Assembly: GCA_001783715.1 (NCBI GenBank)
Contig: MFNF01000060.1
Span: forward strand, 1 to 63,908
Origin: Candidatus Lambdaproteobacteria bacterium RIFOXYD2_FULL_56_26
Lineage (GTDB): Bacteria; SAR324; XYD2-FULL-50-16
DNA length: 63,908 bases
Direction of reading: 5' to 3'
Below are positions 1-63,908 of the stretch, in pieces. Every line of letters starts with the position of its first letter. The first letter of the stretch is position 1. The notes under the pieces were generated by a model that saw nothing but the letters and a program-made list of their open reading frames with translations, did no database searches and was not told the origin of the DNA. Position numbers and translations under genes: made by a program.

Positions 1-230
1 TCCCCCCAAAAGAAGACGGACCGGCGAAAAGGTCCACTTAGTACTCAAGTGAAGTAGTACATTCAACCTGAACTTGCAAGAAATTTTCTGAAAATTGTTT
101 CATCTTCGCCCTTTGTCTTCCCCCTGGCTGGACTTTGGAGAAAGCCCGATCTGTTTCTTTGTTGCCAAGAGTGAGGCTGCCCGGTAATCTTGGGCCAACC
201 CGACCGGTTCGGCCCTTCCCTTTTGGACCC
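1..230. other. leader region upstream of trmFO, no gene seen
   Basis: I see no convincing coding sequence here. The region holds a GGACC/GGTCC inverted repeat (18-22 and 31-35) and two copies of TAGTAC (39-44 and 55-60). The reading frame of trmFO is open back to 135, but the residues before 231 do not resemble the family, so I treat this as 5' leader. Confidence 0.5.
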
Positions 231-1568
231 ATGTCCCAACCAAATCATTTGCCTCTAGCCGTTGTCGGTGCCGGGATTGCCGGGTCCGAAGCCGCTTGGC
301 AACTCGCCCAAGCGGGGTACCGGGTCGATCTGTACGAGATGCGGCCCCACCGCCTTTCCGAAGCCCACCAAACCGGCCTTGCCGCCGAGCTGATTTGCAG
401 CAACAGCTTCAAAAGCCTGGACTTACACAATGCCCACGGAGCTCTGAAGGCCGAACTTTTGGCCGGCGGTTCTAGGGTTCTGCAAGCGGCCCTGGAGAAC
501 CGCATTCCTGCAGGTTCGGCCTTAGCGGTGGACCGGAACGGTTTTTCCCAGTCGCTCACCCAAGCCCTGGAGGGCCACCCCATGATCCAGCTGGTCCGCC
601 AAGAGGTGGCGGACCTGGAGGTGCTTTTGGCGAAGCACCCGCACCTGATCCTGGCCACCGGCCCCCTGACCAGTCAGCCTTTGATGGACTCGTTGGGCGC
701 ACGTCTGGGGCAGGAGGGGCTTTATTTTTATGATGCCATAGCGCCAGTGGTGTTCGAGGAATCCATCGACTACACCCAGGCCTTCCGGGCAGCTCGGTAC
801 GACAAGGGGGGAGCGGACTACCTGAACTGCCCCTTTACCAAGGAGCAATATGCCGATTTTGTGACCGCACTGGTCGGGGCCGAAAAGGTGGGCTTCAAGG
901 ACTTTGAGCAGCCCAAGCACTTTGAAGGTTGCCTGCCCATCGAGGTAATGGCCGGTCGGACCTTTGAAACCTTGGCCTTTGGCCCCCTCAAGCCGGTGGG
1001 CCTGACCGACCCCAAAACCGGCAGGCAACCTTATGCGGTTTTGCAGCTCCGGCAGGAGAACCGCTCCGGCACACTATATAATATGGTGGGCTGCCAAACT
1101 CGGATGACTTGGCCGGAACAGCAAAAGGTCTTTCGGAAGGTTCCGGGCCTGGGCCAAGCAGAATTCGCCCGGCTGGGGAGCATGCACCGCAACAGCTACC
1201 TCAACGCCCCCAAGCACCTGGGACCGGGGCTGACTTTGAAGGTTGACCCCAGAATCCAGGTCGCCGGACAGCTGACCGGGGCCGAGGGGTACAGTGAAGC
1301 GGTGGGGACCGGTTATTGGGCCGCCTTGTGCCTCAAGGCCCAGCTGGAGCAAAAGCCCCTACCCAAGCCGGACCCCAAAACCCTTTTGGGCAGCCTGATC
1401 TTTTACCTTTCCCAGGCCAGCGCCGACAATTTCCAGCCGATGAACGCCAACTGGGGATTGGTGGACAGCCCCAAGCGGCCAAGGAGCCTGGGCAAGTCGG
1501 AGTTTCGGACCCGACTGGCCGAAGCCGGATTAAAGCGATTTTTGGAGATCTTGGCCCCGCTCCGGTGA
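231..1568 (+). CDS. trmFO: methylenetetrahydrofolate--tRNA-(uracil-5-)-methyltransferase TrmFO
   Basis: This is the folate- and FAD-dependent enzyme that makes ribothymidine at position 54 of tRNA (cytoplasmic). The N-terminus carries the dinucleotide-binding motif VVGAGIAGSEAAW (about residues 11-23), followed by LYEMRP and the ICSNSF segment with Cys56. The second conserved cysteine is in EGCLPIEVMAGR (Cys234). Near the C-terminus, GQLTGAEGYSEA and the PMNANWGL segment are both typical. The protein is 445 aa, usual for the family. I chose the ATG at 231 because the family begins a few residues before the Rossmann motif; the frame stays open to 135 but that extension is not family-like. The gene stands alone and converges on the transglycosylase gene. 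Confidence 0.95.
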   Translation: MSQPNHLPLAVVGAGIAGSEAAWQLAQAGYRVDLYEMRPHRLSEAHQTGLAAELICSNSFKSLDLHNAHGALKAELLAGGSRVLQAALENRIPAGSALAVDRNGFSQSLTQALEGHPMIQLVRQEVADLEVLLAKHPHLILATGPLTSQPLMDSLGARLGQEGLYFYDAIAPVVFEESIDYTQAFRAARYDKGGADYLNCPFTKEQYADFVTALVGAEKVGFKDFEQPKHFEGCLPIEVMAGRTFETLAFGPLKPVGLTDPKTGRQPYAVLQLRQENRSGTLYNMVGCQTRMTWPEQQKVFRKVPGLGQAEFARLGSMHRNSYLNAPKHLGPGLTLKVDPRIQVAGQLTGAEGYSEAVGTGYWAALCLKAQLEQKPLPKPDPKTLLGSLIFYLSQASADNFQPMNANWGLVDSPKRPRSLGKSEFRTRLAEAGLKRFLEILAPLR

Positions 1569-1602
1569 CCGAACAGGGAAGGAAGGGAAAGAAGAGTCCA
1601 CC

Positions 1603-2259
1603 CTAAAGCTGGGTGGTCTGCAACGCCAGGAAGTTCCGACCCACTTCTTTGATGTAGTGTTCCGTTTCGTAAGGCAAAGTGGCAATGTTCCGGTGGAAAG
1701 CCTTGGCGGAAATCCGGTTGGCGGCATGGGGTACACAGGTGAGCCGCTCGCAGCCAAAGGCCTTGCGAAGCCTTGTAAAACCAGCATTGTAGGAAGCAAC
1801 CACCAAGGTGAACCGGCGGTTGGGGTCTTTGACCGAAGCAAAGGCCTTTTGCAGGTCCGAGAGGTGTTGGACGGCCAACAGGATGTTCAGGTCCGGCTGG
1901 TCCAGCAGTTGCCGGTGAAAAAATTTTGTGTCTTGCGGCTCTAAGATCGCCACCTTTTGGTAGTACCCCTGGGCGGTCAGCGGCATCAACTGCATCAACC
2001 CCCTGGCCCCGGCCCGGCTGATGGCCTGAGGGTTGTAAGCCGATTCGGCCTTCATGATCGCCAAAACCAATTGGGGTTCAACCCCGTGCACCGATTCGAG
2101 CTGCCGCAAAAAAGGCAAATAGGCCTCGTACTCCCCTTTGGGTTCCACCGGACTGGCGCTGCCATAAACGGTTTGGTGACTGATCACCGGCTCTGCCAAC
2201 AGGGAGATCGCCAATCCGAAGAACAGCATCAATCCCTTGCGGTAACAATTTATCCCCAT
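1603..2259 (-). CDS. lytic transglycosylase, SLT domain (periplasmic)
   Basis: This is a 218-aa exported murein lytic transglycosylase of the Slt/MltC-like (GH23) type. A hydrophobic signal segment spans about residues 9-26. The SLT fold follows: VLAIMKAESAYNP contains the catalytic Glu, GARGLMQLMP is the glycine/glutamine motif, and VVASYNAGFTRLRK and YETEHYIKEV complete the signature. It should cleave peptidoglycan glycan strands non-hydrolytically. The ATG at 2259 is preceded by GAGGGG on the minus strand. There is no lipobox, so it is probably soluble in the periplasm or held by an uncleaved signal. It is transcribed divergently from the DUF523 gene. Confidence 0.9.
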   Translation of the reverse strand: MGINCYRKGLMLFFGLAISLLAEPVISHQTVYGSASPVEPKGEYEAYLPFLRQLESVHGVEPQLVLAIMKAESAYNPQAISRAGARGLMQLMPLTAQGYYQKVAILEPQDTKFFHRQLLDQPDLNILLAVQHLSDLQKAFASVKDPNRRFTLVVASYNAGFTRLRKAFGCERLTCVPHAANRISAKAFHRNIATLPYETEHYIKEVGRNFLALQTTQL

Positions 2260-2270
2260 AGCCCCTCAAG

Positions 2271-2320
2271 GATAGGTTGAGACAAAAAAAGTTTTTTGCA
2301 GATAGGTAGCATTTCCTATC
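2271..2320. promoter_or_regulatory. GATAGGT repeats in a divergent promoter region
   Basis: The intergenic space between the transglycosylase gene (-) and the DUF523 gene (+) holds GATAGGT at 2271-2277 and again at 2301-2307. An inverted copy, CCTATC, lies at 2315-2320. The spacing of 30 bp, plus the inverted half-site, looks like a protein-binding site shared by two divergent promoters. A possible plus-strand promoter is TTGTCC (2324-2329) and TAACAT (2346-2351). No regulator can be assigned. Confidence 0.35.
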
Positions 2321-2387
2321 ACTTTGTCCTAGCCTTTATTCTGTGTAACATAGTACGTTTAACACAATTTATCTACCGGTTTCTGCC

Positions 2388-3221
2388 TTGCCCCCTGATC
2401 CCCTTGACCTGACTGGCTTTAGCCGTCCAAAACTGGCCCTTTCGGCCTGCCTGGGCTTTTTGTCCTGCCGGTATGACGGCACCGGATTCTTGTCCCCACT
2501 GCCTCGGCGGTTTTTTGACTGGGCCGAGGGGCGGCCCTTTTGCCCGGAAACCCAGGCGGGGCTCGGCACCCCCAGGACCCCGATCCAATGGGTATTGACC
2601 GGCGGTAGGCCGACCGTTGTGGAGCTGAAAAACGGGCAAGACCATTTGCCCCAACTGGAAAAAACGGCGCAATGCCTCTTGGGGGCCTGGGGCGAGTTGG
2701 AGGGTTTGTTGCTCAAGGCCCGCTCTCCCTCTTGTGCGCTCGACGACTGCCCCCGGTACCTGCCCGGAACATCCACCCCCACAAACTTTGGCCCAGGGGT
2801 GCTGGGAAAGGCGGCCTTGGACTCGGACCGGCCTTGGATCCTGGCCACCGAAGAGCAGGTCAAAACCCCCTGGGGCTTTGAGCTTTGGGCGGCCGGGTTG
2901 TTCCAATTGGCGAGGCTCAAGGCCCTCCCGGACAATCTGCTCCCTGACTTCCACCACCGGCAAACCGCCCTGTTGGAAGGCATGGGTGCAAAGGCAGCCT
3001 TGGAGGGATGCCGGTCAGACCGCCGGGAATATACCCACCGGTTTGCCCGGGCCTTCACCTCCCCGCCGGAGTACCAGGTTTTTTTGGCCAACTTGGGGCT
3101 GGGGAACACTTCCCCAGAGCTACCACTGCGGCTTGACCAATTGGCCGCCCTCTTGGGGGTTTCAGGCCAAAGTCTCAACCATCCTTATCCCCCTTCCCTT
3201 ACCGCCACAAGAAGCCCATGA
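2388..3221 (+). CDS. DUF523/DUF1722 family protein (YbbK/YbgA-like)
   Basis: The N-terminal part matches DUF523: LALSACLGFLSCRYDG near residue 15, FCPETQAGLGTPRTPI, and the diagnostic LKARSPSCAL near residue 110. The C-terminal 90 residues resemble a shortened DUF1722 (FHHRQTALL, then NHPYPPSL at the end). Conserved cysteines in DUF523 suggest metal or cofactor binding, but the function is not established. The start is a TTG at 2388 without a clear ribosome-binding site. The stop overlaps the next gene's ATG (ATGA at 3218-3221), so the two are translationally coupled. Confidence 0.75.
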   Translation: MPPDPLDLTGFSRPKLALSACLGFLSCRYDGTGFLSPLPRRFFDWAEGRPFCPETQAGLGTPRTPIQWVLTGGRPTVVELKNGQDHLPQLEKTAQCLLGAWGELEGLLLKARSPSCALDDCPRYLPGTSTPTNFGPGVLGKAALDSDRPWILATEEQVKTPWGFELWAAGLFQLARLKALPDNLLPDFHHRQTALLEGMGAKAALEGCRSDRREYTHRFARAFTSPPEYQVFLANLGLGNTSPELPLRLDQLAALLGVSGQSLNHPYPPSLTATRSP

Positions 3222-3685
3222 AACCACTTTTATCCGCTGAAAGCGATACACACCAAATCGCCTTGGACCTGTACCGGCAGCCCAAAGAGGCACTGCTGTC
3301 CACCCACAGTGCCAAGTTTGCCGGGTTTCCCTTTGGCTCGCTGGCCCCATATGTCCTTGGCCCCCAGGGGCAGCCGGTGGTCTTTTTGAGTGCGCTAGCC
3401 CAACATACCCAGAACCTGAGGCAAAACCCCTTGGCTTCTTTGACCCTGTTCCCCCCAGCCGTGACCCCGGAACAGGCTCGGCTGACCTTGCTGACTGAGG
3501 CTAGACTCTTTAAGGGCGACACTGACCCCCTCCTGACAGCCCACCAGACCCATTTCCCTTACAGCAAGGTTTACCTGGGGTTTGGGGATTTTTCCCCTTG
3601 GGAGCTGTGGGTCCAGCAGGCCTATTTGGTAGCTGGATTTGGTCGGGCCGGTTGGTTGGACCCGGCGGGTTTGTGGTCCCCCTGA
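3218..3685 (+). CDS. HugZ-like pyridoxamine 5'-phosphate oxidase-fold protein
   Basis: This 155-aa protein has the split-barrel flavin/heme fold of the HugZ/PNPOx-like superfamily. ALLSTHSAKFAGFPFGSLAPYVLGPQGQPVVF is the opening strand segment, followed by LAQHTQNLRQNPLASL, and FPYSKVYLGFGDFSPWELWVQQAYLVAGFGRAGWL is characteristic of the HugZ branch. It is likely a cytoplasmic heme or flavin binder, possibly acting in heme utilisation. The start codon overlaps the DUF523 stop, so the pair is probably one operon. A weak terminator follows at 3752-3775. Confidence 0.75.
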   Translation: MKPLLSAESDTHQIALDLYRQPKEALLSTHSAKFAGFPFGSLAPYVLGPQGQPVVFLSALAQHTQNLRQNPLASLTLFPPAVTPEQARLTLLTEARLFKGDTDPLLTAHQTHFPYSKVYLGFGDFSPWELWVQQAYLVAGFGRAGWLDPAGLWSP

Positions 3686-3751
3686 CCGTTCAAGCCACCG
3701 GCCCCAAGACCTAGGACTTTACAAGTGCTGTCTCCAACCTGCCCAGCTCGG

Positions 3752-3775
3752 CTCCGGTCCTGGAGGATTTTTTTT
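3752..3775 (+). terminator. weak intrinsic terminator after the HugZ-like gene
   Basis: A short hairpin, CTCC (3752-3755) with GGAG (3762-3765), extended by a G-T wobble, is followed by GA and eight T residues (3768-3775). The stem is short, so termination may be partial. Confidence 0.45.
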
Positions 3776-3839
3776 CATTCATCCATTTAAAAACAAAGAC
3801 TATAACCGATGCAGTGGGGTTGTTTTTTGCGCCAGTGAA

Positions 3840-3865
3840 GTAAAATTATTTTACCTTCATTTTAC
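3840..3865 (+). promoter_or_regulatory. Pho-box-like direct repeat upstream of the PhoB-type regulator
   Basis: Two exact copies of ATTTTAC (3848-3854 and 3859-3865) are separated by 4 nt, giving an 11-bp period. This is the geometry of OmpR/PhoB-family boxes, where 7-bp half-sites repeat every helical turn. A third copy in reverse orientation (GTAAAAT, 3840-3846) abuts the first. A possible -10, GATAAC, lies at 3882-3887. The gene start is 87 nt downstream. The identical arrangement occurs again before the porin gene at 4666-4683. Autoregulation by the encoded regulator is an inference. Confidence 0.6.
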
Positions 3866-3952
3866 TTTCCCTTGGGGTTCAGATAACAACCAGTTTGTAT
3901 GGTTAGCTCACCAAGCCAGCCAACAGCAAGGCGGTGAACCTCTGGAGTGAAG

Positions 3953-4624
3953 ATGAATCACATCTTAGTGATCGAAGACCAAGAAGACGTTCGAGAGCTG
4001 ATCGCCTACAACCTGCGCAAGCAAGGTTACGAGGTTATCGAGGCCAACAACGCCAACGATGCATTGATCCTGCTCGAAGACATCAATTTGGACTTGATCC
4101 TCCTCGACTTGATGCTCCCCGGTTTGGGTGGACTGGATTTCTTGAAGATTTTAAAATCCAAGGAACCTTTCCAGGGGATCGCCGTCATTATCCTGTCGGC
4201 AAAAAGCGAAGAACAGGAAGTGGTCACCGGCCTCAAACTGGGGGCGGACGACTACATCCCCAAACCCTTTTCCATCAAGGTGTTGCTCGCCAAGATCGAG
4301 TCGGTTCTCCGTAGGGTCAACTCCCAAGAGCAGAGCCTGCTCCGGTACAAAGACCTGCTGCTCAACCAAGAGGAACACAAGGTGTACGCCTTGGGACAAG
4401 AAGTAACTTTGACCAACAAGGAATTTGAACTTTTGTCCCTTTTTTTGAAGAAACCCAAGAAGGTGTTTCACCGCAACCAGTTGCTCAACTCCATCTGGGG
4501 TTATGATTCAGAAACCTACACCCGGACCGTAGATGCCCATGTTTCTAGCTTGCGCAAGAAATTGGGCGAGCCGGGCAAGATGATCCGGTCTATCCCCAAA
4601 GTGGGGTACGGATTGGACATTTAG
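3953..4624 (+). CDS. OmpR/PhoB-family response regulator
   Basis: This 223-aa transcription factor has an N-terminal receiver (IEDQ acidic pair, phospho-acceptor Asp52 in LLDLMLPG, the switch Ser in ILSAKS, Lys in PKPF). The C-terminal winged helix covers about residues 125-223 (LTNKEFELLSLFL; VFHRNQLLNSIWG; TRTVDAHVSSLRKKLG; KVGYGL), which is close to PhoB/PhoP. I prefer the ATG at 3953, five bases after GGAG; a GTG at 3947 is in frame. No histidine kinase is adjacent, so it is an orphan here. Its own leader and that of the downstream porin share an 11-bp-period direct repeat, suggesting that both belong to its regulon. Confidence 0.92.
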   Translation: MNHILVIEDQEDVRELIAYNLRKQGYEVIEANNANDALILLEDINLDLILLDLMLPGLGGLDFLKILKSKEPFQGIAVIILSAKSEEQEVVTGLKLGADDYIPKPFSIKVLLAKIESVLRRVNSQEQSLLRYKDLLLNQEEHKVYALGQEVTLTNKEFELLSLFLKKPKKVFHRNQLLNSIWGYDSETYTRTVDAHVSSLRKKLGEPGKMIRSIPKVGYGLDI

Positions 4625-4665
4625 GCGGTTTGTTTTGTACCGCTTAATAAGATTGGGTCGGCCAG

Positions 4666-4683
4666 ATTTTACGGATATTTTAC
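4666..4683 (+). promoter_or_regulatory. Pho-box-like direct repeat upstream of the porin gene
   Basis: ATTTTAC occurs at 4666-4672 and 4677-4683, again with a 4-nt spacer. This is the same sequence and spacing as the pair at 3848-3865 in front of the regulator gene. The porin start codon is about 145 nt downstream, with a hairpin-rich leader between. Control of the porin by the neighbouring PhoB-type regulator is inferred. Confidence 0.6.
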
Positions 4684-4709
4684 ATCCTCCTGCCCAAGCG
4701 ACTTCGCAG

Positions 4710-4773
4710 GGAGCCTAGGTTGGCTCCAAGAAGGGGGTTTACCCCAAGAGACCGGGTTTTTACCCAAGGGTCT
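4710..4773 (+). promoter_or_regulatory. hairpin-rich 5' leader of the porin mRNA
   Basis: Three stems follow one another: GGAGCC (4710-4715) with GGCTCC (4722-4727); GGGG (4734-4737) with CCCC (4742-4745); and GGGT (4754-4757) with ACCC (4762-4765), the last enclosed by AGACC (4749-4753) with GGTCT (4769-4773). The last hairpin is followed by ATTTAAAT rather than a T run, so it does not look like a terminator. It could stabilise or regulate the porin transcript. Confidence 0.35.
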
Positions 4774-4828
4774 ATTTAAATCGGGCACACAAGGCCCAAG
4801 AACAATAAACCGAGAACAGGAATCCCCT

Positions 4829-5959
4829 ATGTCTTACATGAACTTCAAAAAATTGGCTCTCGCCGGTTTGGCTACTTTGATGGTAACCGGTGTTGCTTTT
4901 GCCGAAGGCGAAATGCCTGCCGCACCTGCTCCCGAAGCAGCCGCCGCTCCGGCCAACGACGATTTCAGCTTCAAGATGTCCGGCACCCTGCGGGAATACT
5001 TTGGGCAATACAACAGCGGTGTAAAGAACACCAGCGCCTACATGCAAGAGTTTGGTGAAGCCAACTTGGCCGCCAACGTGACCGCTGGTGCCATCACCGG
5101 TTACTTTGAATTGGAATCCCGTGATTTGGCAGTTGTTTCTGCAGTCCAACGGCGCTTGGACGCTAAGTTTGGGGACTTGAAAGTCTCTTTTGGTACCATC
5201 AAGCCCAAGGAATCCTACGCTTTGGCTGACGATGCCGAAACCGGCACCAAAACCAGCGACAGTGCCAGCTTTGGCTTCTACAAAGGCGAGTTGATCAAAA
5301 CCGAACTTGACGGCCTCCGGCTGGAATACAAAATCGGTAAAATCAAGGCCGGTGTGTCCTTGTACGAACGTGATGCCTTGAACGCCACCACCTACGCCAT
5401 GGTGGACAGCACTTCGGACACCGCCGTCAGCAAAAGCAAGTTCACCGCCAAGGCCTACAAAGAAGGCAGCGCCACCCAGTTTGGTGCCTACGGCGACTTG
5501 GGTCCGATCTACTTCCACCTCTCTTCGATCAGCTCCAAAACCGATGCTCATACCAGCACCGCCACGGTCCTGAACCACTCAGGTAGCCAACTGGGCGTTA
5601 GGTACAACATCGAAAAGGGCTTTTATGTCTCCGTGGACAGCGGCTCCAAGTCGATCGCCCAAGACACAACCTACAAGAAAAAATATGCCGACTCTGCTTT
5701 GCAGGTCAAATACACCTTGGGCAACCAACAGAGTGCTGTGGTTACCTTGGCTAGTATGACCTACCAAGACGAGAAATACGCTTCGACCAAGAAAAACGAC
5801 TACGCCTTGAGCAACACCAACCTGGTTTACAACATCCCCATGGGTAAAGGTGCAGAGTTCAAAGTACTGTACGCTTCTGAAGCCAACAAGCCTGAAATTG
5901 CCGGTGGTACCTCCGTCACCAAGTCTTATGTTGGTGCTGGTGCATATGTGAAGTTTTAA
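4829..5959 (+). CDS. outer-membrane beta-barrel porin
   Basis: This is a 376-aa exported protein. The Sec signal peptide is KKLALAGLATLMVTGVAFA, probably cleaved before EGEMP, and is followed by an Ala/Pro-rich linker. The rest is alternating polar and hydrophobic strands (GAITGYFELES, LRLEYKIGKIKAGVSLYE, ALQVKYTLGNQQSAVVTLA, VYNIPMGKGAEFKVLYA) and the chain ends in the barrel-assembly signal AYVKF with a terminal Phe. It should form a general or solute-selective pore. A Pho-box-like repeat and a structured leader lie upstream and a strong terminator lies downstream, so it is a single-gene unit. If the box is real, phosphate or another anion is a plausible substrate; that is inference. Confidence 0.85.
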   Translation: MSYMNFKKLALAGLATLMVTGVAFAEGEMPAAPAPEAAAAPANDDFSFKMSGTLREYFGQYNSGVKNTSAYMQEFGEANLAANVTAGAITGYFELESRDLAVVSAVQRRLDAKFGDLKVSFGTIKPKESYALADDAETGTKTSDSASFGFYKGELIKTELDGLRLEYKIGKIKAGVSLYERDALNATTYAMVDSTSDTAVSKSKFTAKAYKEGSATQFGAYGDLGPIYFHLSSISSKTDAHTSTATVLNHSGSQLGVRYNIEKGFYVSVDSGSKSIAQDTTYKKKYADSALQVKYTLGNQQSAVVTLASMTYQDEKYASTKKNDYALSNTNLVYNIPMGKGAEFKVLYASEANKPEIAGGTSVTKSYVGAGAYVKF

Positions 5960-5987
5960 GCAGAACGCATCGTCCTACCTCTAAGGG

Positions 5988-6018
5988 AGCGGCCCCACCT
6001 GCCGGGGCCGCTTTCTCT
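5988..6018 (+). terminator. intrinsic terminator after the porin gene
   Basis: A 9-bp perfect stem, AGCGGCCCC (5988-5996) with GGGGCCGCT (6004-6012), has a 7-nt loop and runs into TTCTCT. It lies 29 nt after the porin stop codon. Confidence 0.85.
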
Positions 6019-6038
6019 ACCTAGGCACGGGGTCCCCT

Positions 6039-7844
6039 ATGACCACCACCGAATTCGCCGCTCCCCCTCTTTTGGTCCCTGGACCGTTTCAATTGCCCCA
6101 GGCTTGGGTAAACCGCCTGAAGTCCTTGTCCTTTGCCTACCAACCGATCGTCCACATCCATTCGGGCGACCTCTTGGGAGTGGAGGCCTTGTTGCTGGAG
6201 GTCGAGCAGGTCGGCTACGGCGGGCCGCAGGAGTTTTTTGAGGTGCTCCGGGAGGAACGTTGTTGCGCCCAGGCGGAGCTTTTTTTGCTGGAAAAGGCGT
6301 TAAGCGGCTTTGCTCGGCTGCCCAACGTCCAAAACTACAAGCTTTTTTTTAACCTGGACCCCCAAAACCTGGGGGAACTCAAGACATTGGGTGAGAATCT
6401 GGTCCCGGTTTTGTCCAACCTGGGCCTGACCCGAGAACAGGTATGTTTCGAGCTTTCCGAGCGGCATTTGGGCATGGGTTATCTCCAGGCCGGAGCTTGG
6501 CTTGACCGGCTGCAATCCCAAGGTTTCGACCTTCTTTTGGACCACTTTGGCACCGGGCTGGCTGGGCTCAAGCTGCTCTACCATTCCCACCCCCAGTTCC
6601 TCAAAATCGACCGGTCCTTCCTTTTTGGGGTGCTGGACAACCCAAAGAAAAAGCTTTTTTTGACCAAGATGGTCAACCTGGCCCACCTGATGGAAACCAA
6701 GGTGATCCTCCAGGGAGTGGAAACCGAAGCGGAGTATTTTGCCTGCCGGGAAATGGGGGTGGATTTTGTACAGGGGCTTTTGATTGGAAGGCCAACCGAC
6801 CGGATCGATTCACTGCAACCCAAAAGCCTTTCGATCCTGGAACTTTGGGGCAAAGACCGCCGTAAGGCCAAGGGGGACTCCAAGTGGCTCTTGGCCCAGC
6901 TGGAGACGATCCCGCCGGTGACCGCCCATTCGAGTATGATTTATGTGCTCGACCAGTTCCGCAAATTCCGGGACCACTCCAGTTTCCCGGTGGTGAACGA
7001 CCAGGGAGAGCCGCTGGGGCTTATCTGTGAAGAGGACTTGAAACAATATGTTTACAGCCCTTTTGGCCGAGAGTTGATGCAAAACCGTTCCGCCGGGCTG
7101 ACCTTGGCCAACTTTCTCCAGCCTTGCCCCCAGGCGGACCTCAACACCCCGGTCGAAGAGGTGCTGGAGATCTACGCCCAAAGCGACAGCGCCAAAGGTA
7201 TCCTGATCACCGAGCAGGGCAATTACCTGGGCTTTTTGTCTTCCAACCGACTGCTCAAGCTGCTTTACGAGCGGAACCTGGCCAACGCCCGGGACCAGAA
7301 CCCCTTGACCGGGCTGCCGGGCAACCACCGGATCAGCCGGTTTGTCCAGGCCGCCTGCGCCGGAGCGACCAAGCACCTGGTGCTGGTTTATTTCGACTTC
7401 GACCACTTCAAACCCTTTAACGACAAACAGGGTTTTCGGGCCGGGGACCGGGCGATCCTGCTGTTTTCCGAGCTGATCCAAAAGCAACTGGGCCCCACCA
7501 CCGCCCTGCTGGGCCACATCGGCGGGGACGACTTTTTTGCCGCCTTCAGCAACACCGACTTTTTGACCGCACAAGCTCAAGTGAGTTCGGTTTGCCAGAG
7601 CTTCAAACGGGATGTCGAGAGTTTTTACAGTCCCGAAGACCGGGAACGGGGCTACATTGAGGCGGTCAGTCGGGAAGGGGACTTGCGGCGGTTTCCGCTC
7701 TTGGGGGTCAGTGCGGCGGTCTTGGAGGTCAAGGAGGGTACCACCGGTCTTACTTTGGAGCGAATCTCCGCCGGTACGGCGGCGCTGAAAAAGGGGGCGA
7801 AGGCTAGTCCGACCGGCCTTTTGGCGGCCGGTCTTTGGCGCTGA
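6039..7844 (+). CDS. EAL-CBS-CBS-GGDEF c-di-GMP protein
   Basis: This 601-aa cytoplasmic protein reads EAL (about 30-270), a CBS pair (about 275-405) and GGDEF (about 415-580). The EAL domain keeps Glu49 (GVEALL), FELSER, KIDRSF (Lys189/Asp191) and GVETEAE (Glu228). The metal motif normally written DDFGTG is DHFGTG here, with His169 replacing the second Asp. The cyclase signature is GGDDF (495-499) instead of GGDEF/GGEEF. The CBS pair usually binds adenine nucleotides and may couple energy state to c-di-GMP turnover. The order EAL-CBS-GGDEF is a known architecture. Whether either catalytic domain is active is uncertain. Confidence 0.88.
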   Translation: MTTTEFAAPPLLVPGPFQLPQAWVNRLKSLSFAYQPIVHIHSGDLLGVEALLLEVEQVGYGGPQEFFEVLREERCCAQAELFLLEKALSGFARLPNVQNYKLFFNLDPQNLGELKTLGENLVPVLSNLGLTREQVCFELSERHLGMGYLQAGAWLDRLQSQGFDLLLDHFGTGLAGLKLLYHSHPQFLKIDRSFLFGVLDNPKKKLFLTKMVNLAHLMETKVILQGVETEAEYFACREMGVDFVQGLLIGRPTDRIDSLQPKSLSILELWGKDRRKAKGDSKWLLAQLETIPPVTAHSSMIYVLDQFRKFRDHSSFPVVNDQGEPLGLICEEDLKQYVYSPFGRELMQNRSAGLTLANFLQPCPQADLNTPVEEVLEIYAQSDSAKGILITEQGNYLGFLSSNRLLKLLYERNLANARDQNPLTGLPGNHRISRFVQAACAGATKHLVLVYFDFDHFKPFNDKQGFRAGDRAILLFSELIQKQLGPTTALLGHIGGDDFFAAFSNTDFLTAQAQVSSVCQSFKRDVESFYSPEDRERGYIEAVSREGDLRRFPLLGVSAAVLEVKEGTTGLTLERISAGTAALKKGAKASPTGLLAAGLWR

Positions 7845-7856
7845 GCGTCTAGGTCT

Positions 7857-8186
7857 TTATTCCTGCTTTCGCTGGGGAGGGATGCAGCGGCCCACGGAGC
7901 CCGCTTGGCAGACCGTTCCATCGGTCCAAATCGCCCCTTCCAACTCGGCTCCCGCCAAGTCGGTCCCGGTCAAGTCGATGTTCCTGAAATTGGCCCCTTT
8001 GAGGTAACAACCCCGGCACTCCCCGGTGCGCAGCACCCGGTCGAAATTGGCCTTGGTATCCACCCGAGAAAGCGGTTTTAGCCGTGGCTCCCAGGTAGCG
8101 GATTCGGCAGGCAGGTTCAGTAACAGGTAAAGACCCAAAACCAGGGCCAAAAAAAGCCCTCTCAGCAGGGTGTTGTTTTGCGGCAT
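7857..8186 (-). CDS. small exported pentapeptide-repeat protein
   Basis: This 109-aa protein has a strong N-terminal hydrophobic segment (LFLALVLGLYLLLNLPAESA), probably a signal peptide. It is followed by a short run of pentapeptide repeats in the form A(N/D)LXX (YLKGANFRNIDLTGTDLAGAELEGA). Four cysteines (ECRGC, VCQ, RCI) could form disulfides in the periplasm. The stop lies 13 nt from the end of the converging EAL-CBS-GGDEF gene. No function can be assigned. Confidence 0.65.
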   Translation of the reverse strand: MPQNNTLLRGLFLALVLGLYLLLNLPAESATWEPRLKPLSRVDTKANFDRVLRTGECRGCYLKGANFRNIDLTGTDLAGAELEGAIWTDGTVCQAGSVGRCIPPQRKQE

Positions 8187-8202
8187 GGATTTAACAGTAA
8201 GG

Positions 8203-8249
8203 TTGATCGGTTTTGGTAAAAACGGGGTTTTCCCCTATGGTCCGATCAA
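8203..8249 (-). terminator. terminator-like nested hairpin after the Cys-rich gene
   Basis: On the minus strand a GGGG-AAAA-CCCC hairpin (8235-8224) is followed by GTTTTT. It sits inside a larger 8-bp inverted repeat, TTGATCGG (8203-8210) with CCGATCAA (8242-8249). It lies just past the stop of the minus-strand gene at 8284 and in front of the pentapeptide gene. Confidence 0.45.
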
Positions 8250-8283
8250 AGCAAATTCCAGGCCACCTGGATTTTTTCTTCCC

Positions 8284-8715
8284 TTACAAAAAACTCACCT
8301 GCAAAAACTCCGGCTCTTCGGTTTGCGACTCCTCTTCCTGCCCGTCCACCCCCACCGGAGCACGGTTCAGCCGTTGCCGCTCTTCCTTGAGTTTGGGCCG
8401 CAGCACCGTTTGGGGGAGCCATTCCTTGTGCACCTGATACACCGCCACCAAGCCCACCATCAAGGCTGGGTCCGGGTGATTGGGGTCCAACTCGGCCACT
8501 TCCTTGAAAGAACCGTCTTGGTATTTCAGCACAAACATCCTTGTTCTCCTTTGGAGCAACCCTAAGGTCACGGTCTCAAACAACGGGCAATCCCCCAAGG
8601 CCCGGTCCTGCTCGGCGTTGAGCCGGCCACAAGGGTAGAAACGGCAAGCCGGACAAGCCAAGAGGTGGACTCTTTGGTTTTTTTGGTCGCAAAAAAAAGG
8701 GGAAGTTCCGGTCAA
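8284..8715 (-). CDS. hypothetical protein with N-terminal cysteine cluster
   Basis: I do not recognise this 143-aa protein. Cysteines at about residues 9, 21, 24, 29 and 43 (CPACRFYPCG, then GDCPLF) resemble a zinc or iron-sulfur site. The middle region is compact and hydrophobic (MFVLKYQDGSFKEVAEL), and the C-terminus is acidic. The start appears to be TTG at 8715, preceded by AGAGG on the minus strand; an ATG at about residue 60 would lose the cysteines. It lies downstream of, and probably in the same unit as, the 425-aa hypothetical gene. Confidence 0.5.
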   Translation of the reverse strand: MTGTSPFFCDQKNQRVHLLACPACRFYPCGRLNAEQDRALGDCPLFETVTLGLLQRRTRMFVLKYQDGSFKEVAELDPNHPDPALMVGLVAVYQVHKEWLPQTVLRPKLKEERQRLNRAPVGVDGQEEESQTEEPEFLQVSFL

Positions 8716-8776
8716 GATCGCCTCTTTGGGGTCTAAAGCCGACTGTAGGGGGCAATTCTTTTTGCTGTCAAGGGAT

Positions 8777-10054
8777 TCACAAAAGAGAAAGCAATTCTTT
8801 GAGACTTTGTTGGCTTTTTGGCTCCCCCAGCAGCAAGGTCAGCCGCAACCCGGAAAGCTCCAGCCAGTCGGGCTCGACCTGCAGCCGCAGGGGGCCTTTG
8901 GCGGCCAACAGTTGTTCTTCCAACTCCGAACTGACGCTCCAACCTTTGGCGGCCAGACCGGCCAACAGCCTTTTGGGTTCCACCGGCCCGCCAAAACCCA
9001 GGAGCAGGGTCCCCCACTCCAGCCCCAGGGCCTCCAACATCTTGGGCAGCGCCAAGGGATGCCGGGCCCAGGAGGACTCCAGCCACAGGGTTTGGGTCAA
9101 TTGGCCGGTTTTTTTGTCTTCCCCCAAATAACTGTACTCCACCCGGCCTCCAGTGAAGTGAATCTCCACCCCCTGAGCCTCCACCTCGCCAATTGCCAAA
9201 CCCAGGGCCTTGCGCAACTCACAGGCCTTCTGGCCCAGTTCCTCTTTGAGGTAGGGGCCCAGGTTGTGGTTGACCGAATATTCGATCTGTTTTTGGCTGT
9301 AGGCCTGCCAATGTTTGATCTCGGTCAGCACCTCCTTTACCCGCAAGGTGCGGCGGTCCAGCGCCCCAAAGGCCGAGATTTTGGCCCCCAAAAGCCCCAA
9401 TGGGTCCAGGATTCCGGCAGAAAAATCCACCAACCCCAGTACCCCACGGGCAAGGACAGGAAGCCCCTTGGTGGTCATAAAACCCCCCAGGGAGGGCAGA
9501 GTCAAAATCCCTTGGTCCAGGGCCAAAGGTTCACCTTCCAAGCCTGTGGCCCAAAGCTGGGCAAAACGGTTTTTGTGGGGCAACAGGGAGCCCAGGAATT
9601 CCTCGGCCGTCTCCGAGATTCGGGCCAGCAATTCGCTGGGGCCCTGGGCCTGCAAAAACTCCTTGAAGGCCATTGCCCCTTCCGGGACCAACAGGTCGAG
9701 CACCAAAGGCCCTTGCCAACCGGCCAGGGAAACCAAGGTCTGGGGTTGGTCCAGCCCTGCAGAATCGCTCGGGACAAGGTAAGCCTCTCCCTCCAGCCAA
9801 ACCCCCAACCCGGTCACCAAAGTCAGGGCAGCGCCGACTTTGGCCTGGGCCAGTCGTTTTTGGGTCCCCTGAGGGCCGGTAAACAGGGCGGGGGGATTTA
9901 CGAAGTAGGGGCTTTGGGGTTGGGCTTGCAACGGGTCCACCAAGGCCTTGGCCAGCCGGCCAGCCTCGGGTAGGACCGGGGCCGCACCTGGTCCTTCGAG
10001 GCCAAAGGCGGAGGCGTTTTCAGGCAAGACTCCCAAAGGTTTGTTTTTTTCCAT
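8777..10054 (-). CDS. hypothetical 425-aa protein
   Basis: I do not recognise this protein. It has no signal peptide or membrane segment and is rich in Leu, Gly and Ala. Notable segments are FVNPPALFTGPQGTQKRLAQ near residue 50 and a long middle region predicted mostly alpha-helical. I prefer ATG 10054 (MEKNKPLGVLPEN): the frame is open to 10192, but the extra 46 residues are arginine-rich and overlap the divergent gene's start. The plus-strand frame over the same bases is Gln/Gly/Pro-rich and looks like a shadow. It is divergent from the ketopantoate-reductase-like gene across 91 bp. Confidence 0.6.
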   Translation of the reverse strand: MEKNKPLGVLPENASAFGLEGPGAAPVLPEAGRLAKALVDPLQAQPQSPYFVNPPALFTGPQGTQKRLAQAKVGAALTLVTGLGVWLEGEAYLVPSDSAGLDQPQTLVSLAGWQGPLVLDLLVPEGAMAFKEFLQAQGPSELLARISETAEEFLGSLLPHKNRFAQLWATGLEGEPLALDQGILTLPSLGGFMTTKGLPVLARGVLGLVDFSAGILDPLGLLGAKISAFGALDRRTLRVKEVLTEIKHWQAYSQKQIEYSVNHNLGPYLKEELGQKACELRKALGLAIGEVEAQGVEIHFTGGRVEYSYLGEDKKTGQLTQTLWLESSWARHPLALPKMLEALGLEWGTLLLGFGGPVEPKRLLAGLAAKGWSVSSELEEQLLAAKGPLRLQVEPDWLELSGLRLTLLLGEPKSQQSLKELLSLL

Positions 10055-10145
10055 GGTCCAAGCTAACCTTTGGACGAGGGCCTTGGCAAGTCTGCTTGAC
10101 CGGACCGGAACCCGGCCCCTACAATACCGTTTTTTGAGGAGTACC

Positions 10146-11078
10146 ATGAACGATGAGATCCAAAAAATCCTGGTCCTGGGTAGCGGGGCCATCGGCTGTT
10201 TTTATGGGGCCAGACTGGCCAAAGCGGGCCTGGAGGTTTCCTTTGTGGTCCGTTCCGACTTTGAGGCGGTGGCCCAAGGGGGAATCCACATCCACAGCTA
10301 TGAAGGGGACTTCCACATCACCCCCGCCCAAGTGGTCGCCCGGCCCGAAGACTACCAAGGCCAAGCGGACCTAGTGCTGGTGGCCACCAAAGTACTGGCC
10401 GAGATCGACCTGCCGGGGCTTTTGGCTCCCTTGGTCCACCCCAAACTCAAGGTACTGCTGGTCCAAAACGGCATTGAGATCGAGGCCCCCTTGGCTGCGG
10501 CCTACCCTGGGCTGCCGATCCTTTCGGCCATTGCCTTTGTCGGGGTAGGCCGGACCGGCCCCGGACAGGTACACCACCAGCTCAAGGGCAACCTGGAGGT
10601 CGGGGCCTACCCCGGCGGCTTTGGCCCCGAATTGGACCAAGTCATGGCTTGCCTGCTCAAAACCGGGCTGGAGGTCAAACGTTCCGAAGACATTTGTTTG
10701 TCTCGGTGGAAAAAGTTGATCTGGAATGGTGCCTTCAACCCGGTGTCGGTACTGACCCAGGCCAATACCGAGCAGATGCTGCAAAACCCCCGGACCGAAG
10801 CTCTGCTCCGTAAGATAATGTTTGAGGTAGTGGCCTTGGCTCGGGCCAAAGGGTACGATCTGGAGGACCGGCTGGTGGAGCAGAATCTTTCGGTGACCTA
10901 CAAGATGCCTCCGTACAAGACCAGCATGCTTTTGGACTTTGAGGCGCACCGACACCTGGAAACCGAAGCGATTCTGGGCAACCCCCTGAAAATCGCCCGG
11001 TCCCTCCAGGTCCCGGTCCCCCACTTGGAGACCTTAGCCGCATTGCTGGAACTTTTAGCCCAAGTTAAAAAGCCTTGA
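10146..11078 (+). CDS. panE: 2-dehydropantoate 2-reductase family protein
   Basis: This 310-aa NADPH-dependent reductase is of the ApbA/PanE family, which converts ketopantoate to pantoate in pantothenate/CoA synthesis. The Rossmann motif LVLGSGAIGCFYGARLAKAG starts at about residue 8. The central LVATKV and VLLVQNGIE segments and the C-terminal helical domain with WKKLIWNGAFNPVSVLTQA (the catalytic Lys region) are clear, as is KTSMLLDFEAHRHLETEAILG. The ATG at 10146 follows GAGGAG at a good distance; the longer frame from 9948 is not real. Family members also include other 2-oxoacid reductases, so the exact substrate is not certain. Confidence 0.85.
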   Translation: MNDEIQKILVLGSGAIGCFYGARLAKAGLEVSFVVRSDFEAVAQGGIHIHSYEGDFHITPAQVVARPEDYQGQADLVLVATKVLAEIDLPGLLAPLVHPKLKVLLVQNGIEIEAPLAAAYPGLPILSAIAFVGVGRTGPGQVHHQLKGNLEVGAYPGGFGPELDQVMACLLKTGLEVKRSEDICLSRWKKLIWNGAFNPVSVLTQANTEQMLQNPRTEALLRKIMFEVVALARAKGYDLEDRLVEQNLSVTYKMPPYKTSMLLDFEAHRHLETEAILGNPLKIARSLQVPVPHLETLAALLELLAQVKKP

Positions 11079-11131
11079 AGATTCTGGCTGAAGGAGCTAA
11101 ATTCCGCCTTAGACTCTAACCACAAGGGATT

Positions 11132-11527
11132 ATGAAAATGTTGGTTGTCGATGACACTTTGCTGAGCCGCCAATTGATGACGCACGCCCTCAAGACCTAT
11201 GGGGAAATCGAAATCGCGGTCAACGGGGAAGAAGCAATCGAAGCCTTTGAACTGGCCTGGAAGGACAAGTCGCCGTTTGACGTGATCTTCATGGACATCA
11301 TGATGCCCGAAATGGACGGCAGGGAGGCGCTGCGCCGCATCCGGGACTGGGAAGACAAAAACAAGGTAATCGACCCGGTCAAGGTCGTTATGTCCACCGC
11401 CTTGGGCGACAAGGACAACGTGCTTTCCTCCTTCAAGGAGGGGGCGGAGTATTATTTGGTCAAGCCGATTGAGCTCAACCGGCTCTACGACATTATGTCT
11501 CAGTTGGGTTATTCCAAAACAAAATAA
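11132..11527 (+). CDS. stand-alone receiver (CheY-like) response regulator 1
   Basis: This 131-aa protein is a single receiver domain: acidic pair in LVVDD, phospho-acceptor Asp55 in [11 protein letters not shown], Thr/Ser in VMSTALGD, and Lys in YLVKPIE. There is no output domain, so it probably acts by protein binding (phosphorelay shuttle or motor/kinase partner). It is a close paralogue of the next gene (11652) and of the receiver at 19983; all share a long RxWE...VKVVM insert between the Asp and Thr regions. An ATGA-type overlap is absent, and each gene has its own leader. Confidence 0.9.
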   Translation: MKMLVVDDTLLSRQLMTHALKTYGEIEIAVNGEEAIEAFELAWKDKSPFDVIFMDIMMPEMDGREALRRIRDWEDKNKVIDPVKVVMSTALGDKDNVLSSFKEGAEYYLVKPIELNRLYDIMSQLGYSKTK

Positions 11528-11530
11528 AGG

Positions 11531-11630
11531 GGACCCAAAAGGTCCGATTGCCCCACCTTAGGGGAGGGGTATTTGGCTTACAAGGGGGTAGGTAATTCGC
11601 CTATCCCAGGAAGGGGGAATCCCTCCTTCC
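11531..11630 (+). promoter_or_regulatory. hairpin array in the leader between tandem receiver genes
   Basis: Four stems lie in 100 nt: GGACC/GGTCC (11531-11535, 11541-11545); CCCC/GGGG (11551-11554, 11561-11564); GGGGTAGG/CCTATCCC with one wobble (11585-11592, 11600-11607); and GGAAGG-GGG with CCC-T-CCTTCC (11609-11617, 11621-11630). None is followed by a T run. The last ends 21 nt before the next start codon. This looks like a structured mRNA leader or processing region. Confidence 0.4.
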
Positions 11631-11651
11631 GGCTGCATTGCAGAGGGGAAA

Positions 11652-12047
11652 ATGAAAATTTTGGTGGTGGACGACAACCAGCTGGGTCGTCAAATGTTGG
11701 CACACGCTCTGCGGTCTTATGGGGAGTTGCGCTTGGCCTCCTCCGGTGAAGAGGCGATCGAGTCCTTCAAACAGGCTTGGGCCGAAGAGGCTCCTTTTGA
11801 CGTGATCTTCATGGACATCATGATGCCCGGCGTGGACGGCCAAGAGGCGCTGCGACAATTGCGGACCTGGGAGGCGGAGCACCAGGCCCAACCGCAAGTC
11901 AAGGTGGTGATGTCCACTGTTTTGGCGGACAAGGAAAACATCCAGACTTCCTTTAAGGCCGGGGCGGAATACTATCTGGTCAAGCCCTTTGAGCTGAAGC
12001 GGCTGGCCGAGGTCATGGCCAACCTGGGTTTCCCAAAGCCTGCCTGA
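11652..12047 (+). CDS. stand-alone receiver (CheY-like) response regulator 2
   Basis: This 131-aa single receiver is paralogous to the preceding one. It has LVVDD, Asp55 in FMDIMMPGVDG, VMSTVLAD and YYLVKPFE. The two share most of their residues and identical length, so this is a tandem duplication. It has no DNA-binding or enzymatic output. A hairpin-rich 124-nt leader separates it from copy 1, which suggests that expression of the two copies can differ. It converges on the DUF2914 gene with 13 nt between stops and no visible terminator. Confidence 0.9.
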   Translation: MKILVVDDNQLGRQMLAHALRSYGELRLASSGEEAIESFKQAWAEEAPFDVIFMDIMMPGVDGQEALRQLRTWEAEHQAQPQVKVVMSTVLADKENIQTSFKAGAEYYLVKPFELKRLAEVMANLGFPKPA

Positions 12048-12060
12048 GCCCAACCCCGAC

Positions 12061-13185
12061 CTACTGAACCCGGACGGCCAAGGGAGCTGGTCGTTCCTTG
12101 ACGATTTGCAGTTCAAAGTCAAAGTCTCCCAACAGTTTCCCTTCTTCGTCTTCCACCTCGACCCGCCACAAACCGGGTTTGACAAACCGCTTTACGTAGT
12201 AGTTTCTCCAGCCGAAGGCCCTGCCGCCGGTGATCTTGTAGGGGTGGCTGTCCATCAGCCGCCAGTTGTCCAAGGCCGGGTCCCACCAGTACCAGTTTTC
12301 CAGAATCTCTTGTTCGATTCCATCCGGGGCAAAGATGGCGGTAAAACCCACCAATCGGTCCCGGCCCTCGACAAAGTGAAACTCCCAACTCCGTTTGCGC
12401 CAAAACTGGTACCAATCTGGCGGTTCATATTCCAAAAAGTAGGCATCCCCCTTTTTTTCCACCTTGTGATAAACCCCGGCGGTTTTGAGGCTGAGCGGGA
12501 CCGGAGGGATCAGGTTGGCCCGGTAAAGACCGTCCAGCCCCAAAAACAGCCCCAAGGCCAAGGCGATACTGGCCCCTAAAGACCGCCAGTGAGAAATAAC
12601 CCCGGTCCGCCAAAAAACCGTCAAAACTAGGCCTAAAAGCACAAAACTGACGACTCCGGCCCCAAAAAACATCCAATAACCGGTCTTTTTGAACAAAATA
12701 GGCAGGAAAAAGGCAAAAAAGCTGTGGCTGAGCAGGTAATACAAGGCCAATTGGAGTCTGAGGTCCCCCAGGTGGTATTGCAAAAACTCCGACAAGGTCC
12801 ACAAGACCCCCAGGAGTACCACAAACCAGAGGTTTTTGGACAGGCTGGCGCTTTGGCTGTAGTAGATGACGTAGGCGGAAAAAAGTCCTCCCTGGAAAAA
12901 CTGGATCCCCAGGGGATAAAACTTTTTGTACCGGCTCCACCGGACGGACAGCCGGTTGGGAATCCGCCCCAGGTGGGTGAGGATCAGGCAGCTGGTCAAA
13001 AAAATCAGGTAAAAGGACAGGATCAGGTTGTCCCTAAACCGGTCGATCCGACTCAAGGTAAGGCTGTCCCACAAAAAACCCAGGACAAAGGAGAGCAGGG
13101 GGACATACTGCTCGTGCCGTTTGTAGCGCCCCAACACCCAAAGCCAAAGCCTGTGTCTGGAAAGTCGTTCCTTGAGTTGGTCCAA
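12061..13185 (-). CDS. polytopic membrane protein with C-terminal DUF2914 domain
   Basis: This 374-aa protein has about seven transmembrane helices in the first 230 residues (for example VPLLSFVLGFLWDSLTL, LILSFYLIFLTSCLILTH, LWFVVLLGVLWTLSEFL, LGASIALALGLFLGL). A soluble domain from about residue 300 carries the DUF2914 signature (SHPYKITGGRAFGWRNYYVKRF, GLWRVEVEDEEGKLLGDFDFEL). The function is unknown. It starts with TTG immediately after the rfbA stop (TAG|TTG at 13188-13183), so translation is coupled to rfbA. The pairing suggests, but does not prove, a role in envelope polysaccharide. Confidence 0.75.
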   Translation of the reverse strand: MDQLKERLSRHRLWLWVLGRYKRHEQYVPLLSFVLGFLWDSLTLSRIDRFRDNLILSFYLIFLTSCLILTHLGRIPNRLSVRWSRYKKFYPLGIQFFQGGLFSAYVIYYSQSASLSKNLWFVVLLGVLWTLSEFLQYHLGDLRLQLALYYLLSHSFFAFFLPILFKKTGYWMFFGAGVVSFVLLGLVLTVFWRTGVISHWRSLGASIALALGLFLGLDGLYRANLIPPVPLSLKTAGVYHKVEKKGDAYFLEYEPPDWYQFWRKRSWEFHFVEGRDRLVGFTAIFAPDGIEQEILENWYWWDPALDNWRLMDSHPYKITGGRAFGWRNYYVKRFVKPGLWRVEVEDEEGKLLGDFDFELQIVKERPAPLAVRVQ

Positions 13186-14055
13186 CTAATGTCCCTTGGC
13201 CAACTCGATCAGGTACTGGCCATAGACGGTTTTGCCGTAAGGGTCGGCGGCTTTGAGCAGCTGGTCGGCATTGATGAAGCCCTTGGTGAAGGCCACTTCC
13301 TCCGGGCAGCCGATCTGCAAACCTTGCCGTTCAATGATGGTGCGGATGAAGTTGGCCGCCTGCAACAAGGTGGCATGGGTGCCGGTGTCCAGCCAGGCAA
13401 TCCCCCGACCCAGCTTTTGGACCCGCAAAAGCCCTTCCTTGAGGTACCGGAGGTTGAGGTCGGTGATCTCCAGTTCCCCTCGAGGGGAGGGTTTCAACTC
13501 ACGGGCAAACCGGGAGGCGTTTTCGTCATAAATGTAAATTCCGGGGACCGCAAAGTGGCTCTTGGGGACCTTGGGTTTTTCTTCCAGGCTGATCGCTTGG
13601 CCTTGGGCGTTGAACTCCACCACTCCATAGGCGCTCGGGTCCCGGACGACATACCCAAAAATAGTGGCCCCACCGGGGGTGGACATGGCTTCGGCCAGCA
13701 CCTTGGGGAACCCTTCGCCGTAAAAGATGTTGTCCCCCAGGATCAAGGTGCAGGAATCTCCGGCCAAAAAGGATTCCCCCAAAATCAAGGCCTGGGCCAA
13801 GCCTTCGGGCTTGGGCTGCTCCACATATTCAAAGTGAATCCCCCACTTCGCTCCGTCCCCCAACAGGGCCTTAAACTGGGGCAGGTCGTGGGGAGTGGAG
13901 ATGATCAAGATCTCCCGGATTCCGGCCAACATCAAAACGGTGATCGGGTAATAGATCATCGGTTTGTCGTAAATGGGCATCAGCTGTTTGCTCACCACTT
14001 GGGTGACCGGGTAAAGCCTGGTACCGGAGCCTCCGGCGAGAACGATTCCTTTCAC
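13186..14055 (-). CDS. rfbA: glucose-1-phosphate thymidylyltransferase
   Basis: RmlA/RfbA makes dTDP-glucose from dTTP and glucose-1-phosphate, the first step to dTDP-L-rhamnose for O-antigen or exopolysaccharide. The start KGIVLAGGSGTRLYP carries the nucleotide-binding loop. KQLMPIYDKPMIYYP, LILGDNIFYG, GYVVRDPSAYGVVEF, EEKPKVPKSHFAVPGIY and GRGIAWLDTGTH are all diagnostic. Length is about 289 aa, normal. I prefer the GTG at 14055, which places Lys-Gly-Ile at the family N-terminus; a TTG at 14061 is the alternative. The other rml genes are not in the window. Confidence 0.93.
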   Translation of the reverse strand: MKGIVLAGGSGTRLYPVTQVVSKQLMPIYDKPMIYYPITVLMLAGIREILIISTPHDLPQFKALLGDGAKWGIHFEYVEQPKPEGLAQALILGESFLAGDSCTLILGDNIFYGEGFPKVLAEAMSTPGGATIFGYVVRDPSAYGVVEFNAQGQAISLEEKPKVPKSHFAVPGIYIYDENASRFARELKPSPRGELEITDLNLRYLKEGLLRVQKLGRGIAWLDTGTHATLLQAANFIRTIIERQGLQIGCPEEVAFTKGFINADQLLKAADPYGKTVYGQYLIELAKGH

Positions 14056-14402
14056 GGACAACCATAGGGAGAGGGGAATGGATCGGGTCGGTTGGCCCCA
14101 AGGTAACCGGTCCCCCTGTTTTTTACAAGCTCGGCCCTGGAGCCCTAGCGAACCGCAAAGGTAGGCCGGTTTACGGGAAAAGGGCTTAGAGCCTCGTACA
14201 ATGGGGCCAAGAGATTCCGTTTGTTTTGAACCTCAAATTGGGTCTTTGGATTGCATGTTTTGACTTGTGAACCTAGGGGGAAAGAAAATATCTTTCCCCC
14301 CAAAAAAAGAAGGGTGGCCCCTTCTTGCAATGCGGTTTGGTCCCAGGTAGAATCACCCTTAAGAAGCTCCCGCCACCAAACCGGCCCCCAACGGAGGACC
14401 CC
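14056..14402. promoter_or_regulatory. divergent intergenic region with inverted repeat and promoter
   Basis: There is no gene here. A perfect 9-bp inverted repeat, GGGGGAAAG (14276-14284) with CTTTCCCCC (14292-14300), flanks AAAATAT. A sequence TTGACT at 14260-14265 puts the AT-rich loop near -10 distance. A second, better promoter for the downstream gene is TTGCAA (14325-14330), a 17-bp spacer, and TAGAAT (14348-14353). The inverted repeat could be an operator for either side. Confidence 0.5.
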
Positions 14403-14852
14403 ATGCATTACGAAGACTTGATCACCGATGCCCCAGGGGCAAAAAGGGAGTTGTTTTTCTTCGTTCTGGTGTTAGGGATTTTGACCTTTGTTAACCTGTC
14501 CATGCTCTTCATCCGGCAAATGCCGATCATTGAAGCCAGACAGTACGACTACCGCACCCCCTTTACCTTCCAGCAGATCCTGCACAACAAGGAAATGCGC
14601 TTTAAGGCTTGTTTTCACAAGGACATCCGGGGCGGTTTTTACCTCTGTTTTTTGTTCCCTCCCCCAAAGGCCAACCAATTGACCGAAGGCTTTTTGTCCA
14701 TCCAGTCTTTTGAACAAAGCTTTGTGGACCCGGGGTACCTGAAGGCCTACGTTTCCAAGTTCAAGGAGACCAAATGGCAGTCCGGCAAAGACCTCACCGG
14801 GTTTGAGGTGAAAAAGATCAAAGAGATCTACCAAGTCACCCCGATTTATTAG
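14403..14852 (+). CDS. hypothetical single-pass membrane protein
   Basis: This 149-aa protein is not recognised. A short cytoplasmic N-terminus is followed by one transmembrane helix (FFFVLVLGILTFVNLSMLFI, about residues 19-38). A soluble domain of about 110 residues follows, probably periplasmic, containing FKACFHKDIRGGFYLCFLF with two cysteines. The ATG at 14403 follows CGGAGGA at a good distance, and a recognisable sigma70-like promoter lies 50 nt upstream. A GGTTGGCC/GGCCAACC hairpin (14873-14880, 14894-14901) lies after the stop without a T run. Confidence 0.6.
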   Translation: MHYEDLITDAPGAKRELFFFVLVLGILTFVNLSMLFIRQMPIIEARQYDYRTPFTFQQILHNKEMRFKACFHKDIRGGFYLCFLFPPPKANQLTEGFLSIQSFEQSFVDPGYLKAYVSKFKETKWQSGKDLTGFEVKKIKEIYQVTPIY

Positions 14853-15124
14853 CCTCCCCTGGCATCGATTCCGGTTGGCCCTGCCGCAAGGAAGGCCAAC
14901 CCCTAGTTTCGCCCTTGCCGTTGGACCGGGGTGGGGCCATTCCAGTATCGATCTATCCTCTTGTTTTTATTCAATTCTTTTACTTCTTACCCCCAATTCC
15001 CTTTGAACCGGCCCAAAGACCCGAATTGGATTGAAAAATCTGGGTTTTTCGGTAGAATTCCCTGAGGAAAAGGGACTCTGAAAAAGGGCCTCTTTTTTTC
15101 TCCCTGTTCCCGGAGCCTAGGACC

Positions 15125-18876
<3,752 letters not shown>

Positions 18877-18880
<4 letters not shown>

Positions 18881-19986
18881 ATCTGCCCAACACCAGACAG
18901 GCCCGCATTCTGATTGTTGACGACGTGGCCAAAAACATCCAGTTGGTAGCGGCCAGTTTGCGGTCCCAGGGGTATTCAATGACCTTCGCCCAGTCCGGCC
19001 CCAAGGCCCTGGAATTGGCCCAGACCCGGCCCTTCGATTTGGTGATCCTCGACATTATGATGCCCGAGATGGACGGTTATGAGGTTTGCCGACGGTTAAA
19101 AAGCCTCCCCCTCAATGGACAAACCCCGGTCATCTTCCTGACCGCAAAAACCGATGCCGAAGCAATCGTCCAGGGCTTTGAGGCCGGGGCGGTGGACTAC
19201 CTTTCCAAGCCCTTCAACGGGGCGGAGCTCAAAGCTCGGGTCCAAACCCACCTGGAACTCAAACGGATTCGAGAGGAACTGGAGATTGCCAGTCACCTGA
19301 AAGACAAGTTTTTTGCCATCATCGCCCACGACCTGCGGGCTCCCTTCAATGCCTTGCTGGGCCTCTCGCAGACCTTAAAGGACGATGTGGAGGACCTCTC
19401 CAAGGAAGACATCGTCCAGATCGCCTCGATGATCTTTGAGGCCGGAGCCCGGGCCAACGGCCTCTTGGAGCAGCTCTTGCGCTGGGCCAGCAGCCAACAG
19501 GGCAAGATCACCTACCACCCGGAGCGGATCGAACTGTTCCCCTTGGCCCAAGAGGTGGTGGCTCTGCTGGGGGAGGTGGCCCACCGAAAGGAGATCACCT
19601 TGCACAACCTTCTGCCCCCGGATACCTGGGTTTATGCCGATCGGCCCAGCATCGCCGCAGTTTTCCGCAATCTGGTGGGCAACGCCCTCAAGTTTACCCC
19701 CCAAGGCGGCACCGTGGAGCTGCGAGCAGAGCCCAAAGACGGAAAAATGGAAATCGAAGTGGCCGACAATGGGCTGGGGATGAGTCTGGAAGTGCAGGAA
19801 TCGCTCTTCCGGCTGGACCGGCACCATTCGACCCTGGGCACCGCCGGAGAAAGAGGCACCGGCTTGGGCCTGATCCTGTGCAAGGAATTTTTGGAGAAAA
19901 ACGGCGGTTCCATCAGCCTCCAAAGCGCACCGGACCAAGGAAGCCGCTTCCTGTTTCAACTCCCTGTCCCCCAAGAGGCAACATGA
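18877..19986 (+). CDS. receiver-histidine kinase fusion (REC-HisKA-HATPase)
   Basis: This 369-aa soluble protein has an N-terminal receiver (LIVDD; Asp59 in [23 protein letters not shown]) followed directly by a kinase core (His151 in [45 protein letters not shown]). This layout lets an upstream kinase phosphorylate a second kinase. It overlaps the preceding gene by ATGA (18877-18880) and the following gene by ATGA (19983-19986), so the three products are made together. The six-PAS hybrid kinase is the likely partner. A paralogue lies on the opposite strand at 20446-21546. Confidence 0.9.
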
Positions 19987-20411
19987 GCCAAAGACCGAGA
20001 TTCCTGATCGCCGACGACATGGAAGTCAACCGAGGTTTGATGCTGCACTTTGTCAAAGCCTATGGTGACTGCGAATTTGCGGTCAACGGCAAGGAGGTGG
20101 TGGAACACTTTTTGGCGGCCAAAGCCGAAGGGCGGCCCTTGGACCTGATCCTCCTGGACATCATGATGCCCGAAATGGACGGACAAGAGGCGCTCACCCA
20201 GATCAGAACCCTGGAAGCACAAGCGGGGCTGAGTCTCAAGGAAGAGGTCAAGGTGGTGATGGTCACCGCCATGGGAGACTGGGACAACGCCCTGGCGGGC
20301 TTCAAAAAGGGAGCGGTGGAGTATTTGGTGAAGCCGATCCAAGCCAACCGAGTGGCCAAGGTCATGGAATCCATGGGGTTCACCAAGGACGAAACCCCGC
20401 CCAACCCCTGA
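19983..20411 (+). CDS. stand-alone receiver (CheY-like) response regulator 3
   Basis: This 142-aa single receiver has IADD, Asp59 in [19 protein letters not shown] and YLVKPIQ. It is the third member of the family seen at 11132 and 11652, with the same insert (RTLEAQ...VKVVM). It is translationally coupled to the upstream receiver-kinase (ATGA). It is the last gene of the 15125-20411 operon and is probably that pathway's output or shuttle. The true start is the ATG at 19983; the frame is open earlier but that part is antisense shadow of the overlapping gene. Confidence 0.9.
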   Translation: MSQRPRFLIADDMEVNRGLMLHFVKAYGDCEFAVNGKEVVEHFLAAKAEGRPLDLILLDIMMPEMDGQEALTQIRTLEAQAGLSLKEEVKVVMVTAMGDWDNALAGFKKGAVEYLVKPIQANRVAKVMESMGFTKDETPPNP

Positions 20412-20445
20412 AGGCCCCAGGGCCACCTAGCGGAGAGAGTGGGGA

Positions 20446-21546
20446 TCAGGCCGGAACGGCCACCCAGGGAAGGTAGAGGCAGGCCTTGGTGCCCCGCCCA
20501 GGGGGGTCCGTTTTGGAAAGGATTTCCAACCTGCCGCCAAACTGGCCGACAAACTTTTTAACCAAAGGCAACCCAAAGCCGGTCCCCGGCTCCCCTTGGG
20601 TGCCGGGGCGGCTGGTGGCCTTTTGGGAGTCAAAGAGTTGCTCCAAAAGCCGCTCGGGAATGCCGATCCCCTGGTCCTCTACGCACAGCATCGCCTCGCT
20701 GCCTACCCGCCTGCCGGTGATCCGCACCTCGCCGCCCGGTTCTGAAAACTTGCAGGCATTGGTCAAAAGATTGTTGAGCACCGAATTAACGAAGCTGATC
20801 CCATCGACTTTGACCCACAGGTCCGGGTCCACCTGGGTGGTCAATTTGATCCCCTTTTGAAAAAACTTGCGTTCCAAAAGCTCCAAGGACTTTTGGACCA
20901 ACTGGTCCAGCCGGAAGGGAACCATTTCCAAGCCCAGCTTCCCATCGTCCAAAGCCCGCATCTTGCGAACCAGTTCGATCAGGTCCATTCCGTTTTGGGC
21001 GGAAGTTTCCATGGCCGTTTTGTAGGTGCCCAGACCTTCCCGAAACTCTTCCTCGGAAAAGCTCAAGAAGCTCAGCACCGAGCCGATGCTGTTGGCCAAA
21101 TCATGGCAGAGGATGTGCAACAGTTGTCGTTGGTCTTCCGCCTGGGCGGCGATTTTCCGTTTGGCCAAGGCCAATTCCAGGTGGTTACGGACCCGGACCA
21201 GCAACTCCGGGACGTTGAAGGGTTTGGCAATGTAGTCAACCGCCCCGATCTTGAGCCCGGCGACCACATCGTTGGCCTCCACCTTGGCGGTCAAAAAGAT
21301 CACCGGAATCTCGGCGGTTTCCGGGTAACCCTTGAGCTCCTTGCAGGCGGTAAAACCGTCCATCTCCGGCATCATCACGTCCAGCAGGATCAGGTCGGGC
21401 TTTAATTTTCGGGCGATTTGGATGGCTTGGGCACCGTTTTGGGCCACGCTGACCTGTAGGCCTTCGGACCGGAGCACCGAGCCTAAGACCTGGATGTTTT
21501 TGAGGGTATCGTCAACGATCAGCACCACGGCGGTGCTCAGGTCCAT
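20446..21546 (-). CDS. receiver-histidine kinase fusion (REC-HisKA-HATPase)
   Basis: This 366-aa soluble protein has a receiver (LIVDD, Asp56 in LLDVMMPEMDG, FLTAKV, YIAKPF), a short linker and a kinase core (His148 in LCHDLANSIGSVL, NLLTNACKFSEPGG, VEDQGIGIP, GTGFGLPLV). It is paralogous to the gene at 18877. The ATG at 21546 is 2 nt after the stop of the diguanylate cyclase gene, so the two are coupled. It is the last gene of the minus-strand operon that starts at 25383. Its end lies 34 nt from the end of the converging operon. Confidence 0.9.
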   Translation of the reverse strand: MDLSTAVVLIVDDTLKNIQVLGSVLRSEGLQVSVAQNGAQAIQIARKLKPDLILLDVMMPEMDGFTACKELKGYPETAEIPVIFLTAKVEANDVVAGLKIGAVDYIAKPFNVPELLVRVRNHLELALAKRKIAAQAEDQRQLLHILCHDLANSIGSVLSFLSFSEEEFREGLGTYKTAMETSAQNGMDLIELVRKMRALDDGKLGLEMVPFRLDQLVQKSLELLERKFFQKGIKLTTQVDPDLWVKVDGISFVNSVLNNLLTNACKFSEPGGEVRITGRRVGSEAMLCVEDQGIGIPERLLEQLFDSQKATSRPGTQGEPGTGFGLPLVKKFVGQFGGRLEILSKTDPPGRGTKACLYLPWVAVPA

Positions 21547-21548
21547 GC

Positions 21549-22568
21549 TCAAGCCTCTGCTTTGGGATCGGCGGCTACTTCGATGCAGTTGCGGCCCTTT
21601 TGCTTGGCGATGTACAGCGCTTGGTCGGCCGCCTCCACCAGATTGCAGGAGTCTTCGATCGAACCGGTGGGCAGGATGGAAGCGACCCCCATTGAAAGGG
21701 TCACCACCGGGGCCACCAAGCTGGCGTTGTGTTCCAGCTTTACCTCGGCCAATTCCTTGGCGATTTCTTGGGCGACCCGTTCCGCCTCTTTGTTGGTGGC
21801 ATGGGGCAGGATCACCAAAAATTCCTCCCCTCCATACCGAGCCACCAAATCGATGGGCCGCTTTTTGGCCCGCCGGATCGCCTGGGCGACTTCCTTGAGG
21901 CAGTTGTCTCCCCGTTGGTGGCCGTAGTGGTCGTTGTACCGCTTGAAGTAGTCGATGTCGCACATCACCACCGCCAAGGGGGACTCCTCGGGGCTCAGGT
22001 GGCGGATCATCTCGTTCATGTATTCGTTCATGCCCCGCCGGTTGGCCACCTGGGTCAACTCGTCCAGGTTGATTTTTTGTTCCAGCTCTTTTTCATAGGC
22101 CAAAAGCTCGTCTTCAAAACGACGGCGCTCAACCAACTCTTCCTTGAGGGCGGTGTTTTTCTGGGAAAGGGTGAGCTTGGCAAAACGAAGTTCCAGGTGG
22201 GTTTTCAGCCGCACCAGCAGCTCCACTTCCTGGAAGGGCTTGGTGAGGTAATCCACTCCCCCCGCCTCAAACCCTTGGATCATGCTTTCGGTGTCGGTCA
22301 AGGCGGTCAGGAAGATCACCGGCACCTCCTCCCCCTCGCTGGTCTGCTTGAACCGGCGGCAGGCTTCCATCCCGTCCATCTCGGGCATCATCACATCCAT
22401 CAGGACCAAGTCCGGGTGGTGGGTCTGCGCCAGTTCCAAGGCAGCGGCTCCGCTGGAAGCTACCAGCACTTGATACCCCGCCCGTTCCAACACCTTTTGC
22501 AGCAATTGCTGGTTCAAGGGCATGTCGTCCACGATCAAAACCAAGGCTTTGGCCAACTCAGAGAACAT
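21549..22568 (-). CDS. PleD-like REC-GGDEF diguanylate cyclase
   Basis: This 339-aa protein has a receiver (LIVDD, Asp58 in LMDVMMPEMDG, FLTALT, YLTKPF), a coiled-coil linker of about 40 residues, and a GGDEF domain with an intact GGEEF motif (246-250). The product-inhibition site RPID (237-240) is five residues before it, as in PleD. It should make c-di-GMP from two GTP when phosphorylated and dimerised, and is probably active. It lies between a hybrid kinase and a receiver-kinase in one operon, so it is the likely enzymatic output of that pathway. Confidence 0.92.
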   Translation of the reverse strand: MFSELAKALVLIVDDMPLNQQLLQKVLERAGYQVLVASSGAAALELAQTHHPDLVLMDVMMPEMDGMEACRRFKQTSEGEEVPVIFLTALTDTESMIQGFEAGGVDYLTKPFQEVELLVRLKTHLELRFAKLTLSQKNTALKEELVERRRFEDELLAYEKELEQKINLDELTQVANRRGMNEYMNEMIRHLSPEESPLAVVMCDIDYFKRYNDHYGHQRGDNCLKEVAQAIRRAKKRPIDLVARYGGEEFLVILPHATNKEAERVAQEIAKELAEVKLEHNASLVAPVVTLSMGVASILPTGSIEDSCNLVEAADQALYIAKQKGRNCIEVAADPKAEA

Positions 22569-22581
22569 CTTTGGTTTTCCC

Positions 22582-25383
22582 TCAACTTACCTGTTTTTTG
22601 ATCAACGAAACCCAAGCAGGATACTGGGCCAAGATCTTTGGTATTTTTTCCAATTCAAACAACAAAGCGGCCCGTTCCAATTCCTGTGCCCAGTTCTCCA
22701 ACTCCGGGCAGGCCCCTTGCAGGGAAAGTGATTTGATTTGCTTGGCAAAGTCTTCCACCTCGTTGATCACCGAAGACTCGTTCACCTTCTGCCAGAGAAC
22801 TTTACTCTCCCCTTCCAATTCCTGCAAGAGCCAGACTAGTCTATCTTTACGGGTTTGATCAACCTTCAAGTCCAGGGCCAGGGTTCTGAGGGTTTCCGGT
22901 GGGGCCTCCACCGATTTGCAGGGCAAATACCTACGCAAATGGGCAATCAGTTCACTTTTGGACATCGGCTTACGCAAGAATCCGTCAAAGTGAACTTGGA
23001 TTTCCTCTTCGGTGGCCCGCATCACCGAGGCGGTAAAACAAATCACCGGGATCACCTTGGAGCCGGGGAGTTTCTTGATTTCCACCACCGCCTCCAACCC
23101 GTCCATCCGGGGCATCTTGAGGTCCATCAACACCAAGTCGGGCTTGAACTGGCGGACCTTCTCCAGCGCCTCTAGGCCATCGCCCGCTTCGATCAAGGTG
23201 ATCGGTTGTCCCTCCAGGTAGCCTCGCACCAAGTTGCGGTTGGAAGGGATGTCGTCAACCACCAGCAACTGTGCTGGTTCAAACAGCACCAACTCCCCTT
23301 CGCTGGAGGCTTCAATGCCGGGCAATTGTTCCTGGGGGAGCACCTTGACCTGGGGCAGGGTGAAATAAAATTCGCAGCCCTTGCCCAAGTCGCTTTCCAC
23401 CCAGATCCGTCCCCCCATCAACTTGACCAGCCGCCGACAGATCGTCAGGCCCAGGCCGGTCCCGCCAAAAAGGGCGTGGGACTGCCCCGGCCTTTGCTCG
23501 AAGGCCCCGAAGATGGTTTCACAATGTTCCTTGGCGATTCCCGCCCCAGTGTCTTTGACCAACACCAAAAGGTCCGCAAAATTGGCATCTTGGTGTTGCA
23601 CCTTCACCTCTACGGTGATGTAGCCCTTTTCGGTGAACTTGATGGCATTGCCCACCAGATTCAGCAGAATCTGCCGAAGCCTGATTTCATCGAGCAACAG
23701 CGCCAGGGGCAAGGTGGGGTCCAGTTGGATGTTGAGCAATAGCCCCTTTTCCCCCAACTTTTGGGCAAAAAGGTGGGTCAAGTCTTCCAACACCACGGCC
23801 AAGGACATGGCCTTGGGTTCCAGCTTGAATTTACCCGCTTCGACCTTGGAGAGGTCCAAAATGTCGTTGATCAAGGAGAGCAGTGCCTTGCCGCTGACAT
23901 CGATGGCCGCCAAGTACTCCCGGTTTTGGTCGTCTTTGACCCTGTTTTTTAAGATCTCCGCAAACCCCAAAATGGCGTTCATCGGGGTACGGATCTCGTG
24001 GCTCATGTTGGCCAAAAACTCCGATTTCGCCCTGGTAGCCGCCTCTGCCTTGTCCTTGGCCTTCATCAGTTCCAGGGCCTGGGCCTCCCGTTGCAGGAAG
24101 ACGCTGACCGCCATGAACAAGGTTGCCCCCAGGCTCAAGAGCAGGATCACAAAGACGATCCCTGCTTTGACCAACAACAAAAAACTTTTCCCGGCCACCA
24201 CTTCTTGGGACAGGAAAGAAACCAACAAAAGCCGTTCGGCTTTTGGGAAGTCCCCCGCCCCCTGCGGCTCCAGCGCTTTCTTGGCCTCGTTGTTCAGGTT
24301 GAGGGAGTAGGACTGGACAAAAAAGTGGCCCTGGGGCCCCTCGGTCCATCCATCCCCCGCCGCTGTAAGCTGGCTCCACTGTTTCCGACTCCAGCTTTGG
24401 GGGCTATCGCCACCGGGAGCGACCGCCAAAAGTTTGGACCTCTCCCCTTGGTAGAGGACTTGCCCTTCTTCGGTTAGCAAAAACAATTGTCCCTGCCCTT
24501 GCCCGTGCAAGGCCAGCAGGTTTTGCAGCAACCGGTCCAGCCGGGCTTCGAGCACCAACCACCCCAAAACCTGCCCATCCTTGCCCACCAGCTTTTGGGC
24601 CAAATCGACCCCCAGGAATTGCTCCCCCTTAGGGCTGGACAAAAAACGGCGAAAGCTGGGGGCCGAAAGGTAAGGCCGACCTGCATCCAGCTGTGCTTTG
24701 ACCGTGGAAAACTCCTTAGGCGGGAAGGCACCTGGGGGCAACTTGTAGATTTTTTGGTTGTACTCCAGCCGCAGCCGCTCCAAACCTTCATTGTCCAACA
24801 GTCTCAGTCCCCCAAACCGTCGAGTGCTGCCGAGGAAATGTTCCGCATCCCGGGAGAAGTGTGATTCCATTCCAGGCCCTTGTGCCTCTTGGCCCATGTG
24901 CTGGACAAAAAAATCCAGGTCTGCAACCACCTTTTGGATCTGGCTGGACAGGTTTTCGGCCTCGATCAGGACCAGCCTTTCCTCATTGAGCTGGAGCTTT
25001 TCCAGGATATCTTTTCTTTCGATCTGAAAATAACTGGCCAGGATCAACCCCAAGAGCAAAACCAAAATGCCCATGGGGGGCAAAAACAACTTGGCCAGTC
25101 TGGACCCGTAGCGCTCGGCCAGAAAAAACTCGGGTGCAGGCCGCCCCAAGCCCGACTGTACCCCGCTCCCGCTGCGAGAGATCAGGATGTAGGTGATCGG
25201 GGTGACCGACAGGGAAAGGACGCTGGCATCAATCAGCGCTTCGACCAAGGGACTCAGGTTTTCTCCCAATAGGTCGATCAAAAACATCACCACCAATTCG
25301 AGGATAAAGATCAGCGCCCCGACCTTTAACATCAAGGGGATCAAATTGTTGGCTAGGTATTGAACGTTTTTTTCGAACGACAT
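22582..25383 (-). CDS. membrane hybrid histidine kinase with large extracytoplasmic sensor
   Basis: This 933-aa protein has about three transmembrane helices in the first 120 residues, then a roughly 280-residue extracytoplasmic region with Cache-like features (RPYLSAPSFRRFL, GKDGQVLGWLVLEARLDRLL), and a last helix (FLLLVKAGIVFVILLLSLGATLFMAV). The cytoplasmic part has HisKA (His462, [10 protein letters not shown]), HATPase ([20 protein letters not shown]) and a receiver (Asp754, LMDLKMPRMDG). The C-terminal helical module resembles the end of the 15125 kinase and lacks a phospho-histidine. I chose ATG 25383; the frame is open to 25458. It is the first gene of the operon 25383-20446. Confidence 0.88.
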   Translation of the reverse strand: MSFEKNVQYLANNLIPLMLKVGALIFILELVVMFLIDLLGENLSPLVEALIDASVLSLSVTPITYILISRSGSGVQSGLGRPAPEFFLAERYGSRLAKLFLPPMGILVLLLGLILASYFQIERKDILEKLQLNEERLVLIEAENLSSQIQKVVADLDFFVQHMGQEAQGPGMESHFSRDAEHFLGSTRRFGGLRLLDNEGLERLRLEYNQKIYKLPPGAFPPKEFSTVKAQLDAGRPYLSAPSFRRFLSSPKGEQFLGVDLAQKLVGKDGQVLGWLVLEARLDRLLQNLLALHGQGQGQLFLLTEEGQVLYQGERSKLLAVAPGGDSPQSWSRKQWSQLTAAGDGWTEGPQGHFFVQSYSLNLNNEAKKALEPQGAGDFPKAERLLLVSFLSQEVVAGKSFLLLVKAGIVFVILLLSLGATLFMAVSVFLQREAQALELMKAKDKAEAATRAKSEFLANMSHEIRTPMNAILGFAEILKNRVKDDQNREYLAAIDVSGKALLSLINDILDLSKVEAGKFKLEPKAMSLAVVLEDLTHLFAQKLGEKGLLLNIQLDPTLPLALLLDEIRLRQILLNLVGNAIKFTEKGYITVEVKVQHQDANFADLLVLVKDTGAGIAKEHCETIFGAFEQRPGQSHALFGGTGLGLTICRRLVKLMGGRIWVESDLGKGCEFYFTLPQVKVLPQEQLPGIEASSEGELVLFEPAQLLVVDDIPSNRNLVRGYLEGQPITLIEAGDGLEALEKVRQFKPDLVLMDLKMPRMDGLEAVVEIKKLPGSKVIPVICFTASVMRATEEEIQVHFDGFLRKPMSKSELIAHLRRYLPCKSVEAPPETLRTLALDLKVDQTRKDRLVWLLQELEGESKVLWQKVNESSVINEVEDFAKQIKSLSLQGACPELENWAQELERAALLFELEKIPKILAQYPAWVSLIKKQVS

Positions 25384-25625
25384 GGATATTTTTCGGTAAT
25401 TATTGGTGAGCGAGGTCCAGCGGCAGGAGACTAACAGACCCCGCTCTCCCTTGTCCAATATCAGAAATGACTGTCCTACCGCCTTTTGCCCGGCTTAACT
25501 CTGCTTTATTTTCCCGTTCCTTCTCAGGTTGACTGACCCAGAAAAAGGCACTTGGGGCTTTTTAAAAGCTGTGATAGCCTTTAGGCAAAGAAAGAATAAA
25601 CTTCCAGCTCGTTTGAGGTGCGCAA

Positions 25626-27602
25626 ATGCAGTCAGTGGTGCTTCTGGTTGACGATGACCGTCTGATTCACAAGCTTTTTGAGGCCAAATTCAAGGAACGG
25701 ACCCAATCCGGTTCTCTGCGGCTGATCCACGCCTTTGATGGGGCGGAAGGCCTGGAGAAGCTCGCCCAAAACCCGGATGTCAGCCTGATCCTGACCGACT
25801 TCCAAATGCCGGTGATGACCGGCCTGGAAATGCTTTACCACCTCAAGGAACAGGCGGTCGAGATCCCCACCATCGTGATCAGTTCCTTTGACAGCATGGC
25901 CAACCTACGCTCGGCGATGAACGCCGGGGCGGTGGACTTTGCCCCCAAGCCGGTGGACTTTGACGACTTGTTTGTTTCCATAGACCGCACCTTGGAGGCC
26001 GCCGCCAAGCAGTTGGCCACCCAAAAGGCAAGGGTGTTGGCCGAAGCGGAGCAGACCAGGCTGGGCAAGGCCTTGGACCTCACCCACGGGGGGCTGTTCC
26101 TGATTTCTCCCCAAAACCTCAAATTCCTGTACAGCAACAAGGGCGGGCAAGAGCTGCTGGGGAAAGAGGGGCCAGAGTTCCTGGAGATGACCCTCTTGGA
26201 TCTGATCGGCACCGACCACCAAGCATGGCTTGAGGAAGGCTTGGCCGACCTGCGTTCAAAAAAGCAGCTCCGCCTGGACTTTGAATTCGAGTACAACACC
26301 ACCAACGGCCCGATCCCCTTGGAAGCGCGGTTGCAATTGGTGCCCTTGGAGGCGGGGGAGCAGCGGTTGGTCCTGAGCGTTTGGGACATCTCTATGCGCA
26401 AACAGGCCCAGGCGCAAAACAACATGTTGGCCAAAGCGATCGAACAAACCCGTGATTATGTAATGGTCACAGACAAGGACCGCCGGTTCCTGTACGTCAA
26501 CCCCGCCTTTGAACAGGGCACCGGCTACTCCAAGGAAGAGGTGCTGGGCCAAACTCCAAGAATCCTGCACAGCGGACGGCAAACGGAGGAGTTTTACGAA
26601 GAGCTCTGGAAGACCCTGTCCACCGAGCACTTTTGGCATGGAGAAGTGGTCAACCAAAAGAAAAACGGCAAGCTGTTTTGGACCGAACTTACCATTTCTC
26701 CGGTCATCGATAGCAAAGGACAAACCGTCAATTTCATCGGGGTGTCTCGGGACAAAACCAAAGAACGGGCGTTGCAAGCCCAGCTGTTGCAATCCCAAAA
26801 GATGGAGTCCATCGGAACCTTGGCCGGAGGGATTGCCCATGAGATCAACAACCCCATCGGTTTTGTTTATTCCAACGTTGGCAGCCTACAAACCTACCTG
26901 GGGGACTTTTTGTCCCTGCTCAAACTCTACCACGACCTGGAGCTGTTTGTTGAATCCAAGGACCCCAAGATCAAACGGATTCTAACGGAAATCGAAGCCA
27001 AGAAAAAGCAGATCGACCTGGACTTTATGGTCAAGGACATCGGTGGGCTGGTCAAGGACACCTTGGAAGGGGCGGAGCGGATCAAAAGCATCGTAGCCAA
27101 CCTGCGGGAGTTTGCCCACACCGGGACCGGCAACATGGAGCAGTCCGACCTCAACGATGCCATCAACAAAACCCTCAAACTGCTCAACAACGAACTCAAG
27201 TACCGGATCGAAGTGGTGACCGAGCTAGAGCTTGCCCAGCAGGTGGTTTGTTACCCCCAGGAGATCAAGCAAGTCCTGCTCAACCTGATTTTAAACGCTG
27301 CCCAAGCGATCCCCGACAAGGGCAGCATCCACATCAAGACCGCCCAAGAGGACCAAGAGGCGGTGATTCGGATCAAAGACAGCGGCACCGGCATCTCGGC
27401 CGAGCACATGGCCCGGCTGTTTGAACCCTTTTTTACCACCAAGGGTGTCGGCAAAGGCACCGGCCTGGGTCTATCGGTGTCCTACAACATCATCAAAAAA
27501 CACCAAGGCAAGATCACCGCCGAAAGCAAAGTCGGGGTAGGTACGGTCTTTACGGTCCGATTGCCCCTCAATCCACAAGTCCCGCTCACTTCCAACCCAT
27601 AA
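25626..27602 (+). CDS. REC-PAS-PAS histidine kinase
   Basis: This 658-aa cytoplasmic protein has an N-terminal receiver (LVDDD; Asp58 in LTDFQMPVMTGLEM; ISSFDS; PKPVDF), two PAS domains (about 145-260 and 265-385, the second with YVMVTDKDRRFLYVNPAFEQGTGY), and a kinase core of the HEINNP type (His405 in GGIAHEINNPIGF). The HATPase has NLILNAAQAIP, IKDSGTGIS and GKGTGLGLSVSY. It lacks a membrane anchor. The ATG follows TTGAGGTG at a good distance. The triple-receiver gene follows after 4 nt, so the two probably work together. It is divergent from the hybrid kinase gene at 25383. Confidence 0.9.
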   Translation: MQSVVLLVDDDRLIHKLFEAKFKERTQSGSLRLIHAFDGAEGLEKLAQNPDVSLILTDFQMPVMTGLEMLYHLKEQAVEIPTIVISSFDSMANLRSAMNAGAVDFAPKPVDFDDLFVSIDRTLEAAAKQLATQKARVLAEAEQTRLGKALDLTHGGLFLISPQNLKFLYSNKGGQELLGKEGPEFLEMTLLDLIGTDHQAWLEEGLADLRSKKQLRLDFEFEYNTTNGPIPLEARLQLVPLEAGEQRLVLSVWDISMRKQAQAQNNMLAKAIEQTRDYVMVTDKDRRFLYVNPAFEQGTGYSKEEVLGQTPRILHSGRQTEEFYEELWKTLSTEHFWHGEVVNQKKNGKLFWTELTISPVIDSKGQTVNFIGVSRDKTKERALQAQLLQSQKMESIGTLAGGIAHEINNPIGFVYSNVGSLQTYLGDFLSLLKLYHDLELFVESKDPKIKRILTEIEAKKKQIDLDFMVKDIGGLVKDTLEGAERIKSIVANLREFAHTGTGNMEQSDLNDAINKTLKLLNNELKYRIEVVTELELAQQVVCYPQEIKQVLLNLILNAAQAIPDKGSIHIKTAQEDQEAVIRIKDSGTGISAEHMARLFEPFFTTKGVGKGTGLGLSVSYNIIKKHQGKITAESKVGVGTVFTVRLPLNPQVPLTSNP

Positions 27603-27606
27603 CCCT

Positions 27607-29019
27607 ATGGAACTGCTCCAACAAATTCGCCAGGAACTGGCCAAAAACCTGAAGGTGATGGTGGTTGACGACGAGTCGCAGATTCTCTCCGCCTTGCGCC
27701 GGGAGTTTCACTCCCAGCCCTTTGAGCTCAAGACCTACTCCGACCCGGAGGAGGCCTTGGTCGTCTTGGGCAAAGAGGAATTTGCGGTGATCATTTCCGA
27801 CAACCTGATGCCCAAGATGTTGGGCCTGGAATTTTTGGCCCGAGCCAAGGCGATCAACGGGCTGGCCCGGCGGATCCTCTTGACCGGCAAGACGGAGCAG
27901 CAGGAGGCGATCAAGGCCTTCAACCAAGGGGTGATCCACCGGTTTTTGGACAAGCCCTGGAACCATGAAGAGCTGCTGGCCATCCTTGCGGAAGACCTGG
28001 AATCCTTTTTGTTGCTCAAACTGGAAGACCGGCTGGACCAGATCAAAAACAACACTTTAAAAAAGCGCAACGAAGACCTGGAAAAAACCCGCCGGGACTT
28101 GGCGGACACCCAGACCGAATTGGTGTTGGAAAAAACCCAACATGCCGAAAAACCACTCAGCTTGCCCGCAAACCTACAAAACTTCACCTACCTGATCATC
28201 GACAAAAACAAGACCGTCGCCGAGAGTTTGGCGGCGACCCTTAAAAGGGCCGGGGCCTCCCTGGTGGAGGTGGTGGACAACGGCATGGCCGGGCTGACCA
28301 AACTGACCGACGGGCAACAAACCTTTGACGTGGTCTTGAGCGAGTGGGACTTGGAGAAGATCAGCGGTTTAACTTTGCTGAGGACGATCCGGGAGCGGCA
28401 GGATCTGGTGGTCCAGCCCTACTTTTTGTTTGTGACCAGCCTGATCAACCGAGAATCGGTGGAATACGCCCACAACGCCAAGGCGGATGGGTACCTGTTA
28501 AAACCCTTCAGCCTGGAACGGCTGGTCCAACAGCTGGAGGAACTCAACCGATCCGGGTCCCGCCCGGCTCGGCGTTATTCGGTCAACAGCCTCAAAAAGC
28601 TGACCGTGCTGGTGGTCAACAAGGATGCCACCAAACGGCTGTTCCTGCAAAAGTGTCTAGGGGAAGTGGAGGTAAAAAAATACCTGCTCGCCGACTCGGG
28701 AACCAAGGCGCTCAAGCTGTTGGTCCGGGAAAACGTGGACGTGATCCTCTACGACTCGGGACTCAAGGACCCCGAATGGGCCAACCTGACCCAAAAGCTC
28801 CAGAACATTGGCTGCCGCAGCGACCAGCCGATTGTGGTCACCGCCTACAGCGAGCCGGAAGCGCCCGTCCGCCCGGTCAACCCCGCCGCCGGAGCCGTTC
28901 CCGGCGGACCGGAAGAGGCCCCGGTCGGTCCGCCGAAACCTGGGTTTTTCCTGCCCCCCAGCTTCAGCCAGGAGGACTTCAACCGGGTCTTGCTCGCCGC
29001 TCTGGAATCGATGAGCTAA
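27607..29019 (+). CDS. triple-receiver protein with two degenerate receivers
   Basis: This 470-aa protein has no recognised output domain. Receiver 1 (about 15-130) is complete (VVDDE; Asp65 in ISDNLMPKMLG; LTGKTE; LDKPW, as in RpfG-like receivers). A coiled coil of about 45 residues follows. Receiver 2 (about 194-312) has IIDKN in place of the acidic pair, and Glu246 (LSEWDL) at the phospho-acceptor position, although Lys299 (LKPF) is kept. Receiver 3 (about 332-470) has VVNKD and LYDSGL, and the final Lys is lost in a Pro-rich insert. It is coupled in position to the kinase at 25626. It may be a scaffold or phosphate sink; that is inference. Confidence 0.8.
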   Translation: MELLQQIRQELAKNLKVMVVDDESQILSALRREFHSQPFELKTYSDPEEALVVLGKEEFAVIISDNLMPKMLGLEFLARAKAINGLARRILLTGKTEQQEAIKAFNQGVIHRFLDKPWNHEELLAILAEDLESFLLLKLEDRLDQIKNNTLKKRNEDLEKTRRDLADTQTELVLEKTQHAEKPLSLPANLQNFTYLIIDKNKTVAESLAATLKRAGASLVEVVDNGMAGLTKLTDGQQTFDVVLSEWDLEKISGLTLLRTIRERQDLVVQPYFLFVTSLINRESVEYAHNAKADGYLLKPFSLERLVQQLEELNRSGSRPARRYSVNSLKKLTVLVVNKDATKRLFLQKCLGEVEVKKYLLADSGTKALKLLVRENVDVILYDSGLKDPEWANLTQKLQNIGCRSDQPIVVTAYSEPEAPVRPVNPAAGAVPGGPEEAPVGPPKPGFFLPPSFSQEDFNRVLLAALESMS

Positions 29020-29714
29020 TAACCGATAACCTTGGAGACCGCCACCGCAATGGAGGAAAGCTTCATCCGTTCGGTGTTAAAAATGGCGTGGTAATAAAGC
29101 GGATCGGTCAGGTCCACTCCCAGGAAGTCCTTAGAAAAGGTGGAGGTGTTCGCATGGGCTTCCAGCACCGCCGAGGCGGCATCGTCCTTGGTGCAGCCAG
29201 TGCGCAACATATAAGACTTGATCCGGTGCTCCAAAGGGGCGATCAGCCGGAAGTGGAAGCAGTTGGGCAGTTCCTGGGCGATCACTGCCGAACCCCGGCC
29301 CACGATAATCGCATGTCCGGCGCTGGCGATCGAAAAGATAGTGTCGGCGATCATGCGAAACTTGTCTTCATTGTCCTTGGCCCAACTCCGGGAAAGCATC
29401 GCCTTCAACCGCTCCACGGCGCTGGCCTTTTCGCCCAGTTTTTCCAGGAATTCCTTGGTCAGGTCGTATTCCCGTTCCAGCTTTTCGATCAGGTTACGGT
29501 CAAAAATCGTCCATTTGTCCCCCGAAGCATCTTCCAAAATTTCTTTGAGCGCCACCGCCAAGGGGTAACCTTCGCAGCCGAATTCCCGGGAAATGGTGAC
29601 GGTCCTAGAACTCATCACCCGGTTTTCGGTTTCCGCCTCCTTGAGGGCTTTGACCCTTTGTTGTTCAAGCCATGCGGTGATCTTTGAGTCCAACTTTTGG
29701 CTTTCGGTACTCAT
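29016..29714 (-). CDS. cytidylate kinase-like family protein
   Basis: This 232-aa protein matches the cytidylate-kinase-like family (Cytidylate_kin2). VTISREFGCEGYPLAVALKE replaces the usual P-loop start, and WTIFDRNLIEKL, HAIIVGRGSAVIAQ, FRLIAPLEHRIKSYM and DLTDPLYYHAIFNT are typical family blocks. The substrate is unknown; genuine CMP kinases differ in sequence. The first 35 residues are a predicted helix. The ATG is preceded by AGGAGAGG. Its last 4 nt overlap the stop of the converging triple-receiver gene. A TATAAA-like -10 lies at 29763-29758 on the minus strand. Confidence 0.8.
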   Translation of the reverse strand: MSTESQKLDSKITAWLEQQRVKALKEAETENRVMSSRTVTISREFGCEGYPLAVALKEILEDASGDKWTIFDRNLIEKLEREYDLTKEFLEKLGEKASAVERLKAMLSRSWAKDNEDKFRMIADTIFSIASAGHAIIVGRGSAVIAQELPNCFHFRLIAPLEHRIKSYMLRTGCTKDDAASAVLEAHANTSTFSKDFLGVDLTDPLYYHAIFNTERMKLSSIAVAVSKVIGY

Positions 29715-29757
29715 GGCCTCTCCTAGAGGGACAGCCCTTTGGAGGCTGTTTTGCCGA

Positions 29758-29790
29758 TTTTATACAAAAATTTGTTTCAACCTTTTGAAA
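29758..29790. promoter_or_regulatory. stacked palindromes in the divergent promoter of the V-ATPase operon
   Basis: Between the kinase-like gene (-) and the V-ATPase operon (+) lie ACAAA-AA-TTTGT (29764-29775) and TTTCAA-N4-TTGAAA (29775-29790). They sit directly upstream of a minus-strand TATAAA. They could be operator sites for either direction. Confidence 0.35.
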
Positions 29791-29851
29791 GAAAGATTAC
29801 CATAGCAACAAGATTTCGCAAAGGGTTTGCTCTCCTTTTTTGGTCCGCCCC

Positions 29852-30481
29852 ATGAACGATGAATTGATTCGACAAACCAACCTTGAAAATCTCCTCAACC
29901 TGATCCACACCGAGGGCCTGGAAAAGGCCAAGGAACAGGCAGAGCAGATTCTTCAAACCGCCAAAGACCAAGCCGAACGGCTTTTGGAAGAGGCCCAGAG
30001 GCTGGCCAAAGCCGCCCACGATGAGGCGATCTACAAAATCGAAAAAGCCGAGGCGGCCCAGAAGGAGCGCCTCCAAATGGCCCAACGGGATTTGCTTTTG
30101 GGCCTGGAAGAACAGCTCACCTTACAATTCCAAAACTTTGTGGCCCAATCGGTCCCGGCGGCTCTGACCCCGGCGGTGCTGGAGAAATTCCTGCTCGCCC
30201 TGGCTCCGGGCTTTGTGGGCAAGACTTTGGAGGTCACCTTGGCCCAGGAAGACCAGAAGGCTTTGGACCAAGCGCTGGTGGGCGGATTGGCCCAGAAGTT
30301 GGGGCTGGACCTGACTACCCAGGGTTCCAAAAAGGTCAAGGCCGGGATGTGGATCGTTGAATCCGGGGCCCATGCTTTTTTGGACTTCAGCTCTTCCGCT
30401 TTGGCGGAACGGCTCTCCCGGTACCTCAGCCCCCGTTTGAAGGAGCTTTGGTCCCAGGCCCACAAGAAGGAGCGCAAGTGA
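29852..30481 (+). CDS. atpE: V-type ATP synthase subunit E
   Basis: This 209-aa peripheral-stalk subunit has a long N-terminal amphipathic helix (about residues 10-90, rich in Ala, Glu, Lys and Gln) followed by a globular C-terminal domain. GMWIVESGAHAFLDFSSSALAERLSRYL matches the family ending. It should connect the catalytic head to subunit I. I chose the ATG at 29852; a TTG 12 nt earlier is in frame. The stop overlaps the next start (GTGA at 30478-30481). It is the first gene of the operon E-DUF2764-A-B-D-I-K. Confidence 0.85.
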   Translation: MNDELIRQTNLENLLNLIHTEGLEKAKEQAEQILQTAKDQAERLLEEAQRLAKAAHDEAIYKIEKAEAAQKERLQMAQRDLLLGLEEQLTLQFQNFVAQSVPAALTPAVLEKFLLALAPGFVGKTLEVTLAQEDQKALDQALVGGLAQKLGLDLTTQGSKKVKAGMWIVESGAHAFLDFSSSALAERLSRYLSPRLKELWSQAHKKERK

Positions 30482-31029
30482 GCTATCCCTATCTCTTGGC
30501 GACCTTGCCGGCCTTGCGGTTCAGGGAAGCCCCGCCTTTGACCTTTGAGGCCTTTTTGGACCTCTGCGCCACCGCCTTGGGGTCCGAAGCGGCAGAGATA
30601 CTGGGCCAGTTGCTCGAAGGCAGCACCGAGAGCTTCGGCACCCCGGCTCTGGAGGACTACCAAGGCTACAAACGGAGCCTGGACCACCAGATCGTGCAGA
30701 TCAGGGCCCGGAGCCTGGGCAGGGAAGTGGTGCTCTCCACCGACCTGATGCCCGAAGCGCCCCTGCCCCAAGCCGAAGAAGTCATGCATGCCCACAACCC
30801 CTATGAAGCCGAACTGCTCCGCATCCGCTTGCTTTGGGACCGGCTCAAACAGTTGAGCAGCGGCCAATTCCTGAATTTTACCCTGGTCGCCCTTTATGCC
30901 CTCAAGCTCGAACTGTCCCACCGCAAGGCCAAGTTCGACTTGGCCAAGGGACAGGAGCGCTTGATGGCCTTGGCCAAGGGTCTTTTGCCCGAACGTTTTG
31001 TCTCCCATTCTGCTGGGGTAGCGCCATGA
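30478..31029 (+). CDS. DUF2764 protein of the V-type ATPase operon
   Basis: This 183-aa protein (YPYLLATLPALRFREAPPLTFEAFL at the N-terminus) matches DUF2764, which sits between subunits E and A in chlamydial, spirochaetal and Bacteroidetes V-ATPase operons. It may replace the missing subunit C as a stalk component; that is not proven. The GTG start at 30478 overlaps the subunit E stop, and the stop overlaps the subunit A ATG (31026-31029). No separate C, F or G subunit gene is present. Confidence 0.8.
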   Translation: MSYPYLLATLPALRFREAPPLTFEAFLDLCATALGSEAAEILGQLLEGSTESFGTPALEDYQGYKRSLDHQIVQIRARSLGREVVLSTDLMPEAPLPQAEEVMHAHNPYEAELLRIRLLWDRLKQLSSGQFLNFTLVALYALKLELSHRKAKFDLAKGQERLMALAKGLLPERFVSHSAGVAP

Positions 31030-32768
31030 GTTTACAAGGAACGGTGGTCGGCATCACCGGCAACCTGGTCAAAGTTGCCTTTGACGGCAAGTTGATGCAA
31101 AACGAAATCGCCCTGGTGGACCTCAAAGGCCAAAAGCTCAAGGGTGAAGTGATCCGCATCCGAGGCAACGAAGCGGAGGTGCAGATTTTTGAAGACACCA
31201 AGGGAATCGGCAAGGGGGACAAGGTCGAGTTTACCGGCACCCTGCTGAGCGTCCAACTGGGCCCCGGTCTGTTGGGCATGTTGTTTGACGGTCTGCAAAA
31301 CCCGCTCAATGCTTTGGCCGAAGAGACCGGATTTTTTACCCCCCGTGGCCACCACATTGCCCCCCTGGACCTCAACCAAAAGTGGGCCTTTACCGGCACC
31401 GCCAAGTTGGGCCAATCCTTGTATCCAGGCGACTGTTTCGGCACCGTGCCCGAGGGCCGGTTCACCCACAAGATCCAGATCCCCTACGGCCTGACCGGCC
31501 CCTTGGAGTTGGTGGACCTCCGGCCGGACGGCAGATACAACCTTACCGAACCGATCGGGACCCTCAAAAACCAGGAAGGGGAGACCTTCGAGTTGCGGCT
31601 CTCTTTTGAATGGCCAGTCAAAAAGGCGATTCGGTGTTACGAAGAACGGCTGATGCCCACCGAACCGATGGTGACCCAAGTGCGGATTGTGGACTCTCTG
31701 TTCCCGGTGGCCAAGGGCGGTACCTACTGCATCCCCGGCCCCTTTGGTGCCGGAAAAACAGTTTTGCAACAGATCACCAGTCGCTACGCCGAGGTGGACA
31801 TCGTGATCATCGCTGCCTGTGGGGAACGGGCCAACGAGGTGGTGGAGACGATCAAGGAGTTCCCCGAACTGATCGACCCTAGGACCGGAAAAAGCCTGAT
31901 GGAGCGAACCATCATCATCTGCAACACCTCCAGCATGCCGGTGGCGGCCCGGGAATCTTCGGTTTATACCGCCGTCACCTTGGGGGAATATTACCGCCAA
32001 ATGGGCCTGGACGTATTGATGCTGGCCGACTCTACCAGCCGCTGGGCCCAGGCCCTGCGGGAGCGTTCCGGCCGGTTGGAGGAAATCCCCGGTGAGGAGG
32101 CCTTTCCGGCCTACCTGGAATCCATGATCGCCGGTTTTTACGAACGGGCAGGAAGGGTCCGGTTCAAGGGCGGCGAGGTCGGCAGCCTGACCATCGGCGG
32201 CACGGTCAGCCCCGCCGGGGGGAACTTTGACGAACCGGTGACCAAGGCGACCCTCAAAGTGGTCGGTGCCTTCCACGGCCTTTCGAGGGAACGGAGCGAT
32301 GCCAGACGTTTCCCGGCCATCGACCCCTTGGAATCCTGGAGCAAATACCAAGGGGTGGTGCTCAACCAAAAGCGGCTTAAAATGGCCGGGCTGCTCAAGC
32401 GGGTCAACGAGATCAACCAGATGATGAAGGTGGTCGGGGAAGAAGGCACCAGCACCGATGACTTTATCACCTTTTTGAAGGGCGAGTTTTTTGACTCGGT
32501 GTACCTGCAGCAAAATGCCTTTGACGAAGTGGATGCCGCTACCCCCAGAGAGCGACAGGCCGAGGGGTTCGAGCTGGTGGAAAACCTGGTGGACCGGCCG
32601 CTGAACCTGGAAGACAAGGTGCTGGCCCGAGAGTTTTTTAACCACCTGCGCCAGAGGTTTATCGACTGGAACTCCCTGACCTTCGGCTCCGAGCCCTACA
32701 AGGCAAAAAAACGGGAGATCCTCAACCTGATCAACGAAAAGTCCCAAGGCCATGGAAAGGATCTATAA
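31026..32768 (+). CDS. atpA: V-type ATP synthase subunit A (catalytic)
   Basis: This 580-aa catalytic subunit hydrolyses or makes ATP in the A3B3 head. The N-terminal barrel ([19 protein letters not shown]) is followed by the subunit-A-specific insertion ([14 protein letters not shown] region). The P-loop is GPFGAGKT at about residues 238-245. The Walker B region is [35 protein letters not shown], and the family block [17 protein letters not shown] follows. ATG 31026 overlaps the DUF2764 stop; its own 3' end overlaps subunit B by 17 nt. The longer frame from 30834 is shadow. Confidence 0.96.
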
Positions 32769-34047
32769 CCGAATCCTGCAAATCGCAGGGAACGTGATCA
32801 TGGTAGAGGCGGACGGACCGAAGTTCGGCGAATTGGCCCGGATCGAATCGGCCCAGGGGACCAGCCTTGCCGAGGTGATCAAGGTGGACCACAACCAAGT
32901 GTTTTTGCAGGTCTTCTCCGGTACCGCCGGGGTCTCCACCCAGGACCGGCTTAAATTTTTGGGCCACGGGATGCAAGCCCCCTTTTCCCCCAGCCTCTTG
33001 GGCCGCATCTTTGACGGCAAGGGCACCCCCAGGGACGCAGGCCCCAATCTGGCCGACAGTTTGATCGAAACCGCCGGGCCTTGTGTCAACCCGGCGACCC
33101 GGGTACTGCCCAGCAAGATGATCCGCACCGGCATCCCGATGATTGACCTTTTTAACTCCCTGGTAGAGGCCCAGAAGATCTCCATCTTCTCCAGCTCCGG
33201 GGAGCCGCACAACGCCTTGCTGGCAAGGATCGCCTTGCAGGCGGAGGTGGACATCATCGTGCTGGGCTGCATGGGGGTACTTTATGACGACTACCTGTTT
33301 TTTAAGGAGCAGCTGGAAAACACCGATGCCATGAACCGCACCGTCTTGTTTGTTCACACCGCTTCGGACCCGGTGGTCGAGGCCCTCAAGGTCCCGGACC
33401 TCGCCTTGGCGGTAGCCGAGAACTTTGCCCTGCAAGGCAAGCGGGTGCTGACCCTGCTGACCGACATGACCAACTTTGCCGATGCCCTCAAGGAAATCGC
33501 CATCATCATGGAACAGGTCCCCAGCAACCGAGGTTACCCCGGCGACCTTTATACCCAACTTGCCCAGCGGTACGAAAAGGCGGCGGACTTCAAGGGGGCC
33601 GGGTCCCTGACCTTGGTTTCGGTGACCACCATGCCCGGCAACGATGTCACCCACCCGGTGCCCGACAACACCGGGTACATTACCGAAGGGCAATATTACC
33701 TCAACGGCGGGCGGATCGAGCCCTTTGGCTCCTTGAGTCGGCTCAAGCAGTTGGTCAACAAGAACACCCGCTCCGACCACCGGGCGATCATGGACGCAAT
33801 GATCCAGCTGTACGCCAGCAGTCGGGAGACCGAAGAAAAGCGGGCCATGGGCTTCAAGATGTCCCCTTGGGACCAAAAGCTGTTGCTTTACAACAAGTTG
33901 TTTGCCCAAAAGTTGATGGACTTGGAGGTGAACATTCCCTTGGAAGGGGCCTTGGATCTTTGTTGGTCCATCTTGGCCCAGTGTTTCACCCCCGAAGAAA
34001 CAAGGCTCAAATCCGAGTTGATCGCCAAATATTGGCCGACAGGTTAA
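32752..34047 (+). CDS. atpB: V-type ATP synthase subunit B
   Basis: This 431-aa non-catalytic nucleotide-binding subunit has the expected lack of a canonical P-loop: [21 protein letters not shown] stands in its place. [55 protein letters not shown] and [17 protein letters not shown] are diagnostic. It overlaps the 3' end of subunit A by 17 nt, and subunit D starts 3 nt after its stop. It pairs with subunit A in the head. Confidence 0.96.
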
Positions 34048-34050
34048 GCT

Positions 34051-34662
34051 ATGGCAAAGGTTAAGCTCACCAAAACCGAACTGAAACGGCAAAAGGACCA
34101 GCTCAAAACGCTGCGCCGCTATCTGCCGACCTTGCAGGTCAAAAAGCAACTGCTCCAACGGGAGTTGCTGCTGGCCAAGGCTCGGATTGAGGAATTGGAG
34201 CTTCGGGCCAAAAGTTTTTGGAAGGACCTCAACCAATGGATTTCCTGCTTCGGCGAGCCTCTCCCCTTGGAAGAGTGGGTCTTTTTGGAGTCCATTGAGG
34301 TGGAGATGGAAGCGATTGCCGGGATTGAAGTGCCTCGGCTCAAAAGCCTAAAAATTAGCACCAAACCCTACAACCTCTACCAAACTCCCCTTTGGGTGGA
34401 CAAAGGCGTGAAGGCCCTAGAGGAGTTGACCTCCATCCAAGCAGAAATTACCTTGGCCTTTGAAGCGGAACAACTGCTTGCAGACGAACTGCGGGTGACC
34501 AGTCAAAGGGTCAACCTTTTTGAGAAGGTGAAGATCCCCGAAGCCAAGACCTTGATCAAAACCATTTCCACCTACCTGGACGACCAGGCGGCGGCGGCGG
34601 TAGGTTGGGCCAGGGGAGCCAAAAAGAAGCTGGCTGCCAAAACTCTGGGACAGGAGGCCTGA
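34051..34662 (+). CDS. atpD: V-type ATP synthase subunit D (central stalk)
   Basis: This 203-aa rotor-shaft subunit has the typical start KVKLTKTELKRQKDQLKTLRRYLPTLQVKKQLL and long coiled helices at both ends. It transmits rotation from the K ring to the A3B3 head. Its stop shares one base with the ATG of subunit I (TGATG at 34660-34664), and the strong CAGGAGG inside its last codons is the ribosome-binding site for subunit I. Confidence 0.93.
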   Translation: MAKVKLTKTELKRQKDQLKTLRRYLPTLQVKKQLLQRELLLAKARIEELELRAKSFWKDLNQWISCFGEPLPLEEWVFLESIEVEMEAIAGIEVPRLKSLKISTKPYNLYQTPLWVDKGVKALEELTSIQAEITLAFEAEQLLADELRVTSQRVNLFEKVKIPEAKTLIKTISTYLDDQAAAAVGWARGAKKKLAAKTLGQEA

Positions 34663-36446
34663 TGATTGAGCCCATGACCCGAGTCAGTCTGTTGTACCTC
34701 AAGGAAAAGGCCGAGCTCAGTTTGGCGGCTATCGGCGGCACCGGATTGGTCCACCTCGACGACCCCCATGAGGTTCACCAGGAGCAGCTCCAGGCCTCCC
34801 GACAAAAGCTCAAGGACCTGACCCACCTCCTGGCCCCCCAGACTTACCAGCCCAAGGGGGACCCGCTGTTGGGCCATGAGCACTTCCAAAAGATCACTGG
34901 GCTGGTGGAAGAGACCCAGCGGCTGGCCCAAGAAATCGCCAAGCACCGGAGGGATGCCGAACGAGCGGAGCCTTTGGGGGATTTTGACCCCAGTCTTTTT
35001 ACGGAGTTGGAGCAGGCCGGGTGGTTCGTCACCTTCTACCAAGTCCGAGAACGAGACATGGGGGATGCCGGGCTCCACGAATACTGGTTTCCCCTCTACC
35101 CGACTCACGGGCAATGGAACTGTGCCTTGGTCAGCCGCCAGCCCCACCCCAGGGAGGACCTCAAACGCAAGGAACGGCCCGAGTTGAACCGAAGGCAGCA
35201 GATCAAATTGGCGGGAGCCAAGGAGATTCGGCTGGCCCAAGCCCAAGCGGAACTGAAAGTCCTGATGGAGGACTCCGCCCCCCTGTTCGCCTACCTCCGG
35301 GAGCTGGGGAACGGATTGCATTACGAAGAGGCCACGGCGACCTTGAGCGAAAAAGGTATCTTGGGATACGCCTCCGGCTACGCCCCCACGGCGGGGCTGG
35401 GAGAGCTAAGGCAAATGGTCACTCAAGAAGGCATGGTGCTCTTGGAAGAACCGGCCGACCCGGACCTAGCCCCAACCCTGCTCCGGCAAAACCGCTTTAC
35501 CCGGCTTTTTAACCCCATCTTGGGCTTTATCGGGGTCACCCCCGGCTACAAGGAAGCGGATGCCAACTGGGTGTTCATGATCTTTTTCAGCCTCTTTTTT
35601 GCCATGCTGGTTGGCGATGCTGGGTACGGCCTGATCATGCTAGCCGGAACGGTTTGGATGAGGTTGCGTGCCAAAAAGAGCTCCCCCGAAATCTTCCCGC
35701 TTTTTTTCCTCTTGTCGGTCTGCACCACGATTTGGGGAGCGGTGACCGGCCTTTGGTTCGGGGTCGAACAGGTGATGGAGGTGCCCTTTTTGTCCAATCT
35801 GGTGATCCCCGCCCTGTCCAGTTGGTCCAAGGACTCGGACCCGGTGGTCATCCGCCTGACCTTCCTGATTGGTTTGACCCAACTGGCCTTGGCCCACCTG
35901 TGGCAAATCTTCAAGTGTCGGCGCTGGTCCGAGCGGATGACCGAGCTGGGCTGGCTGCTGCTTTGTTTTGGGCTCTACCAGTTGGCGGTCTTTTTTGTCC
36001 TCCGGGAAGCCATGGACCCTTTTGCAGAGCCCCTGATCTACGGGGCCTTACTGCTGGTCCTGCTGTTCAGCGAACAAAGGCCGCCTCGCACCTTTGTGAA
36101 GGGGGCTCTCTGGGGGCTGGCCCAGTTCCCCTTGAACCTACTCAATGCGATTGGGAACTTTTCGGACTTGGTGTCCTACATAAGGCTTTTTGCGGTGGGA
36201 TTGGCGACCAAACAAATGGCCGTCACCTTTAACCAGTTGGCTCTCAACATCGGGTTCGACTCCTGGTCCGCCGGGGCCGGGGCGGTTTTGGTGTTGTTTT
36301 TGGGCCATTGGATCAACCTGATGTTGGCCGGAATCGCCGTGATGGTGCATGCGATTCGGCTCAACTTTCTTGAATTTTCAAAGCACCTGAACCTGCAATG
36401 GACGGGAAAGGCCTACAGCCCCTTCCGACTGTTGCGTGAACCTTAA
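34662..36446 (+). CDS. atpI: V-type ATP synthase subunit I (membrane stator)
   Basis: This 594-aa subunit has an N-terminal cytoplasmic half (about 1-310) of coiled coil and alpha/beta elements. The C-terminal half carries seven or eight transmembrane helices (VFMIFFSLFFAMLVGDAGYGLIML, FFLLSVCTTIWGAVTGLWFG, IRLTFLIGLTQLALAHL, FSDLVSYIRLFAVGLATKQMAV). The SYIRLFAVGLA helix contains the arginine needed for ion transfer against the K ring. ATG 34662 follows a near-perfect Shine-Dalgarno sequence. Subunit K follows after 9 nt. Confidence 0.93.
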   Translation: MIEPMTRVSLLYLKEKAELSLAAIGGTGLVHLDDPHEVHQEQLQASRQKLKDLTHLLAPQTYQPKGDPLLGHEHFQKITGLVEETQRLAQEIAKHRRDAERAEPLGDFDPSLFTELEQAGWFVTFYQVRERDMGDAGLHEYWFPLYPTHGQWNCALVSRQPHPREDLKRKERPELNRRQQIKLAGAKEIRLAQAQAELKVLMEDSAPLFAYLRELGNGLHYEEATATLSEKGILGYASGYAPTAGLGELRQMVTQEGMVLLEEPADPDLAPTLLRQNRFTRLFNPILGFIGVTPGYKEADANWVFMIFFSLFFAMLVGDAGYGLIMLAGTVWMRLRAKKSSPEIFPLFFLLSVCTTIWGAVTGLWFGVEQVMEVPFLSNLVIPALSSWSKDSDPVVIRLTFLIGLTQLALAHLWQIFKCRRWSERMTELGWLLLCFGLYQLAVFFVLREAMDPFAEPLIYGALLLVLLFSEQRPPRTFVKGALWGLAQFPLNLLNAIGNFSDLVSYIRLFAVGLATKQMAVTFNQLALNIGFDSWSAGAGAVLVLFLGHWINLMLAGIAVMVHAIRLNFLEFSKHLNLQWTGKAYSPFRLLREP

Positions 36447-36455
36447 AAGGGAATT

Positions 36456-36896
36456 ATGGAGATGGAGAGTCTAGGAATGGGCGCTTATGCGCTGGCGCTT
36501 TCTTTTGCGGCCATGGGCAGCGCCGTGGGCTGCGGGATCGCTGGGATGGCGGCGGTCGGCGCTTGGCGCAAGGCCTTCCTTAAAGGCAAGGGGGCTCCCT
36601 TCATCTTGGTCGCCTTTGCTTCGGCCCCGTTGTCCCAAACCATCTACGGGATGATCTTGATGAACTCCCTGATCGGTGCCCCGGACACGGTCCCGGCCAT
36701 GGCCAAGTTGACTACCGGCCTGTTCGGCGGGATTGCCATCGGCTTCAGCGCTTGGTACCAAGGCAAGGCGGCGGCCATGGCCTGCGACGCTCTGGTGGAT
36801 ACCAACAAGGGGATGGGGAACTACATCATGGTCTTGGGGATCATTGAGACCGTCGCCTTGTTTGTGATGGTCTTTTTGATGACCAACCTGAAGTAA
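36456..36896 (+). CDS. atpK: V-type ATP synthase subunit K (rotor proteolipid), sodium-type site
   Basis: This 146-aa membrane protein has two fused helical hairpins (four helices). The ion site is seen as Ser60-Gln61 in APLSQTIYG, Gln102 in WYQGKAA and Glu131 in LGIIETVALF. These line up with Thr64, Gln65, Gln110 and Glu139, which bind sodium in Enterococcus NtpK, so the complex probably moves Na+. This is family knowledge applied by eye. Glycine-rich helix 1 (GSAVGCGIAGMAAVGA) is typical. It is the last gene of the operon; a terminator follows at 36956. Confidence 0.92.
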   Translation: MEMESLGMGAYALALSFAAMGSAVGCGIAGMAAVGAWRKAFLKGKGAPFILVAFASAPLSQTIYGMILMNSLIGAPDTVPAMAKLTTGLFGGIAIGFSAWYQGKAAAMACDALVDTNKGMGNYIMVLGIIETVALFVMVFLMTNLK

Positions 36897-36955
36897 ACCC
36901 CGCTGGTTCCGCCAACCCTGGACCGGGGCGAAACCGGCAGCGGTTGACAGCACCC

Positions 36956-36996
36956 CCGCCCCAGGCCAAGGCCTTGGGGCGGCACTTTGCTTTTTC
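36956..36996 (+). terminator. intrinsic terminator after the V-ATPase operon
   Basis: The stem CCGCCCC (36956-36962) with GGGGCGG (36976-36982) is extended inward by AGG/CCT with one bulge. The T-rich stretch CACTTTGCTTTTT follows. It is about 60 nt after the subunit K stop. Confidence 0.7.
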
Positions 36997-37032
36997 CCCG
37001 GTATTTTTCCCTGCTTTGCCTTTTCCCCGGTA
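36986..37032. repeat. tandem 18-bp direct repeat before the surface operon
   Basis: TTTGCTTTTTCCCCGGTA (36986-37003) and TTTGCCTTTTCCCCGGTA (37015-37032) differ at one base and start 29 bp apart. They lie between the V-ATPase terminator and the first gene of the Big_5/FecR/LamG operon, followed by AT-rich AAAATTTTAAATT. A regulatory role is inferred from position. Confidence 0.55.
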
Positions 37033-37132
37033 GGGACAAAATTTTAAATTCCTCCCTTTGCCCCTGTTCTTTCTTCCGAAAATAAGGTAACAACAGCCTA
37101 CTGTTTCACGGAAACCTTGCCTCGGTGCGGCC

Positions 37133-39826
37133 TTGGACCACAGTTGGCGTTTCATTTTTGGTTTTCTGTTGGGCTTGTGGCTGCCTTTTGCCCCCTGGAC
37201 TTTGGCCCAGGAAAGCCCCAGCGCCATACTGGAGTACCTCCAGTGGGACCCGAGCAGCGAAAAACTCAAAATCATCCTAACCCTCCAAAACCCCTTAGCG
37301 GAGCCGGTATCCCTGTACGGCACCGTAGAAATCTCGACCACCCAACAGCAAAAAAGGATCGGGTTTGTGTCTCCCGTTTCTTTTACCCAAAGCTCCCAAG
37401 TCCTAGAGGTTGAGGCCCCTCCTTTTTCGTTCCAAGATGAAGACCAGTTGATCTTAGCGGTACGGCTTTATGACCGAAAAAACCGGGTTTTGCTCTACCA
37501 AACCGGGAAATTCAGCGCCCAGAGGCCCCAAGTCGGCCCAACCCACCGGTTTTCCGGTGAAGCCAAAGAGGCCACCGTTTTGCTGGAGGCCACCCAAGAG
37601 CGTTTTGCCCAACTGGCCAGCCGGAACACCAAGCAGGCCTCTGCGGCGGCCTGGGTAGAGTTGCGGGAACAAAACCAAGTCCGGTGGTTGACCCAAGGGG
37701 ATTCGCTGCCTTGGGCGAGCCGTTTGGTCGAGGCTTTCAGTATCCGTGACGGTTCCAAAAATGTCGCTCTGACCCCGGAGATGGTGATTGAAACCACCGA
37801 GCCCTTGGTGGCTTCCAGCCTCAAAGACCAGATCCACTTTCGGCCCGCCGACGGCCCCCAGGCTACCCAAGAAATCCCGGTGAGCTACAAACTGCTGGGC
37901 AAGCGGCTGACCTTAGGGCTTCCTGGCCCCTTGGCCTACGGGACCAGCTACCGGTTGGTTTTAGGCAACGGGATCAAGAGCATCGGTGGGCAAAAGATGG
38001 CCCAGGAAGAGGGCTGGAGCTTTACCACCTTGCCCAGCCCCCCCAAAATGACGATCCAAAGCAGCCAACCGGATCTGGGGGCCACCCAGGCCTCGATCTC
38101 CGGCGGCGTGGTGGTGGTCTTTTCCGCCCCCTTGGACCCCAAGAGCTTGGACTTAAAAAACATCCGGCTGACCCAGGGAGAAACTCCGGTGAAAGGGAAG
38201 GCAGCAATCATCGGCAAGCGCATGATTTTTAAGACCGATTCCCCTCTGAAATTCGAGACCGCTTACCACTTTCACTTGGAAGGCCTCAGAGACTTGGAGG
38301 GGAACAACCAAGAGGGCTCTTTTGAACTCACCTTTACCACCGAAAAGGAAGCGTTCCGCGAGTTGGTCTTGGAGCTCAAAGGCATGTATCCCCAACCCAA
38401 GGCCAGGGGTTTGGGCAAGGACACCGAAATTTGGGTCCAACTGGACGCTCCAATTGACCCGGCCACTTTGGCCAAAGGGGCACTATTGCTCCAAGGGAAC
38501 CAGCCGACCCCCGGCCATTGGGAAGCCAAGGAAAGTAGGATCTACTTTGTCCCCGAGTCCGGCTTGTTGAACAACCAAGTTTATGTGGTCCAATTGACCC
38601 CAGCGCTCAAGTCCCTGGCCGGGGGTGGATTGAGAAAGGAAGTGGCTTGGCCCTTTGCGACCCGTGCCGACATGGGCTACCCCGCCGAGGAAGACCCGAA
38701 CGTGCTGATCTTCAGCCCCAGCCACGAGGTGGAAACCTACACCCGAGAAAGGGAAGGGATTTTAAAGATCGGGGTCACCACCTTTGAACCGATCCGCCAG
38801 ATTGACGTAAACGGGCAGCTGATCAACCAGACCGGGGATACCAAGGCGGAATTCGAGATTCCTTACAAATTGACCCAAAAGATCACCAAATTCGAGGTTT
38901 CGGTGGTCACGCCCTCGGGGTTGGGCAGGAAGGACTTTACCTTGCACCTGGGTTCCCGGGAAGAGGGACCCAGTTTTCGGTTGATCAGCATTTTGTCCGG
39001 CCAAAGTCTCGACAACGTTGACAGTTCCGCCGATGGAAGACCCAAGACGGCTGCGACAAAATCGTCGATTACTTTGGTCCCCCAGTTCACTTGGCGTTTT
39101 TCCAAGGACAATGCGGTTTTGGTCAAAGGGATCTTACTGCGAGAGAAGTACGCAAAAAAAGCCTATCAAAGCAAAGAGACCGCCTTCACCCAGTTTACCC
39201 TGGAATGGGAACTCAAAGACACTTGGGTCGGAACCTTGACCTCCGACCTGGGTTGGAACGATATTCGCACTGACAACAGTGTGATCTCCACCGGCAAGAA
39301 CAAGTTGATCGCCGAGACCTACTTTTCGATGGAAATGGAACAGGTTCCCGAAAAAGGCACCAGTTTCAAAACCAAGTTGGAGGGCAAAAACTCCAACTTC
39401 ATCGCCAAGGCCGCCAGCATCGACGACGAAACGGACGCAACAGTCACCACCTTGACCTTGACCGGAAAATCCGTCTTTTTTGACGTGACCACCCAATTGG
39501 ACCTGCAAAGTGAAAACACCAACGCCGTGGGCATAAACAAGGACAACTCGGCGCTCAAGGAGGGAATCAAGTTTTCGGGCAAGCTGGGGGACTTTACGCC
39601 CAGCCTTTATCTCTACCAGAAAACCACCAGCTACCCCAGGGTCAGCACCTCCACGGGGATCAAACAAAAAGACGTTTCGACCAACACCGAAATTAAGGTT
39701 GGCTATGCTCTGGTCAAGGGGCTACAACTGGGAATAGAATACAAGTACAAGGACAACAAGACCAACGCCTCCTCCGGGACCTACAAGCTGGGTACGGCGG
39801 GGCTTAGCTTGACCCACATTTGGTAA
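37133..39826 (+). CDS. Big_5-like Ig-repeat protein with C-terminal outer-membrane barrel
   Basis: This 897-aa exported protein has the signal peptide FIFGFLLGLWLPFAPWTLAQ. Three Ig-like modules of the Big_5/SbsA type follow: VTLTPEMVIETTEPL..., ISGGVVVVFSAPLDPKSLDL... and DTEIWVQLDAPIDPATLAKG..., each ending in a YxxxLxGLRDLEGN-like turn. From about residue 625 the sequence switches to alternating beta-strands (FTQFTLEWELKDTWVGTLTSDLGW and so on) and ends in LTHIW, an aromatic-terminated barrel signal. The start is a TTG at 37133. The FecR gene follows after 6 nt. Function is unknown; it could display or export a surface component. Confidence 0.7.
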   Translation: MDHSWRFIFGFLLGLWLPFAPWTLAQESPSAILEYLQWDPSSEKLKIILTLQNPLAEPVSLYGTVEISTTQQQKRIGFVSPVSFTQSSQVLEVEAPPFSFQDEDQLILAVRLYDRKNRVLLYQTGKFSAQRPQVGPTHRFSGEAKEATVLLEATQERFAQLASRNTKQASAAAWVELREQNQVRWLTQGDSLPWASRLVEAFSIRDGSKNVALTPEMVIETTEPLVASSLKDQIHFRPADGPQATQEIPVSYKLLGKRLTLGLPGPLAYGTSYRLVLGNGIKSIGGQKMAQEEGWSFTTLPSPPKMTIQSSQPDLGATQASISGGVVVVFSAPLDPKSLDLKNIRLTQGETPVKGKAAIIGKRMIFKTDSPLKFETAYHFHLEGLRDLEGNNQEGSFELTFTTEKEAFRELVLELKGMYPQPKARGLGKDTEIWVQLDAPIDPATLAKGALLLQGNQPTPGHWEAKESRIYFVPESGLLNNQVYVVQLTPALKSLAGGGLRKEVAWPFATRADMGYPAEEDPNVLIFSPSHEVETYTREREGILKIGVTTFEPIRQIDVNGQLINQTGDTKAEFEIPYKLTQKITKFEVSVVTPSGLGRKDFTLHLGSREEGPSFRLISILSGQSLDNVDSSADGRPKTAATKSSITLVPQFTWRFSKDNAVLVKGILLREKYAKKAYQSKETAFTQFTLEWELKDTWVGTLTSDLGWNDIRTDNSVISTGKNKLIAETYFSMEMEQVPEKGTSFKTKLEGKNSNFIAKAASIDDETDATVTTLTLTGKSVFFDVTTQLDLQSENTNAVGINKDNSALKEGIKFSGKLGDFTPSLYLYQKTTSYPRVSTSTGIKQKDVSTNTEIKVGYALVKGLQLGIEYKYKDNKTNASSGTYKLGTAGLSLTHIW

Positions 39827-39832
39827 ACGCCC

Positions 39833-41098
39833 ATGGGCCGTTGTAAGATCTTGTTTTTGCTGTTTTTAGGGCTGTTGGTTCTGCCGGGGATGGGGTTTTC
39901 CGGCGACCGGGTGGGCGAACTGACCCTGGAGTCGGGCAGCGTCAAGCTGCGCCGGGCGGGCAAGGACTTGATCCACAAAAAATCGGGGGTACCGATTGAG
40001 GTCCAAAACGGCGACGAACTGCAAACCGGGGCCAATACGGTCGCTAAGCTCAAGTTATTGGCCAAGCAGGACGAAATCGACCTTTTTTCCAACAGCTTTC
40101 TGAACGTGGACCAAGTGTCCGGGGAACAGCGAGAATTGCGTATGCCCATTGGGAAAGCCAAATTCAAGGTCACCCCCAGTCTAACCCCCCTGGCTGCCGG
40201 TGCGCCCAGGCCCTTCCAGATTCGTACGGTAAACGCTCTGGTCGGGGTCAAGGGAACCGAATTCGTTTTGGGTACCGGAGCGGAGCAGACCAACCTGCTC
40301 ACCATTGAAGGATCGGTGGTCATGGCCAACGTGGCTTCCCCGGAGGTCGAAGTCGAGGTAACCCAAAACCAGGCCAGCCAGATCACCAAAACCGAGACTC
40401 CGACCCAACCGGTCCAGGTTTCCCCCCAGACGGTCCAAAGTATCTTGACCACCGAAAACCCCCAGGCCTGGAGCGCAGTTAAGTTTGGCGCACCGGTAAC
40501 GGATACGGGCGAGAAAAAGAAGGAAGAAAAGAAGAAGGAAGAGAAGAAGGAAGAGAAGAAGGAAGAAAAGAAGGAAGAAAAGAAGGAAGAAAAGAAAACC
40601 GAAGACTCCAAGGCCAAACCAGGAGCCCAAGGGAAATCAGAGGCTGGCCCGGCCAAGGGCGAGGGCGGTGGTAAGGCTGATGGAGGCCCAGCCAAGGGCG
40701 ATGACGGCGGCAAGACCGAAGGGGGAGCGGCTAAACTTGGAGCCGGAGAAGGTGGCGCAGCCAAAGCGGACGGTGCAGATTCGGGAGCCGGGCCCAAGCT
40801 GGGCAGTCAAGAGGGGGCCTCCACCGGTGGAACCCTCCCCCCCCTGGGTGGGGTCGAGAGCCCTGGAGCCATGGCGGAAGTAAACTCTGACTTTGGAGGT
40901 GCCGAAGATTTTGGCAATTTTGGGGACTTTGAAGAGGTGATCATTGAAGACGACTTAGGGTTTGAAACGGACAGCATCGAAGACATCGGAGCGATCATCG
41001 ACCAAGTAACCGCCGACACCACCAAGGTGACCGAAACGGTGATCAAGGAAGTCAACACCCCCGGCACCCAACCTGTTCAAATCGTGATTACCCATTAG
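39833..41098 (+). CDS. FecR-domain protein with long Lys/Glu tract
   Basis: This 421-aa exported protein has the signal sequence KILFLLFLGLLVLPGMGFS. A FecR-type domain covers about residues 28-165 (LESGSVKLRRAGK, VQNGDELQTGANTVAKLKL, FQIRTVNALVGVKGTEFVLG, LLTIEGSVVMANV). A tract of KKEE repeats follows (about 226-256), then a Gly/Ala/Lys/Asp-rich spacer and an acidic C-terminus (FGNFGDFEEVIIEDDLGFE). FecR domains of this secreted type occur widely outside iron signalling. No sigma factor is adjacent, so a classical FecR/FecI role is unlikely. It is the middle gene of the three-gene operon. Confidence 0.75.
   Translation: MGRCKILFLLFLGLLVLPGMGFSGDRVGELTLESGSVKLRRAGKDLIHKKSGVPIEVQNGDELQTGANTVAKLKLLAKQDEIDLFSNSFLNVDQVSGEQRELRMPIGKAKFKVTPSLTPLAAGAPRPFQIRTVNALVGVKGTEFVLGTGAEQTNLLTIEGSVVMANVASPEVEVEVTQNQASQITKTETPTQPVQVSPQTVQSILTTENPQAWSAVKFGAPVTDTGEKKKEEKKKEEKKEEKKEEKKEEKKEEKKTEDSKAKPGAQGKSEAGPAKGEGGGKADGGPAKGDDGGKTEGGAAKLGAGEGGAAKADGADSGAGPKLGSQEGASTGGTLPPLGGVESPGAMAEVNSDFGGAEDFGNFGDFEEVIIEDDLGFETDSIEDIGAIIDQVTADTTKVTETVIKEVNTPGTQPVQIVITH
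40511..40598 (+). repeat. 88-nt uninterrupted homopurine tract (12-nt repeats)
   Basis: Every base on the plus strand from 40511 to 40598 is A or G. It is built from imperfect 12-nt units of the form AAGGAAGAAAAG that encode the KKEE repeats of the FecR-domain protein. Such tracts can slip, which would change length in frame, and can form triplex DNA. Confidence 0.85.
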
Positions 41099-41107
41099 GA
41101 GCGACAA

Positions 41108-44100
41108 ATGAGAAGGACCTCGACCGAACTGATCCCTTGGCTTTTGTTGCTCGGAGCCATTGGCCTACTGGGTCTGGGGGGTTGTAATGCCCCAGGAAAA
41201 AGCTCGGACTACAACCAAGGTCCACCCAAGGCCACCGTCACCTTTGAGGTCCAAAAACCCCAAGAAGCCAAAAGGCACAACAGCAGCTTTCGGGCCAACG
41301 TCAACAGCCTGCCTTCGGATACCGGGACCTCTATGATCCTGGCCCTTGCCGATACGGAAACCTTTAAAGGCGACTACCTCGCTTATGGTTCGGTGCTGGA
41401 TGCAGGGCTCTTGAGCCTAACCACCAACCAAGTCACCTTGGTTTTGCCACTGAACAAACCGGTTCGGTTGGTGGAATACACCTTTGCCAGCTTTTACTTC
41501 AGTCCCGGCGAGATCAAGGCTGCAAGGGCCGAACCGGTTTCGGGTGCCGACTTGGGCCTAGTCACCTTGACCGCAGGCACCAAGGCTCTGTCCTTGGTTT
41601 CCAACCTTACTCCGATCACCGCCCCCAAGAGTATCTCGGTGACCGGTTCGGTGGCGGTCGGGGTTGGGGCCACCTCCCAAATGGTCGCTTATGCCATCTA
41701 TGCGGACGGCAGCGCCCAGGACATGACCAACCACGCCACCTGGAGCAGTTCGGCTCCGACCAACGCCACCGTCACCAACGACATTGCCACTTCCAAAGGG
41801 GTCGTGACCGGAAAACTGCCCGGCCCGGCGACCCTCACCGCCACCTTATTGGGGGTTTCGGGGACCAAGGTCATCAGTGTTGAAACCAACGCCAACAGTT
41901 TGGCCTTCCGACAGTTGGTGTACGATGGGACCTACAACTTTAGCGCCAACGATGATGGGTATGGGTTCTTGGACTACATCATCGGCCAAACGGTCTGGGG
42001 GGATTTTGGGGAATACTTTGACCGCTACGATCCCCATTTGGGTATCCAGATCCCCATTACTAACCCCAACCAAAGGTACCGCCTGGAAGGGGGCTTGTGG
42101 GTGCCCGATACCATGGCCTTGGTCAGGACGCAGACGGACTATACGGCCAACAAAATGTATTTCACCAACCCCGACGGCTGGGTCCAATTGGACCGGGTTG
42201 CGGACTTGGCCAACAAGGTCTCCACCATCGACTTCCATGGGTTCACTCGGCAGGTCCCCATGGGACCGGGGGCCAAATCTTTTGACATGACCTTCCAGAT
42301 TACCTACCCCAGCTCTAGGTACCTTTTGGAGCAGGTGGAGACCACAAAAAGCGGCAGCTCCGGGAGCGGAGGCACCTTTCCCAGCCTGGAAGCCTTTTTG
42401 TCCACCAACAGCTACCAAAACGCCACCGCGGTGGCTTCCCTCTACGGCCCCAGCGGTTTTGACTGCACCAGCGGTGGAGGTTCTTGCCTGTTCTTCTCCT
42501 ACACTGCAGGCCAACAGGCAGGGGACATCATGCAGGTGAACTACGATGGCAACCACAATGTGCTCAGCACTTCGGTCGGCGGCAGTTGGCACCTGGATGT
42601 GATTGAAGGAAAAACCCTGCTGTTTGGGGACATTTACGATCCCGCCTTCCAAAAGGGTGGCAAGGGAGCGGTGAATTGGACCCTGTGGGGGGTGTTGCAG
42701 GGAGAGGTCCACCGGGGCTGGTCCGAGCTTCCCGGCGCACAGCAGGGCACCTTTACCGAATACAACTTCGATGCCGCAGTCAGTTTGATGAACTACCTAG
42801 ACACCGCTGGGCCGGAAATCTTCATTTCCCCTTGGTACCAGCCACCAACCACCGGCTGTACCACCTGCAACGGCAGCAGTGGTGGCGGCACTCCCACGGG
42901 GCCCAGTTACACCCCGCCCAAAGCACTCTACTTTGACGGTGCTACCGGTTGGATCGGCACCAATACCGCCGGCTTTTTGGGTATCGCCAACACCTTTACT
43001 ATCGCCGCTTGGATCGACAGTACCGGACCCACCGCCTTCAACCAACCGATCCTGGAGATCACCGACGGCACCGCCAACAACCTGATAAGCCTCTACATCG
43101 AGGCCAGCACCGGGAATCTGGCGGCCAAGGTGACCGATGCGGTCAACGGAACCAGCAACTTCTTCCAGTATGTCAGCCTTACCCCAGTCCCAACCGGCGG
43201 CAGACATTTGGTGGCAATGGTTTGGGACGGTTTTACCTTGAGCCTTTACCAGGACTCTGGGGTAATTTCGGCCAGCCCCGTTTCCTCGATCACCAGCTCC
43301 CAGAGCGACAGTGCTCGGTCGGTGAACATTGGCAAGGATTCGTTCGGCAATTATTTTAACGGCAAGATCCACTCGTTGATGGTCTGGAACAGTGCCTTGG
43401 GCACTAGTGCCGAATTGCCGGAAATCTACAAGAGTAACAATGTCTTCCAAACCGACTTGAACATAGATTTTGGGCTCTATCTGAGCAGCCTTAACTTGAT
43501 GCACTGGTGGCACTTTGACTCCGACCCGACCCTTTTGGGCCGAGACTTCTCCTTGTATGGAACCCCAACCAACCTGGCTGGAGGGACATTAACCCAGGCC
43601 AACTTACAAAACTTTAATCTGGTGGACCCTGTGTGGTACACCGATGGAGGTCTGCTCAGCCCCAATGGCGGGGAATTTGCCAATGACGGCCTAGCCATGA
43701 ACCTCTCTTGGGACTCAATACTGCTCTCCGGCACCACGGTGAATGTTTATCTGCTCACCGACTTGGCCCAAAGCTATCTTTTGGACCCCACTGCTGCCGA
43801 CTTGGCCGACCGGGTTTCTGCGGTCAACTGGGCTCCCCTCTCTGCGAACTGGAGCAACAACGGGTTGGCCAGCTTTGATCCGGGGACGATACCGGGTTTC
43901 TATGGCACGGGATACAAACTTTTGATCGTCTCGGACACAGGGTTGTGGGACGTAACCGATGGAGTCTTCTCGATCAACACCGGATTTCCCTACCCTGTCC
44001 CCCAGGGAATCAACTTTAATGGGCTCAGTTATCTAGGTTCAAGCACCTCTGCCACTCTGGGTCTGTCGAGCAGTTTTTCCCTTTCCGTTTGGTTCAAACA

Positions 44101-45046
44101 AAACATGAAGAGCGGGATACAAACCCTATTGGCTTTAGGAGACGGCACGGCCACCGGGCACATTGCCCTCAAGTTGAACGGTGGCATCCCCCAACTCACC
44201 ATCTCTGACGGGACCTTGGTGACCGAATACTTGGCTACCGGTACAGTCAACACAGGAATGGGGTACAACCTGACCGTCACTTATGACGGAACCAACCCGC
44301 CAACGATGTACTTGGACGGTGCCCTTTTGACCCCGGCAGTCACCGTCAACCACACCGGGGTGGCAGCCCCCGTGGAATCCGCTCGTTTGATCAATGTGGG
44401 CGTAGATCAGGGTTCCGTTGACTCCTACAACGGCGAAGTCATGGGAGTGGCCATTTGGAGTTCGGTGCTCACCGCCGCTGAGGCGGGCTCGCTGGCCCAC
44501 GACCACCGAGGTTGGACCCAGTACCTGGGAATGTCTTTTGCCAACTATGTCTCGCCCCTGAGCCTGCAACACTGGTGGCAGTTTGACATGAACCCGGCCA
44601 ACTTCGGATTCGACATGGGCATCGGCCTCAACCTGCAAGACCTCTCTACCGGGGCGTATGGTTTGACTGCGGCGGACTTTAAACCTTACATTCCTTGGCC
44701 GCAAGCCAGCTACCTCACTGGGACCTTGCTTACCCCCAACGGTGGGGAATCCTGGACCAACGGGGTGAGCCAAAACATCACTTGGAACAGCGTTTCCTTG
44801 TCAACGGTGAATGTGGACCTTTACCTTCTTGACGAACTTGCTCCGCCGCCCCTGGGTCCCCTCGATTCAGACTTGGCCTACCAGCTTTCTGGACAGGGGT
44901 GGATTCACTTGGGCACGGTGACAAACAATGGGACCTATACCTTCACTCCCACCAGCCTGCCCCCTGGTTCGGTCTATCGGGTATTGATCGTTGGAGATAC
45001 CACCGGGGCTTGGGACTTGAGTGACGCTGCCTTCTCTATCTTCTAA
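41108..45046 (+). CDS. giant surface lipoprotein with duplicated LamG and Kre9/KNH-like modules
   Basis: This 1312-aa protein begins with a lipoprotein signal (LLLLGAIGLLGLGGC, lipidated Cys at the lipobox LGGC). A BIG2-like segment lies near residues 175-255 (KSISVTGSVAVGVGATSQM...). The C-terminal half repeats twice: a LamG/concanavalin-like domain (ALYFDGATGWIGTNTAG... and INFNGLSYLGSSTSA...) followed by a Kre9/KNH-like block (LLSPNGGEFANDG... and LLTPNGGESWTNG...). Such modules bind sugars or proteins at the cell surface. It is the last gene of the operon and ends at a strong bidirectional terminator. The start follows AGGAG, which overlaps the FecR gene stop. Confidence 0.75.
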   Translation: MRRTSTELIPWLLLLGAIGLLGLGGCNAPGKSSDYNQGPPKATVTFEVQKPQEAKRHNSSFRANVNSLPSDTGTSMILALADTETFKGDYLAYGSVLDAGLLSLTTNQVTLVLPLNKPVRLVEYTFASFYFSPGEIKAARAEPVSGADLGLVTLTAGTKALSLVSNLTPITAPKSISVTGSVAVGVGATSQMVAYAIYADGSAQDMTNHATWSSSAPTNATVTNDIATSKGVVTGKLPGPATLTATLLGVSGTKVISVETNANSLAFRQLVYDGTYNFSANDDGYGFLDYIIGQTVWGDFGEYFDRYDPHLGIQIPITNPNQRYRLEGGLWVPDTMALVRTQTDYTANKMYFTNPDGWVQLDRVADLANKVSTIDFHGFTRQVPMGPGAKSFDMTFQITYPSSRYLLEQVETTKSGSSGSGGTFPSLEAFLSTNSYQNATAVASLYGPSGFDCTSGGGSCLFFSYTAGQQAGDIMQVNYDGNHNVLSTSVGGSWHLDVIEGKTLLFGDIYDPAFQKGGKGAVNWTLWGVLQGEVHRGWSELPGAQQGTFTEYNFDAAVSLMNYLDTAGPEIFISPWYQPPTTGCTTCNGSSGGGTPTGPSYTPPKALYFDGATGWIGTNTAGFLGIANTFTIAAWIDSTGPTAFNQPILEITDGTANNLISLYIEASTGNLAAKVTDAVNGTSNFFQYVSLTPVPTGGRHLVAMVWDGFTLSLYQDSGVISASPVSSITSSQSDSARSVNIGKDSFGNYFNGKIHSLMVWNSALGTSAELPEIYKSNNVFQTDLNIDFGLYLSSLNLMHWWHFDSDPTLLGRDFSLYGTPTNLAGGTLTQANLQNFNLVDPVWYTDGGLLSPNGGEFANDGLAMNLSWDSILLSGTTVNVYLLTDLAQSYLLDPTAADLADRVSAVNWAPLSANWSNNGLASFDPGTIPGFYGTGYKLLIVSDTGLWDVTDGVFSINTGFPYPVPQGINFNGLSYLGSSTSATLGLSSSFSLSVWFKQNMKSGIQTLLALGDGTATGHIALKLNGGIPQLTISDGTLVTEYLATGTVNTGMGYNLTVTYDGTNPPTMYLDGALLTPAVTVNHTGVAAPVESARLINVGVDQGSVDSYNGEVMGVAIWSSVLTAAEAGSLAHDHRGWTQYLGMSFANYVSPLSLQHWWQFDMNPANFGFDMGIGLNLQDLSTGAYGLTAADFKPYIPWPQASYLTGTLLTPNGGESWTNGVSQNITWNSVSLSTVNVDLYLLDELAPPPLGPLDSDLAYQLSGQGWIHLGTVTNNGTYTFTPTSLPPGSVYRVLIVGDTTGAWDLSDAAFSIF

Positions 45047-45062
45047 GGGCAGCAACTGCGTT

Positions 45063-45106
45063 AAAAAAAAGGCCGCAATCCCCAAGAGGGTTGCGGCCTT
45101 TTTTTT
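45063..45106. terminator. bidirectional intrinsic terminator
   Basis: The stem GGCCGCAA (45071-45078) with TTGCGGCC (45091-45098) has an A run before it (45063-45070) and a T run after it (45099-45106). It can therefore terminate both the surface operon (+) and manC (-). Confidence 0.92.
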
Positions 45107-45128
45107 GGCTAGGCTTGGGAATAGAACC

Positions 45129-46538
45129 TCAGCCCTCCACCCGGCCAAAGTCATCGTCAAACCGTTCAATGTCGTCTTCCCCCAGGTAGTGGCCCAGTTG
45201 GACCTCAATGATCTTGACCGGGCTTTTGCCGGGGTTTTCCAACCGGTGCAAGGCGGTCTTGGGCAGGTAGGTGGATTGGTTTTCGGTCAGGAACAAAACC
45301 TCTTCGTCCCTGGTCACCTTGGCGGTGCCCTCGAGCACCACCCAATGTTCGCTTCGGTGCAGGTGCCGTTGCAGGGAAAGCCGTTTTCCGGGCAGCACCT
45401 CGATGCTTTTTACCTTAAAGCCCGGCCCTTCCCGGAGCACCGTATAAGAGCCCCATGGCCGAAGGACCTTGGTGTGGAACTTGTACTCCCCTCGGTCTTC
45501 CTTTTTGAGGTGGTCCACCAAAGTCTTTACATCTTGGCTGCGGGTAAGGTCGCAGACCAAGAGAGCATCGTCGGTTTCCACCACGATCAGGTTTTTGAGG
45601 CCCACCCCGGCGACCAACCGTTTGCTGGAGATGATCAGGCAGTTTTCACTGTCCTGGAGCACCACGTTGCCCCGAGAAACGTTGCCCTTTCCGTCTTTGG
45701 GGCTGACTTCGTAGATGCTTTCCCAGCAGCCCAAGTCGTTCCAGCCGACCTCCATCTGCACCACTGCCACCTTGTCGCTTTTTTCCAAGACGGCGTAGTC
45801 GAAGCTGTCGCTTTTGGTCTGCCCATAAACCTGGGCGATTTCTTTTGCCCCCAAGGCTTTGGGTTTCCCGGCGGCAAAAAACAGGTCATACAGCTGGGGA
45901 CAGAGCTGGGCGTAAACCGAGACCAACATACGGGGGGTGGCCATAAAGATCCCGGCGTTCCAAGAGTAACAGCCCTCGGCCAGATAGGCCTGGGCGGTTT
46001 TCAAGTTGGGCTTTTCGGCGAACTTGGCGACCTTAAAGCCCGGCCCCACCGGCTCGGCGGCCTTGATATAACCGTACCCGGTGTCGGGCCGGTTGGGGGT
46101 GATACCAAAGGTGACGATCCAGCCTTCCAAAGCCAGTTGCGCTCCCGCCCGGAGCTTTTCTTGGAACAAGGCGGTATTTTGGATCAGATGGTCCGCAGGC
46201 AGGATCACCAAGGGCAGGTCCCAAAGCGCTTCGGGGATGGAGGCGAGGCCCCACAAGATGGCCGGAGCGGTGTTGCGCCCGGTCGGCTCCAAAAGCAGCC
46301 GCTTGGTCCCCAAACCGGGCAGGACCTGCTCAACCTGCCGTTCCAACTCGTACTGGTGGCCTTCTGCACCGACAATCCACAACTGCTCTTGGGGTACCAA
46401 CCCGGCCAAACGGGTGCAGGTTTCCTGCAACAGGCTCTCTTGGGTTTGGCCCAGGTTGAGGAACTGCTTTGGGGTCATGGACCGAGAAAAAGGCCAAAGC
46501 CTTGTACCGGAGCCACCGGCGAGGATCATTGCTATCAT
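45129..46538 (-). CDS. manC: mannose-1-phosphate guanylyltransferase / mannose-6-phosphate isomerase
   Basis: This 469-aa bifunctional enzyme makes GDP-mannose for polysaccharides. The N-terminal nucleotidyltransferase starts IAMILAGGSGTRLWPFSRSMTPKQFL and has EPTGRNTAPAILWG, ILPADHLIQ, TGYGYIK and EKPNLKTAQAYL, and WNAGIFMA. The C-terminal cupin (about 345-460) has RPWGSYTVLREGPGFKVKSIEVLPGKRLSLQRHLHRSEHWVVLEGTA and GDDIERFDDDFGR. The start has ATG at 46538 with a second in-frame ATG 9 nt later. With rfbA it points to surface-polysaccharide synthesis, although the two genes are 31 kb apart. Confidence 0.95.
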   Translation of the reverse strand: MIAMILAGGSGTRLWPFSRSMTPKQFLNLGQTQESLLQETCTRLAGLVPQEQLWIVGAEGHQYELERQVEQVLPGLGTKRLLLEPTGRNTAPAILWGLASIPEALWDLPLVILPADHLIQNTALFQEKLRAGAQLALEGWIVTFGITPNRPDTGYGYIKAAEPVGPGFKVAKFAEKPNLKTAQAYLAEGCYSWNAGIFMATPRMLVSVYAQLCPQLYDLFFAAGKPKALGAKEIAQVYGQTKSDSFDYAVLEKSDKVAVVQMEVGWNDLGCWESIYEVSPKDGKGNVSRGNVVLQDSENCLIISSKRLVAGVGLKNLIVVETDDALLVCDLTRSQDVKTLVDHLKKEDRGEYKFHTKVLRPWGSYTVLREGPGFKVKSIEVLPGKRLSLQRHLHRSEHWVVLEGTAKVTRDEEVLFLTENQSTYLPKTALHRLENPGKSPVKIIEVQLGHYLGEDDIERFDDDFGRVEG

Positions 46539-46833
46539 GTTGGGTCAAAGTTCCAAAAAAGTCTCTCAAACAAAGACCCCTCATCGGAGCCAGTCGAGGG
46601 AGTATAGCCTTGGTTCAAGGGAAATTCAAACCCAAACCAACCGCAACCGAACCCGGAGAGCCCCCAAGGCGGCCCCGGCTCTCTGGGGCACAAAAAAAAA
46701 CTCCCAATTCTCAGGGACAAAGCAGGAAAACCCCGGCTTTCTTGCCAGGGGACTTGCTCAAACCTCCTGCGAACAGATACAATACCTGACCGGACCAACC
46801 AAAGCATCACAAACCTTTTGGGACAAAAGACCT
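46539..46833. promoter_or_regulatory. divergent intergenic region, manC / GGDEF-EAL gene
   Basis: No gene is seen. A 10-bp stem with one wobble, CCGGAGAGCC (46653-46662) with GGCTCTCTGG (46677-46686), is followed by an A run (46693-46700). A possible promoter for the GGDEF gene is TACAAT (46778-46783) with a weak TTGCTC (46754-46759) upstream. Confidence 0.4.
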
Positions 46834-49554
46834 TTGACTGCCAATCCTTACCCTTTTCGGACTTATCTTATTTGGTCGGTGCTGCTGGTCTTTTCACTGG
46901 TCGGCCTCATCTTGTACCTGGGCCGTCAGGCGGAGCTGGGCCAGGAGCAAAGGTTGCTTGCCGAGGCGGTCCAAGCAGAGGCGGTTTTTCTGAGCGCCTT
47001 GGCGGAGACCGGGGAACCCGACCCGCTCACTTTGTCTGCCCAATCTTTGGATGTTTTACTGTCCGCCTTGGGCGAGGTGCGCAACCGCACCGGAGGCGTT
47101 CGGTTTCGCTTGGGCCACCTGACCCGGCTGGGTCCGGTGCTCCTGGAAGCGGGGAACCTGCAGCCGCAACCTCTCTCCCCCAAAAGCCCGTTTTTTTTGG
47201 CCACCCTCAAGGGTACTTCGGGCCATTCGGGGAATTATCTTTTCAACGGATCGCCTTCGCTGCTGGTGTTTTATGAACCCCTAGGCCCGGCCAACCTGAC
47301 CCTGATCGCCTACAAACCTTTGGCCGCTTGGTGGAGAGAGAGTTGGGAGCCCTTGGGCTATGGGTTTTTGCTGGGCTTGGTTTGGATCCTACTGGGCGGC
47401 TGGTTGTTGCATTCCTCCCTCTCCCCTTGGCTGCAAGCCCACTGGGCTTTGGTTGGGCAAAAGGACCGGTTGGAGCTGGAGGTCCAAGAGCTCCGGGACA
47501 AACTGTCGTTGACCGAAGAACGCTTCCGTTCAGGATGGTGGACTTGGGACCTGCTGGCACCCAAGCTGGAATTTTCCCCGGCCTTGGTCAAGCTGCTCGC
47601 CTTGCCTCAAGGACAGCCGCTGGGCAGTTGGGACGACTTTTTGGGCTTGGTTTTTGCCCCCGACCGATCCTTACTCGTCCAAGCCTTGGAAGAAAGCTTG
47701 CAAAAAGGCGACGACCTTGAGGCGAAATTCCGGGTCCAGTTGGAAGGCCCGCTCCGCTGGTTCCGGCTTTGGGGGCAGATCAAGCGAAACGAACAAGGCA
47801 AAGCCGCCTCGATGCGGGCGCTTTTGGTCGAAGAAAGTGGCCCCCAGGCCCAGCAGGCCCAAAACAAGCTGTTAACCCAAGTGCTGGACCAGACCCAATC
47901 GGCGGTTCTTTTGGCCGATTCGAGGTTAAACATCATTTGGTTCAACCAAGCCTTCACCAAAGCCACTGGCCTCCCGCCCGAAAGCCTGTTGGGGGCGGAC
48001 CTGCGTTTGTACCTGCCCCAGGCCGCTGTGCTGGAGGAACAATTCCAACAGGGGGACTGCTGGCAGGGGGACTTTGGGGTCCCCGACTCCAGTTCCTTTT
48101 TCCCGACCCCGCTCAAGCTTGACCGGTGGTTCAACCCCTTGGACCAGGAGCACTACCATTTGGGCTTTTTGCAGGACTTGGGGTCCTTGTTCAACGGCGA
48201 AAAACAGGAGCCCAAGGAGGTCTTTTTGGATCCCCTGACCGGCCTGCCCAACCGTTTCACCCTGTTTGAATCCCTCAACCAAGCCCTGGCTTACGCCAGC
48301 CGCAACGGGCACCAGCTGGCCCTGCTCAAGCTGAACCTGGACCGGTTCAAGCCCTTCAACCAAACCTTTGGCACCAAAGCGGGGGATGCAGCGCTTCAAG
48401 AAGTGGCCCGAGTCCTTGAAGCCCACCGACGGCGCTCGGACCTGATCATTCGGCTCTCGGGAGACGAATTTTTTCTGGGACTCAAGGATGTCAAAAGCCC
48501 TGAAGATGTATTTCTGGTGGCCCAAAAACTCCAAGAGGCCATCCGGGCTCCCTTTTCCTTTGCCGGGCAGGAACTGCGATTGACCGCCCGGATCGGGATC
48601 TGCCTTTACCCCAAGGACGGAACCCAACCGAACCAGTTGCTCGAACATCTGGACTCGGCCCTGACCTACGCCAAACTCCAGGGAACCGGTACGGCCCTGT
48701 TTTTCTCCGCTTCCATGAACCTGCTCGCCGAAGAGCGGAGCCGGTTGACCGAGCAACTGCAATTGGCCATTGCAGAGGAACAGTTTAAACTGGTGTACCA
48801 GCCGGTGGTGGACCTGAGCAGCGGCCAAATCGTGGCGGTGGAAGGGCTGTTGCGGTGGATGCACCCCAGCCGGGGCCTCTTGCCGCCTGCGGAGTTCTTG
48901 GAAGTGGTTGAGGCCGCCGGTCTTTCCCTGCCCTTGCTTGAGCAGGTGCTCTCCTTGGTGATCAAACAGGCGAAACGTTGGCAAAACGCCGGACTGCCCA
49001 AGCTGCTGGTGACCATGAATCTGACCGAACGGCAGTGGCACCACCCCCAGCTTTTTTCCCTCTTGGAAGCCAAGTTGAACCAAATGAACCTGGAGCCTCA
49101 ATACCTGGGCCTGGAGATTCCGGCGACCCGCTGGCTCAGCTTGGATGCCGAATCCAAAAAGGCGCTTTTGGCCATCCAGGAACGGGGCATGCAGATCGGG
49201 CTCGACGACCTGGGGGCCGGGGCCTTGGTTCTGCCGGCCCTGCACCAAAGCCCGGTCCAGGGCCTCAAGATCTCCCAAGGTTTTGTGGGCCGCCTCCCCT
49301 TGGAGCCGACCTTGGTTCGGGCCATGGTCGGGCTGGGGCGGGTTTTGGGGTTTTTGGTCGGGGCCAAGGGGGTGGAGTCCTTGGAGCAGGCCCAATCACT
49401 GCAACAGTTGGGCTGCGACTTGGCCCAGGGGTACTTTTTTTCCCCGCCCCTGTGGCCCAAACAGCTGGAACCGCTCTTGGCCCAAGGGGTGTTGTTGCCC
49501 CAAGGTTTCGTGACGACGGCAGACCCCCCGAAGGGTCGCAAGGCTGAGGTTTGA
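46834..49554 (+). CDS. membrane GGDEF-EAL protein with degenerate EAL domain
   Basis: This 906-aa protein has two transmembrane helices (TYLIWSVLLVFSLVGLILYLG and LGYGFLLGLVWILLGGWLL) around a periplasmic region of about 140 residues. Two PAS-like regions, a GGDEF and an EAL domain follow. The cyclase motif is SGDEF, with an RRSD inhibitory site five residues before it. The EAL domain reads EGLLRW for EAL, LEIPAT for the ELTE motif, and DDLGAG for DDFGTG, so phosphodiesterase activity is doubtful. The frame is open to 46081 but that part is antisense to manC. TTG 46834 is the best start, though its ribosome-binding site is weak. Confidence 0.85.
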   Translation: MTANPYPFRTYLIWSVLLVFSLVGLILYLGRQAELGQEQRLLAEAVQAEAVFLSALAETGEPDPLTLSAQSLDVLLSALGEVRNRTGGVRFRLGHLTRLGPVLLEAGNLQPQPLSPKSPFFLATLKGTSGHSGNYLFNGSPSLLVFYEPLGPANLTLIAYKPLAAWWRESWEPLGYGFLLGLVWILLGGWLLHSSLSPWLQAHWALVGQKDRLELEVQELRDKLSLTEERFRSGWWTWDLLAPKLEFSPALVKLLALPQGQPLGSWDDFLGLVFAPDRSLLVQALEESLQKGDDLEAKFRVQLEGPLRWFRLWGQIKRNEQGKAASMRALLVEESGPQAQQAQNKLLTQVLDQTQSAVLLADSRLNIIWFNQAFTKATGLPPESLLGADLRLYLPQAAVLEEQFQQGDCWQGDFGVPDSSSFFPTPLKLDRWFNPLDQEHYHLGFLQDLGSLFNGEKQEPKEVFLDPLTGLPNRFTLFESLNQALAYASRNGHQLALLKLNLDRFKPFNQTFGTKAGDAALQEVARVLEAHRRRSDLIIRLSGDEFFLGLKDVKSPEDVFLVAQKLQEAIRAPFSFAGQELRLTARIGICLYPKDGTQPNQLLEHLDSALTYAKLQGTGTALFFSASMNLLAEERSRLTEQLQLAIAEEQFKLVYQPVVDLSSGQIVAVEGLLRWMHPSRGLLPPAEFLEVVEAAGLSLPLLEQVLSLVIKQAKRWQNAGLPKLLVTMNLTERQWHHPQLFSLLEAKLNQMNLEPQYLGLEIPATRWLSLDAESKKALLAIQERGMQIGLDDLGAGALVLPALHQSPVQGLKISQGFVGRLPLEPTLVRAMVGLGRVLGFLVGAKGVESLEQAQSLQQLGCDLAQGYFFSPPLWPKQLEPLLAQGVLLPQGFVTTADPPKGRKAEV

Positions 49555-49636
49555 GGGGTTTTCCGTTTAATGGCCCTAGCTTTTTTCGGTTTGCCCAGGC
49601 TAGGATGGGGCGGTTTGTCTCTGGGAGGGGGAGTCT

Positions 49637-50062
49637 TTGGAAAAATCAAAAATAGAACGCTTGACCTGGAAGTCCGAATGGAACACCGGGATCGAATCGA
49701 TCGACCTGCAACACCAAAAAATTCTGACCGCCATCAATGCGCTGAACCGCTCTTTTTTGCCTGAAGACGGTCCCGTGGCGGCCAAGCTTTTTGAGGCCTT
49801 GACCGCCTACACCCGCATCCATTTCAGCTATGAAGAAAAGCTGATGGCCCAAGCCCACTTTGGGGAACTGGAGCAACAAAAGGCGGAGCACGATGCCTTC
49901 ATGGAAAAACTTGAGGAATTCAAAAAAAATACCGCCAACCCCAAGGACCTGGAGCAGGTGATGGGCCGTATGCAGACTTACCTTTTGGACTGGTTGATCC
50001 AACACATCCTGGAGCAGGACATGAGGTACAAGGTGGCGTTCAAAAAAGCGGGCCTCTCCTAA
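49637..50062 (+). CDS. bacteriohemerythrin
   Basis: This 141-aa di-iron O2-binding protein has the full ligand set: His in LQHQKIL, His and Glu in HFSYEEKLM, His in KAEHDAFMEKL, and His with Asp in WLIQHILEQDMRY. It should bind O2 reversibly in the cytoplasm for storage, delivery or sensing. The start is TTG at 49637 behind GGGAGGGGGAG. A second hemerythrin domain ends the chemoreceptor at 52923, which suggests that O2 sensing matters to this organism. Confidence 0.93.
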   Translation: MEKSKIERLTWKSEWNTGIESIDLQHQKILTAINALNRSFLPEDGPVAAKLFEALTAYTRIHFSYEEKLMAQAHFGELEQQKAEHDAFMEKLEEFKKNTANPKDLEQVMGRMQTYLLDWLIQHILEQDMRYKVAFKKAGLS

Positions 50063-50137
50063 GTTTCCGGCCCAAGCCAAAGAGGTACGGCTTTTGAATC
50101 TCTCTTGGGAAACAGACCTGTTTCCGGGAGGTTCACC

Positions 50138-50419
50138 ATGACTGCACTGACCAATCCACAAGAAATCGACCGCCTCCAACCAGGGGCATTGGTTACCTTA
50201 AGAAACCTGGAAGGGAAGACCTGCGAATTTGTGCTCAAGGCCGGCGATGCGGGCCTGGGTCCCCAAACGCCTTTGTATTGGCTGGAACAGGCGGATTCCC
50301 CGTCTCTGGCCTATTTGCGCCAGTTGCCCGAACACTACGACTGGATCGGTAAGGCGGCCTTCGGGTCGCTCCAAGAATTGGCCCGGACCATCCAAGAACG
50401 GGATTATTATTTCGACTGA
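50138..50419 (+). CDS. hypothetical 93-aa protein
   Basis: I do not recognise this small soluble protein. It contains PGALVTLRNLEGKTCEFVLK near its start and LQELARTIQERDYYFD at its end. ATG 50138 follows GGGAGG at a good distance, which supports it as a real gene, and the longer frame from 50105 is unnecessary. Its last 13 nt overlap the converging N-acetylglutamate-synthase-like gene. It is 75 nt after the hemerythrin gene and may be co-transcribed with it. Confidence 0.6.
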   Translation: MTALTNPQEIDRLQPGALVTLRNLEGKTCEFVLKAGDAGLGPQTPLYWLEQADSPSLAYLRQLPEHYDWIGKAAFGSLQELARTIQERDYYFD

Positions 50420-51459
50420 AGGGTCAACCGGTAGGCCACCGAGGGCCGAGAGAAGTCATAGCCCTGGGCCCAGGCCTTGGGTAGAGTTTCCCGGTCCACC
50501 TGCTCAAAACCCATCCGCTCAAAGAAGGTCCCCATTTTGGGCTCGACGGTCAGGGCAAACAAAAACTTGGCCCCTTGGGCGGCCATTTCTTCGGCGATCT
50601 TGGCCACCAGCTCCCGAGCCCGGCCCTTGCCTTGGTACCGAGGCAAACTACAAAATTTCCCCAATTCCACCCAATCCCCCAAGACCCTGGTCCGGGCGGT
50701 GACCACAATCGAACCGCCCAACCGGTAAACCCAATAGTTCCCGATTTCTTGGGCCAGTTGTTCTTCCCCGACCGGCAGAATCACCCCGCTTTTGGCGTAG
50801 GGCCGCATCAGGAGCATCACGTCCAACAGGTCGGAAACTTGAGCTTGGGTGATGGATTTTTGGTAGGACCGGGCCACCAAAGTCCCGCAGCCCTGGTGGG
50901 TAAAAACCTCTTGGAACAGTGCCCCGGACTTGGCCTCCACAAAGACCCATTCCTGTTTGGAGTGCTCCAGTTCCCTCCACAAGGCACCGAGGAATTCCCG
51001 GTCGAAGTTCATCGATTCCTCCCCTTCCACCAGGGCTTTGAGTTCCCCCAGGTCCAGGAAGGATTGCAGTTTTCCTCCGCACAAGAGCCCCGGTTCTTGG
51101 CCCAGCCAAAGGATCCGACTGACCTTGAAGGTCTTGGCCAAAGCAAAGGCATGTTCCATCAGTCCACCGGCGGCGCTGGGCAACAGGGGCATCAAACCCT
51201 TTTTTAAGGCCTGTTCCAGCTCCCGGGGGTTGCCCACCGGCACCACCGGATAACCGGGGGGCAGGTGCGCCGGGTCCAGGCCGGGGGCCAAAAGGCAAAC
51301 CTCCAACCGGGCTCGGTTCAAGAGCCGCAAGTCCAGCAACATCTCCGAGACCATGGCTCCCGGACCAAAGCAACACAAAAACCGCCGACCTTGGAAGCTG
51401 GTTGCGTAGTAAAACAGCTCCAAGACCTCCAACATTTCTCGTTCGATTGACTGGCGCAT
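50407..51459 (-). CDS. N-acetylglutamate synthase-like protein (AAK-like + GNAT)
   Basis: This 350-aa protein matches ArgA-type N-acetylglutamate synthase in its C-terminal half: GTLVARSYQ, IRPYAKSGVILPVGEEQLAQEI-like segment, WVELGKFCSLPRYQGKGRARELVAKI (acetyl-CoA loop), LFALTVEPKMGTFFERMGFEQV. The N-terminal 170 residues resemble a shortened, diverged amino-acid-kinase domain (LFYYATSFQGRRFLCCFGPGAM). Such enzymes make N-acetylglutamate for arginine synthesis. I chose ATG 51459 behind AAGGA. It is divergent from tatC across 67 bp. Substrate is inferred. Confidence 0.75.
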   Translation of the reverse strand: MRQSIEREMLEVLELFYYATSFQGRRFLCCFGPGAMVSEMLLDLRLLNRARLEVCLLAPGLDPAHLPPGYPVVPVGNPRELEQALKKGLMPLLPSAAGGLMEHAFALAKTFKVSRILWLGQEPGLLCGGKLQSFLDLGELKALVEGEESMNFDREFLGALWRELEHSKQEWVFVEAKSGALFQEVFTHQGCGTLVARSYQKSITQAQVSDLLDVMLLMRPYAKSGVILPVGEEQLAQEIGNYWVYRLGGSIVVTARTRVLGDWVELGKFCSLPRYQGKGRARELVAKIAEEMAAQGAKFLFALTVEPKMGTFFERMGFEQVDRETLPKAWAQGYDFSRPSVAYRLTLQSK

Positions 51460-51526
51460 TGCTTTTTCCTTGCAGGTTCGGTAGGGATGAGGAGCCACCA
51501 AAACAGCCGATTATTGTTCCACCAAG

Positions 51527-52753
51527 ATGCAAAAGCAAGAACCAAATCCGCTACTCACCAAAGACGGTGCCATGTCGCTGATGGCCCACCTTGAGGAACT
51601 CCGCATCCGGGTGTTGCGGTTTGCGGTGGTATTTTTTGTTTGCCTTTTGGGGGCCTACGCCTTCCGCCAGGAGATCCTCAACCTGATCAAAGCCCCGGTG
51701 GAAGAGCCGCTGGCCCGGTACAGCCACTCTCAATCGGCCCCGGCCATGCCCGGACAGGCCGAAGGTCTTTTGGACCTGGACCAATACCATTGCAGCTGCA
51801 CCAGGAGCCCCAAGGCCGAACTTTTGACCGCACCGGCCTTTGCCACCGAAAGCACCCAGGGGGTAACCCCCACCTTCCCTTTGGCCGAGGTCCCGCACCA
51901 GGAGGTTCCGACCTCAATCGAAAGCCTCTCCGAACTGCTCACCCGCAAGTTCAACGAAGCGGTGGACTCGGGGGTCAAGGACTTCCGGGCCTTTTATTAT
52001 TCTTCCATCGGCAACAACCAAAAGGCGGCGGAGATCTACCAGGGAGAAGCCGCCCCCCTCGACCCGCCCCAGAGCTACAAGGATTCGGATGCCGACATCC
52101 TGGAGCTTTCCTGCCGCTGCACCAAGGAAGGGGCCAAACCTGCGGCGACCATGGTTTATATCGGCCTGCCCGAGCTGTTTTTTGCCCAGATGCAGGTTTC
52201 GGTTTATGCCGCCTTGTTTTTGTCTTTCCCCTTTTTGTTGCTGGAGCTTTGGGGCTTTGTGGGACCGGCGCTGTACCAGGACGAGAAGATCGTCTTTTGG
52301 GGTTTTGGGATCAGCACCTTCGTGTTTTTTATCGGCGGGGCGCTGTTCGGTTATTTTGTGGTCTTCCCTTATGGGTTCGATTTTTTCCTGTCCCTCACCC
52401 AGCCCGGCGAGATCATGCCCAGCTTGGCGATTGGGGAATACCTCGACTTTACGGTCAAGCTCTTTTTGGCCTTTGGGTTGATCTTTGAGCTGCCGGTGGT
52501 GGTTTTTATCCTCGCCCGCTTAGGGGTTTTGACCCCCAAAATGATGATCGTCCACGGCAGAGCGGCGGTGGTGATCATCTTTATCGTCTCGGCGGTCCTG
52601 ACCCCGCCCGACCCGTTCACCATGATTTTGATGGCTGCGCCGCTGTTGGTCTTGTACCTGTTCAGCATTTTCGTTTGTTTTATCGGGCTCAACAAAAAGA
52701 AGGCCACCTTACGTTCCCAAGGGATAAATCCCGAAGAATTTGACGAATACTAG
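51527..52753 (+). CDS. tatC: Sec-independent translocase TatC with a large periplasmic insertion
   Basis: TatC is the core receptor of the twin-arginine export system. MSLMAHLEELRIRVLRFAVVFFVCLLGAY is the normal N-terminus and helix 1; LLLELWGFVGPALYQDE, FGYFVVFPYGFDFFL, LGLIFELPVVVF-like and SAVLTPPDPFTMILMAAPLL are all diagnostic. The protein is 408 aa, against about 250 for typical TatC. The excess is a roughly 140-residue insertion (about 65-206) in the first periplasmic loop, with CxC motifs at 89-91 and 196-198. No tatA or tatB is in the window. The start has no strong ribosome-binding site. Confidence 0.9.
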   Translation: MQKQEPNPLLTKDGAMSLMAHLEELRIRVLRFAVVFFVCLLGAYAFRQEILNLIKAPVEEPLARYSHSQSAPAMPGQAEGLLDLDQYHCSCTRSPKAELLTAPAFATESTQGVTPTFPLAEVPHQEVPTSIESLSELLTRKFNEAVDSGVKDFRAFYYSSIGNNQKAAEIYQGEAAPLDPPQSYKDSDADILELSCRCTKEGAKPAATMVYIGLPELFFAQMQVSVYAALFLSFPFLLLELWGFVGPALYQDEKIVFWGFGISTFVFFIGGALFGYFVVFPYGFDFFLSLTQPGEIMPSLAIGEYLDFTVKLFLAFGLIFELPVVVFILARLGVLTPKMMIVHGRAAVVIIFIVSAVLTPPDPFTMILMAAPLLVLYLFSIFVCFIGLNKKKATLRSQGINPEEFDEY

Positions 52754-52807
52754 GGTCTGTTCCCCAGCCAACCCTGTGATTCCTAGGAGAGAGCAGAAAA
52801 AACTCTT

Positions 52808-52887
52808 CCCCAATTGGGGCGGAATCGTTTAAGTTCGCACAAAACAAAAGCTTTGTCCCCTCGGTCTTTGGGGGCCTTCGGGCTCCT
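52808..52887 (+). promoter_or_regulatory. palindrome and UUCG hairpin in the chemoreceptor leader
   Basis: CCCCAATTGGGG (52808-52819) is a perfect 12-bp palindrome. GGGGGCC (52870-52876) pairs with GGCTCCT (52881-52887) through a TTCG tetraloop, 35 nt before the chemoreceptor ATG. These could be an operator and a stabilising leader hairpin. Confidence 0.35.
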
Positions 52888-52922
52888 CCAAAAGGCAACC
52901 CATTTACTTCGGTGTGGAGAAG

Positions 52923-55241
52923 ATGAACATTCAAAACAAGATTCGGGCTAGCTTCGCCGCCGTGATGGCTTTTTTTCTGCTCAGTTCCGGCGTTTCCTTT
53001 TGGGCGCTGAACAACCAGCACAAAGCTTCCGAAGAGTCCAAACGAATCGAAGCGGTTCTGGCGGGGGTCAACGACCTGCAATTGATGACCACCAAGCTGG
53101 CGCTCAACCTCAACGACATCCTGATCGACCAAACCGTCACCCAAATCGCCCCCAACCGGTTGGCCTTCCTCTCCGATTTCTCCGCCGAACTGGCCCAGGA
53201 CAAGGAAAACCACATGCGCCACATCCAAGGGGAAGAGCGCCGCAAATGGATGATCCAAGCCTTTGACGGAATTGACCGGATGTTGGCACTGGGGGTCAAG
53301 GACTTGATCCCCACGGTCCAGAGGGGCAGCGGCAATCCCGCTTTTTTTGACCGGATGGACGACCAAATCGACCAGGAAGCCACCAAGGTGGAGCAGGCCT
53401 TGGTGAAAGTCACCCAATCCATGCAAGCCGAAGTGGAGGCCGCCGAGGCCGCCGATGATGCGGCGGTCCAGTTCGACAAGATTTTGTTGTCCCTCTTTTT
53501 GGTCTTGGGGGTCCTGATGGCCCTGGTGGCGCAGATCCTTTTGGGCAAAGAGATTTTGGGGCCGATCTCCCAGGTCAGCGGGATGCTCAAGGAAATCGCC
53601 AGCGGCGATGCGGACCTGGGAAAGCGGCTGAAAACCAACGCCAAAGACGAATTGGCCGAGCTGGCCGGGTGGTTCAACAAGTTTGTTGAACGGCTGCAAA
53701 AGGCGATCAACGAGGTGATCGGGACCACCGAAACCTCGGTCAGTCTGGTGTCCGCCTTAGAGCGCAACTCGACCACCATCAAGGAAAGCACCGGCGAAAT
53801 GACCGCCATGAGCGGCACCATCAGCTCGGCGACCGAAGAGATCAGCGCCAACATGGCCACCATGGCCAGCAGTTCCGAAGAGGCCAGCGCCAACGTCAAC
53901 TCGATCACCGCCGTGGTCGAGGAACTTTCGGCCAACATGAGTACCATTGCGGCAGCAGCCGAAGAAGCGTCGGTCAACATCTCCGGGGTTTCGGACAACG
54001 TGAACCTGATCGCTCGGGAGATCGATGCGACCATCAACAAAAACGCCTCCGAACTGTCCGTCTCTCTCCAAGAGATCAACGAGCGGACCAGCCGGGCCGG
54101 ACAAATCTCCTTGGAAGCCAACCGGGGTGCGGAAGCGAACCTCAAGGCCATGTCCGAGTTGAGCGCCGTGACCCAGCAGATCGGCCAGATCCTCCAGTTG
54201 GTCAACAACATCGCCAGCCAGACCAACATGTTGGCCCTCAACGCCACCATCGAAGCAGCCAGCGCCGGACAGGCAGGCAAAGGTTTTGCCGTAGTGGCCG
54301 GGGAGGTCAAGGAATTGGCCAAACAAACCACCGAAGCAAACAACGAAATCGCCACCCAGATCGACCAGATCCAAGAGCTGGTCCAAAAAACCCTCTCCCG
54401 CACCCAAGGGGTGAGCAAGGTGATTTTGCAGGTTTCGGAAATCAACCAAGGGATCTCCAGCCTGATCCAGGAACAAAGCAAAAACGCCAAGTCCCTACAA
54501 ACGGCGGTTCAAGGGGTTTCCAAGGCCATCAAGGACTCGGCGATCAACCTTGAAGAAGCGACCACCGGGATCAGAGAGATCACCCGCAGCACCGCCGAGG
54601 CAGGTTCGGCCGCCAAAAGCGCCGCCAAAAACGTGGCCGAAGCGGCGACCGGCGTTCGGGAAATCGCCCGGACCAGCACCGAAATCTCCATGGGCCTCAA
54701 GGAGATCACCAACAACATCCAACGGATGGACCGGGTCATCGCCGACAACGTCAGCCGCAACGACCGGAACATCGACAACATCAGCCGCTTCGCCTCCTTG
54801 ACCAAAGGACAAAAAGAAGCCATCAGCGTCTTCACCAAGACCAGCGACATCTTTTTCTACTGGACCGATCAGCTGCTGCTCAACAATGAAACCATCGACT
54901 CCCAGCACAAGGCCATCGTTGATGGAATCAACCGGCTTTATATCGCCAAAAAGTCCGAAATCGCCAAAGAGGCCCAACTCCAGATCCTCAAAGACTTGGC
55001 CCAAGTGGCGATCGACCACTTCGCGGACGAGCAGGGCATCTTTATGCCCACCGAATACCCCTTTAAGACCGATCACTTGGCTCGGCACGAAAAGATCATC
55101 GGCCAACTCAAGGACAGCATCGGACGGATCCAATCCGGGGAGGCAGAGGTGGACGGCGCACTCTTGGCCTTCCTCAAGGACTGGTTGCAGTCCCACATCA
55201 TGATCGTGGACAAAGGGTACCACAAATTTATCCACCATTGA
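52923..55241 (+). CDS. methyl-accepting chemotaxis protein with C-terminal hemerythrin domain
   Basis: This 772-aa chemoreceptor has helix 1 ([19 protein letters not shown]), a periplasmic four-helix-like region, helix 2 ([22 protein letters not shown]), HAMP and a long signalling coiled coil with the hairpin tip [37 protein letters not shown]. Residues from about 645 form a bacteriohemerythrin ([35 protein letters not shown]) with all iron ligands, so O2 is the likely signal. I prefer ATG 52923 behind GGAG; a GTG at 52914 is in frame. No CheA or CheW is present here. Confidence 0.92.
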
Positions 55242-55254
55242 TTTTCAGCACGTT

Positions 55255-55510
55255 GGGGAGGTTTTTCACCTCCCCGAAGATTCCTCCCTTGACATTTTCC
55301 CGGTTTGGGTGTCCCTTCGGCTCAGTAACCCAATGGAGTTTTTGTGATGTCTCTGTTTCGATCCCAGTCTGTCGTCATTATGGCGGTCCACCGTCTGGGG
55401 AAACGTACGTCCTCTAGCTCCTGGATAGGCTTAACCTAAGCCTAAAGGCAAAGTCTGACTCAGACAAAAGCCCTCTGGAGCCCTGAAGCTTCGGAGGGCT
55501 TTTTTTTTGC
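55255..55510 (+). ncRNA. candidate structured non-coding RNA, unidentified
   Basis: This 256-nt stretch lacks a gene but contains a series of stems: GGGGAGGT/ACCTCCCC (55255-55262, 55268-55275); TTGGGT/ACCCAA (55305-55310, 55328-55333); CCCAG/CTGGG (55363-55367, 55395-55399); TAGGCTTA/TAAGCCTA with a 3-nt loop (55426-55433, 55437-55444); GTCTGA/TCAGAC (55453-55458, 55460-55465); and a strong terminator (55469-55508). A TTGACA lies at 55289-55294, but no good -10 is seen at the right distance. It does not match tmRNA, RNase P, 6S or SRP RNA by eye. It may be a small RNA or a leader. Confidence 0.5.
55469..55508 (+). terminator. strong intrinsic terminator of the candidate RNA
   Basis: AGCCCTC (55469-55475) pairs with GAGGGCT (55494-55500). 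The stem continues inward through T-G, GGAGC and GCTTC for about 13 pairs in total, and eight T residues follow (55501-55508). No protein gene ends nearby; the previous stop is 55241. Confidence 0.88.
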
Positions 55511-55537
55511 CCCCACCTCAAACCAAACGGAGAAAAA

Positions 55538-55636
55538 ATGATTCATTCCACCTTACGCCCGTCCCCCCAGGTCTCTGCCGCCCCAAAGGTTTTGGCCTTT
55601 GAAAGCCCCAAACCTCCAAGCCCGGATGAGCCATGA
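55538..55636 (+). CDS. 32-residue leader-like ORF coupled to the MFS gene
   Basis: ATG 55538 follows CGGAG with 5-nt spacing and opens a frame of 32 codons. The TGA stop (55634-55636) overlaps the ATG of the MFS gene in an ATGA junction. The peptide begins MIHSTLRPSPQVSAAPK, is rich in Pro, Ser and Ala, and has no membrane segment. Because the MFS gene itself has only a weak ribosome-binding site, translational coupling from this ORF is likely. Function is unknown; it may be a regulatory leader. Confidence 0.5.
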   Translation: MIHSTLRPSPQVSAAPKVLAFESPKPPSPDEP

Positions 55637-56793
55637 AAACCAATTGGACGGCCTACCTTTTGTCCTTGTGCCTCGCTTTGGCGGTAACCGGCAACATCCT
55701 GATCTTTTCCGCCTCCAGTCTGGCGGCGCTGCGAATCGCCCCCCTGCGGGCATTGGCCACCTTGCCTATCGTGCTGCAATACGCCTCGGCGGCGTTGGTC
55801 AGCCTCCCGGCCAGTTTTTTGATGTCCCGGTTTGGCCGGAGAGTGGTTTTTGCCGGAGCCTTGGCCCTGTGCGGTTTGGGCGCAGTGGTCTCCGCTTGGG
55901 CGCTGTTGCTGGGAGAGTTTTGGCTCTTTAATATCGGTGCCCTGTTGCTGGGCTTTTTGGGTGGAGTGGCCCCCTACTACCGGTTTGCCGCCATTGATGC
56001 CGCAACCCCGGCAGCCAAGGCCAAGGCGATTTCCGCCGTGCTGGCCGGTGGCGTACTGGCCGCTTTGGCCGGGCCCACTTTGGCCAAGGTCAGCAAAGAC
56101 TGGCTTGAACCCCAGTTTATGGGGACCTTTTTGGCCCTGGGCTTCCTCCCCTTGGTCAGCCTGGTCCTGTTGCTGGGGGTTCGGATTCCCAAGCCGGAAC
56201 CGCTGTCAGAAGCAGGGCGGTCGATGAAGGAGATCATGGCCCAGCCTAGGTTTCGTCTGGCGGTAACCGCAGCGGTCCTTAGTTATGCGGTGATGAGCCT
56301 GTTGATGGTGGACACCCCGTTGGCCATGTCGGACTGCCAGATCGGCTTTGGCAGCATCAGTTCGGTGATCCAGTGGCACGTCCTGGGGATGTTTGTGCCC
56401 TCTTTTTTCACCAGCCACCTGATCCGGCGCTTTGGGGTCAACCGGGTCCTGTCCTTGGGCGGCTGGTGTTACTTGGGGGCCATCGGGGTCAACCTGTTTG
56501 GCCAGGAACTGTGGAATTTTTGGGCCGGGCTCCTGTTGGTGGGCCTGGGCTGGAACTTCTTGTACCTGGGGGCCACCGACCTTTTGACCGAGACCTACCT
56601 GCCCCAGGAAAAGGCCAAGGTCCAAGGGTTCAACGAAACCCTGATTCTCTGCACCATCGCCGGGGTGTCGCTCGGTTCGGGGCTGCTGTTTGCGGCGGTC
56701 GGCTGGGTGGGGGTGAATCTGGTGGCGTTGGGGCTGGTCCTGACCGTTTTGAGCCTGATCTACTGGCTGCAAAAACAACCGGTCCAGGCCTGA
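55633..56793 (+). CDS. major facilitator superfamily transporter
   Basis: This 386-aa protein has about twelve transmembrane helices and MFS signatures. SFLMSRFGRRVVFAGALALCGLG is the loop 2-3 motif after helix 2, and SHLIRRFGVNRVLSLGGW is the matching loop in the second half. LVGLGWNFLYLGATDLLTETYLPQEKAKVQGFNE resembles the YnfM/YfcJ-like branch. The substrate is unknown. The ATG at 55633 overlaps the stop of a 32-codon upstream ORF. A bidirectional terminator follows at 56801. Confidence 0.85.
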   Translation: MKTNWTAYLLSLCLALAVTGNILIFSASSLAALRIAPLRALATLPIVLQYASAALVSLPASFLMSRFGRRVVFAGALALCGLGAVVSAWALLLGEFWLFNIGALLLGFLGGVAPYYRFAAIDAATPAAKAKAISAVLAGGVLAALAGPTLAKVSKDWLEPQFMGTFLALGFLPLVSLVLLLGVRIPKPEPLSEAGRSMKEIMAQPRFRLAVTAAVLSYAVMSLLMVDTPLAMSDCQIGFGSISSVIQWHVLGMFVPSFFTSHLIRRFGVNRVLSLGGWCYLGAIGVNLFGQELWNFWAGLLLVGLGWNFLYLGATDLLTETYLPQEKAKVQGFNETLILCTIAGVSLGSGLLFAAVGWVGVNLVALGLVLTVLSLIYWLQKQPVQA

Positions 56794-56800
56794 AAAAAAG

Positions 56801-56842
56801 AAACCCCAAGAGGGTCTCCAAAGGAGCCCGCTTGGGGTTTTT
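56801..56842. terminator. bidirectional terminator between MFS and OmpA/Pal genes
   Basis: AAACCCCAAG (56801-56810) pairs with CTTGGGGTTT (56831-56840), with inner GGG-CTCC/GGAG-CCC pairing. A runs precede it (56793-56799) and T residues follow, so it can serve both converging genes. Confidence 0.85.
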
Positions 56843-56866
56843 GAACCTGCCTACCGCCCTAGGGCA

Positions 56867-57772
56867 CTACTGCTGGGCAATGGCCGCACAGTTGTAGGGT
56901 TGGCGGTCTTCGGCCAAGGTGACGGCCCGGCGATTCTGGGCCCAGGCCTCTTCGGTCGGCTGGTCCACAAAGGGCTGTTCCTCTCCGCAGGAATAAGTCT
57001 CAATGTTCTTTGCACTCAAACCTACCACCTGGACCAGATAGTTCTTGACCGTCTGGGCCCGGCGCAGACCCAAGGCTAGGTTGTAGGCATTGGAGCCCCG
57101 CTCGTCGCAGTGACCTACTACCTTTAACTCAACGGCACCCAGGTCCGTCCGTCCCGAATAGGCTTGGTCCAGTTTGGCCTTGTCTTCTTCCTTGAGGGTC
57201 GATTGGTCATAATCAAAAAAGATCTTCCCGCTGTTGCTCTGGAGGTTTTGGACTGCCCCCTGGGCCGGACCTTGCCCTTCGTCTCCGGGGACCATCACCC
57301 CTTGTTCTTGCGGGTCTTGCGGCTGTTCGTTGGCAGCGGATTCGGGGGAAACATCGGCGACCCGAGCAAACTTACCGGTATAAACAGTGTTGCTGTCTGT
57401 GCCATCGGAGATGTACAGCAAGAGGTAGTCCCCGACCTTGTCGGTGCCCGGAGGCAGGGTCAGCAAGGGGTTGGCGGTAAAACTGCCAATCTCCCGTCGG
57501 CCCACCAACGCTGCCCGGCCCGCTTCGCTGGGCCGGCTGGACCAATAGACCAAGTAGGTCTGAAACCCCGTGGGGCTTTTGGCAATCTTGAGGTTCACCG
57601 GCCCTGCCACCTTTCCGGCCAAAGGGTCCTGGTCGGTAAAGGTGAATTCTACCCCTTGGGAGAAGGAATCCTTCCAAGGTTCGGTTTTGGGTGCCTCGCT
57701 ACAGCCTGAGAGCAACAACAGCCCGGTTGCCGTGGTAAAAAGGAAAAAATTTCTTGCGGCCTTCAACAACAT
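56867..57772 (-). CDS. OmpA/Pal-like lipoprotein
   Basis: This 301-aa lipoprotein has the lipobox LLLLSGC (lipidated Cys) after a signal helix. An unusual N-terminal domain of about 170 residues (FQTYLVYWSSRPSEAGRAALVGRREIG, DKVGDYLLLYISDG) is followed by an OmpA-like peptidoglycan-binding domain: KIFFDYDQSTLKEEDKAKLDQ, ELKVVGHCDERGSNAYNLALGLRRAQTVKNYL, and a diaminopimelate-site region. It should tether the outer membrane to murein, as Pal does. The long N-terminal domain is not standard for Pal. ATG 57772 follows GGAG. No tol genes are nearby. Confidence 0.88.
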   Translation of the reverse strand: MLLKAARNFFLFTTATGLLLLSGCSEAPKTEPWKDSFSQGVEFTFTDQDPLAGKVAGPVNLKIAKSPTGFQTYLVYWSSRPSEAGRAALVGRREIGSFTANPLLTLPPGTDKVGDYLLLYISDGTDSNTVYTGKFARVADVSPESAANEQPQDPQEQGVMVPGDEGQGPAQGAVQNLQSNSGKIFFDYDQSTLKEEDKAKLDQAYSGRTDLGAVELKVVGHCDERGSNAYNLALGLRRAQTVKNYLVQVVGLSAKNIETYSCGEEQPFVDQPTEEAWAQNRRAVTLAEDRQPYNCAAIAQQ

Positions 57773-57926
57773 AGAATCTCCTGAGTTGGACAAGTATGCC
57801 CCATTTCTCCCAAGGTAAGCTCCAGACGGCCTTTTGTCAAACCAAGGTCCCGGAGCAACAAGCTTTACTTTCCCCGCCGGTTGGGCTAGACTTCCGCTTA
57901 AAAAAACCTAACGCTAGGACTGCCCC

Positions 57927-58160
57927 ATGTGGGAAAATTTGCTGCTGTTCTTCAACTCCAAGGGCTTTAGGCTGTTCCTGCGAGTGCTGGCAAGTGTAGC
58001 CAGCGCCATTGTGGTGGTCAGCGGCTTTTTGTTTTGGCAGAACCAAAGATCCCGGCAACAACAAGCCACCCGGCCATTGGAAGCCCCGCCCAAGGGGGAA
58101 GAAGAGCCGGAGGACCAAGAGCAACCCAACCCCAAGGTTAGGTTTCTTCACCGCCGCTGA
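57927..58160 (+). CDS. small membrane protein
   Basis: This 77-aa protein has one transmembrane helix (FLRVLASVASAIVVVSGFLFW) and a charged, Glu/Pro-rich tail (EEEPEDQEQPNPKV). I cannot assign a family. ATG 57927 follows AGGA at 8-nt spacing. It is divergent from the OmpA/Pal gene and overlaps the 3' end of rnhB by 13 nt on the other strand. Confidence 0.5.
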   Translation: MWENLLLFFNSKGFRLFLRVLASVASAIVVVSGFLFWQNQRSRQQQATRPLEAPPKGEEEPEDQEQPNPKVRFLHRR

Positions 58161-58771
58161 TCCACCGGTGCCCAGCGAAAACTCTGCCGGTAAAAGGGCG
58201 GCAGCTGGCCTTTTGCGTCCAACCACCGCAACACAAATCCCAAGGTAGCCTCATTGGCGTAACCACCCCCTCGGATCGGCTCCATCGGGGTTTGGTGAGG
58301 GGCCAAAAGCCGGTCCAGTTCCTTGTCCCGCCAATCCTTGGCCAAGATCGAAGCCCCCGCTACTTCTAAAAAATCCTGGTCCGCCCGGTTTTGGGCCACC
58401 ACCCTGGGGCCAGTCAGGGCGGCAAAGATTCCCGCTCCATCCAAGGTTGCCCAAGCTTGAGGGAACCGGGCCAAGATTTGGGCGGCCAGATGGCGTTCCA
58501 AGGCGTTCAGCCCTTCCCCTGGACCAACCCACCGGTCCACTTCCAGGGAGTCTGCGACCACCAAAAAATGGGGATATCTGCCTTTGAGTTCTTCCGCCAA
58601 AGCCGCCCGTTTGGCCTGCGCCTTGGGGCCGGAGCCAAAAAGTTTGGAATCCTGTACCCCCAAAGCCGCCAATTCAGGCAACTGGGCCTCGGTCACACAA
58701 AGCCCGGCCATGACCAGCGGCCCCAGCACCGGTCCCCTTCCGGCTTCGTCGATCCCCAGCCTTTGGTTCAT
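58148..58771 (-). CDS. rnhB: ribonuclease HII
   Basis: This 207-aa enzyme removes ribonucleotides and RNA primers from DNA. The N-terminal motif GIDEAGRGPVLGPLVMAG contains the first catalytic acids (Asp8, Glu9). VQDSKLFG carries the DSK motif, and NRADQDFLEVAGASILAKDWRD supplies the third acid region. The GRGPVLGP variant is closer to archaeal/HIII-like forms than to the usual GRGPLAGP. Its ATG overlaps the def stop (ATGA at 58771-58768), so translation is coupled. Confidence 0.9.
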   Translation of the reverse strand: MNQRLGIDEAGRGPVLGPLVMAGLCVTEAQLPELAALGVQDSKLFGSGPKAQAKRAALAEELKGRYPHFLVVADSLEVDRWVGPGEGLNALERHLAAQILARFPQAWATLDGAGIFAALTGPRVVAQNRADQDFLEVAGASILAKDWRDKELDRLLAPHQTPMEPIRGGGYANEATLGFVLRWLDAKGQLPPFYRQSFRWAPVDQRR

Positions 58772-59283
58772 GCTTCTCGGGCCAACTTTTTCAGCCGATT
58801 TTGCACCATCTTGCGCTTGAGTGGGGGCAGGTAGTCGATGAACAATTTTCCTTCCAAATGGTCGGTTTCATGTTGGATACAAATGGCCAACAATCCTTCC
58901 GCCTCCAGGCTGTGCTGGTTTCCGTCCAGGTCCTGGTACTCCAGGGTCAGCCGCTCAAACCGTTCCACCTCGGCCCGGTATTCGGGCACCGAAAGGCAGC
59001 CTTCCTCGTTCATTCCCCGGCCCTGGCCGTTTTTGATCACCGGGTTGCAGTAGGCAATAGGGTTTTTGGGCCCGCTGTCCTCGCCATGGAAATCCACGTC
59101 GGCCACAAAAAGCCGCAGTCCGTGGCCCACCTGGGGAGCCGCCAGCCCAATCCCGGTGTTGTCATACATCGCTGCGGCCATGGCCTGGGCCAATTCTTTG
59201 AGGGAATCGTCAAACTTTGTAACCTGCTGGGCCTTTTGTTTTAAAAAGGGGTCAGGATAGGTGAGGATCTTGAGTTTCTCCAT
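58768..59283 (-). CDS. def: peptide deformylase
   Basis: This 171-aa metalloenzyme removes the formyl group from nascent proteins. All three motifs are present: GIGLAAPQVG (motif 1), EGCLSVPE (motif 2, Cys ligand) and QHETDHLEG (motif 3, two His ligands and the catalytic Glu). It is followed by rnhB in an ATGA overlap. No fmt gene is adjacent. Confidence 0.96.
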   Translation of the reverse strand: MEKLKILTYPDPFLKQKAQQVTKFDDSLKELAQAMAAAMYDNTGIGLAAPQVGHGLRLFVADVDFHGEDSGPKNPIAYCNPVIKNGQGRGMNEEGCLSVPEYRAEVERFERLTLEYQDLDGNQHSLEAEGLLAICIQHETDHLEGKLFIDYLPPLKRKMVQNRLKKLAREA

Positions 59284-59358
59284 GGTCCTTCTGGGGCAAA
59301 TGGGGCCGAATGTCCTGTATTCAAGCCCATTCTAGCCCCCCAGGGCGAAGAAATCAAG

Positions 59359-60282
59359 TTAAGTGGTAGGGACTAGGTGATAGTTTTGCCTGACGTTGTG
59401 GCCCACCCTACGGATCGAATGGCTGACCACCGCCTCGGGGGAATGCAGGATCACCGGCTGTCTGGCCCGAATCGACTGCAAGGCCAAGTTGTCGAACTCC
59501 ACAAAGCCCACATAATCCAGATTGATCCCAAAATACTTGAGGCAAGCCTGTTTCATCGAGAACCCAACCCGCACATCCGAAGGGGTCCGCACTTGGTTGA
59601 GTACCAGCTTGGGCTTGAAGGCGGCAATTTCGTATTTTAAGGTCTCCCCCGCCTGGGCATTGATCCCGCTGATCTTGGCGATCAATTCCGCCGGGGTCCT
59701 AGGGTTGTCTTCATGTTTGGATTCGGTGATCTGCTCCAAAAAGGCCCGGACCCCCGAATGGACCATGACGTTTTTGAGCTTCCGGTAAAAGGCAGATTTG
59801 ATGAACCGGTAGGTGTTTTCCACGCTGGTCGGCTCCGGGGCACTGACCAGGATCCCGCTGTTGGACATCAAAAAGAGGTCCAAGGTGTGCGGCGCAATCC
59901 CCGCCCCCAGGTCGATCACCACGTAATCCACCCGCAGGCCGTAAATCGCCTTGATCAACTTGGCCTGCTGCATCTGTTTGGGGTTGGCCATCCCAATCAC
60001 GTCGTGGGCACCACTGGCCAGCCGTAGGTTGGGCACGCCGGTGGGCATCAGGATGTCATCCAAGGAGAGCTGGCTGGACTTGATGAAGTCCGAGATGCTG
60101 ACCCGAGTCTGGTTGACCCCAAAAAAGGTGTGAAGGTTTGCCCCGCCGAAGTCGCCGTCGATCAGGGCCACTTCGTTCCCCTTTTGGGCAAGGTCGATGG
60201 AAAGGTTGGTCGAAAGGAAGCTTTTGCCCACTCCGCCCTTTCCGCCCGCAATCGCCCAGATGCGCTTTTTGGCCGTATTCAT
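59359..60282 (-). CDS. MinD/ParA-superfamily ATPase (FlhG-like)
   Basis: This 307-aa protein has the deviant Walker A motif AGGKGGVGKSFLSTNL at the N-terminus, LIDGDFGGANLHTFFGV (switch I), DYVVIDLGAGIAPHTLD (Walker B/switch II) and APEPTSVENTYRFIK. The GANLHT and EPTSVEN segments resemble FlhG/YlxH rather than chromosome-partition ParA. It may place flagella, chemoreceptors or another polar structure. A chemoreceptor is encoded 4 kb away, but no flagellar gene is present. An inverted repeat CAGAGCC/GGCTCTG (60309-60315, 60325-60331) lies 27 nt upstream. Confidence 0.85.
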   Translation of the reverse strand: MNTAKKRIWAIAGGKGGVGKSFLSTNLSIDLAQKGNEVALIDGDFGGANLHTFFGVNQTRVSISDFIKSSQLSLDDILMPTGVPNLRLASGAHDVIGMANPKQMQQAKLIKAIYGLRVDYVVIDLGAGIAPHTLDLFLMSNSGILVSAPEPTSVENTYRFIKSAFYRKLKNVMVHSGVRAFLEQITESKHEDNPRTPAELIAKISGINAQAGETLKYEIAAFKPKLVLNQVRTPSDVRVGFSMKQACLKYFGINLDYVGFVEFDNLALQSIRARQPVILHSPEAVVSHSIRRVGHNVRQNYHLVPTT

Positions 60283-60461
60283 TTGCCGATCCTTGGAATA
60301 TTTGGTCTCAGAGCCACGTCCCTGGGCTCTGTCGGTTTTGCTCCGTGCAAATTCAAATCCAAACCCAAGGGGGCTTTAAAATATTTTTGCCGCCGTTGGT
60401 GCGGATCGGTTTGGGTCCGGCGGGTTTTAGCCTTCCACCTTCCCCGGTTGGGGACCGTTCC

Positions 60462-62789
60462 CTAACGGACCACCCGGTCCAAAAGCTCTTGGGGCAAGAG
60501 CGGGGAAGGCACCCGGTAGTTCAGGATCCACAACTGATGGGCGGCCCTGGTGGCGGCGATGTGCAGAAGGTAGCGCTGGTAGCTGTTGTCCGGGTAGTTG
60601 ACCACGTCCACGTCCAGCAGGATCACATAATCAAACTCCAACCCCTTGACCTGCCTCACGTCGGTGATGTCGATGCCGGGGGTAAAGCTGAAGTTTTGGT
60701 CGTCCACCAGCCTCAGCCTGGGGATCTCCATGGGTTCCAAGAGGTCGTAGTAGGCCTTGGCCCCTTCGGGGGTCAGGGTGATCAAGGCAATTGAGGCGTT
60801 GGCTTCCCCAAAGACCAAATCCTTGAGGCTTTGGCTCAAGGAGTGGCATAACTCCCCTTGGTGGGCAAACCCGAACAGCTCCACCGGTGGCCCTTCCTTG
60901 ACGGTCTTGACCTCATGAGTACTGGCCAATTCGCCCAAAAGGTCCATCGAGAACTCCATGATCTGCCGGGTGCTCCGGTAGCTAACCCGAAGATTGCTGA
61001 TCTCCTGGCCGGGCAAACCCAGGTTGGTGAACAGGTACTTCCAGCCTTTGAAGGCATTGTGCTGGATCATCTGTTGGTTCACGTCACCGGCGAACGTTAG
61101 GCTCAAAGGGTCGGCGCAGATGCTGACCAGAACCTGATGTTCCACCAGACTCAAGTCCTGGGCCTCGTCCACAAAGAGGTGGGCGTAGCTCAACGCCGCC
61201 TTCTTGGGGCCTTCCAAGGGGCCAGACAGGCGGCTCCAGAGGTACAGCAGAATCGGGTCGTCTTCGTAGTCCAGGCTCGCTGCACCGGCACCGGAATCCG
61301 GGTCTTTGGACTCTTCCCCCTTGGCATGAAGCCAATTGTGCCGGGCTAGGTACTGCTGCCTTATCCAGTTGATCCCTTCTTCTAGGGTGGCCGGAGGCAG
61401 TTCTGCCTTTGCTTCCTTGAGGAAGGTTTCCCGGATGCGGTCAAAGTCGCTGAACAACTCGTCCCACAGTTGGAGCAGCAACAGTTTTTTGGACCGAAAG
61501 GGGTCCTCTACCAGTCCTTCGACCAGCTTCCACAACATCGCCTTGACCTCGCCGGAATAACAGAAGGTTTTCCTTTCCAGCTTGGCCCCTTCCTCTTGGG
61601 TCCAGTCCCGCAAGAGCACCAACTTGTCCAGGAAACTCTTGCCCGCCAAGGCCTCAAACAAAAATCCGTCCAGTTCCTTGGCCTCAACGATCCTCTCCAG
61701 CCCTTCTTCCAAGGCGCTGGTTTTTTCGTTGATAAACCGGTCCATCAGGAACAACAAGGCGGGGTGTTTTTTTAGCCTGATCGCCGCCGCCGGGCTGTCT
61801 TCCGCATAACCTTTGGGCAACAGGTGACCAAACAGCTTGCCCCTGACCTCAGAGGCCCATTCCTCAAAGCTGGCGATTTCCACCCCTTCGACCCCCAGGG
61901 AGGGCAAAACCAAGGAGATGTATTTGGCCAGCGCCCGGCTGAAGACCATCACCAACAGCTTGTCGGTGGAAAACCGTTTGGGGTCCTTTCTGTGCAGCCA
62001 AGCGACCCGGTGCAGGGCCACCGTGGTCTTGCCCGACCCGGCAGTGCCCTGGATAGCCAGGATGCCGGTTTCGGGCTTGGTGATCAGCTCGAACTGCTCG
62101 GGGTCGATCAAGGCGGTGATCTCAGGCAGGAGCTTGTGGGCCACCCCGGACGGGGAGACCTGGGTTTTGGCCTTTTCGGCCCGGCTGGCGGTCCCCGAAC
62201 CACCTTTGAGCAGGTAGGCACGGGCGTGGCCCTTTCTCCAGTGTCGGCCCTGTTCCTTGAACAGGTGGAGCCCCTGTTCCTCGATCTGGACCAGTTCCCC
62301 ATCGTGGATCTTAAAAACCCGTTTGAGCTTTACCAACCCTTCGGAAAGCCTGCCACCGATCTCCTCTTCATATTCGTCTCCCTGGGAGTACCGGAAGTAG
62401 ATCGCCGCTACCGGGCTGGCCTTCCAGTCCACGATCTGCACCCCCAATTCCTTGTTGCTAAACACCTGGGTGCCGATGTACAGGTCCCGGACCCGGTCCT
62501 CTTCTTCTAAGACCAGTCGGGCAAAGTAGGGGTTGAGGGGGTTGAAGCCGTAGGCATCGGCCAGCTCGGTTTGGTTGATCAGGTGGATCAGGGTGTTGAT
62601 CTGTTCGGTCAAGTGGGGGACATCGTCTTCCTTGGCTTCCGAAAGCGCTTCTCGTAGTTCCAAGACCTGGGCCAGGTAGGTTTCCCGGTTGTCGGAAACT
62701 GCAAAGGACCGCTGGAGCAGGAGCAGCTTTCTGAGCCGTTCCTCTTCCTCTTTGATCACCAACCATTCCTGTACGCTTAATTCTTCCAT
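60462..62789 (-). CDS. HelD/UvrD-like superfamily I helicase
   Basis: This 775-aa protein has an N-terminal coiled coil (EEEERLRKLLLLQ), then Walker A GTAGSGKTTVALHRVAWL, Walker B in VDEAQDLS, motif IV-like LRVSYRST, and a C-terminal motif with TRAAHQLWIL. The N-terminal extension with LYIGTQVF and VDWKASPVAAIYFRY is typical of HelD/helicase-IV-like proteins. It probably frees stalled RNA polymerase or repairs DNA. The TPR-like gene ends 5 nt upstream of its start, so they form one unit. Confidence 0.88.
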   Translation of the reverse strand: MEELSVQEWLVIKEEEERLRKLLLLQRSFAVSDNRETYLAQVLELREALSEAKEDDVPHLTEQINTLIHLINQTELADAYGFNPLNPYFARLVLEEEDRVRDLYIGTQVFSNKELGVQIVDWKASPVAAIYFRYSQGDEYEEEIGGRLSEGLVKLKRVFKIHDGELVQIEEQGLHLFKEQGRHWRKGHARAYLLKGGSGTASRAEKAKTQVSPSGVAHKLLPEITALIDPEQFELITKPETGILAIQGTAGSGKTTVALHRVAWLHRKDPKRFSTDKLLVMVFSRALAKYISLVLPSLGVEGVEIASFEEWASEVRGKLFGHLLPKGYAEDSPAAAIRLKKHPALLFLMDRFINEKTSALEEGLERIVEAKELDGFLFEALAGKSFLDKLVLLRDWTQEEGAKLERKTFCYSGEVKAMLWKLVEGLVEDPFRSKKLLLLQLWDELFSDFDRIRETFLKEAKAELPPATLEEGINWIRQQYLARHNWLHAKGEESKDPDSGAGAASLDYEDDPILLYLWSRLSGPLEGPKKAALSYAHLFVDEAQDLSLVEHQVLVSICADPLSLTFAGDVNQQMIQHNAFKGWKYLFTNLGLPGQEISNLRVSYRSTRQIMEFSMDLLGELASTHEVKTVKEGPPVELFGFAHQGELCHSLSQSLKDLVFGEANASIALITLTPEGAKAYYDLLEPMEIPRLRLVDDQNFSFTPGIDITDVRQVKGLEFDYVILLDVDVVNYPDNSYQRYLLHIAATRAAHQLWILNYRVPSPLLPQELLDRVVR

Positions 62790-62794
62790 CTTCC

Positions 62795-63595
62795 TTAAAA
62801 CCGGGAGGGGCCACCTTCAACGGGGTGGGGGATAAAAAACAAACCTTGCTTGCGTCGCAAGGCCATCAATCGGTCACTCTGGGCTTGGTCGTTTTGTTTG
62901 TAGGCCGAATTGACCGCCAAATACACATTGCCCCCATAAAAGCAAAGGCCAACCCCGGCTAGCAGACTGCCCAGCTCGGGGTTTCCTTGGTTGTAACTCT
63001 CTCTCGCCCCCAAGGCAAACAAGGTGGTCAGCAAAAAGGCATAGGTTCCTTCCCGGTACCGGCCCAGGTAAAAACTTCCCGCACCGGGCACCAAGGCCGA
63101 AAGCCCGCCCGCCAAGCCGGGGCTTTTGGGCTCCGGTTTGGGGGTTTGCTTCCAGTCGCTCACAAAATCCAGCACATACTTCGCCTGGGGGTGGCTGGGG
63201 TCCACCTGCCCAAAGGCCTCTACCGCCCGCTCCACTTCTTGTTCCCGCAGGCCATAGGGGGCGGACTCCAGGGTGTTCAGCCTCGCCAGCCCCAGGTAGA
63301 TCAGCCCGTCCGGGTCCTTGGGGTGCAAAGCCAACCAGTCTTCCAGGGTTTGGGCCGCCGCCTCCGGCTCCCCACCGGCCAAATAACTTTTGGCGGTCAT
63401 CAACCTCGCCGGTTTGACCCAGGCGCTTTGGGGGTGCCAGTATTCCAAGCTTTTAAAGGAGCTAATCGCCCGGAAATATTCCTTTTGTCCATACAAGTAT
63501 TGGCCATAATCAAACCACTCCTTGTCCCCCTTGGTCTCCGCCCACACCGGCCCTAGGGGAAAAAACAAACAAAGGAGCAGCCACCACCTGTGCAT
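62795..63595 (-). CDS. exported TPR-like protein with C-terminal small-membrane domain
   Basis: This 266-aa protein has a signal peptide (WWLLLCLFFPLGPVWA). Tetratricopeptide-like helices follow (KEYFRAISSFKSLEYWHP, ARLMTAKSYLAGGEPEAAAQTLEDWLALHPKDPDGL). A C-terminal membrane segment (LSALVPGAGSFYLGRYREGTYAFLLTTLFALGA) resembles DUF5683/TM2-like exported proteins. Start could be ATG 63595 or an ATG 15 nt earlier. It is upstream of the HelD-like gene by 5 nt. Function is unknown. Confidence 0.65.
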   Translation of the reverse strand: MHRWWLLLCLFFPLGPVWAETKGDKEWFDYGQYLYGQKEYFRAISSFKSLEYWHPQSAWVKPARLMTAKSYLAGGEPEAAAQTLEDWLALHPKDPDGLIYLGLARLNTLESAPYGLREQEVERAVEAFGQVDPSHPQAKYVLDFVSDWKQTPKPEPKSPGLAGGLSALVPGAGSFYLGRYREGTYAFLLTTLFALGARESYNQGNPELGSLLAGVGLCFYGGNVYLAVNSAYKQNDQAQSDRLMALRRKQGLFFIPHPVEGGPSRF

Positions 63596-63908
63596 AAACC
63601 CAAGCCCCATAGGGAGAAAGAACGGCCAAAGCAAAACCGATTCAGGGGCAGATTGCAGCAGGAACCATTGGGTTTGGCAAGCTTACAGCTGCAAAGGACC
63701 ACAAAAAAAGTCCCCCGGCCCACCGGTTGCCAAACCCTACTGGGCCTGGGTCTTGGTTAAGTGGATGATCTTTTGGGGCTTTTACGGGAAAAGACCCTAG
63801 GGGGCATTCCAAGGCCCAGTGGGAGGAGCGGCCAATTGTTTTAGGGTCAAGACTAGAACAGCGGGTTTTCTCTGATCAGTTTTAGAAGGATTTTGTTAAC
63901 ATCAACCT
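63596..63908. other. gene-free right edge
   Basis: I find no supported gene here. The short plus-strand frame that covers 63522-63800 has a poor composition and is mostly antisense to the TPR-like gene. A weak TCTTTT/AAAAGA inverted repeat lies around 63769-63794. The region probably holds the promoter of the minus-strand TPR-like/HelD unit. Confidence 0.4.

Follow-up and report, generated by a model that had tools for sequence, protein, structure and literature searches.

An exact tandem repeat, ATTTTAC-N4-ATTTTAC, stands upstream of both a PhoB-type response regulator gene and a porin-like gene in the window analyzed here (the whole stretch of 63,908 nucleotides), which raises the question of which protein would read this DNA word and how many genes it would govern. 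A preliminary description of the sequence had proposed a small self-contained regulon, consisting of an orphan regulator plus a pore, with a lineage-specific operator. We compared the window's genome (G000, 3.08 Mb) with relatives within the same family (G001 to G009). All assemblies are drafts; G001 is 88% complete, and G003 belongs to a different genus from the window's genome.

Table 1. Features around the repeats, with positions in the window.
Feature	Position	Strand	Basis or comment
PNPOx/CREG-fold protein	3218..3685	+	Upstream neighbour; similar protein before the G003 regulator
Inverted copy GTAAAAT	3840..3846	-	Read from sequence; probably incidental
Box 1, ATTTTAC CTTC ATTTTAC	3848..3865	+	Presumed PhoB tandem-dimer site before the regulator (autoregulation)
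Divergent PhoB, 223 aa, receiver and OmpR/PhoB winged helix	3953..4624	+	Pfam Response_reg, Trans_reg_C
Box 2, ATTTTAC GGAT ATTTTAC	4666..4683	+	Before the porin
Outer-membrane porin-like protein, 376 aa, presumed phosphate (oxyanion) pore	4829..5959	+	Signal peptide, C-terminal Phe, family alignment
EAL/CBS/GGDEF protein	6039..7844	+	Neighbour common to G003; not known to be a regulon member

The repeats and the genes behind them

Both boxes were confirmed at the positions first described, ending 87 bp (box 1) and 145 bp (box 2) before the ATG codons of the regulator and porin genes. A scan of the window with up to two mismatches returned 2 matches, both exact, versus 0.23 expected. When each intergenic region was shuffled with its dinucleotides preserved, as good a site arose in 0/2000 and 1/2000 trials. 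The 7-bp unit and 11-bp period correspond, as proposed, to the box geometry of the OmpR/PhoB family, and the sequence does differ from the E. coli Pho box. By eye, no consistent -10 hexamer is shared downstream of the boxes. The third, inverted copy noted earlier is present, and was rejected as a part of the operator because the corresponding place before the G003 ortholog has no counterpart.

Genome-wide searches used the full pattern ATTTTACN4ATTTTAC, with the reversed pattern as control, and the core TTTTACN5TTTTAC. In the 3.08 Mb of G000 the full pattern had no further match at zero or one mismatch, and at two mismatches it was at background (14 matches, the two exact ones included, versus 15 for the reversed pattern). 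Exact core sites were solely the two boxes. With up to one mismatch the core was not enriched (21 versus 22 for the control); the one-mismatch matches inspected lay mostly within reading frames or before unrelated genes, and none preceded a recognisable phosphate gene.

The intergenic regions of relatives bear out conservation of the boxes (G003, G005, G001). The G003 regulator is preceded by GTTTTACAATTGTTTTAC at a distance nearly equal to that in the window (-106 against -104) and the second G003 porin by ATTTTACGTTAATTTTAC, these being the only two exact core sites in that genome; in G005, ATTTTACATTTCTTTTAC precedes porin 1. Weaker, inexact copies accompany the phosphate transporter genes. 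The promoter of the G000 genes pstS-pstC-pstA-pstB-phoU (contig C57) carries ATATTACAATAACTTTACA, with the core copy ATATTACAATAACTTTAC (10/12 positions, 42/1000 shuffles), and the G003 pstS promoter carries ATTTTACAATTAATTTACA, with the core copy ATTTTACAATTAATTTAC (11/12, 4/1000 shuffles). The distance of the box is similar in the two promoters, and some 80 bp downstream of it both have another element, ATTTTAC-N5-TTGACA. G001 too has a weaker copy, before a pstS-porin gene pair in which the porin homolog starts 24 bp after pstS, behind CTTTTACAACTATCTTAC. Given the weaker pstS copies in G000 and G003, this part of the preliminary description, a regulon of a regulator plus a pore, is not supported; the regulon probably comprises phoB, the porin gene and pstSCAB-phoU. 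If a Pho box is taken as a tandem 7-bp repeat with an 11-bp period before phosphate genes, strong boxes stand at phoB and the porin gene and weaker ones at pstS. They are probably binding sites of the diverged PhoB, which would act as the phosphate-starvation regulator of this bacterium.

The assignment of the pore as a porin, made in the preliminary description, is probable. The window protein has no Pfam match, PDB sequence searches with the protein and its profile returned nothing notable, and a single-sequence AlphaFold model had a pLDDT of 30. Porin_4 matched one of nine members of its family (3.7e-6), which occurs in some members of the window's bacterial family. Together with the features in Table 1, a porin is likely.

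Some further observations concern these genes and their surroundings. The G005 and G003 porin genes are tandem pairs (L124 4456-7091; L125 7871-10153, reverse strand), with a TTTTAC box at just one porin of each pair. A porin paralog in G000 (L129, G000:C37, 1506-6348) is part of a molybdate locus, with the gene of a TOBE-domain (ModE-like) regulator on one side and modA/modC-like genes on the other; towards the 3' end its reading frame looks interrupted, either truly or through an assembly error. The 21 bp separating this paralog from the preceding gene contain no box, as would be predicted were it unrelated to phosphate. The arrangement suggests a family of oxyanion porins paired with ABC uptake systems. 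PstC (739 aa) and PstA (539 aa), both at L136 6844-10669, far exceed the usual length and have extensive additional segments, as they do in G003 too. Elsewhere in the window, two similar stand-alone receiver-domain (CheY-like) genes lie in tandem (11132-11527 and 11652-12047; n = 2).

A divergent PhoB-like regulator and its canonical relatives

The window regulator is an OmpR/PhoB-type response regulator by its receiver and Trans_reg_C winged helix, and the description as PhoB-type stands, PhoB (TIGR02154) being its best NCBIfam match. The score of 230 bits is under the cut-off of 296, as are those of canonical relatives beside pst-phoU or phoR (245 and 244 bits). Orthologs were found in G003 (81% identity), G001 (60%) and G005 (52%); among the 145 genomes surveyed, no others had comparable identity. 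Porin genes are again downstream of the regulator in G003 and G005. A maximum-likelihood tree separates divergent and canonical PhoB into two groups (support 100/99 each); where the divergent clade attaches relative to further PhoB-like proteins is poorly resolved.

The label 'orphan' holds for the position of the gene, which has no pst or phoR linkage in G000. It does not hold otherwise: the protein is the sole remaining PhoB-like regulator of that genome, where a phoR without adjacent phoB survives elsewhere, and the G001 ortholog is placed within pstC-pstA-pstB-phoB-phoR, after pstB and before a PhoR/PnpS-like kinase. The window regulator is probably the PhoB of its lineage.

In E. coli PhoB, base-specific contacts are made by T194, V197, R201 and R219 (PMC3264566), and the wing arginine inserts in the minor groove, as it likewise does in M. 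tuberculosis PhoP (PMC4832192). All four divergent regulators keep only T194 among these contacts, with A or S for V197, S for R201 and P for R219; canonical PhoBs retain R219. Since the base contacts are not those of E. coli PhoB, we filed the window regulator as divergent PhoB-like rather than as an E. coli-type PhoB. As a correlation, the residue changes would fit a changed operator.

Canonical PhoB and phoR lie within or adjoining the pst operon in G002, G006 and G009. A second motif, YTAACA-N5-YTAACA, forms tandem repeats with an 11-bp period before pstS in G002, G005, G006 and G009; it was first spotted in the same promoters that were later scored, so that the whole-genome scan is the fairer test. 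That scan found a single exact site in G005, at pstS, no exact site in the genomes of G000 and G003, and sites at pstS in G002, G006 and G009. In G002, such a pair also precedes a Na/Pi cotransporter gene that has a PhoU-domain gene behind it.

Both types of regulator, and both operators, occur in G005: a canonical PhoB encoded in mtnA-phoB-phoR and a divergent one adjoining the porin genes, YTAACA before pstS and TTTTAC before porin 1. Its canonical PhoB groups with PhoB of G002, G006 and G009, and its phoB gene overlaps phoR by 4 bp. The locus reads hrcA/mtnA-phoB-phoR in G005 and hrcA/mtnA-phoR, without phoB, in G000 and G003; a search with canonical PhoB found no distinct canonical-type protein in G000, G001 or G003. 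The match of regulator and operator is imperfect, because TTAACA-N5-TTAACA lies about 165 bp before pstC in G001 (L130, G001:C158), in front of the very operon in which the divergent phoB is found. As a separate observation, a second pst-like cluster in G005 (L141, G005:C47) directly follows an ArsR-like gene and is perhaps arsenic-linked.

A proposed takeover and its alternatives

Judged from these sequence comparisons, it is reasonably probable that a diverged PhoB, along with its own operator, took control of the Pho regulon, the canonical phoB being lost in the window's lineage. The lineage-specific operator of the preliminary description is real, and appears to accompany the replacement of a regulator. 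At low phosphate, the PhoR retained at mtnA-phoR would presumably phosphorylate the diverged PhoB, which would bind TTTTAC-N5-TTTTAC as a head-to-tail tandem dimer and activate its own gene, the porin gene (phosphate entry through the outer membrane) and, through the weaker boxes, pstSCAB-phoU (uptake across the inner membrane). In relatives with both regulators, canonical PhoB appears to read YTAACA-N5-YTAACA before pst. The direction of change may have run through stages. A diverged PhoB with altered recognition helix and wing would have run the porin beside canonical PhoB, as in G005; later, canonical PhoB would have been replaced, PhoR kept, and the pst operators rewritten from YTAACA to TTTTAC, as in G000 and G003. 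For these two steps taken jointly, we put the chances slightly above even. Several observations, besides the TTAACA-type box of the G001 pstC operon, count against the takeover reading: the 10/12 box at G000 pstS is weak on its own, and no box was found before the G005 divergent regulator, the second G005 porin or the first G003 porin.

A history without any takeover between coexisting regulators is unlikely, although it has points in its favor. PhoB would simply have drifted fast, its box changing alongside, and G005 would have acquired its canonical-type PhoB later, as the long branch (1.84) of that protein and the poorly resolved attachment of the divergent clade might indicate. However, this phoB sits, with its phoR overlap, in the very mtnA-phoR locus that G000 and G003 have without it, its product groups with the canonical proteins of three relatives, and loss of phoB is simpler than a precise insertion. 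It is on this shared gene order and on the regulator tree that we infer a takeover rather than an acquisition in G005. We see still less probability in a separate two-gene regulon of regulator and porin that serves a non-phosphate signal, with pst under other control. The restriction of strong boxes in G000 and G003 to the regulator and porin genes would agree with it, as would the state of G005, where the divergent regulator is beside porins and pst goes with canonical PhoB; but the G001 ortholog lies within a pst operon and the G001 porin after pstS, the TTTTAC-type boxes before pstS are conserved in G000 and G003, and these two genomes have no other PhoB-like regulator.

The remaining alternatives concern the repeat itself. 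Its AT-richness would suit another transcription factor or a promoter element, its nearness to a PhoB-like gene being coincidental, but this is very improbable in view of the 11-bp tandem geometry typical of the OmpR/PhoB family, the fact that two genera each have just two sites in the whole genome, which lie at the regulator/porin locus, and the way in which site type tracks regulator type across genomes. That an AT-rich motif whose one-mismatch copies occur at background frequency arose here by chance has next to no probability, given the shuffles (0 to 1/2000 per region) and a box conserved in three other genera.

Relation to known phosphate regulons

In E. coli, the porin gene phoE is under Pho boxes. 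The PhoB/PhoR system of this species (Pho box CTGTCAT-N4-CTGTCAT) resembles the proposed takeover system in its OmpR/PhoB regulator, in 7-bp direct repeats with an 11-bp period, in boxes before phoB, a porin gene and pst, and in autoregulation. Unlike it, the window regulator, 39% identical to E. coli PhoB, has other residues in place of R201 and of R219, the wing arginine, and the operator TTTTAC, its gene does not adjoin phoR, and the porin is not recognisably related to PhoE in a PDB sequence search. PhoE and OprP/OprO are phosphate porins. The role would be alike, that of a porin of the outer membrane belonging to a Pho regulon, with a link to pstS in G001; the window protein differs in having no Pfam or PDB sequence match and a G000 paralog in a molybdate locus.

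Bacillus PhoP boxes are of the TTAACA type. The canonical YTAACA box of the window's family is of this type and of that of the cyanobacterial SphR box, CTTAACCT (PMC1906773), with the 11-bp tandem period in common, and the window box, TTTTAC(A), departs from it chiefly in having T in place of A ahead of AC. Unlike the Bacillus PhoP and SphR systems, the family has two operator types that track two regulator clades. E. coli KdpE has TTTAYA half-sites and no wing arginine (PMC3264566); it is like the window regulator in that the minor-groove arginine is lost along with a T-rich half-site, but it belongs to a potassium system and a different subfamily.

It is established that Pho boxes differ from one species to another in line with the contacts of the regulator (PMC4415409). 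The new part here is an apparent swap of regulator and operator inside one family, with an intermediate; a narrow literature search found no case of such a swap with an intermediate in one family. The phosphate regulons of such lineages will escape detection when the E. coli Pho box or strict PhoB models are used to look for them. How the DNA words throughout a regulon can change in step with their master regulator while the function is kept is an open question. This one family shows a state with a single regulator, a state in which both regulators occur along with both operators, and a state after the apparent swap, and candidate specificity residues can be named, so that its related species would provide a natural series of stages before and after the exchange of a regulator.
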